Virus record (IMG/VR): IMGVR_UViG_3300027985_001266
Span: 1 to 30,728 of that record
Origin: a virus
Reading direction: 5' to 3' (one strand)
Length of the DNA: 30,728 nt
Shown one piece after another: positions 1 through 30,728 of this stretch (within the stretch, counting starts at the first letter, position 1; each line of letters begins with the position of its first letter). The notes below the pieces were generated by a model. The model was not told the DNA's origin. It made no database searches and worked only from the letters and a program-made list of their open reading frames with translations. The translations under genes were made by a program, and so were the position numbers.

Positions 1-20
1 CCGTAGGTAAATTTGGTCAT
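1..20 (-). CDS. start of a further tail gene, cut by the window edge
   Basis: An ATG at position 20 on the minus strand lies four bases after the TAA of the Dit-like gene and opens a frame reading MTKFTY before the window ends. The close spacing continues the tail operon. Only six codons are visible, so no function can be given. Confidence 0.45.
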
Positions 21-23
21 GGT

Positions 24-461
24 TTAAACCGTCGTCCACTGGTTCGCCGAATCGTCCACGAAAACATCCCCGGAATCATCCATCCAGGCATCGACCGACG
101 CGCTGAGGACCAGGCGAAATCGCACGCTGAACCGGTCCGGCGTGATTTCGGTGATGCCGGACAGCACGTTGTCGGCAAACCGGACTTCATTGCCATTGCC
201 GAGCGCGTCCCAATAGATGAACGCATTGGCCATGCCGTCGGCGATGGAGGCGAACCAGGTCAGCAGCGCGTCCTTGTCGTCAACGTGCATCCTCGGCCAT
301 TCCAGCGCGAAAACCGTTTCGGTCAGCCGACTGGCATCGACCAGCCGACGCGCGCCGGAGGTCATGCCTTCGGCCTGATAGCGAACGGCTTCGTATTGCG
401 GCCGCAGGGGCGGACTGCTGAACGTCAGGGTGTTGGCCCCGAGCACAAAACTTGCGCTCAT
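24..461 (-). CDS. distal-tail (Dit-like) minor tail protein
   Basis: This 145-residue protein lies two genes after the tape measure, where siphophages encode distal tail and tip proteins. Its N-terminus (LTFSSPPLRPQYEAV) and central part, with an aromatic WPRMHVDDKDALLTWF stretch, recall small beta-rich distal tail proteins in which a helix with a DKDALL-like motif follows the first strands. Its start ATG overlaps the stop of the upstream 59-residue gene as ATGA, so the two are probably translationally coupled. The Dit-like role is inferred from position and general sequence pattern; another minor tail protein is possible. Confidence 0.5.
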   Translation of the reverse strand: MSASFVLGANTLTFSSPPLRPQYEAVRYQAEGMTSGARRLVDASRLTETVFALEWPRMHVDDKDALLTWFASIADGMANAFIYWDALGNGNEVRFADNVLSGITEITPDRFSVRFRLVLSASVDAWMDDSGDVFVDDSANQWTTV

Positions 462-637
462 TGCCGCCTGAAATCATGACACGAGGCGATCAAAATCCCG
501 TCGCCGGGGCCGGACAGATGCTCCGGTGCCGTATTCAGCCGGACAACGACATCGGTCAGGCCCTTGATAATGTCCGGACGGTCCGGGCAAGGGTCTTTAT
601 GAACACACAGCGAACACCGGCAATCAATGGTCCACAT
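458..637 (-). CDS. 59-residue Cys-rich protein after the tape measure
   Basis: A short gene begins with ATG at 637, nine bases after the tape measure stop, behind a good TAGGAG ribosome site. It ends in an ATGA overlap with the Dit-like gene. The product starts MWTIDCRCSLCVHKDPC and has cysteines at residues 6, 8, 11, 17 and 53. The first four are close enough to bind a metal ion such as zinc, but no known fold is recognised. Position suggests a tail tip or tail assembly role. I do not recognise a family. Confidence 0.65.
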   Translation of the reverse strand: MWTIDCRCSLCVHKDPCPDRPDIIKGLTDVVVRLNTAPEHLSGPGDGILIASCHDFRRQ

Positions 638-646
638 GGTTTGCTC

Positions 647-2830
647 CTATTTACGGTAACGCGCGGCTATGGCGCGTAATTCCGGCTCGATCATTCGGGC
701 CAACTCGCGGGCGGTCTGGTTCGGCTCGGTGCTGGCTCCTTGCATGGTGATGTTGATTTGTGGCGAGATCGACACGTTGCCCCGAGATGCCGCCGCCGTG
801 TCATCCCGATTTTTTACGGTTTCGCCGCGATGGAGCATGTAGAGACCGGTTTTAGGGACGTACTTAATGCCAGTATCTCCACGACCTTGGGTAAACCAAG
901 GATCAGTGGATGCAAGAGTTCCATCGGCCCAATAAGTGTTCGTCCCCATGGTGTAATAATCGCCGTAATTTCTATATCCGGACGCCGCGAGAACTTGCGC
1001 CAGACTCGACATGTTACTGATATTGAGGTTGATATCGACATCAACTACCTTGGGTAGATTGCGTAAAATGTTATCCAGTTCCGAGACGCGATTGGCATAA
1101 GCGTTGAGCCGATTTTCAGCCTCGATCATCTGTTCGGCCATGGTTACAGCGGCGGTTTCTCGTTTTGCCGTTTCCTCATCGATTAAATCAACTGTTTTCC
1201 TCTGAAGTCTCTCAATGGCCTCCGCCGCATCGGCTTGCGCCTCATATCCCGAAATGACCTCTTGGCCATCGACAACGACGGCCTTGTTATACGCCTCATA
1301 TTTCTTGGCCAGCTCGGCATAACGTTTGGCCTTTTCGTTTGGATCGGCCCAAGTTCCGTCTATCTTCTTTTCTTCTTCAAGAAATTTATCGTGTGCCTTT
1401 AAATACTTATCGTATTCCGTTTCAGGAATATCCGATACGATACTGGCTTGGTTTTTCTTCTGAAGCTCATCAAACGCGGCGCCAACCTCTTTCTTTGTGT
1501 CGATCAGCACATTAAGTTCATTGACGGTCCTTTCGTAATCACTCTTCAATGAAGCTAAATGTTTCCTTTCAAGCTCTTCCTGGTTTTTTATACGGCTTTT
1601 TTCAATATCGATAATATCCTTTGCCGCATTATTAAAAAGCTTGACCTTTTCTTTCATTACTCGCTTTTCCGCCTCAACTCTGGCTTCTGCTTCTTTCTGT
1701 GCGGCCTCGGCAGCTTTTCTCTTGGCCAGTTCAACCCCACCTTCGGAAGCCAGTTTGTCAAAATTTGTTTTTTGCAGTTGCTCTAATCGTTGTGAAGCGG
1801 TTTCTGCTCCAGTAAAAGCCCATTCCCAAAACGATATTTGACCTGATTTGTAGGCATCAAACCAGCTTACAGTTGTGCTCATTTCTTTGGCCAATCGAGA
1901 TAGCGGCCCAGACAAAAGCAATCCGATCGATTTGCCGATATTATCCACCGCCGCAGAAAACTGCGCTAAGCGATCAGAATCGCTTTCCGCCTGATTTCCA
2001 GTGCGAGAGATCAGGTCGGCACCCTTGGCTAATACATCGTTTAATATGGATTGCTGTTTTTCTTCGGCGGTCAAGGCTTCGACTGTAGTGTTGTGGGCTG
2101 CCGCAAACTTTTTATAGGCCTCTTCGGCCTTGACGATAATTCCGAGATTGTTGAGTAACTCGGCTGATCCCTTGGCCACGCCCTCGACCAGATCGTTAAA
2201 GGCTTTTCCCGTGGTTTCTCCGGTGATTTTGGCTGATGCTCTGGCCATTTCCATGAGTTTTGGGAGATATTCGGCCTGTACTCCCAAAACCATAGCCTTT
2301 CCGGCCTGTTCAACGGTTTGCTGGACAGATATGGTTTGTCCGCTGATCTTTTGTAGATCGGCAATAATCTTATCGGCGGACAAGCCATAACTTGCAGAGA
2401 GATTGGCAAAAGAAGTTGCTTGTTGCTGAAAAGCCGCCCCTTCGGTGGCCAAAGAAACACCCTTGGATATTGTCTTCCAGGCCGTAGCTATGGATACGCC
2501 GACGGCAAGCCAATTAGCCTTGAACTTAGCCAGCAGGCTTTCTCTTTTGCCGAACTGTTCACTATCGATTGCTACCAGCCTATCGGCAAGGGCTTTTTCG
2601 GCACGTTGAATTTCACCGGCTGTGGTGTTACTGGCGGATTTGATACTCTCATAGGCCGATTGCGCGGCCTGGCGCTTTTTCTCAAACGCCAGTGAAGATT
2701 TTGAGCCAAGCGCCACGAAATCTTTTTCAATCTGACCGGCGGTTTCTCTCCCGGTTTTTTGCAGGGCCTCAAGCTCTTCCCTAGCCTTCCTCGTATCCCC
2801 GCCGATAATCAGCTTGATGTCCTTGGCCAC
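647..2830 (-). CDS. tail tape measure protein
   Basis: The 727-residue product is largely helical. An N-terminal coiled coil fills roughly residues 10-105. A hydrophobic segment follows near 108-130 (WLAVGVSIATAWKTISKG), then a glycine-rich hydrophobic patch (SIGLLLSGPLSRLAKEM) near 310 and a long charged coiled coil near 360-420. The C-terminal beta-type tail includes NVSISPQINITMQG. This order is typical of tape measure proteins, which fill the tail lumen, set tail length and take part in DNA entry. The start is GTG at 2830 with GAGAGGA upstream, and it overlaps the end of the frameshifted chaperone by 50 bases, as in lambda-like tail operons. It is short for the family, suggesting a tail of roughly 100 nm by the usual rule of about 0.15 nm per residue. 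Confidence 0.92.
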   Translation of the reverse strand: MAKDIKLIIGGDTRKAREELEALQKTGRETAGQIEKDFVALGSKSSLAFEKKRQAAQSAYESIKSASNTTAGEIQRAEKALADRLVAIDSEQFGKRESLLAKFKANWLAVGVSIATAWKTISKGVSLATEGAAFQQQATSFANLSASYGLSADKIIADLQKISGQTISVQQTVEQAGKAMVLGVQAEYLPKLMEMARASAKITGETTGKAFNDLVEGVAKGSAELLNNLGIIVKAEEAYKKFAAAHNTTVEALTAEEKQQSILNDVLAKGADLISRTGNQAESDSDRLAQFSAAVDNIGKSIGLLLSGPLSRLAKEMSTTVSWFDAYKSGQISFWEWAFTGAETASQRLEQLQKTNFDKLASEGGVELAKRKAAEAAQKEAEARVEAEKRVMKEKVKLFNNAAKDIIDIEKSRIKNQEELERKHLASLKSDYERTVNELNVLIDTKKEVGAAFDELQKKNQASIVSDIPETEYDKYLKAHDKFLEEEKKIDGTWADPNEKAKRYAELAKKYEAYNKAVVVDGQEVISGYEAQADAAEAIERLQRKTVDLIDEETAKRETAAVTMAEQMIEAENRLNAYANRVSELDNILRNLPKVVDVDINLNISNMSSLAQVLAASGYRNYGDYYTMGTNTYWADGTLASTDPWFTQGRGDTGIKYVPKTGLYMLHRGETVKNRDDTAAASRGNVSISPQINITMQGASTEPNQTARELARMIEPELRAIAARYRK

Positions 2831-3116
2831 GCTCGCGGTCCTCTCTTAGATGTTCTTCAATCGTTGCCAGTATTTCCAATTCATCCCGGTCGACTTCCAT
2901 CATTTTGCAGATCGTTCCAGGGTCGACCAATCCATGTAAACGAACCAACATGGATCGGATCTCCAGCAACCTACGGTTTTTCTTGTCCAGCTCCGGAAGC
3001 AAACAACCAATAGCGGTTTGGCAATCCGGAATGACGCCATCCACCTCCAGCGCCTCGGCACAAGCTTCGCAGCTTATGCCGGGGTAGTCTGCTCTCGCGC
3101 CGAGGTGGTCGAGGAG
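2781..3116 (-). CDS. tail assembly chaperone, -1 frameshift extension (GT-like T part)
   Basis: This frame has no convincing own ribosome site. It stays open without a stop from the slippery site at 3116-3122 to 2781. Ribosomes that slip back one base on A_AAA_AAC would read LLDHLGARADYPGISCEAC and onward, giving a fusion of about 244 residues (133 counted from the upstream GTG, or 125 from the preferred ATG, plus 111 new residues). A GTG at 3044 could be mis-called as an independent start. The extension carries CEAC and further cysteines, then a charged helix. In lambda the equivalent GT protein binds both tape measure and tube subunits during tail assembly; the location immediately before the tape measure fits exactly. 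Confidence 0.8.
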   Translation of the reverse strand, partial: LLDHLGARADYPGISCEACAEALEVDGVIPDCQTAIGCLLPELDKKNRRLLEIRSMLVRLHGLVDPGTICKMMEVDRDELEILATIEEHLREDRERGQGHQADYRRGYEEG

Positions 3117-3490
3117 TTTTTTTCCAGTTCGGCCCGTTCCATTTCGACCATTTTTTCCAGGCTCAAGGGCGCGTCCATCACCAGCAAACGAAACTCGGTG
3201 CAGTCTCGCATGAGAAAATCAATATTATCCGCTGAGCAGGGGAAAGGCTGATCTCCGTCAACCAGCCCACGCCAATCCTCAACCACGGCCAGAGCCAATT
3301 CCGACCGGAATTTTTCGTCATTGAGCTTTTTGATTTTCTGATGTGTCTTGGGATCAAAGCTGGTTTCCGTGCATCGCTCCTGAAGTGCCTCAAAGCCACT
3401 TTGGGGTAAATACCGGCAAAGCACATCAACACCATCAAAAAGCGGCAACCAGACTTTAAGGGTTTTGTTTTTTATTTTTGATATATCCAT
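3074..3490 (-). CDS. tail assembly chaperone (lambda G-like)
   Basis: The protein lies between tail tube genes and the tape measure, the standard place for the tail assembly chaperone. I choose ATG at 3490 (MDISKIKNKTLKVWLPLFDG), preceded by GAGGA, giving 138 residues. The longer frame beginning with GTG at 3514 would start inside a palindromic repeat and is unlikely. The middle holds acidic and helical segments (DQPFPCSADNIDFLMRDC), and the end holds ELEKNSSTT, whose codons contain the slippery heptamer. The in-frame product stops at 3074; a minority of ribosomes should continue in the -1 frame to 2781. Chaperone identity rests on position plus the frameshift, which is a stronger marker than sequence in this family. 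Confidence 0.82.
   Translation of the reverse strand: MDISKIKNKTLKVWLPLFDGVDVLCRYLPQSGFEALQERCTETSFDPKTHQKIKKLNDEKFRSELALAVVEDWRGLVDGDQPFPCSADNIDFLMRDCTEFRLLVMDAPLSLEKMVEMERAELEKNSSTTSAREQTTPA
3116..3122 (-). promoter_or_regulatory. programmed -1 frameshift slippery site A_AAA_AAC
   Basis: On the minus strand the codons are GAA AAA AAC TCC, so the heptamer A AAA AAC is in the correct phase for canonical simultaneous -1 slippage. The -1 frame then runs open to the stop at 2781, while the zero frame stops at 3074. I did not evaluate a downstream stimulatory structure. Confidence 0.85.
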
Positions 3491-3499
3491 AAAATCCTC

Positions 3500-3514
3500 G
3501 TGCGCAAAGCGCAC
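3500..3514. repeat. palindrome GTGCGC-AAA-GCGCAC upstream of the tail chaperone
   Basis: A perfect six-base-pair inverted repeat with a three-base loop lies just before the chaperone start. A second copy, at 17321-17335, has the form GTACGC-AAA-GCGTAC, in which the third pair has changed on both arms. The compensatory change suggests a structure that is maintained. Function is unknown. Confidence 0.6.
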
Positions 3515-3522
3515 ACTATGAC

Positions 3523-3543
3523 GGGCGGCCGCAAGGGCCGCCC
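3523..3543. repeat. GC-rich hairpin GGGCGGCC-N5-GGCCGCCC
   Basis: An eight-base-pair perfect stem with a five-base loop (GCAAG) occupies the gap between the 80-residue protein and the tail chaperone. There is no adjoining T-run, so it is not a standard intrinsic terminator. Together with the palindrome beside it, it forms a compact repeat-like block of about 50 bases; similar GGGGCG hairpins occur at 28706-28734 and 28800-28819. Confidence 0.6.
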
Positions 3544-3552
3544 CTACGAAAG

Positions 3553-3795
3553 CTATTCGGCCTTGGTGAAATCTAGATAATATTCGTCACCGACCTTGAA
3601 TTTACCGAATAGGTCTGGATTATTGATACACATAGAAAGGTCAGCGGTAGGCGTCCAGAGAGCAAACGTATTATTCTCATCGCTCCCATCTTCCGGATAT
3701 CCTTCGTTTTTACATACCGCCGATAAATCCAGGTTTTCACACCCGTCGAACTGCTCAACCCGTTTAATTCTCAGTTTCGCTCTCATGATTGGCAT
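3553..3795 (-). CDS. 80-residue tail-module protein of unknown function
   Basis: The gene has an excellent ribosome site (AAAGGAG, then ATG at 3795). It encodes a soluble protein beginning MPIMRAKLRIKRVEQFDGCE, with NEGYPEDGSDENNTFALWTP in the middle and a C-terminal GDEYYLDF. Small proteins of this pattern accompany siphophage tail tube genes, but no function is established that I know of. It lies between the tube protein and the assembly chaperone, so a minor tail or assembly role is plausible. Confidence 0.75.
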   Translation of the reverse strand: MPIMRAKLRIKRVEQFDGCENLDLSAVCKNEGYPEDGSDENNTFALWTPTADLSMCINNPDLFGKFKVGDEYYLDFTKAE

Positions 3796-3821
3796 GACTT
3801 ACTCCTTTAAATTATTATTTT

Positions 3822-4880
3822 TTACGCCAACGGATCATCCGCGTTCTGGTTGGTCCCGGAAATGCGGAACGCTTTGGTGATACCGGTCATGCCGGACGGG
3901 GCGGTATTGGCCGCGTGGCAAATGAATTCGACCGGTTCGCTGATATTCCCGGCGGCGTCCACGACGTCGACCGATTTCATTTGTAAATTTGGGAATTCCA
4001 GCTTGAACAGCCGGGGAATCGCGCCTTCGATAATCGGCCCGGTGAAAGTGATGTCCGCTTTTTTGCGGGCGTCATTGCCCAAGTCGACCAGGCGAGTCTT
4101 GCCGGTGTGATAGGGAAATCCGAATTTAAGCGTTATTTCCGGCATGCCGTCGTTGCAGGGCTCATCGATGATGTCCTGCGGACTGTCGCCGCCCGTGGTC
4201 AGCAGACCACTTGCCAGCTGGGCCAGCTTACGGGTTGCGGTCAGCTCGAAACTGTTGGGATAAATCGTATCCCCGGCCGCCAAAGCAATGTCCGATTGGG
4301 TGTTCATCCGGCATACGCCCTGGGAGAACTGGATACGGTTGGCCGTCTCCGGGATCGTGACCGAGGCGAACGTGGTCGAGTCGTTGACGTCGTCATAGGC
4401 CGAATGGCTTCCGATGCCGCCGAACACCAGCTGCAAGGGTTTGCCGCGCTCGCCCTTGATGGTCAGTGACAGAGCCTTGACGCTGGGGATCTCCTCGACA
4501 TAGTTTTTCCAATTTCGGACGAACGTGAAAAACAGCCCGTCCAGGTTTTCGGCCAGATCGTAGATATAGTCATAGCTGGCCGCTCCGCCGCTGTGCAGAG
4601 TCGGAGTTCCGGCCGTCCCGCAGAACATCGCCAGAAACAGATCGAGGCCGTCATAACGGAGATATCCGGGGAAATCCCCGGTGACACTGACCTGCCCAGG
4701 CGTGCCGTCCGCCGAGAAAAACAGCCCTTGGCTGTCGTCAATATCTACCGGAGCGCTCCGCCGGATGCCGGTCGGCAGCAACAGCAACCCATCGCCCGCC
4801 CCGGCCTGAACCGCCGTGCCCCAAACCGATCCTTTTTTGATGGCGTATTTCATCTCTACGCCGGCTACACCTACGCTCAT
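3822..4880 (-). CDS. major tail tube protein
   Basis: The 352-residue product starts at ATG 4880 with a strong GGAGGTCAATC leader. It is rich in beta-strand, Gly, Thr and Asp segments, as expected for a tube subunit. It has a conserved-looking early region (GSVWGTAVQAGAGDGLLLLP) and ends with FICHAANTAPSGMTGITKAF. It precedes the assembly chaperone and tape measure in transcription order, the usual siphophage arrangement. Its length is above the commonest tube proteins, so an inserted surface domain may be present. Identity is from composition and synteny rather than a sharp motif. Confidence 0.75.
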   Translation of the reverse strand: MSVGVAGVEMKYAIKKGSVWGTAVQAGAGDGLLLLPTGIRRSAPVDIDDSQGLFFSADGTPGQVSVTGDFPGYLRYDGLDLFLAMFCGTAGTPTLHSGGAASYDYIYDLAENLDGLFFTFVRNWKNYVEEIPSVKALSLTIKGERGKPLQLVFGGIGSHSAYDDVNDSTTFASVTIPETANRIQFSQGVCRMNTQSDIALAAGDTIYPNSFELTATRKLAQLASGLLTTGGDSPQDIIDEPCNDGMPEITLKFGFPYHTGKTRLVDLGNDARKKADITFTGPIIEGAIPRLFKLEFPNLQMKSVDVVDAAGNISEPVEFICHAANTAPSGMTGITKAFRISGTNQNADDPLA

Positions 4881-4895
4881 GATTGACCTCCGCTG

Positions 4896-7556
4896 TTACG
4901 ATCCGGAATAAACCTGGAGATACCCTAGAGAAGTTCCGGAAGCGTCAAAAATCTGAATTTTCTTTGTTGCCGTGGTGGCTGTCACATCGCCATCCTCGGA
5001 GTTACCTACACCGAGGGCATTATTGAATAACGTTTTGCCTGCACTATCGAATGTGATTGTTTGCAGCGTTGAGGCCCCCGAATCAAAGGTCATCGTGATC
5101 GGCGAGCCGTCCCCAACGGTTATGGCCGATTTTGCCAGGACCGGATCAGGGGTGACCCGGTTCCAGCTGGTTCCATCAAAAGAAAAAGCTTCGGTCGTTC
5201 CGGGGAGAATTTCCGTCGACGTGGATGAAAACGTCATCGTATAGGTGGAACTCGTATTGAAGATCGTAACCGTGTAGCCTGTTTGCAGACTGGTGGTCGA
5301 ATGCGTCAGGGCGATATCGGCGGTCGGATCAATAAACAAAACCTTGCCGAGCGCCGAGGTGAGATTGGTCCCAACTCCGTAGGTCAAAACCGAACCGGAT
5401 ACCGTGATTTCTCCCACATACCGCCAGGTTCCAGGAGTTCCCCCGGAGATACAGACGGCTCCGGCATAACCACCCGTGGCCGGATAATAAAAATAGATCA
5501 GGTCGCCCTGCTGCCATGTTCCGGCCGTCGGGATCCCGCTCCCGTAGACGATTCTCCGCATGGCCTGATTGTTCATTGCGCCCGCGGAGGTGTCGAACAT
5601 GCCATTGGTCCACGCGCCCGTATAAACCCCGGCTAGGTAATAACACTCTGTCGTCAACGACAGCGCTCGGTTCGTCGCGGTCGATGTGCCAACCAGGGTG
5701 AAATCGTTGTTAACGACGTAATCTTTGCTTGTGGCGAGATATGCGCCAAGGGCCTGCATGTCGGCATCAACGGCGATGGTGACTTTATTGTTCGCCAATA
5801 CCCCAGGAGCCGTTGAATGAAAGCCGCGCAAGGTCGAAACACCGGCGTCAGCACTGTAATTGATCTTCAGATAATTGTTTTCTGCGATGTAACTCGTATT
5901 TAAAAAGGTGACGCATGAAAACAGCGAGTATCCTTCGCTATATAACGGCGTCGCCTCGATTTTGTTATCCATAAAATTGACTGCCGTAAATCCGTTAAAC
6001 GACAGGCCGTTATCCCCGACAGAGGTTGCAGACTGAATGAACGCCTCTATGTCGTTATGGTAAAAATCAAGAGTGACGCTGGCTTGTTTTGTTGTCTGGT
6101 TGAGATAGGTAATATATTTTGCCTGAAGATTAGTAAATTTTTCATTATAAATCTTCGTGTCGCAGGTGAGCATATAGACGGTCGTCGCCAGTGACTGGAT
6201 GTCTATATATTTATTATCGTGAATTCTGTGGTCCTTGCCCTCGGTACCGCCGTCAGAACTGTTTCCGATATTGCCGACATCCGCCAACTGTCCGGATTGG
6301 CTGCCTGCGTTGATAAACTCATTGTCGTGAATATTCCACTTGTCGGCAAAACAGCCGATCGTGTAGGAAACAGGTGTGGTATTTCCAATAAATCTATTGT
6401 GCGAAACCTCAATATTGCGGACGATTTCGTGACCGGTCACGTATATTTCGTGGCCAAACACCGTTTCAATCCAGGTCCCCCCGACAAAATAGTAATACAG
6501 GTTCCCGTCCTCAACCGTTGAATTGATCAAACGGCTGTTGACATCAGGATCACCGTCCCGATTCATCTTAAAAACGACACATCTTGACCCGCCCGACACA
6601 TAAAGGCGGTCGAATGTCGTATTTTTTGACATGAAACTGAACGCTCCATAGGACCTGTGACCCGTCAAGGAAGCGTTGCTGATGTGAATATTTAACGAAT
6701 TGCGAATTTCCAGCGCGTTTCCATTTGACGATGTGATGACATAATTATCAAGCGTGCTGTCCCTGCAATAAACAAAACCTACCCCAAGATTACCGCCGGT
6801 GCCCGTGTTCGGCATCATGACAACGGTAAGGTTTTTGATGGATACATTTCCGAGTTCGGCCCCGTAATGCCGTTCGGTCATCAGCGTGTTTAGCGATGTG
6901 TCGTCAAGGGTTGTCAGATCGGTCGTCACCGAAACGAGCGCGTACCGACTGTTGGTCTGGTTCTGGATGACCGAGAAATTGAAATCGATTTCTCGGTTCG
7001 GCTGCTGGTTAAACAGGGTTGCGCTGGTGACGTAGGTTTTTTTATATGCGGCCTTAAGGTTTGCCGGAGCGTTGAGCCACGCCTGCAAATTAGCGGTATC
7101 GTCCGTGGCGCCATCGCCGACCGCCCCGAAAAACTCCGGACTCAATACGTCATATGAGCGAATCCAGGCTCCGGAACCAGGAGCAGAGGAAACATAAATA
7201 CCGTGATAGGCGTCTGCGGAAACTTCCGCCGAATAATCTCCCGCAATCCAGACAAACGCACCGCCGCCACCGTCACCTGCCGTTGCGTATCCTTGCACAT
7301 AGACGGTTTGGTATTTCCCGGACGACAGCGTCTGCAGGGCCGCTATGTTGGAAACCGTAGCCTGGTATTTCTTCTGGCCGTCGATGTAGGTTTCGACGTC
7401 GGCCGGGGTGGCCGTTTTCCACCCGCTCTGATAGGCCGGGATCTTCTCGGTTCCGGACAGAGCGGATGCCGACGGGAAATCTTTAGGGTTTACGTTGGCT
7501 GCCTGTGCCGAAAATGAAACCAGCAACAGAGTTACGACAAAAAACGCTCGCCTCAT
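4896..7556 (-). CDS. tail spike with pectate-lyase-type beta-helix and N-terminal signal-like segment
   Basis: I start the gene at ATG 7556, which overlaps the previous stop as ATGA and gives 886 residues. The first 19 residues (MRRAFFVVTLLLVSFSAQA) form a near-perfect Sec signal peptide with an AQA-A cleavage site, unusual for a virion protein. Residues about 25-60 have the FPSASALSGTEKIPAYQSG pattern common at the N-terminus of phage fibres. Residues 143-154 read FGAVGDGATDDT, the classic entry to right-handed beta-helix spikes. Long Asn/Gly-rich turns (HDNEFINAGS, SHNRFIGNTT) then run to about residue 600. The C-terminal 200 residues are a beta-rich, fibre-tip-like region. Probable host-surface polysaccharide binding or cleavage; catalytic residues were not assigned. 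Confidence 0.85.
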   Translation of the reverse strand: MRRAFFVVTLLLVSFSAQAANVNPKDFPSASALSGTEKIPAYQSGWKTATPADVETYIDGQKKYQATVSNIAALQTLSSGKYQTVYVQGYATAGDGGGGAFVWIAGDYSAEVSADAYHGIYVSSAPGSGAWIRSYDVLSPEFFGAVGDGATDDTANLQAWLNAPANLKAAYKKTYVTSATLFNQQPNREIDFNFSVIQNQTNSRYALVSVTTDLTTLDDTSLNTLMTERHYGAELGNVSIKNLTVVMMPNTGTGGNLGVGFVYCRDSTLDNYVITSSNGNALEIRNSLNIHISNASLTGHRSYGAFSFMSKNTTFDRLYVSGGSRCVVFKMNRDGDPDVNSRLINSTVEDGNLYYYFVGGTWIETVFGHEIYVTGHEIVRNIEVSHNRFIGNTTPVSYTIGCFADKWNIHDNEFINAGSQSGQLADVGNIGNSSDGGTEGKDHRIHDNKYIDIQSLATTVYMLTCDTKIYNEKFTNLQAKYITYLNQTTKQASVTLDFYHNDIEAFIQSATSVGDNGLSFNGFTAVNFMDNKIEATPLYSEGYSLFSCVTFLNTSYIAENNYLKINYSADAGVSTLRGFHSTAPGVLANNKVTIAVDADMQALGAYLATSKDYVVNNDFTLVGTSTATNRALSLTTECYYLAGVYTGAWTNGMFDTSAGAMNNQAMRRIVYGSGIPTAGTWQQGDLIYFYYPATGGYAGAVCISGGTPGTWRYVGEITVSGSVLTYGVGTNLTSALGKVLFIDPTADIALTHSTTSLQTGYTVTIFNTSSTYTMTFSSTSTEILPGTTEAFSFDGTSWNRVTPDPVLAKSAITVGDGSPITMTFDSGASTLQTITFDSAGKTLFNNALGVGNSEDGDVTATTATKKIQIFDASGTSLGYLQVYSGS

Positions 7557-7921
7557 TGTGCCCTCGCATTGTACTTTTTGATCACCTGGATCGCATATTC
7601 GTGGCAGCATTCCGAATTCGCGCCCAAGACTGAATCGGTATAAACCCAGGTCACCTGGAGGTAAACTCGGAATATCTTCCCGGCATCGACCGGCGTGCTG
7701 ATGTCGGTATCGTCCGGCTCAAGTTCAATCGTCGCCGGGTTGGCTGCTGCGATGGCAACATTCTGCCGCTGGTTAACGACGGTTCCGTCTTCATCGACCA
7801 GAGAATAGGAAATTTCCGTTATCGCCGCCGGAGCGACAATCGAACTTTCGGCATCGGTCAGCGTCACCTCGATGCCGAAAGTTGAAAATTGCTCGAATTT
7901 ATTAGGTACAAGCTCGGCCAT
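7553..7921 (-). CDS. 122-residue beta-rich fibre-module protein
   Basis: This small protein opens MAELVPNKFEQFSTFGIEVT and alternates short strands with turns (SYSLVDEDGTVV, KIFRVYLQVTWVY), consistent with a single Ig-like beta-sandwich. It lies between two fibre genes and ends in an ATGA overlap with the spike. Small Ig-like proteins in this place often act as fibre connectors or accessory tip proteins. That role is inference; only the fold impression and neighbourhood support it. Confidence 0.7.
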   Translation of the reverse strand: MAELVPNKFEQFSTFGIEVTLTDAESSIVAPAAITEISYSLVDEDGTVVNQRQNVAIAAANPATIELEPDDTDISTPVDAGKIFRVYLQVTWVYTDSVLGANSECCHEYAIQVIKKYNARAQ

Positions 7922-7933
7922 AGGGAGTCCCCG

Positions 7934-8449
7934 CTAGCTCGACGATCCGTTGAGGGTATAGGTAAGATCCAGGGTTTCACCGTTGCTGAGCGATTTTGAC
8001 GAGGCAAACAATGCCGTCGAAAACAGCGTCCCCCCGCCGGCGGCATCGGCTTTCGTAGTGGCCGCCGATCCGCCGCCGACAATCCCAAGACCATAAATGG
8101 TGACCGAAGCGTTGGCGGTAATGGTGGCCGCCGTGGCGTTGGTGATGCTCTGCGAAGCCGCCGCGCCTTCGGCCCAGGCCTGCCGGGTCGATTCGCCGTA
8201 CTCGGTGGCCTCGGTGTTCCCCGGCGAGGCGTAGGTGTTGGTCGCGGAAACGGCGGTGTTGGTTTTCCAGGGCGCGACATACCAGTCAGAAATCTGCGTT
8301 CCGCCGTGCATGGAGGCATTCAGGGCATAGTTGATGCCCTCGTTGGTCACCAGGTTGTCGACAATTTCCTGCGATTTGATTTTACCGTCGATACCGCGAT
8401 GGGTTACGACCCATTGTCCATTGAGTTTCAATTTGTTGCTCATACTCAC
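7934..8449 (-). CDS. tail fibre-associated protein
   Basis: The 171-residue product begins MSMSNKLKLNGQWVVTHRGIDGKI and contains DNLVTNEGINYALNASMHGG. This layout recalls small phage fibre proteins that carry a VTxxGxxxLL-like segment followed by alanine/threonine-rich strands. The C-terminal half is Ala, Thr, Ser and Gly rich and ends in LDLTYTLNGSSS. The start overlaps the stop of the M14 fibre as ATGA. No enzyme motif is seen. It probably assembles with the neighbouring large fibres at the virion surface. Confidence 0.7.
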   Translation of the reverse strand: MSMSNKLKLNGQWVVTHRGIDGKIKSQEIVDNLVTNEGINYALNASMHGGTQISDWYVAPWKTNTAVSATNTYASPGNTEATEYGESTRQAWAEGAAASQSITNATAATITANASVTIYGLGIVGGGSAATTKADAAGGGTLFSTALFASSKSLSNGETLDLTYTLNGSSS

Positions 8450-11400
8450 CTCAGCTTGAATGTTATAAGGGGTTTCAGCACCCGCGATAAAGAAACCGTC
8501 AGCGGTCCATTAACGCCCTCGGAAATGATCGTGAGGATCTCCGACAGCCCGAGAGTTTCGACCACCGCGGCCAGATACTTGGCCAGTACGTCCGTGGCAT
8601 CGGATAGCGACAGCGTCTCGTTGATCGTAACCACAAAATGCTGAATACTTCCGGCCTGGTCGGACAGGGTCAGCGCGTCGGAAACCCCGGCCGAGGCCCC
8701 GGTAGTGCCCAAGGTCGCCGAATCGACAAAGGTCAGCGCATCAAGCAGCGCCGAAACGAAATGGGCCAACCCGCTCGCCGAATCGGACATGCTCAGGATA
8801 TCCGAGCTGTTACGGAGATATTTACCGAGCGCCGCCGCCTGATCGCCAAGCAGAATGGAATCGACCACCGCCGCCGCTCCGGAGATCGCCGTAACAGCGA
8901 TATCGGAAAAACTCAGCGTCTCGGATATTGAGGCTTTGCCATGGAAAATAGCGGCGATGAGATCGGACAGAACAACCGCATCAACATGGGCCGCTATGTA
9001 ACCGGCGACATGCTCGGAAGCTTCGCCCAGGCCTAGCGAATCGACCGCCGCGGCAATATAATGAGCTACCGACTGACTTGAATCGCCGAACGATAGGCCG
9101 TCTGAAACGGCCGCGGACTGCCCGACTTTGACTGTATCGGTAGCACTTACGGAAGAAGTTGAAGCGGGGTTTCTTGCCTGGTAATAAAAAGTATGCTCTA
9201 AATAATCTCCAGGGACATAACTCGCCGTATTTTCCGCCGACCAGTCCCGCACCACCGTATCCGTATCAGGATCAGGCGTCCCACCATCCATCAGGAAAAA
9301 TTTATACTGAGTCGCGTTAGTGACTACCGATCCGGTTAGTTCTATCTGTAAACCATTTGCACCTGCCGAGAATGACCCGATTGAACCAAGGGTGTATTCG
9401 GACGTATAAAGAGCGGATGCAATGGCAGCAAGACCGGCTCCGATTGACTCGCCATATGTTTGAGCGTGTGAATAATGATTTGCCCTGATAGCTGATGTCT
9501 CGACCGACCCTGAAATCAACGCTCCCTGGCTGGCATAATAATCTCTGGCCTGATCGTTTCCTCCCGGCGTGTACTCGGCGGAGACCGCCCCATGAACCGT
9601 CTCAAATCCTGCTTCAAATGCAAGGTTGATTGAGTCACTAGCGGAAAGATACAGATAGTCTCCAGCGTAGCCAAATCCGTGAAAATCAAGCAGAACATCC
9701 GGCGCGTCATCTCCCGTATCAGAAGCAACCGCCGTGTGCATTTTGTTGACGACCTCATCTAATGCAAAACTACCCGATGCCCAAATACGGTTAGGGTCAT
9801 AGGTGGACAGGTATGTCCATCGATAATGACCGCCGTACCGTCCAGAAGGGTTAACCATCGGGTAGAAATTGAAGGTAAAATCATCTCTTAACCGAACGGC
9901 ATCCGTGTCGGTTGATAAAAGCCAATCAACGAAACCGAAAAAAGACAGGTCACCGATATCCTCTCCCGCATGGATACCGGAGAAACACACAACATCAGCA
10001 ACGCCGGTTCCAACTTTGAATCCATATTGCTTTTGCGACGGTATTGCGGTGCTTACTTCGTTTGTCGTTGCGGTCAATGCGGAGAGTTGATAATCATCGC
10101 CACCGAAAGAAACGGCGCTCGCAACCTCTGTTATCCCTGATAAGGAGGCAAGTTTAGTTGCAACATAAGATGGTAAAACAGCAGGTTGAAAAGCGACATA
10201 TATCGTGTCGCTGGCAAACGTGTTAGAAAACTGCGCTATTTCACCGGATGGATTTGTGACTGTTGAAAAATATGTCCACGATGTCGGGTCGGCTGGCGTA
10301 GTCGTCCAGCATGGTTTCCACCCGCTTGAAATCATATTTGCAGCGGATAGAATAAATGCATCTAAATTAATATTAAACGTTATCGTATTTCCGTTGGCGT
10401 TAGTAACCTTGAAAAAAAACTGTGTGCAGTTACCCGCCTGGACTCGTGGAGTAGCAGATATTGACCATGAAGTACCAGACCCGGAAATACTGATCGATGT
10501 CGAATCGAGATTCCCGCGCTCTATGTCCTCGGTAACAAGCGGTTGATCAGGGTCGAGAACCTCAATATAATCCGTTTTGGTGAGCGTTCCTGTAACTGAT
10601 CCATCACCGGCAGTTAGCTTAACCGAATAAACGCCCGGAGTGCTGTATGTGTGTGTCGGGTTCTGTGTTGTATAATCGGTAGTTGAATCATTATCTATAT
10701 CCCATTCCCAAGTTGTAATGGGATCATCACCACTGGATAAATCAGTAAAATCTACTTCAAGAGGCGCATAGCCTGAAGTTACATCAGCGGTAAATTCTGC
10801 TGTAATTGCACCTGGAGAATATGTCCCTGCACGTATGTCATCAATTTCAGTAAGTGTTAAAACGCGCTTGAATACTACAATCTCATCACACAGACCGTCA
10901 AAGGCATCTTGCCCAGATGTTCTTGAACCAACTGTGAGTGCTGCATCTTCTATGTTAATTGAGTTTGTAGATGTTGCTATAATGTCTGAACCAACGGTTG
11001 TACCATCGGCAAGAGATATGTGAATACCAACTTTTTTAGTTGATTGCCCAAAAATATCCCTTTCTGTATTTGAAAAAACTACTGCTGCATGATACCAAGT
11101 TCCAGGTGATAAAACAGTATTATGAATAAATGATTCGCCAGAGTTACCGGCGTTATATCCCATGATAAAACGAAGCTTATAATCACCACCAATATCAGTA
11201 GCGATGGCAAACGTTCTTTTTCCACTTGTATCATATTTTGCTAAAATATAATAAGCAGGCCATGCTGCTGCTTTAAACCAAAAGCATACAGTCATTACCT
11301 CGCCAGGGGTTCCGTCAGCAGCGCGGAACGGGAATCCGGCGTCTAAATTTGCATCAGTAATTTGCAGATATTTTCCGGACGAGAAATCGACCGCGCAGGA

Positions 11401-11544
11401 TCCTTCCTGATAATCCGATGTCGACTCATCCGGAATCGTTGCCGGATACGTAAGCGTATTCCCGCCGATTGAATCGGCGGTTAATGCGCCGGATTCAAAT
11501 CGCCACAGTGCTACGCAATCGGTATCGCCGGAAAAGTTATTCAA
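8446..11544 (-). CDS. large fibre with LamG, PKD and M14 zinc carboxypeptidase domains
   Basis: The start is TTG at 11544 behind GAGGT. The 1032-residue product has a LamG/concanavalin-like domain at about residues 10-240. A PKD domain follows at 248-330, with WEWDIDND and HTYSTPGVYSVKL. A strand-rich linker runs to about 500, then a putative M14 peptidase at about 505-715, an FN3-like region to about 810 and a repeat tail. The M14 signs are HAGE (H525, E528), MVNPSGRYGG with later DPNR, DFHGFG (H622) and VETSAI (E682 as candidate general base), in the family's order. M14 enzymes trim C-terminal residues from peptides, including peptidoglycan stem peptides. The substrate here is unknown. It lies in the fibre block between tail terminator and tube genes. 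Confidence 0.85.
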   Translation of the reverse strand: MNNFSGDTDCVALWRFESGALTADSIGGNTLTYPATIPDESTSDYQEGSCAVDFSSGKYLQITDANLDAGFPFRAADGTPGEVMTVCFWFKAAAWPAYYILAKYDTSGKRTFAIATDIGGDYKLRFIMGYNAGNSGESFIHNTVLSPGTWYHAAVVFSNTERDIFGQSTKKVGIHISLADGTTVGSDIIATSTNSINIEDAALTVGSRTSGQDAFDGLCDEIVVFKRVLTLTEIDDIRAGTYSPGAITAEFTADVTSGYAPLEVDFTDLSSGDDPITTWEWDIDNDSTTDYTTQNPTHTYSTPGVYSVKLTAGDGSVTGTLTKTDYIEVLDPDQPLVTEDIERGNLDSTSISISGSGTSWSISATPRVQAGNCTQFFFKVTNANGNTITFNINLDAFILSAANMISSGWKPCWTTTPADPTSWTYFSTVTNPSGEIAQFSNTFASDTIYVAFQPAVLPSYVATKLASLSGITEVASAVSFGGDDYQLSALTATTNEVSTAIPSQKQYGFKVGTGVADVVCFSGIHAGEDIGDLSFFGFVDWLLSTDTDAVRLRDDFTFNFYPMVNPSGRYGGHYRWTYLSTYDPNRIWASGSFALDEVVNKMHTAVASDTGDDAPDVLLDFHGFGYAGDYLYLSASDSINLAFEAGFETVHGAVSAEYTPGGNDQARDYYASQGALISGSVETSAIRANHYSHAQTYGESIGAGLAAIASALYTSEYTLGSIGSFSAGANGLQIELTGSVVTNATQYKFFLMDGGTPDPDTDTVVRDWSAENTASYVPGDYLEHTFYYQARNPASTSSVSATDTVKVGQSAAVSDGLSFGDSSQSVAHYIAAAVDSLGLGEASEHVAGYIAAHVDAVVLSDLIAAIFHGKASISETLSFSDIAVTAISGAAAVVDSILLGDQAAALGKYLRNSSDILSMSDSASGLAHFVSALLDALTFVDSATLGTTGASAGVSDALTLSDQAGSIQHFVVTINETLSLSDATDVLAKYLAAVVETLGLSEILTIISEGVNGPLTVSLSRVLKPLITFKLR
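8530..9102 (-). repeat. about ten 20-residue (60-base) repeats in the fibre C-terminus
   Basis: Residues about 815-1005 of the large fibre repeat every 20 residues with the core pattern [DE]-x-L-x-[LFM]-[SG]-[DE], followed by a helical A-x-x-L-x-x-Y-L-like stretch. Examples are DSILLGDQAAALGKYL, ETLSLSDATDVLAKYL and DALTLSDQAGSIQHFV. DNA copies are diverged, so this is a protein-level repeat. It could form a rod or trimeric stalk. Confidence 0.8.
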
Positions 11545-11574
11545 CCTGGTTACCTCAAATCCTGATTAGAAAAA

Positions 11575-12057
11575 TCAAAGTCCGCTCGCCGCGGCTTTTT
11601 CCAGGAGCGGCGTTATTTTTTCGGTTAATGTCGCCAGCGATTTCAGCAGCTCACCAACTCCGGTCAACAGCGGATCTGCCGTCCCCTGTTTGCTGGTTTC
11701 GTTGTGCGTCATGGCGATGGTTCCGTCTTTTTTGATCGTCACGGCACTGTTCAGGTTGGTTTCATCCGTAGATCGGTCTCCGGTAAAATCGATGATCTCG
11801 CCCTGGTCTGTGGTCCACCTAAGTCGGTAGGAACTGCCGCCGTTGCTTGCCCCGATACATCCGGATGTTATCAGTGCCACCGAAAGCAAGACCACGACGA
11901 CAGACCGGCGGAAAAACTTCGCCACCCATCGCCATATTTTTCGTTCGATTTCGAGCCGCTTAATCCAATTTTCGTTTTTGGTGTAAATGGCGATGCAGTA
12001 GGCGATGGCCCACAGAAACGGGATGACCGCCAGCAGCAACTCAAACAATTCGATCAT
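11575..12057 (-). CDS. membrane protein with a lipobox-like second hydrophobic segment
   Basis: The 160-residue protein has a first membrane segment at about residues 5-25 (LFELLLAVIPFLWAIAYCIAI), a basic stretch, and a second hydrophobic segment at 53-67 ending LITSGC, which looks like a lipobox with Cys67. The rest is soluble and ends in a helical LLTGVGELLKSLATLTEKI. The ATG at 12057 follows GGAGG and the upstream TAG by two bases. An internal GTG near residue 45 would give a free lipoprotein. Holin, spanin-like or superinfection-exclusion roles are all possible; none is proven. It lies between tail terminator and fibre genes. Confidence 0.7.
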   Translation of the reverse strand: MIELFELLLAVIPFLWAIAYCIAIYTKNENWIKRLEIERKIWRWVAKFFRRSVVVVLLSVALITSGCIGASNGGSSYRLRWTTDQGEIIDFTGDRSTDETNLNSAVTIKKDGTIAMTHNETSKQGTADPLLTGVGELLKSLATLTEKITPLLEKAAASGL

Positions 12058-12059
12058 GG

Positions 12060-12515
12060 CTAATTGCCTCCATAGGGGGTCACGTAAAATACCGTAGCCC
12101 GGATTTGCACCTGAGACCGAAACCCACGCTCGCCGGCGTCAAATATCGCGGCCGAACTTTCAATCGCTCCGGACCATCCTTCGGTCAATCCGCTGAAATA
12201 GGGGTCGGTTTTCAACGCCTTTAGAATGTCCTGCCTGAGCGCCTGACCCCGATTACCGTCGGCCTCATCGTCGATAAAGCCTTCGATTTCCAGCGGCAGC
12301 AGGTGATTTTCTTCGCCGTTACTCGGTTGCGGATCGCTATCCAGAGTGTCGATGATATCCCCGGTCATCACGATCAGACATGGGCTGTCCGGCGGCTCGG
12401 TCTGGTATTCCAGGTTGGTAAACACCGCCAACCCGGCGCCGGTGTCGTAGCTGGTGAAATCGATCCCTTCCAGGCGACTCCGAACCGCCGTGATAATGTC
12501 GTCAAATTTACTCAT
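12060..12515 (-). CDS. tail terminator-like protein (gpU position)
   Basis: The 151-residue product begins MSKFDDIITAVRSRLEGIDF and ends in a strand-rich IRATVFYVTPYGG. This pattern of an N-terminal helix, mixed alpha/beta core and final beta-strand is typical of tail terminator or minor tail U-type proteins, which cap the tail tube and join it to the head. It directly follows the head-tail joining gene with an ATGA overlap. Similarity is at the level of layout rather than a diagnostic motif. Confidence 0.6.
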   Translation of the reverse strand: MSKFDDIITAVRSRLEGIDFTSYDTGAGLAVFTNLEYQTEPPDSPCLIVMTGDIIDTLDSDPQPSNGEENHLLPLEIEGFIDDEADGNRGQALRQDILKALKTDPYFSGLTEGWSGAIESSAAIFDAGERGFRSQVQIRATVFYVTPYGGN

Positions 12516-12820
12516 GCCTTCACCAGGGCCGCCGTGGAAAACCCGCTGTTGGCTGGTTCGGGATCGCCGTAAAATCGGTATCTGTCACCATCGATCACCA
12601 CGGCATGATTACGGCCGATGCCGTCCAGGTCGGATGTTTTGCATTTTATCGACGGCATGATTTTCAGCTCATCCGCGTTATAGGCCGATTGCATCTCGGT
12701 TTTTCGTTTAAAAATGACCTGGACGGTTTTGACCAGCTGTGACCCGTAATAAATTTCGGCATCGACTCCGCCCATGGTCTCGATCATACCGTCAAGATCG
12801 TCGGTGGTGAATTGCATCAT
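12512..12820 (-). CDS. head-tail joining protein (gpFII-like)
   Basis: This 102-residue protein contains a mixed strand/turn core (DAEIYYGSQLVKTVQVIFKR) and a C-terminal VVIDGDRYRFYGDPEPANSG, matching the beta-barrel pattern of lambda FII-like head-tail attachment proteins. It is preceded by a connector-like membrane gene and followed by the terminator-like gene, as expected. Two ATGs stand in tandem at 12820 and 12817; the first overlaps the previous stop. Confidence 0.65.
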   Translation of the reverse strand: MMQFTTDDLDGMIETMGGVDAEIYYGSQLVKTVQVIFKRKTEMQSAYNADELKIMPSIKCKTSDLDGIGRNHAVVIDGDRYRFYGDPEPANSGFSTAALVKA

Positions 12821-13056
12821 GGCCGCCTCGTGCGTTGCGATAGTTTTGCAATCTCGGCCGCGTCGACCCCTGCCTTGATGGCCAACTCAACGACAAACGC
12901 AAGTATCTGATCGACCGCGGCTCTCGTTTCGCAATGCATGCACTCGGCATCGGTTCGGAATCTGGTCCCAATGGTTCTACGCCAGAACATCGGGACCAAT
13001 GCTCCGGAGGATGCGGAAACGATGGCGGTAAGCAGGATGGCTGAGAATTCTGGCAT
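12817..13056 (-). CDS. 79-residue single-span membrane protein in the head-tail block
   Basis: I choose ATG at 13056 (MPEFSAILLTAIVSASSGAL), which has GAGGGGG upstream; a longer frame reaches 13104 without a site. The N-terminus is one hydrophobic span, followed by basic residues, CMHCE and an amphipathic helix. It might be a small holin or a membrane-linked accessory protein; its place between coat and head-tail joining genes does not discriminate. No family is recognised. Confidence 0.6.
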   Translation of the reverse strand: MPEFSAILLTAIVSASSGALVPMFWRRTIGTRFRTDAECMHCETRAAVDQILAFVVELAIKAGVDAAEIAKLSQRTRRP

Positions 13057-13114
13057 TGGGCCCCCTCGGATTGGATTACATTGGGGCCGGATATCCGGCC
13101 CCAATAAACTAAAA

Positions 13115-14266
13115 TCAGCCGAGAAGAATCGCGATATGCTCCGACTTGACCGCCTTTACGCCCCAGGCGACACCGATAGTGATCTGGTTTGCCCCGTAGC
13201 CTTTATACAGGGCAATCCGGAACGGAAGTCCAGTAGCCGGATCGACCAGAATGTATTCATCGGCGGCCGCATCACCGTCTCTTGGAACGGCCGGGAGTCG
13301 GGCCAAAAGATGGATTGCCGACCTGTCGAACGCCATATTCGCGGCATAACTGTTGCCAACGGTGATTGCATTATTGTCCGGAGCCGCGACAAGCAAACCC
13401 GGTGCGCCGATCACGATATCGCCGGAAGCGGCGGCCAAACCGGTGTTGACAACGTATTTGTTGGTCGTGTCGGCAGCCGTGGTAATGATGTCGCCCGCCT
13501 TGATGCCGGTTGTATTGACGGTCATGGTGTCCACGGTCAACGTGGTCTGCCCGACGGCTTCGGCTCCGTTGATCAGAGTTCCGGTACCGGCACCCTTGGT
13601 GTGGCTGACAATCTGCGCCGATTCGCGGATTTTGCAGCCGGCCGCCGCAATCAAAATGCCCTGCTGTTGCAGACTCTGCACGGCAGCACCAACGATATCG
13701 GCCCGCGATTGTTTGCCGATGAGCTTGGCCCCGGCCGAGGTATTCAGCACCAATTGCAAGTCGGATAGGGGCGCCCCGTTGTCTTTGAGGATTTTCACGA
13801 CTTCGGCCGCGTCGGAGAAATCTCCGGCCGTGCCGAACGGAGTAGTCCCGGCGGTTCCATAGGCGCGTGAGGCCGCAGTATAAAGACCGGCGAGGTCTGC
13901 CTCAATCTCATTGGCGAGGGTTCGGAAAGCCTGGGCGAATTTGTTGTTTTCGACGATGTTTTGCATCGATCGGCCGAGGCGTAATTCGTCATCCCCGGAC
14001 CAATAAAACCGGACAGTCCGGTCCTTGGTAAGCTTCATGGTCCCGGCACCGACGGTCTGATCGCCAAGGGTCGGAGGAACAGCCGCCGGGGTGCGATCTT
14101 CGGCGGCCATGGAGGGGACCACCGGATAAGAGATATCCTGATTAAGGGCGGCCATTTCGGCCTTGCCGTTGATATAGACCGACGGGATCATGCCGCACTG
14201 CTCGCGGCTGACTATATCGGCCGAGTCATTGATATACTGGATCAAGCCAGTCAGGGTATTTGCCAT
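13115..14266 (-). CDS. major capsid protein, P22-coat-like
   Basis: The 383-residue protein begins MANTLTGLIQYINDSADIVS and has the sequence style of the P22 coat family in long-tailed phages. Typical pieces are the early GMIPSVYINGKAEMAALNQ, RAYGTAGTTPFGTAGDFSDA in the middle, LVLNTSAGAKLIGKQSRADI, a strand-rich insertion near residues 225-300, and a C-terminal ITIGVAWGVKAVKSEHIAIL. The family has the HK97 shell fold, with an inserted I-domain that assists folding. AAGGAG stands before ATG 14266. It follows the protease/scaffold gene, as expected. Confidence 0.92.
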   Translation of the reverse strand: MANTLTGLIQYINDSADIVSREQCGMIPSVYINGKAEMAALNQDISYPVVPSMAAEDRTPAAVPPTLGDQTVGAGTMKLTKDRTVRFYWSGDDELRLGRSMQNIVENNKFAQAFRTLANEIEADLAGLYTAASRAYGTAGTTPFGTAGDFSDAAEVVKILKDNGAPLSDLQLVLNTSAGAKLIGKQSRADIVGAAVQSLQQQGILIAAAGCKIRESAQIVSHTKGAGTGTLINGAEAVGQTTLTVDTMTVNTTGIKAGDIITTAADTTNKYVVNTGLAAASGDIVIGAPGLLVAAPDNNAITVGNSYAANMAFDRSAIHLLARLPAVPRDGDAAADEYILVDPATGLPFRIALYKGYGANQITIGVAWGVKAVKSEHIAILLG

Positions 14267-14295
14267 GGTCGTAACTCCTTATGGTTAATCAGTGA

Positions 14296-15390
14296 TTAAT
14301 CGATCAGTTTTCCACCGCCGGAAAGGAAGACCCGCCGATCAGCTTGGTTGAGCGCGTCGAAAGCTTTGCGTTTCATGGTTTTTCCGCCTTCTGCATCCGG
14401 TGCCAAGGGAACTACCGGCTTGTTAGCATCGGCTTCCAGATCGGCCGCGGCCGATGCCGATTTTTTCTGCTCGGCCGCGACAATTGCCAGTGCCGCATCG
14501 GCTGCCGTCGATTTTCCGTCAAAGGACATTTGTTCAATCAACGATTCATGGCCTGGTACGCATTGGGCGCGAACGCCCTTAATGCGTTGCTGCTCGGCGA
14601 CGGCCCCGTCGGTTTTGGCTGTGGCGAGTTCTTCGGCGGTGTGCATCCCCTTGCGGGCTTCGGCCTCAATGGCCGCGACCAGCTCAGGATGCTCTTTTTT
14701 AAGCTGCTCAAGAGTCATACCTTTTGCTCCTTTGTCTGCGGGCTCGGCTTTGGCCTGTGCCCTTGGTTTTATGGTCACTCCGGCCAATGCGGCCGCTTTG
14801 GTCAAATCGTTTTTCATCACTTCCCGATCGGATGAAAGCTTCGCCATGCACGCGCCAAATGAAGCCCGAGCGGAAACCTTTGAGTCTTCGGGATTGTCGG
14901 ACGATCCGCTATCGATCAACTCATCGACAAATCCGGAATCAACCATTTCCTGGCCGAAAAAATAGGTTTCGGCGTCCATCATTTGGGAAATTTTTCCCAA
15001 ATCAAGGCCGGTTTTTTTTGCATAGGCCCGACTGATCAATCCGGACAGACCGCTGAGAAATTCGCCATAACGAAGGATGTCGTTATGGTCTCCAAAAACA
15101 CCGCCCTGCACGTTATGGATCATGTAAACCGCATTATCCTCGGCAACGATCCGGTCAGCCGCCAGCGGGATATAGCTGGCCGCGCTCATGGCAAAACCGG
15201 AAAGGCGCGCTGTGGTTTTGCCCGGATAATTCCGCACTAAGTTGAACATTTCCAGAGCATCGGAAACCAATCCTCCGGGGCTTGAGATCACCAGTTCAAC
15301 GTCTTCGCCATTGGCCTGGCCAAGGCCTACGCGTAAATCATTAGCCGTCGCGTCCCAACCAATAATTCCGGATAACACGATTTGTTTCAT
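14296..15390 (-). CDS. ClpP-type head maturation protease with scaffold-like tail
   Basis: Residues 1-165 form a ClpP-like serine protease. GFAMSAAS (candidate nucleophile S69), MIHNVQGG (H92) and MMDAETYFFG (D139) supply the catalytic triad in the right order. Residues about 190-364 are Ala, Lys and Glu rich with helical stretches (MTLEQLKKEHPELVAAIEAE) and probably act as internal scaffold during procapsid assembly. The start at 15390 has GGAGGCGGC before ATG and overlaps the portal stop as ATGA. The enzyme would cleave scaffold and coat precursors inside the procapsid. Confidence 0.9.
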   Translation of the reverse strand: MKQIVLSGIIGWDATANDLRVGLGQANGEDVELVISSPGGLVSDALEMFNLVRNYPGKTTARLSGFAMSAASYIPLAADRIVAEDNAVYMIHNVQGGVFGDHNDILRYGEFLSGLSGLISRAYAKKTGLDLGKISQMMDAETYFFGQEMVDSGFVDELIDSGSSDNPEDSKVSARASFGACMAKLSSDREVMKNDLTKAAALAGVTIKPRAQAKAEPADKGAKGMTLEQLKKEHPELVAAIEAEARKGMHTAEELATAKTDGAVAEQQRIKGVRAQCVPGHESLIEQMSFDGKSTAADAALAIVAAEQKKSASAAADLEADANKPVVPLAPDAEGGKTMKRKAFDALNQADRRVFLSGGGKLID

Positions 15391-17012
15391 GCCGCCTCCA
15401 GATCCGACCCAGAATTATCAGGAGTCGGCGAATCGACAACCTGCTCAAGGGTGGTGATGGATATTCCGTTAGCGCGCAAGATGGCGCGCTCTTTAAGTAT
15501 TTGTGGAAGCTTGTCTTCCCAAGGGGTACCGGTGAATTTCAGCGATTCCTCTTCAAGCGTGCTAATGGTCAATTCAATCCGACGGGCCGCCGCGTTGATT
15601 TCTTTAAGCGGATCGATTTGCGCTTTTCCGTCCCCAATCCACTGGCATCCGAACCAGGCGCGTTTAATCATCGGATCGGAAAAAAATCCCGGAGCGCGTA
15701 ACCGGCCAGTAGCCACGGCCTCAAAGATGACCGCCTCATAAATCGGCTGGCAAAACATGGTGGCCAGCCAGTGACGGCGCCGAGTGAAGTATCCCCAAGC
15801 CTCTTCAAGAGCGGCACGGGCCGCGCTATAGCTGGCGGTAAAATGCTTGATCAGCAACTCAAACGGGATTTCCAGGGCTACCCCGATTTGCCGTAATACG
15901 GCCTGTATAAACGGGTCGAACGCCGTATTCGGGCGGCTTGGGTCGAATGCCGTGATTTTGGCGTTGGGCGTCAGGCCGATCACCGATCCGTGACCGAGTT
16001 CCATCCCCGTCGTGTCGTAGGGGTTGGTCGTTTCGGTGACATCGTCGCCAAGCTCAGGATCGCCGGTTTCGGTCGTGACAAAAACCGTCAAAAAGCTGTT
16101 GACCACGGCGGCCATGACTTCGGCGTCGGTGTACCGTCCGAGCTGTTTGATCAGCCCCATGACCGGCGCAAGATAGGGGACTCCGCGCGTCTGACCTGGC
16201 CGTCGCTTATCGAATAGGTGCAGCACCTGCGGAGCCCCGGTCCGCTCGCCAAAAGCGTTGAGCGGCTGCCAAGAAATGTCGTTGTTCTGGCGATATCGGC
16301 GAACGGTTCCAGGATGACGGCTGGCTACGTGGTATTTTACCGGAGCGCCATTCCCATCCTTCTCAATCCCACAAATCGTGGTTGTGCTATCCGACGCAAA
16401 ATCCGGATTGCAGACTCTGGCGGCCTCAATCATCTGGGTTTTGATTTTGTACGGTGATCCAGGACGGGTCAGGCGCGGCAGGTTGACAAACAAATCCCCG
16501 TCTTCCAAAACCTTGAGCAGGGCCATGGCCTGTTGCAATGAAAACGGCAAGGAACGCTCAAGATCGAATTCGCGGGTTTCGACCGCCAGCAGGAACTCTC
16601 GCTGAGCGGCCCGTTCCCAAGCCTGAGCCTCGTCATCACTAATACGCAAAACCGATCTGTCAATTTGCGGCTTGGCCTTAAGCCCGGTTCCAACAATGTG
16701 CGTTATGTTGGTCTGAATCGCTCCGACAGCAAGTGGTGAGTTGCGCAGCAGATGTTGCGAATCTTCGCGGAGGGTTTGCAGATCTGGGAGGATAGCACCA
16801 TCGGCATCAGTTTCGGCACGGCCGCCCTTCTGGTTTTCACGGCGGGTTTTGTCGGCAGCCGTATAGCCGCCGGATAGCGCCATTTGTAGCCGCTGGCGGA
16901 AACGTTGCGCTCCGTATTTCGGATTGAAATAGTTGACAACCTGGTCAACCATGGTGACCGGCACGGCAAGATCTTTACCGCCGATGGTTATTTTGTTGGC
17001 CAGAGATCTCAA
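15387..17012 (-). CDS. portal protein, lambda gpB family
   Basis: The 541-residue protein matches lambda-type portals. It has an N-terminal helical region with LREDSQHLLRNSPLAVGAIQ and THIVGTGLKAKPQ, a central QVLHLFDKRRPGQTRGVPYL, and a later region with IGVALEIPFELLIKHFTASYSAARAALEEAWGYF. Portals form the twelve-subunit vertex used for packaging. The start is TTG at 17012, overlapping the previous stop as TTGA, with GGGAGG ten bases upstream; an in-frame ATG 20 codons later is the alternative. The last 40 residues are diverged and acidic. Confidence 0.93.
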   Translation of the reverse strand: MRSLANKITIGGKDLAVPVTMVDQVVNYFNPKYGAQRFRQRLQMALSGGYTAADKTRRENQKGGRAETDADGAILPDLQTLREDSQHLLRNSPLAVGAIQTNITHIVGTGLKAKPQIDRSVLRISDDEAQAWERAAQREFLLAVETREFDLERSLPFSLQQAMALLKVLEDGDLFVNLPRLTRPGSPYKIKTQMIEAARVCNPDFASDSTTTICGIEKDGNGAPVKYHVASRHPGTVRRYRQNNDISWQPLNAFGERTGAPQVLHLFDKRRPGQTRGVPYLAPVMGLIKQLGRYTDAEVMAAVVNSFLTVFVTTETGDPELGDDVTETTNPYDTTGMELGHGSVIGLTPNAKITAFDPSRPNTAFDPFIQAVLRQIGVALEIPFELLIKHFTASYSAARAALEEAWGYFTRRRHWLATMFCQPIYEAVIFEAVATGRLRAPGFFSDPMIKRAWFGCQWIGDGKAQIDPLKEINAAARRIELTISTLEEESLKFTGTPWEDKLPQILKERAILRANGISITTLEQVVDSPTPDNSGSDLEAA

Positions 17013-17224
17013 CGAGGAACAACCTCCCGTATTTTCAACCCGGTCTTGGACAAGCGATTAACCCGCGCGTTCCAGATTTCGACACCCTTCTGAATGGCTT
17101 CAAGATCGGCCCGCGTCAATCGATCGCCATCGATAACAACATCTTGTCCGGCCAAAACCTTGGTTTCAGCTGCCAGATATTCGGCTAGTTTCGCTTCGGC
17201 TTGCGAGAGGGTGATTCCTGCCAT
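17009..17224 (-). CDS. gpW/DUF6148-like small head protein
   Basis: The 71-residue product starts MAGITLSQAEAKLAEYLAAE and contains VIDGDRLTRADLEAIQKGVE, a helix-turn-helix-like pair of alpha-helices with a short hairpin. This is the pattern of DUF6148 proteins and of lambda gpW, both encoded just before the portal gene. gpW joins the packaged head to the tail connector. AAGGAG stands before ATG 17224. The exact relation to gpW is inferred by synteny. Confidence 0.75.
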   Translation of the reverse strand: MAGITLSQAEAKLAEYLAAETKVLAGQDVVIDGDRLTRADLEAIQKGVEIWNARVNRLSKTGLKIREVVPR

Positions 17225-17255
17225 AAAAACTCCTTATCTTTTGCTATTAAACAAC

Positions 17256-17297
17256 AAAAAAGCGGCTGCCTGCTACGTCGCAAACAACCGCTTTTTC
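17256..17297 (-). terminator. intrinsic terminator after the HTH gene
   Basis: On the minus strand a stem built from GCGGTTG and CAGCCGC, extended by flanking A-run and T-run pairs, is followed by TTTTTTG. It stands 40 bases after the HTH gene and before the gpW-like gene. The A-run on the other side would also let it work on the opposite strand. Confidence 0.75.
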
Positions 17298-17320
17298 CGC
17301 TAATTTCCTGAAAAATATTT

Positions 17321-17335
17321 GTACGCAAAGCGTAC
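17321..17335. repeat. palindrome GTACGC-AAA-GCGTAC
   Basis: This is the second copy of the covarying palindrome found at 3500-3514. It lies a few bases beyond the stop of the HTH gene and ahead of the terminator. The six-base-pair arms are perfect. It might be a regulator site or a mobile repeat remnant. Confidence 0.6.
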
Positions 17336-17336
17336 C

Positions 17337-17594
17337 CTACAATTCGATTTCTCCCACATCCAACCGGATGGACTTAACATAATCTCGCAGATCCGAGGCA
17401 AGCACCCGAAGCCCTCGACTTCCTGGAGACTGGCTATAGGCCTGAATTTTTCCTGATCTAACGTAACTTCTTACGGTCCTTTGGGTAACGCTGAGAAATT
17501 CAGCCACCGTTGCAAGATCAACCAACACGCTTTTTTCCATGATGTCACGTTTGTACGCCGCAACCTCTTCCAGGGTAATCCGCTGTTTAATCAA
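17337..17594 (-). CDS. MerR/excisionase-type HTH DNA-binding protein
   Basis: The 85-residue protein carries a helix-turn-helix in LATVAEFLSVTQRTVRSYVR, followed by SGKIQAYSQSPGSRGLRVLA. This is the layout of small winged-helix HTH_17/excisionase-like domains that read a DNA site with the second helix and wing. The start is TTG at 17594, decided by AAAGGAGTAAGCC directly upstream; the gene overlaps the terminase end by eight bases. It is placed between large terminase and head genes and is followed by a terminator. It could regulate late genes or help packaging site choice; that is inference. Confidence 0.75.
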   Translation of the reverse strand: MIKQRITLEEVAAYKRDIMEKSVLVDLATVAEFLSVTQRTVRSYVRSGKIQAYSQSPGSRGLRVLASDLRDYVKSIRLDVGEIEL

Positions 17595-19521
17595 GGCTTA
17601 CTCCTTTGCTGACCGTGAAACGTTTTGGCTTTGGTTGACTCGTTATGATGGGCTTTCCTTCTTTTTCAAGTTGTCTATTTTTTGCCTCAAAATTTAACGA
17701 TTCAGAAAGTTTCTTGTAATTCGGGTTCAGAATCTCCCGCACGGCCATGTTGCCGACCCGAACGTCAAGCGCCTCGTTGCGGACGAAGCCGTCCCGGAGC
17801 GCCCACACGGTTTCTATTTTTCCGGTTTTTTTATTCTTCTCTTTTTTCGGCCGCTCGGCCATGAGCATACGGAAATACTCGAAATCGTATCCCATATGCC
17901 AATGGCAGCAGCGCGGGCCATGATTTTCGACCGTGAGCCAGGACATGAGCAGATCTTTTCCGGTGTCGACACCAAGCTCGTAAAATTGGACTTTGTACCG
18001 GCGGCTTTTGCTCGGCTTGCGCGGCACCAAGGGAAGGCCGCGCGTGTTGCTCCCCTTGTGGGCCAGATACTTCCGGGACCGCTTGACAAATTTACTGACC
18101 TGGTCGGTCCGGTAACCGAGGTCAATGCCGAGGCGCGTGATAGGCAAATCGGCGCCGGACTCGTGGCGGTAAACGGTTTCCTGCGCCCAGTCGTGCAGCT
18201 GATCCCAAACTTCGTCTTTGCTGGTATCGCCATGGAAAACCTTATATTCCACACTCCAGGATTGATTCCCTTCGCCCCAGGACACGACCTCAGCCTCGAT
18301 CCGGTTGGCCTGCACGTCGGCATCGGCGGTGACCACGACGGCCTCCATGGGGATTTTCCACGGAGATCCATCGGGCCAGTAATCGCACCGGCGTCCGTAC
18401 AGTTCTTTTTCGGTCGTCAGCTCGCCTTCGGTGTCCTGCGGCACCGGGAGACCGAGGCAATCGTTATAGTAATATTGAAGATTTGCTTCGCTTGGCTCGA
18501 CCAGAGTGAGCAGGTAAGCCGCGGCAATTTTGTGAAACGGAACAAATCGCGAAATCAGCGGGGAAATATGCGCCCAGATCCGCGACGATTTGCGGATATC
18601 GACACCTCCGTCCCGAGGCCGCCATCCGTGCCAGACCCAGGGCGGATCATACAGCATGGCCGCGACCCTCACTGCTTCGTTGCGGTCCTCTTCGTCCCAT
18701 TGCGCCTGGCAATGGGGGCAGACATACCAGGCGCTGCCTTTTTCGGACAGCGCCGCCGGATCGACCACGCCCTCCGGCCATTGGATGTTGGCCGCGTCCA
18801 TAATGTGAGCTTCGCCGCAATAGGGGCAGACCGGCCAGAAATCGATCTTGATTTGCGCCAGGCCTTGAGCTTTCCAGATTCGACCGTCTTCGGTCGAGCT
18901 GGTGCAGGCCTCGACAATCTTATAGCTGTCTTCAAATGCTCTGAGTCTGGCGCGACCCTTTCTTATGGCCGACTCAGGCCATAGGTCAACTTCGTCGAAA
19001 AGCCCATAACGGACCGGCTTTGAGGCGAGACGACCTTCGGATTGCGCCCAGGCCAGATAAGTGGTCATCCCGGTGCGGAACCGGATACGGCGGTTGCTGA
19101 TATCGTCCTGATTCCCGGTGGTCAGGCGCCGGAGCGACGGAGTCCCGTCGATCATAGGGACAATGCGATCCTGCATGGTCTCGACGCCGGTATTCCGGTC
19201 CTGCATGACGATCAGCGCCGGTCCTGGATCATGCACGGCCGAGTAACCCCAGCAGGTGTGCATAAAATCGGTTTTCGCCGACTGCGACCCGCCGGCGACA
19301 AACATTTCCCGTATATGCTCCAGGCTATACAGCTCAAGCAGACCGGTCAGATAGGGGGTAACGTCCGGGTCGTAAGGCCCCGGCATAGGGCTGACCTCAA
19401 CATGCCTCTCGCCCTTGGCCCACTGCGCCGCCGACTGTTCCGGTTGAGCACGGAACACCGCAAGTTCTCCGGGGAAAAATTTGAATTTACGTGGTTGCGG
19501 TTGTGGGAGCCAAGAGTACAT
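17587..19521 (-). CDS. large terminase subunit, lambda gpA family
   Basis: The 644-residue protein has a Walker A-like GGSQSAKT at 77-84, Walker B with LFDEVDLWP near 174-182, and an ATPase coupling region with ACTSSTEDGRIW. A four-Cys zinc site follows at C232, C235, C268 and C271 (CPYC and CPHC). The nuclease half begins near residue 395 with VVTADADVQANRIEAEVVSW, and a further acidic position lies in ITRLGIDLGYRTD. This is the packaging motor and DNA-cutting enzyme of gpA type. The start at 19521 has only a weak site (CACCGG). It is separated from the small subunit by a cassette of five genes. Confidence 0.93.
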   Translation of the reverse strand: MYSWLPQPQPRKFKFFPGELAVFRAQPEQSAAQWAKGERHVEVSPMPGPYDPDVTPYLTGLLELYSLEHIREMFVAGGSQSAKTDFMHTCWGYSAVHDPGPALIVMQDRNTGVETMQDRIVPMIDGTPSLRRLTTGNQDDISNRRIRFRTGMTTYLAWAQSEGRLASKPVRYGLFDEVDLWPESAIRKGRARLRAFEDSYKIVEACTSSTEDGRIWKAQGLAQIKIDFWPVCPYCGEAHIMDAANIQWPEGVVDPAALSEKGSAWYVCPHCQAQWDEEDRNEAVRVAAMLYDPPWVWHGWRPRDGGVDIRKSSRIWAHISPLISRFVPFHKIAAAYLLTLVEPSEANLQYYYNDCLGLPVPQDTEGELTTEKELYGRRCDYWPDGSPWKIPMEAVVVTADADVQANRIEAEVVSWGEGNQSWSVEYKVFHGDTSKDEVWDQLHDWAQETVYRHESGADLPITRLGIDLGYRTDQVSKFVKRSRKYLAHKGSNTRGLPLVPRKPSKSRRYKVQFYELGVDTGKDLLMSWLTVENHGPRCCHWHMGYDFEYFRMLMAERPKKEKNKKTGKIETVWALRDGFVRNEALDVRVGNMAVREILNPNYKKLSESLNFEAKNRQLEKEGKPIITSQPKPKRFTVSKGVSLD

Positions 19522-19532
19522 AAAACCGGTGA

Positions 19533-19697
19533 TTAGTTATTGGTTGTTGGTGATTGGTTTGGTTTTTGTTCTCTAAAACATTTTGGTTTTTTATCTTTCC
19601 TCAGAGATTTTTCAATACATTGGCCAGCTATAAGGCATGTTTTAATATCCAAACAACCATCACATTCTGATTTAATCACCGATGGAAATTTATTCAT
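19533..19697 (-). CDS. 54-residue Cys-rich miniprotein
   Basis: I choose ATG at 19697 (MNKFPSVIKSECDGCLDIKT), five bases after the stop of the zinc-ribbon gene and with GGAAAGGAT upstream. A longer frame from 19805 would overlap the zinc-ribbon gene by 104 bases. Cysteines at 12, 15, 21, 27 and 40 suggest metal binding, perhaps zinc or iron-sulfur. The last residues come from a low-complexity stretch of CCAAT/CACCAA-type repeats that runs into the gap before terminase. No family is recognised. Confidence 0.6.
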   Translation of the reverse strand: MNKFPSVIKSECDGCLDIKTCLIAGQCIEKSLRKDKKPKCFREQKPNQSPTTNN

Positions 19698-19701
19698 TTC
19701 G

Positions 19702-19851
19702 TTATAAATCCTTTCCACGATATGGTCTAACAACGGGCCTGTCCCTTCTAAATCCGCACAGGATGCAACGAACTTCCTGGAATAATACCCCATTGTTCCT
19801 GACAAGCTTCGGATCTAGACAATTTCGTCGTTTGCACTGCGGGCAGGTCAT
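19702..19851 (-). CDS. 49-residue zinc-ribbon miniprotein
   Basis: ATG at 19851 follows the radical SAM stop by six bases. The product opens MTCPQCKRRNCLDPKLVRNN and continues to RCILCGFRRDRPVVRPY. The CxxC ... CxxC spacing is that of a small zinc ribbon with a basic tail, a type often used for nucleic-acid binding. It has no strong ribosome site, so coupling to the radical SAM gene is likely. The gene was too short for routine ORF cut-offs, and motif plus tight spacing support it. Confidence 0.65.
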   Translation of the reverse strand: MTCPQCKRRNCLDPKLVRNNGVLFQEVRCILCGFRRDRPVVRPYRGKDL

Positions 19852-19857
19852 TATTAT

Positions 19858-20691
19858 TCAGCGAAAATGGTTGGCATACACATAACCTGAAATTATAGCT
19901 GGCCGTGCCCATTCTCTCTGCCAACGCATCCATTCACTGCTTCGTATCCCTTTCGTGTCTCGATAAAGCATGGCCATTGGCATAAACCCGGCGTCAATCG
20001 TTTCCAACATTCTCTGTCGTGCTGCATCAAATGTATCTTTTGGATATCCGCACAGAACATACGCTCTTAGCGTGTGACTCGTCGTTGTAAATCCGGCATC
20101 CAACAACATCCGCCCAGCTACACGAAGCGGATCAAGGTCGTCCGGAGTATCGTATGCAAAAAATATTTGTTTCGGGCGCAACTCCCGTAATGATTCAACG
20201 TGCCATGGTTTCAAACGGTTCGCCTCAAGTCCTCCGGTAAACTGCACTCTTCCATTAACTTTGTTTCGCTGCAACATGGAAAAAACGCTTTTGATGTGAT
20301 CATCTGAGCAAGCCAGTAAATTATCATCAAGGATATTCAACCCGTCGGTTATCGGAAGTTCCCGCAACGGCCCTTCACGCTTTGGCACACTGCAAAACCA
20401 GCAATTGTTAGGACAACCCCGGGAAGTGATAACGTATCCACATTTAACATACATGCCTGGGACAAACTCACCACCGGCTTCTCCCGTTGCCGGACCTCCG
20501 ATTCGTACCGGAGCAACACTCTCCCAAAATTTCGCCAGCTTTTCAGCCAACGGAAGATCCCAACTGAACGCCACCGAAACGTGTACTTCATCCGCTTCAT
20601 CAAACAGACCAGGACCGACTCCAATACGAACCAGATCATCATCCGGTGTTGCCGATGTCTTCCGTGGAAATACTCTAATAATTCTTTTCAT
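19858..20691 (-). CDS. radical SAM enzyme
   Basis: I set the start at ATG 20691 (MKRIIRVFPRKTSATPDDDL), giving 277 residues. A longer frame to 20838 would cross the glycyl-radical gene in another phase. The cluster motif RGCPNNCWFC (C93, C97, C100) is CX3CX2C, and downstream are DDNLLACSDDHIKSVFSML and FTGGLEANRL, which resemble the SAM-binding barrel of B12-domain-like radical SAM proteins. An N-terminal piece of about 90 residues with DEADEVHVSVAFSWDLPLAE precedes the cluster. Proteins of this style are seen in other phages but their reaction is unknown. The start overlaps the glycyl-radical gene by 17 bases. Confidence 0.88.
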   Translation of the reverse strand: MKRIIRVFPRKTSATPDDDLVRIGVGPGLFDEADEVHVSVAFSWDLPLAEKLAKFWESVAPVRIGGPATGEAGGEFVPGMYVKCGYVITSRGCPNNCWFCSVPKREGPLRELPITDGLNILDDNLLACSDDHIKSVFSMLQRNKVNGRVQFTGGLEANRLKPWHVESLRELRPKQIFFAYDTPDDLDPLRVAGRMLLDAGFTTTSHTLRAYVLCGYPKDTFDAARQRMLETIDAGFMPMAMLYRDTKGIRSSEWMRWQREWARPAIISGYVYANHFR

Positions 20692-20830
20692 GCCATTTAA
20701 CCAAGTCATACTCGACACGGTCTTTGAACTCTTGTTTTTTACCCTTGTTCCACTGCTGAACAGGCCTGAAAAATCCACAAACACGGGAATAAACTTCGGT
20801 CTTTTCGGTGCATTTTTGTCCATTAGGCAC
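20675..20830 (-). CDS. stand-alone glycyl-radical domain of anaerobic ribonucleotide reductase type
   Basis: GTG at 20830 starts one base after the lipoprotein stop (TGA C GTG). The 51-residue product contains TEVYSRVCGFFRPVQQWN followed by KGKKQEFKDR. This matches the C-terminal glycyl-radical loop of class III ribonucleotide reductases (NrdD), in which the Gly of the RVxG[YF] motif, here Gly19, carries the radical. The rest of NrdD is absent. The four-Cys zinc site that normally precedes the loop is not complete, with only Cys7 and Cys18 present. The gene is followed by a radical SAM enzyme, the enzyme class that generates glycyl radicals. It may be a spare domain for a host enzyme, by analogy with YfiD for pyruvate formate-lyase. 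That role is inference. Confidence 0.8.
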   Translation of the reverse strand: MPNGQKCTEKTEVYSRVCGFFRPVQQWNKGKKQEFKDRVEYDLVKWHEKNY

Positions 20831-20831
20831 G

Positions 20832-21056
20832 TCACCACCCGCGTCCTTTCCGGTTTTCGAAATAAAACAGCTCAATGGGCGATACCTCTTCGCCGCTTTT
20901 CTGCCATGCATAGCAGCCGAAACCAACCGTCCGGCACACGAGATCACCGATAACCACACCAACCGTTTTTTCGGAACAGACGACTCGTGGGATGTTCGAT
21001 GAAACCGAACATCCGACCACGGCCACAGCAAGAAAAATTGTGATGAGTTTTTTCAT
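20832..21056 (-). CDS. small lipoprotein
   Basis: The 74-residue product starts MKKLITIFLAVAVVGCSVSS, a short basic n-region, hydrophobic core and AVVGC lipobox with lipidated Cys16. The mature part has further cysteines (VVCSEK, LVCRTVGFGC). It begins in an ATGA overlap with the small terminase. Candidate roles include superinfection exclusion or a surface function, but nothing identifies one. It opens the cassette between the two terminase subunits. Confidence 0.75.
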   Translation of the reverse strand: MKKLITIFLAVAVVGCSVSSNIPRVVCSEKTVGVVIGDLVCRTVGFGCYAWQKSGEEVSPIELFYFENRKGRGW

Positions 21057-21718
21057 TCCGGATCCTCCTCTTCGAATCCTTCGATCGGCCTGGAATAGTT
21101 ATCCAATGCTTTACGCATCAGCCCAAGAAGATAAGAAATCAATTCCGATGACTTCTGCTGATCGCCACCGACGATTTTGATAATCCTCCCGGATGACGCC
21201 CTGGCAACCGCCTCAAGGTAGGACTTCAGATTCATGGCGCGCTCGGAAAACTCGATCTCAACCTTGTTTCGCGGAATCAGCTCGCCCTCGGCCTCACGAA
21301 CCTTGAGTTCCCGCATACGCCGGTCGGCGCGCTTGAGGCCGATTTCTTCGGTTATCTTCTCTTGTTGCAGGCTGACACCGGTCGGACACCCGGGTGTTCC
21401 GTCTTTTTTCTTGAGAAATCCTCCGGCATATTCAAGCGCCATGGATTCGGTGATGGTTCCGTCATCCCGGAGTTTCAATTTGCCCTTGTCGCGGTGTTCG
21501 TAAGCGGTCGATTGTCCAACTTTCCAGCCTTCAGCATCAAGCCAGTCAACCATTTCAGGTATGGTCCCGAAAACCGGCTCCGATTCTGACTGTGAAGACA
21601 TAAACTCTTCAAGGTCGCGCTTGGCCTGTCGCAGCTTGTTCCGGTTGACCGTGGTCGGGTTTTCTCGGGCCGCTTCAAAAGCGACATCGTATGCGGTCTG
21701 AAGTTCGGATTCGGTCAT
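21053..21718 (-). CDS. small terminase subunit (Nu1-like)
   Basis: The 221-residue protein has a helix-rich N-terminus, a possible HTH in MVDWLDAEGWKVGQSTAYEH near 56-75, then KLKLRDDGTITESMALEYAG. A long helix ends in EGELIPRNKVEIEF, the hallmark phrase of phage Nu1-like small terminases before the ERAMNLKSYLEAVA stretch. It recognises packaging sites and feeds DNA to the large subunit. The start overlaps the MazG-like gene as ATGA. Confidence 0.8.
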   Translation of the reverse strand: MTESELQTAYDVAFEAARENPTTVNRNKLRQAKRDLEEFMSSQSESEPVFGTIPEMVDWLDAEGWKVGQSTAYEHRDKGKLKLRDDGTITESMALEYAGGFLKKKDGTPGCPTGVSLQQEKITEEIGLKRADRRMRELKVREAEGELIPRNKVEIEFSERAMNLKSYLEAVARASSGRIIKIVGGDQQKSSELISYLLGLMRKALDNYSRPIEGFEEEDPE

Positions 21719-21978
21719 TCGAGATAGTATCCCCGCTCTCGATTTTTTTGCTCGATCCGCTCGAAGATGATTTTTTCTGAAAAATCATTCCCATAAATTC
21801 GGTCAAGCACGTTCCACAAGGTTTCAACGCTGTGCTGTAGATCGGCCAGCTCATGGAAAAACTCAAGCGATCCACGTTTCTCGCGAATAACCTCGCCAAT
21901 TTCGCTCAACACGTGGTCGATCTGTTCGTCAATCGTGTTGGTTGTTGCAAATTTCGTTTTTGGATACAGGCGACGCAT
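21715..21978 (-). CDS. MazG-like nucleotide pyrophosphohydrolase
   Basis: The product starts at ATG 21978 (MRRLYPKTKFATTNTIDEQI) and carries DHVLSEIGEVIREK and FFHELADLQHSVETL. These match the E-x-x-E and E-L-x-D elements of all-alpha NTP pyrophosphatases such as MazG. Such enzymes hydrolyse nucleoside triphosphates and in phages are proposed to adjust the nucleotide pool or alarmone state. A TTG at 21984 in TTGA overlap with the clamp stop is the alternative start. It adjoins the clamp gene, so a DNA-metabolism role fits. Confidence 0.7.
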   Translation of the reverse strand: MRRLYPKTKFATTNTIDEQIDHVLSEIGEVIREKRGSLEFFHELADLQHSVETLWNVLDRIYGNDFSEKIIFERIEQKNRERGYYLE

Positions 21979-21980
21979 GG

Positions 21981-23072
21981 TCAATGTCTCATAGGCATAA
22001 TTACTTCAAGCCGTTCATTCCAGCACTTATGGTCAACCGGGAAAATAACCAGAGGAGTCTGGTTGTCCGAAAATTTAATGCACACTTCTCCGCCAAGAGC
22101 TACAAGCGCTTGGGACAAATAGCTCGCGTTAATGATAACCTTTAGCCCGGAATCTCCGTGATAAGGAACCTCATAGGTCGCGCGCCCTTTGTCGCTGAGA
22201 CCGGAAACCACCAGGACATCATCACGGCATTCCAGTGTTACGGATTTGTTCCTTTTGTCATCCACAACAACTATGCAGGCGGAAAGCGCAGAAATGAGCG
22301 CTTCCGAGTCGACGCAAAACCCTTTTTCATGCACGTCAATAATCCTCCGATATGCAGGATATGGGTGGTCTATAAGGCGCGATGAAATTTCCGCGGATGG
22401 TCCATCGAAACGAATGAGATTTTTATTCGGACGGGAAACACTTGACCAGCTATCAATTTTCGACAGCAGCACCATGGTTTTCTTTGAAATGATCACACCG
22501 TCTCGAAAAGCGTCGACGGAAGGACTTGAGATCGCCACCAATGACAACCGATGGCCATCGGCTGCAACACAGGTCAGGTTGTCGTTTTCCCTGGCAAAAT
22601 AGATTCCGCAAAGGTGATGTTTAGTCGCATCGTCACGAGACACGGCATGACCGACGGCGGCCTGAATAGCGCCGAACATGCCTCCGTCCCCAATGGCATA
22701 GATATCGGTTTCTGAATTTTCATCCATCGGGAATTCATCGGCCGGAAATACGGGAAGGTTGCATATAAACCCACCGCTGATAATAGATATTTCGTTCTCT
22801 TTATGATCGATCTCGATTTTTGGTCCGGGACTTAAGGAAACGGCGTGTTTGATTGTGTCCGCCTCGACGCAGAACGCCAGTCTCGAATCTCCTTCGGACG
22901 GAAATTCCGCCGATGCAAAAATTTCAAGATCGGTCCCGGTGACCGTTGAGCAACCAGGCGAAACCTCAATTTTTAACGCCGACAGAGCAGGCGAAATTTG
23001 TCGTTTATCAATAGCTCCGATAACTTTTCCGATAGCGTTCAATAGACTTTCTTTTTCTGCGATAAATACCAT
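21981..23072 (-). CDS. dnaN: DNA polymerase III beta sliding clamp (phage DnaN)
   Basis: The 363-residue product has the three-domain length of bacterial beta clamps and their key phrases: LSALKIEV early, NLPVFPADEFP, VAADGHRLSLVAISS in the second domain, DHPYPAYRRIID, and a final VIMPMRH, close to the usual IMPMR end. Clamps ring DNA and tether polymerases. Phages rarely encode the bacterial type, so this is notable. ATG 23072 has GAGGT upstream. No polymerase III gene is in the window, so it probably serves the host replisome. Confidence 0.93.
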   Translation of the reverse strand: MVFIAEKESLLNAIGKVIGAIDKRQISPALSALKIEVSPGCSTVTGTDLEIFASAEFPSEGDSRLAFCVEADTIKHAVSLSPGPKIEIDHKENEISIISGGFICNLPVFPADEFPMDENSETDIYAIGDGGMFGAIQAAVGHAVSRDDATKHHLCGIYFARENDNLTCVAADGHRLSLVAISSPSVDAFRDGVIISKKTMVLLSKIDSWSSVSRPNKNLIRFDGPSAEISSRLIDHPYPAYRRIIDVHEKGFCVDSEALISALSACIVVVDDKRNKSVTLECRDDVLVVSGLSDKGRATYEVPYHGDSGLKVIINASYLSQALVALGGEVCIKFSDNQTPLVIFPVDHKCWNERLEVIMPMRH

Positions 23073-23133
23073 GGTCTAAAAACCTCAAAAGGTCGTTTTG
23101 TTCACCCCTCCCCCGCCGCGCCGCGCGCCCTTT

Positions 23134-23574
23134 TTATCCTGATGCTGTTCGCTGCTGTTCAGAAATAGGGATTGTTTCGGCTTCGATCTTTGCGTCGATA
23201 AGCGCTGTGCGTTCGGCCATGTCGCGGACGGCCCTGGGGGTCTTACCCAATATGGAGGAAATCTCCTCCGTGGAGCGTCCGAGTTCTTTCATGATCAGGA
23301 ATTTTACAAAATCGTCTGGGGACCAGTGGGTTCCGTAGAGAGGAGTACCGAGACGGGGATTGATGGTTTTTTTGCAGGACGGGCAGTAGAGACGATCGCC
23401 ACTTAACCAGGTGCTAACAAGGCCGACATCCACTAGCAAGGTTTTACCACAACAGGGAAAATTAAAACCGTTTTTATGATATTTATGAAATATCCAATAA
23501 ACGCTCGAATTAATATAAATGTTGGTCAACAGAGAAGAAATCATGTTGATATCCATAACTGACTGTTTTTTCAT
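23134..23574 (-). CDS. zinc-ribbon plus HTH protein, transposase-regulator-like
   Basis: The 146-residue protein has PCCG near residue 40 and CPSC at 64-67, a four-Cys zinc-binding pattern. It continues INPRLGTPLYGTHWSPDDFV and a helix-turn-helix candidate in RSTEEISSILGKTPRAVRDM. The arrangement resembles the zinc-ribbon/HTH N-terminus of IS1- or ISXO2-type transposases but lacks the catalytic domain. It probably acts as a DNA-binding regulator. The first ATG is used, though no good ribosome site is seen; ATG at residue 7 is possible. Confidence 0.65.
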   Translation of the reverse strand: MKKQSVMDINMISSLLTNIYINSSVYWIFHKYHKNGFNFPCCGKTLLVDVGLVSTWLSGDRLYCPSCKKTINPRLGTPLYGTHWSPDDFVKFLIMKELGRSTEEISSILGKTPRAVRDMAERTALIDAKIEAETIPISEQQRTASG

Positions 23575-23671
23575 AAGATTCTTAAATTCCGGAAGAAAAA
23601 AAACATCAAAACTGCGTAAATATTGCGCGCTAGCTCACCCGCATACGGCCGTGGCCCTGGAAGGACCCAGA

Positions 23672-24298
23672 TTATCCAAGTCCTGCTTGCGTGATGGCGA
23701 AGTCAAGCTCATGCGAGAACGTCCTTTCGATGTAATCCAGAACTGCATCGGTAAACCGGTCATCCGTCTCATGCTTGCTGAACATACTGGCTGGGCTGAT
23801 GGTGGCCTTGACGTCAACAGGATAGCGGGACTTACCCTCACGCCGCATAACCATCAGGTGGCCGGTGTCGGATGCCTGCATGAAGGCACCAGACAAACGC
23901 ACCTTCCGACCCTTGATCACCTCCACCTGTACGCCCTGGAACTTACTCGCCCGCTTCAAAACCCGACCCGATCTACGCGTCTGAACCCGATTACCCATAT
24001 AATGGACGGCTCCGAAATATGCCAACGAAACCGCCGTCCCCTTAATGGTCATCTCAAACGTGTCATACTCAATCCCGCGATTCCCGATAGACACCCGAAT
24101 CCGCTTGTCGAGATCGGACTTGCGAATATTCCACTTCTCGCGAATCATCGTCGAAAGCAGCGTCGTTGCATAACGGCGGGTTTTCGTCACCGTCCGGCGG
24201 ATCGACACCTTAACCGCCTTTTCCATATCGCCGAAAGCCGACGAAAGAGCGTCGTTAAAAACGTCGACATCGAAATAAAGCAGGCTGTCCTTACTCAT
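23672..24298 (-). CDS. minor tail protein gpZ-like
   Basis: The 208-residue product begins with a helical region (VFNDALSSAFGDMEKAVKVS) and a basic stretch (TKTRRYATTLLSTMIREKWN). Beta segments follow with MTIKGTAVSLAYFGAVHYMG, and the later part has LSGAFMQASDTGHLMVMRRE and ATISPASMF. This is the order of the prophage minor tail protein Z family, which completes tails. AGGTGG stands before ATG 24298. It is far from the tail block, beside the clamp and helicase genes, which is unusual. Confidence 0.7.
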   Translation of the reverse strand: MSKDSLLYFDVDVFNDALSSAFGDMEKAVKVSIRRTVTKTRRYATTLLSTMIREKWNIRKSDLDKRIRVSIGNRGIEYDTFEMTIKGTAVSLAYFGAVHYMGNRVQTRRSGRVLKRASKFQGVQVEVIKGRKVRLSGAFMQASDTGHLMVMRREGKSRYPVDVKATISPASMFSKHETDDRFTDAVLDYIERTFSHELDFAITQAGLG

Positions 24299-24616
24299 CT
24301 CGCCACCTGTCCGGCTGTGTCCGGCTGTGTCCGGCTTAAAAAACCATCAACCGGACAGCTTTTCTTAAACGAAAACAAATACTTATTTTTGTCTGTCCGG
24401 CTTGTCCGGTTGAAAAACAATACCCAAGAGATATTTTGAAAAACGGAATTACACACGCGCGCGTATGTAAGGGATGATAAAATCGCCCGGACATCCCGGA
24501 CAGACTCATGCAATATACCGAAACAATTAAACAAACCTCTGTCCGGATGGTTAACAAATCGCCCGGACAGAGCCGGACAGCCCGGACAAAACCACACGGC
24601 ACGGGGATTGCTGAAC
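24299..24616. other. 318-base gene-free region, candidate replication origin or operator
   Basis: No coding frame is convincing here; frames that exist arise from the repeats and overlap the helicase. The segment contains A/T-rich stretches (near 24360-24390 and 24520-24540), an alternating purine-pyrimidine tract near 24450-24467, and the TGTCCGG array listed separately. It lies directly beside the SF3 helicase gene, where P4-type and many phage replicons keep the origin. Confidence 0.6.
24308..24588. repeat. array of twelve TGTCCGG motifs in both orientations
   Basis: TGTCCGG occurs at 24308, 24318, 24328, 24394, 24403 and 24540. Its reverse complement CCGGACA occurs at 24351, 24487, 24496, 24563, 24573 and 24582. 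The first three lie exactly ten bases apart, one helical turn. About 0.03 copies would be expected in 281 bases of random sequence counting both strands. Such clusters are typical of initiator or repressor binding arrays. Confidence 0.85.
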
Positions 24617-26134
24617 TTAATCATGGTCGGCCTCCGGTGGGGAGGGGAAAGGGGCGGGGAGGTCGAAACCATCCGGCTTTTCGTCCACCAGGCGGATCCC
24701 TCCATAAGCGTTTTCCCTCCGGCCATGTCCATCAGCCGGAAGTTTCTGATCGGACATTTCAGCCCCCTGATCAACCATCAACCGCTTAAACTCCACCCGA
24801 AAAAACGGCTCTCCAATCGGCATCAGATTATAAAACCGGCAGCGGTCCACATAATGCTTATAGACCGCCGCCTTACCCGCTTTACTCCCCTCATCGACAA
24901 CAACATGCTGATCAATGTAGTAGAGCACATTATTGTTGACTCGCTTGTAATCGTCCAACAGGCTGGTCATCCCTGAACTTTCCCTGAAACCCTCTTCCCT
25001 CAACGCTACCAACCCGGCCAACGCCCAGGCGAACACCCCTGGAAGCTCCTCAAGCAGCTTATCCTTAAGAAAAATATCCGCCTCAGCGCGCTTAACGAAC
25101 TGCCCGTCAAACCGCAGAATCATGATCTTCCGGAAAAAACCGTCCGAATTATCCAGCATTTTAGGCAGGCGATTAGTTGAGTAGACGAGCTTGCAGAAGG
25201 GTTCGAAATCGAAGGGAGTTTGATTTTTAAAAGACGCCGATATCGGATCTCCGGACACAATCGCCTTGATTTCCTGCGACTGCATGGCTTTCGATTCGAT
25301 CTCGGTCGACATATTGATCAGCTTATCGACCAACCGCGACAGGTAAAACTGATCCTCAAGCCGCCCCATGGGGATATGCGAGCAATTATCCTTCCCGACC
25401 ATCGCCCTCAGGATGTTCATGAACGTTGATTTCCCGTCGCCTCCAGGTCCGAACAGCAATAACATCTTTTCCCACCGCGTTTCACGGGTAAGGCAATATC
25501 CGGCAAACTTCTGCGCCTCGCGAATCGCCTCACAGTCCGCGATCCATTCGCCAAGACACCGTTTCCATGTCGGGCAATCCGGAACGTTTTGCGGATCAAA
25601 CGTGATCGGCAACATATAGGTTGCGTAATATCCCTTGTCGTGTCCGGTTAGCTCACCGGTCACCAGGTTAAACATGCCGTTTTCCAGGCAGATCAGGTCC
25701 GCTTGATCGTTCATCCGCCGCCCGACCGGCAAGGTCGATAGGTCGCGAATCATGTTGGCCACATCCGCCGCCCGCGAACTCGACCCATAGAGATCAAGCA
25801 TCACCAACGCCTTGGCCCGGATATGGCCGAGATCATATGCTTCCCAAAAACGCCCTTCCCATCGGTAAACCAGGCCCGTCTGCGGGTCATGAACGATGGA
25901 AATATCATCCATGATCGCCCGCGCCAAAAGCGCCGGAAGAAACGTTGTTCCGCGCTTACCACCAAAAAACCGCACTGACTTTTGGTTCGGTTCGGCTTTC
26001 TTCGGCTTTTCAACAGTCACCGCATGAGCCAGGAGGTCCGTCAGCTCGGAAACGCTCCGGCCGTGCTTGACGAACCAGTCGGTCAGGTCCAGGCCATGAT
26101 TAGCGGGATAAAATGATGGTGAAATAGCGGTCAA
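24617..26134 (-). CDS. P4/D5-type SF3 helicase, primase C-terminal part
   Basis: The 505-residue product has Walker A GPGGDGKST at 229-237, a Walker B-like NMSTEIE at 274-280, and motif C YSTNRLP around 319-324, all characteristic of superfamily 3 phage helicases. The first 40 residues (ANHGLDLTDWFVKHGRSVSE) match the post-Toprim piece that normally ends a phage primase. Start TTG at 26134 overlaps the methyltransferase stop as TTGA with AGAGGT upstream. It would unwind the origin, possibly that at 24299-24616, together with the Toprim protein. Confidence 0.9.
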   Translation of the reverse strand: MTAISPSFYPANHGLDLTDWFVKHGRSVSELTDLLAHAVTVEKPKKAEPNQKSVRFFGGKRGTTFLPALLARAIMDDISIVHDPQTGLVYRWEGRFWEAYDLGHIRAKALVMLDLYGSSSRAADVANMIRDLSTLPVGRRMNDQADLICLENGMFNLVTGELTGHDKGYYATYMLPITFDPQNVPDCPTWKRCLGEWIADCEAIREAQKFAGYCLTRETRWEKMLLLFGPGGDGKSTFMNILRAMVGKDNCSHIPMGRLEDQFYLSRLVDKLINMSTEIESKAMQSQEIKAIVSGDPISASFKNQTPFDFEPFCKLVYSTNRLPKMLDNSDGFFRKIMILRFDGQFVKRAEADIFLKDKLLEELPGVFAWALAGLVALREEGFRESSGMTSLLDDYKRVNNNVLYYIDQHVVVDEGSKAGKAAVYKHYVDRCRFYNLMPIGEPFFRVEFKRLMVDQGAEMSDQKLPADGHGRRENAYGGIRLVDEKPDGFDLPAPFPSPPEADHD

Positions 26135-26733
26135 AACAAAACCTCTTGAGCCATTCTTTTGGCGGCTATTTCACAATATTTCTCTTCAATTTCAATCCCG
26201 ATGGCTTTACGGCCAAGGTCTTTGGCGGCGCGCAGCGTTGTTCCTGAACCCATAAACGGGTCGATAATAGAGTGTGCCGAGTTATATTGCTGTAAACACC
26301 AAGACATCAAAGGAAGTGGTTTTGCTGTTGGATGTCCAGTATCTTCTCGGTTATTATGCCCAGTCCACGCCCTTGCCGGTCGGTCGGTTGTTGTCCATGC
26401 AATCTCAAACGCTGCCATAGTCGGTACAGCATTGGTCTTTATCCATGCAAGAAGTCCTCGACATGGAGGAAGGTTGTAATAATTACCACCCCAGATAACA
26501 CACTCGTTTCCGCACGAAAGAACCAAAGAAAGCAGGCTTTCATCGATCGCGATGTCCCATCTTTTGGCATCTTTGTATTTATCTTTCGATCCCCACGTAC
26601 CACCTTGCCATCTTTTGCTCATACCATACGGAGGATCGGTCAAAACAAGATCAACCATCGGCAACGTCGGTAAAATCTCCCGGCAATCTCCGTGGTAAAT
26701 CGTTACGTGATTGTCCTGGTAATAGGGTTTCAT
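26131..26733 (-). CDS. DNA methyltransferase (DPPY-class, N6-adenine or N4-cytosine)
   Basis: From ATG 26733, which overlaps the primase stop as ATGA, the protein has 200 residues. DLVLTDPPYGM near 28-38 is catalytic motif IV, HPTAKPLPLM lies near 134, and DPFMGSGTT at 158-166 binds SAM. Motif IV before motif I is the beta-class order. No restriction enzyme is next to it, so it may protect phage DNA or regulate packaging or expression. It is inserted between the Toprim primase and helicase genes. Confidence 0.88.
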   Translation of the reverse strand: MKPYYQDNHVTIYHGDCREILPTLPMVDLVLTDPPYGMSKRWQGGTWGSKDKYKDAKRWDIAIDESLLSLVLSCGNECVIWGGNYYNLPPCRGLLAWIKTNAVPTMAAFEIAWTTTDRPARAWTGHNNREDTGHPTAKPLPLMSWCLQQYNSAHSIIDPFMGSGTTLRAAKDLGRKAIGIEIEEKYCEIAAKRMAQEVLF

Positions 26734-27719
26734 GCCGCCATAATCTCCGGCCATTGAATCACCCTTACCGACTTCGCACACTTCGCTATCGACACCGCCG
26801 CCTGGTTCGCTCCATCCCATCCCGCCTGGTCGGCGTCGTAGGCAATCACCACATCACGGCCGGCCATGGCCGCGCTGAACTCATCGCGCCAGGTCCCGCA
26901 ACCAGCCGTTTGAGTGCAGGCGTTCAGGCCGTTGGATAAGGCACAGATCGTGTCCGGCTCACCCTCGCACAGCCACAGCAGGCCGTCACGTTTCCATTGC
27001 TTCGGCGCCGGAAACAGCCGCGCCCGACCATATTCCAGCGGCTCCACGCCGCAAACAGAACACGCGCGCTTGCGCTTATCCTTCGACCACGCGCCGCCAC
27101 AGACGTGACAAACCCGGTCCCACCAGTTGACCATTTTGAAACGCTCCGCCCCTGGCTGATACAGGCGCACATTGCAGAGCCGGCCATCTTCGTCGCGGAC
27201 CGGAATCGCGATCTTTTTAACGCCGCGACCCGCGTCAAATTCCCGCAGATCCAGCGAATCAATGATTTCCTTGATCCAACCCCTCTGGCGCCTTAATTCC
27301 CTGATGCGTTCCACCGGGAGGGGAGGGAGGGCCGCAAACAGCGCCTCATCCACAAACACATCAACCGGTGGGGCTGTCGTCTTCATCGGCTGACGTTGTT
27401 CATGCAATTTCGGCGCGTTCATCGTATCCCCAACAAATTCCCGCTTAAACTCCAGAAAGCCATCACCGTGGCTGTCAAGGTTGTTGACCTCGCACCAGAG
27501 CTTAACCAGATCTCCGCCCGCGCCGCATGACCGGCACTTGTACCAGTCTTCTTCGTAGTGATAGACAAACGACGCCGAACGATCACCATGAATGGGACAC
27601 TGGCCATGCAATTTATGACGGTACTCTTTCTCGACCGTAAACAGCATCTCGGCAATCTCCCGGCAACGGTCCGGGCCAAGTTCGTCAATCGCGTAGCCCA
27701 TTAATAAATACCAAGCCAT
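26730..27719 (-). CDS. CHC2/Toprim DNA primase
   Basis: The 329-residue protein has a CHC2 zinc domain: CPIHGDRSASF at 41-51, then YKCRSCGAGGDLVKLW at 60-75 (C41, H44, C62, C65). A second four-Cys zinc site lies in CHVCGGAWSKDKRKRACSVC. A C-terminal Toprim domain has LWLCEGEPDTICAL and DVVIAYDADQAGWDGA. It synthesises RNA primers. The frame ends at VRVIQWPEIMAA, just where the fused family continues into a helicase. ATG 27719 with GGAAG upstream is used; ATG 27701 in TAATG overlap is also good. Confidence 0.88.
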   Translation of the reverse strand: MAWYLLMGYAIDELGPDRCREIAEMLFTVEKEYRHKLHGQCPIHGDRSASFVYHYEEDWYKCRSCGAGGDLVKLWCEVNNLDSHGDGFLEFKREFVGDTMNAPKLHEQRQPMKTTAPPVDVFVDEALFAALPPLPVERIRELRRQRGWIKEIIDSLDLREFDAGRGVKKIAIPVRDEDGRLCNVRLYQPGAERFKMVNWWDRVCHVCGGAWSKDKRKRACSVCGVEPLEYGRARLFPAPKQWKRDGLLWLCEGEPDTICALSNGLNACTQTAGCGTWRDEFSAAMAGRDVVIAYDADQAGWDGANQAAVSIAKCAKSVRVIQWPEIMAA

Positions 27720-27991
27720 TCAGCAAAACTTCCATCAAACCAATCCGCCTTGATAAATTCTAGGTATCTTCTCTGCCCGGCCGTCATCTTCCTGATCCTT
27801 CCCATATCAAGATATTCGATTCCATCGGTCGGATGATAATTTTCAATCGTTCCCGGCTTATCCTCATCCAGCAAAACACCGATATAATTCCCACGGTCGG
27901 CGGCAATAATCCCAGGCTTCCCATAAGCGATAACCCGCCGGCCGATACATGCCGGAACCCCATAATAATCACGAACATATTCACATGCCAT
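27701..27991 (-). CDS. 96-residue conserved-looking phage protein of unknown function
   Basis: ATG at 27991 has GGAGAG upstream and lies one base after the previous stop (TGA T ATG). The product reads MACEYVRDYYGVPACIGRRV, then GKPGIIAADRGNYIGVLLDE and TAGQRRYLEFIKADW. Small proteins of this design appear in other phage early regions, where the strand-rich core looks like an SH3-like barrel. No activity is known to me. It precedes the primase in the operon. Confidence 0.7.
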   Translation of the reverse strand: MACEYVRDYYGVPACIGRRVIAYGKPGIIAADRGNYIGVLLDEDKPGTIENYHPTDGIEYLDMGRIRKMTAGQRRYLEFIKADWFDGSFAEWLGIY

Positions 27992-27992
27992 A

Positions 27993-28163
27993 TCAACTCT
28001 CCGTAAACCGAAAATCTCGAATGTTCCCCGGCCAGATCCTGGCCGCAAGATCGACGAACCGGATTCCCTTGAGATGCTCAAGCCTGAGTTCGGACCTCTG
28101 CCGATCCGACACCACGCCCAAACACTCGCCATCCACATATAAATACCAGCTTTTAGCGCTCAA
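27993..28163 (-). CDS. 56-residue small basic phage protein
   Basis: I choose TTG at 28163, nine bases after GGAGG, giving 56 residues (LSAKSWYLYVDGECLGVVSD at the start). The frame also runs much further upstream, but that part is a shadow of the 110-residue gene. A nearer TTG at 28172 overlaps the previous stop. The end is KGIRFVDLAARIWPGNIRDF. Function is unknown; the 96-residue gene follows after one base. Confidence 0.5.
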   Translation of the reverse strand: MSAKSWYLYVDGECLGVVSDRQRSELRLEHLKGIRFVDLAARIWPGNIRDFRFTES

Positions 28164-28168
28164 AAATA

Positions 28169-28501
28169 TCAACCCTCCATTACCGCCGGCCGCTCCAAAA
28201 ACAACTGAAACGCTCGTTGATGGGCATTGGCGTACCTCGCCAGAGCCCCGGTCAGCGCCGCCATATCTTCGGCAAAAACCGCCTGATCCACGGCCGTTTC
28301 GCAACTCCGCAAATAACGACGAACGTCCGGCCTTTCGGATGAAATCCACGCCACAGCCCCGACCGGATACATATTCGCGATCTCGACCACGGTTTCCCGC
28401 ATGGCCACCACGGCCGCCGCGTCGAAGCTCTGCACCGGAACCGGATCGGAACGATGCAGAGCTAAACCGGGAATCGCCGAAAGCAGACCGGCGCGGGTCA
28501 T
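28169..28501 (-). CDS. 110-residue protein of unknown function
   Basis: This protein begins MTRAGLLSAIPGLALHRSDP and is largely alpha-helical, with AAVVAMRETVVEIANMYPVG and DQAVFAEDMAALTGALARYA. It has no membrane span or catalytic motif that I recognise. The ATG overlaps the stop of the preceding gene as ATGA. It belongs to the early gene string upstream of primase. Confidence 0.6.
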   Translation of the reverse strand: MTRAGLLSAIPGLALHRSDPVPVQSFDAAAVVAMRETVVEIANMYPVGAVAWISSERPDVRRYLRSCETAVDQAVFAEDMAALTGALARYANAHQRAFQLFLERPAVMEG

Positions 28502-28683
28502 TTCTTCCGCCCCTTGAAATACTTATCCGCCTTATCTTTCGCCAGCTTCAAGCCTTGGAGCCTAGATTCAACCACCCCAATCGGCGTTTTTTTCGAAAAT
28601 GCCGCGTCAAGAAAAGACGATGTCGCCTCATAAAGCCCCTCGATGGTTTCCTCGAAAATCTCAACGCTTTGGTTTTCCGCCAT
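28498..28683 (-). CDS. 61-residue helical protein of unknown function
   Basis: I choose ATG 28683 (MAENQSVEIFEETIEGLYEA), since upstream residues of the longer frame are encoded by a GC-rich hairpin. The protein is a helical, mixed-charge chain ending KLAKDKADKYFKGRKK, with a basic end that could contact nucleic acid. It overlaps the 110-residue gene as ATGA. A start at 28788 is possible. Confidence 0.5.
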   Translation of the reverse strand: MAENQSVEIFEETIEGLYEATSSFLDAAFSKKTPIGVVESRLQGLKLAKDKADKYFKGRKK

Positions 28684-28705
28684 ATCCGCACCCATTCGAT
28701 TTAAT

Positions 28706-28734
28706 ATCTGGGGCGAGACAACCCCGCCCCAGAT
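28706..28734. repeat. hairpin ATCTGGGGCG-N9-CGCCCCAGAT
   Basis: A perfect ten-base-pair stem stands just upstream of the 61-residue gene. It lacks an adjacent T-run. The minus-strand sequence starts TCTGGGGCGG, as does the hairpin at 28800-28819. Confidence 0.65.
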
Positions 28735-28799
28735 TCGCCTGTTTTTCGAAAGCATATTCAGTTGTATGATTGGCATGGCTTGCGCCATTCATTTAAACC

Positions 28800-28819
28800 G
28801 GGGCGGAAGGCGCCGCCCC
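28800..28819. repeat. hairpin GGGGCGG-N6-CCGCCCC
   Basis: A seven-base-pair GC stem lies in the gap after the 123-residue zinc protein. It shares the GGGGCGG/CCGCCCC core with the hairpin at 28706-28734, about 70 bases away, suggesting a repeated intergenic element. Confidence 0.55.
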
Positions 28820-28846
28820 AGACCACCTCCATTTAGTCATCATCAT

Positions 28847-29218
28847 TTACTCCCTCAATTTCGGCCAGTTTTCGATCCGTCCGGCTTTAAATTCCACGCT
28901 GTAACAATTTCGGCATAGGCCGCGACCGTATGGTGCTAATTTCTCCTGACACTTTCGGCACGGAACCGTCCCTGATTTATAGGTATAGCCCTCTTTTCGG
29001 CGCCGCTCCTGGCCTTTCCGTTGCGACTGTTCGAAAGCGGTCGGTTCCCGTTTTTCATTCGGCTTGGCCCTTCGGCAACCAAGGCACCGGTCCGGGTCGC
29101 GCTTGCGGATCTCATCGCAGGCTTCAGCGCTTAACCTGGCATCGAATCTTTCGCAGCGGATTGTGTTCCGCTCGATCCATCGTTCCTGATCCTGCGCGGT
29201 GACTACTTGCAGACCCAT
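28847..29218 (-). CDS. 123-residue protein with two four-Cys zinc sites
   Basis: Cysteines at 22, 34, 45 and 48 form one group (DPDRCLGCRR) and those at 87, 90, 102 and 105 another (VPCRKCQEKL and LCRNCYSVEF). A very basic helix lies between (QSQRKGQERRRKEG). The second site is a zinc ribbon of CxxC-x11-CxxC. Nucleic-acid binding is likely from the basic residues. I do not recognise a specific phage family. The start at 29218 overlaps the 43-residue membrane gene by 16 bases. Confidence 0.7.
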   Translation of the reverse strand: MGLQVVTAQDQERWIERNTIRCERFDARLSAEACDEIRKRDPDRCLGCRRAKPNEKREPTAFEQSQRKGQERRRKEGYTYKSGTVPCRKCQEKLAPYGRGLCRNCYSVEFKAGRIENWPKLRE

Positions 29219-29334
29219 TCCGCCGTCCCTCGATTGATCGGAACGTCCAAACCATAATAGGTGTCAAAATCCATGGTCGACGCTATCGAACTCAAAATAA
29301 AAAAAACAACAAAGAGCAGCAACCGGAGAATCAT
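29203..29334 (-). CDS. 43-residue membrane miniprotein
   Basis: ATG 29334 overlaps the stop of the 39-residue gene as ATGA, so I prefer it to a longer frame from 29412. The product opens with a hydrophobic segment (MILRLLLFVVFFILSSIAST) and a short soluble tail. It and the gene before it make a pair of one-span membrane proteins. Function is unknown. Confidence 0.5.
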   Translation of the reverse strand: MILRLLLFVVFFILSSIASTMDFDTYYGLDVPINRGTAEWVCK

Positions 29335-29450
29335 GAGCAAACCCACCGATAAAGCGCATACCAGAACAGCAGGCCATAGCCAATCAAGCCGATCCAGATC
29401 CACCCGCGCCACGAAAAAATAAAACCGTCATGTCTGATTTTGTCTCGCAT
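29331..29450 (-). CDS. 39-residue membrane miniprotein
   Basis: AAAGGA stands seven bases before ATG 29450. The product has a basic start (MRDKIRHDGFIFSW) and one span (IWIGLIGYGLLFWYALY). The stop overlaps the next start as ATGA. The good ribosome site and coupling support it in spite of its size. Confidence 0.55.
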   Translation of the reverse strand: MRDKIRHDGFIFSWRGWIWIGLIGYGLLFWYALYRWVCS

Positions 29451-29463
29451 GGAGTTTTCCTTT

Positions 29464-29529
29464 AAAAAATCCCGGCCGGGTTGCCACAGATCGCGCGGTA
29501 AGGAGAGAGAAGACCGCGCCCCGGCCGGG
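29464..29529 (-). terminator. nested hairpin element A, terminator/attenuator candidate
   Basis: An outer ten-base-pair stem CCCGGCCGGG pairs with a second CCCGGCCGGG and encloses an inner stem GCGCGGT/ACCGCGC (plus-strand orientation) with an AAGGAGAGAGAAG loop. On the minus strand the structure ends in ATTTTTT. It stands upstream of the 39-residue membrane gene. Confidence 0.55.
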
Positions 29530-29838
29530 TAATCTAGTTGTCTTTTTTCGCGATGGTTTATGCGCTTCCTAGTATTAAGAAACTTTTAGTGTTTCAAAAT
29601 CATGTGGGTGATTGGCAGTTCGGAGACTGTCACGATCGTCAGATCTGCTCCTTTAAATCCAATGGGTAGCGTCTCGCCCTTTTCATCTCTCATCGCGAAA
29701 TTGTTTGTATGGTTTCCGGTCTTTCCCGGATGTCATTTCCGCACTGTTACACCGACATTTCGACGATCAAGTTAATGACGTCCCCTGATTACCAGGCCAG
29801 CCGTTAAGGGAGCGGAAAACCTCACCCGTCAATCCGTT

Positions 29839-29896
29839 AAAAATTCCCGGCCGGTGGCTGCACCGTGCGATCAAGGAGGGAGATCGCCCGGCCGGG
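29839..29896 (-). terminator. nested hairpin element B, terminator/attenuator candidate
   Basis: A nine-base-pair outer stem (CCCGGCCGG with CCGGCCGGG) encloses an inner stem GCGATC/GATCGC with an AAGGAGGGA loop, followed on the minus strand by AATTTTTAA. Its organisation matches element A although the inner stem bases differ. It lies about 110 bases after the Lar-like gene. Confidence 0.55.
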
Positions 29897-30005
29897 CAAG
29901 GCGTGCGTCGCCTCATTCTTTGGGACCGGCTGAGGCGGGCCGGTGTGCTATAAACCGATCAACACGGTCTTTCAGGTCATATCCTTCGCGCGTTTCGCAA
30001 TGACA

Positions 30006-30239
30006 TTACCGGTCCGTGGCCGCGTTCCAGAGCGCCACCGCCGTTTCCTCATCCGCTGACAGGGGGCCTTCCGCACAGCAGTCGGAGCAGCAAACGAACC
30101 GATAAACCGAGCCGTCAATAGCGATTTCGTCAAGATAGGTCTTTTCGCTATGGCAATGGGGGAAAGGGCACCTCCCTATTTCCAGGACTTCCGTTTTCAA
30201 ATGCTCAGGAACCGCAAAATTTTTAGCCTCTTTTCCCAT
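30006..30239 (-). CDS. Lar-like restriction alleviation protein
   Basis: From ATG 30239 the product has 77 residues with GRCPFPHCHSEKTY near 22-35, FVCCSDCCAEGPLS near 49-61 and a final EETAVALWNAATDR. This is the pattern of Lar-family zinc proteins: CPFCG-like, then CxxCxAxGP, then A-x-x-x-WN. Lar proteins are reported to modulate type I restriction-modification in favour of unmodified incoming DNA. The start overlaps the previous gene by 17 bases; ATG 30272 is an alternative. Similar small proteins are common in phage and the function is not always proven. Confidence 0.7.
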   Translation of the reverse strand: MGKEAKNFAVPEHLKTEVLEIGRCPFPHCHSEKTYLDEIAIDGSVYRFVCCSDCCAEGPLSADEETAVALWNAATDR

Positions 30240-30447
30240 TTTTCCCTCCGTTCCTTCGCCCCTGGTTGGCAATCATCCTGGTCCGGCGCCGCAGATTTTC
30301 TTCCAGATTCGGACGGCTCAGAAGGTCGATCACCGGAACCGAAATCCCCTCAGACTGCGCAGAAATCGTCCGTTGCAGCTCATCTATTCGGCGCTCCATG
30401 CGGCGCGAAATCTCCAACAACTCTGAAAACTGTTCGGCGGTAATCAT
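30223..30447 (-). CDS. 74-residue coiled-coil protein
   Basis: ATG 30447 overlaps the previous stop as ATGA. The product opens MITAEQFSELLEISRRMERR, an amphipathic coiled coil through to about residue 30, then a proline-containing linker and a basic tail (NLRRRTRMIANQGRRNGGKN). It could bind nucleic acid or oligomerise. No family is recognised. Confidence 0.6.
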   Translation of the reverse strand: MITAEQFSELLEISRRMERRIDELQRTISAQSEGISVPVIDLLSRPNLEENLRRRTRMIANQGRRNGGKNGKRG

Positions 30448-30575
30448 TGCTCGCAAATCTCCGCGTAACGCTTACGCGAACTCTTTATCAGGTCCAAGAG
30501 CTGGCCAATCGTCAATTCTTCAAGACCAATTTCCCGGTCAAAGCAAAACCTTTCAACCCTGATCGCCAGAACCAT
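30444..30575 (-). CDS. 43-residue small protein
   Basis: ATG 30575 starts a frame (MVLAIRVERFCFDREIGLEE) that ends in an ATGA overlap with the next gene. The C-terminus is helical and basic (DLIKSSRKRYAEICEQ). It overlaps the end of the neighbouring frame by 64 bases, so one of the two may be mis-called. The stop/start coupling downstream favours this one. Confidence 0.45.
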   Translation of the reverse strand: MVLAIRVERFCFDREIGLEELTIGQLLDLIKSSRKRYAEICEQ

Positions 30576-30715
30576 GAACGCCGGTCCGCCGGGGTCAGCT
30601 CGTCATCCTCCAGAGCCTCGGCCCCAACGGCAAACGCATCGGATAGCTTCTTCATCGCGACGCAGATCTGAATCTGCACATCGCGACACTGCGACGATAC
30701 CGGCACCGGAGGCAT
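30512..30715 (-). CDS. 67-residue protein at the window edge, possibly partial
   Basis: The frame runs from ATG 30715 (MPPVPVSSQCRDVQIQICVA) to 30512. The frame is open beyond the ATG to the window edge, so it could be the C-terminal part of a longer gene. A later ATG gives MKKLSDAFAVGAEALEDDEL. The final 20 codons overlap the 43-residue frame. Identity is unknown. Confidence 0.4.
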   Translation of the reverse strand: MPPVPVSSQCRDVQIQICVAMKKLSDAFAVGAEALEDDELTPADRRSWFWRSGLKGFALTGKLVLKN

Positions 30716-30728
30716 GAAATAGCCACCG

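Follow-up and report, generated by a model that had tools for sequence, protein, structure and literature searches.

A mirror-image iteron array adjoining a D5/SF3-type helicase gene as a probable replication origin of a tailed phage

Introduction

The family of D5-type helicases includes SaPI Rep and the primase-helicases of poxviruses and asfarviruses. To our knowledge, the way in which helicases of this type are loaded on duplex DNA is poorly understood.

The origins of Gram-negative PICIs lie 3' of rep, where an AT-rich region is flanked by two sets of iterons; replication of a plasmid in E. coli from one such PICI origin has been demonstrated (PMC6092414). In the record of phage Sfi21 (NC_000872; L068 in our set), a 302-bp 'origin of replication' is annotated directly 3' of a gene for a D5-type primase. 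The SCCmec protein Cch2 is a helicase with D5_N and Primase_Cterm domains, and its C-terminal domain binds AAGTG direct repeats downstream of the gene. For the archaeal plasmid pRN1, the minimal replicon is reported to include 166 bp of downstream sequence together with the replication operon (PMC4234260).

Here we analysed a viral DNA of 30,728 nucleotides (IMG/VR record IMGVR_UViG_3300027985_001266), which we call the window. An earlier note, made from the letters of the window, had drawn attention to a cluster of TGTCCGG motifs beside a helicase gene and had read it as the prime candidate for an iteron-like origin, with an operator array as the alternative.

Results and discussion

Twelve sites in mirror order

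The motif TGTCCGG occurs twelve times within positions 24308-24588 (281 bp), six times on each strand, and every copy is an exact match; the count and the coordinates given earlier were thus correct. The chance expectation of 0.03 given at that time was also of the right order, since our shuffles gave about 0.05 per 281 bp. When the 7-mers of the window were ranked by clustering, TGTCCGG came first with 12 copies, and the next non-overlapping motif had 5. The earlier note had proposed the density of the motif over the whole sequence as a check. In the window we counted 26 copies versus 5.0 expected from dinucleotide-preserving shuffles (sd 2.2, maximum 11), and the only further small cluster (510, 539 and 571; span 510-577) lies inside a 59-aa ORF (458-637).

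On one side of the array the helicase gene (24617-26134, minus strand) ends, and on the other a tail-completion gene starts (24298). The array occupies the 318-bp gap between them, and its first site is 29 bp past the helicase stop. The description of this segment as gene-free holds in substance, because the overlapping frames are closed in relatives. An 88-aa ORF that overlaps the array was ruled out as a gene on the same ground, no frame remaining open in the relatives.

The twelve sites form two arms of six. In the distal arm, an outer triplet on the plus strand (24308-24334) has its copies at 24308, 24318 and 24328, that is, exactly 10 bp apart, as the earlier note had stated for three copies. 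It is followed by a single inverted site on the minus strand (24351-24357), 23 bp from the triplet, and by an inner pair on the plus strand with a pitch of 9 bp (24394-24409). The helicase-proximal arm begins with an inner pair on the minus strand, again at 9-bp pitch (24487-24502), and continues with a single inverted site on the plus strand (24540-24546) and an outer triplet on the minus strand at 9-10-bp pitch (24563-24588). The order of orientations is therefore three plus, one minus and two plus, then two minus, one plus and three minus, which is a perfect mirror. Read from its outer end, each arm has a triplet with sites 9-10 bp apart; the inverted single follows after 23 bp, and after a further 43-44 bp comes the pair, with a spacing of 9 bp. 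When the positions of two mirrored sites were added, the result was 48896 or 48897 for every one of the six pairs, meaning that the two arms agree to 1 bp. A mirror match as good as this one arose with a frequency of about 6.5e-5 when gaps and orientations were shuffled, and in 0 of 200,000 random placements.

Between the two arms, the spacer holds the A/T-rich stretches that had been noticed before, and in addition a CTTGGG(A/T) element (24422-24428, minus strand) and a run of 20 alternating purines and pyrimidines, TACACACGCGCGCGTATGTA (24450-24469), which is CG-rich and Z-DNA-prone. The CTTGGG(A/T) element lies between this run and the distal inner pair, and the alignment of the TGTCCGG clade shows it to be conserved. 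The mirror order, the alternating tract and the conservation of the array in related phages had all been overlooked in the earlier note.

The adjoining helicase

The product of the gene at 24617-26134 matched Pfam D5_N (E 6e-15), TIGR01613 (E 1e-56; P4-family primase C-terminus) and phage DNA primase PHROGs. Its closest solved relative by sequence was SaPI5 Rep (7ola; E 3e-20), and SaPI5 Rep was again the top structural match of its AlphaFold2 model (pLDDT 82; Foldseek E 7e-23; VIA Z 26).

In the model, residues 411-482 (24689-24904, minus strand) form a strand-helix-helix-strand-strand unit that resembles a winged helix. By analogy with Cch2 and SaPI Rep, and from the secondary structure of the model, we propose that this C-terminal domain would bind the iterons. 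Covariation was also considered as a guide to the binding domain, and no single helicase domain stood out; the C-terminal domain tracked the iterons no better than others. Since two relatives, L051 and L065, retain TGTCCGG with helicases only 41-43% identical to this one, and since no domain tracks the iterons, covariation does not point to the binding domain.

Comparison with described origins

The array shares several characteristics with the rep-ori regions of SaPIs and PICIs (SaPI5 Rep, SaPIbov1, EcCICFT073). The known or, here, proposed initiator is a D5-family or related helicase, the known or proposed origin lies directly 3' of the initiator gene, and two iteron sets, whose sequence is specific to the element, flank a central spacer. 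There are also clear differences. The mirror is a strict six plus six here, the spacer contains a GC-rich alternating tract, and the primase is a separate protein of the DnaG type. The centre is AT-rich in the PICIs and in Sfi21, whereas here it is not simply AT-rich but combines A/T-rich stretches with the CG-rich tract. Moreover, unlike SaPIs and PICIs, the array belongs to an autonomous tailed phage. The window encodes both the large and the small terminase subunit, a portal, a prohead protease, a major head protein and a tape measure; with these genes of its own, the element is not a PICI in the sense of a helper-dependent satellite.

The resemblance to Sfi21 extends to the layout. The annotated Sfi21 origin and the segment analysed here are both noncoding, about 300 bp long and located 3' of genes for related D5-type proteins. 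The Sfi21 sites run from 34 to 57 and from 57 to 101, with a pair at 101/109, and are mirrored at 185/193 and 239. That is, an inverted single and a close pair are followed by a mirrored pair and single, and the distances are 23, 44 and 8 bp. The Sfi21 iteron is different (GTAAC), its outer sites are less regular, and its centre consists of A and T alone and lacks a CG-alternating tract. Cch2 shares the type of helicase and the downstream binding sites, but its repeats form no two-arm array. The plasmid pRN1 is not a phage, and its likeness to the array lies in the downstream sequence of the minimal replicon.

The layout in related phages

We found the same layout directly 3' of a homologous helicase gene in about 25 related phage contigs. 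With the helicase as the query, 11 loci were retrieved from IMG/VR, and then 30 with an alignment, the two sets overlapping. When we searched for the array first, using a DNA pattern that described only the inner pairs, 21 contigs were obtained; the helicase gene adjoined the array in 20 of them, and in the remaining one the array lay at the end of the contig. The layout was also recovered by a procedure that presupposed no motif. These relatives share descent and are not independent samples.

Where the helicases are 37-45% identical, the layout is usually kept and the iteron is usually changed. The iterons of such diverged relatives are TGTAGTAGAT in L030, TGTCGGAGAT in L031, TGGTCAGGG in L032 and L037, TGGTCAAGG in L034, GGTCCGGGT in L033, GTGTCCAGGTA in L039 and ATGGTCA in L040. 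More distant lineages (L033, L034, L038, L039, L040, L043 and L013) show only part of the layout or a less regular form of it, and little or none of it was seen 3' of the helicase gene in L041, L042 and L044, whose helicases are about 25% identical. Many D5 helicase genes of Streptomyces, Vibrio, Klebsiella, Alteromonas and Enterococcus Efquatrovirus phages lack an array 3' of the gene, so that the array and the helicase family are not inseparable. Among cultured phages no close relative was found, all being below 60% identity, and in the bacterial genomes searched only a distant Ureibacillus locus matched.

One locus, L025, carries 15 iterons instead of 12, because a block of one single and one pair has been duplicated in tandem (75 bp); the region concerned lies at about +84 to +211 relative to the stop of the helicase gene. 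In another, L043, the helicase gene is followed on its 3' side by TGGACAGA iterons and a long CG-alternating run, even though the identity of the helicase is as low as about 24%.

The relatives also bear on the proposal that the array is an operator, in which a phage regulator would bind the twelve sites and control either the downstream genes (tail-completion, 24298 onward) or the replication operon. The array does lie between two co-directional genes and upstream of the start of the next one, and the regulator suggested earlier (23134-23574) is encoded close to the array, with weak relatives in many of the loci. This protein was not found in L047, L051 and L065, all of which have TGTCCGG arrays, and it is thereby ruled out as the universal partner of the array. 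In 10 relatives (34-47 kb) each record has the tandem pair at a single locus, in contrast to the scattered sites of a repressor operator or stoperator, and never has the reversed control pattern. In addition, the position of the array follows the 3' end of the helicase gene while the gene on the far side changes between relatives, and an operator would not be expected to span 280 bp as a two-arm mirror around a centre of variable length. We therefore consider the operator function, which the earlier note had kept as its alternative, to be very improbable.

Even less credit can be given to a structural RNA or cruciform, such as a terminator or processing site, whose repeats would be kept for pairing between the arms. 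Taken alone, one strand of the segment gives a good fold (z = -6.5), but this is because the arms are complementary at the iterons, and mirrored iterons give a strong fold automatically. The complementarity is found mainly in the iterons, the spacers between them are poorly conserved, the length of the centre varies, and an Rfam search of the segment gave no match. A partition centromere or maintenance site bound by a ParB-like protein, which can also carry iteron arrays with a pitch of about one turn, is likewise extremely improbable, for the neighbours are genes for helicase, primase, beta clamp, methyltransferase and packaging, and family scans of the neighbouring genes gave no ParA or ParB match.

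Taken together, we think that the segment is very probably the replication origin of the phage, cognate to the adjoining D5/SF3 helicase, and most likely the main one of a record whose completeness is uncertain. The iteron-origin reading of the earlier note is strongly supported by the layout that is kept 3' of homologous helicase genes while the iterons change, by the match to SaPI5 Rep and by the annotated origin of Sfi21. Its proposed GC-skew check did not add to this; no change of sign was seen at 24.4 kb, and the contig is a one-strand fragment. The array is best read as the same kind of iteron origin as those of SaPIs, PICIs and Sfi21, but one whose mirror geometry is stricter and whose alternating tract is conserved.

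Spacing of the arms

We tabulated the spacing in 16 arrays, in which the sites were sorted by hand into the six-plus-six layout; some sites have 1-2 mismatches, and one L032 site was omitted. In each of the 16, both arms have the inner pair at a pitch of 9 bp. The distance from single to pair was 41-45 bp, and the pitch of the triplet was 9-11 bp. The distance from triplet to single fell into two classes, 12-13 bp and 20-24 bp, which are about one helical turn apart, and the two arms of the same origin belong to unlike classes in L024, L051 and L065. This suggests helical phasing. The length of the centre varied from 81 to 110 bp. That the arms are rigid while the centre varies suggests that two nucleoprotein assemblies form separately, and six sites per arm suggest, in our inference, one helicase hexamer per arm.

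The alternating tract

The tract at 24450-24469 is the longest purine-pyrimidine alternation of the window (20 nt), the next longest being 13. The distance from the start of the second iteron in the helicase-proximal inner pair to the start of the tract is 24 bp, and about 24 bp is usual in the relatives too. The corresponding tract is the longest or joint-longest alternation of its locus in nearly every relative, also where the iteron is a different one; the exception is the Firmicutes locus L013.

To see what is conserved, we compared substitutions in the alignment of the TGTCCGG clade; the test was run on one clade, as naive anchoring of all lineages gave register shifts. Transitions made up 82% of the differences within the tract, versus 26-38% in the flanks, and 83% when the two clade members carrying tract indels were left out. 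This excess of transitions indicates that the alternation is kept and not the sequence. Conserved alternation points to a possible role of DNA shape, for example Z-DNA or flexible YR steps, and the alignment itself could add part of the effect.

We speculate that a Z-DNA-prone tract may aid opening or store unwinding. A more specific proposal, which we offer tentatively and would not call probable, is that the tract is a Z-DNA-forming switch about 24 bp from one inner pair, conserved as alternation across phages with diverged iterons, which breaks the mirror symmetry and sets the start or direction of unwinding. If this is true, selection would have acted on Z-DNA potential at an origin, which would be unusual. 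Iteron origins of the SaPI/PICI/Sfi21 kind are already known; the conserved alternating tract appears to be new, as we found no earlier description of one at such an origin in the open-access literature.

A possible course of initiation

By analogy with the studied relatives, the segment would act as an origin that this helicase binds through its C-terminus, one hexamer to an arm. With its triplet, inverted single and pair, each arm (about 100 bp) would offer six iterons to the winged-helix-like C-terminal domain, and two hexamers would be assembled head to head across the spacer of 81-110 bp. As the two hexamers strain the spacer, the tract may act by flipping to the Z form or through its flexible YR steps. 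The spacer would then be opened and primed by the DnaG-type primase of the phage.

A natural series of origins in which the geometry is constant and the iterons differ is a direct handle on the loading of D5-type helicases. The differing iterons make specificity testable by swaps between origins, and the six sites per arm bear on the number of hexamers.

Neighbouring genes and further loci

The DnaG-like primase (26730-27719, minus strand) has a CHC2 zinc ribbon and a Toprim domain, and its gene is conserved upstream of the helicase gene in nearly all relatives. Between the two genes lies an N6/N4 DNA methyltransferase gene (26131-26820, minus strand), which is mostly absent from the relatives. 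A DnaN-like sliding clamp (21981-23072, minus strand; TIGR00663, E 4.5e-49) is encoded near the origin in most relatives, and a Radical-SAM-like protein (phrog_9298; 19858-20838, minus strand) is encoded between the small and large terminase genes. Finally, the Streptococcus satellite phage Javan743 (L074) has TAGGTTA iterons 3' of its primase gene in an arrangement that is similar by eye, and the longest alternating run of that locus (ATATATATACGTGT) sits in the spacer.
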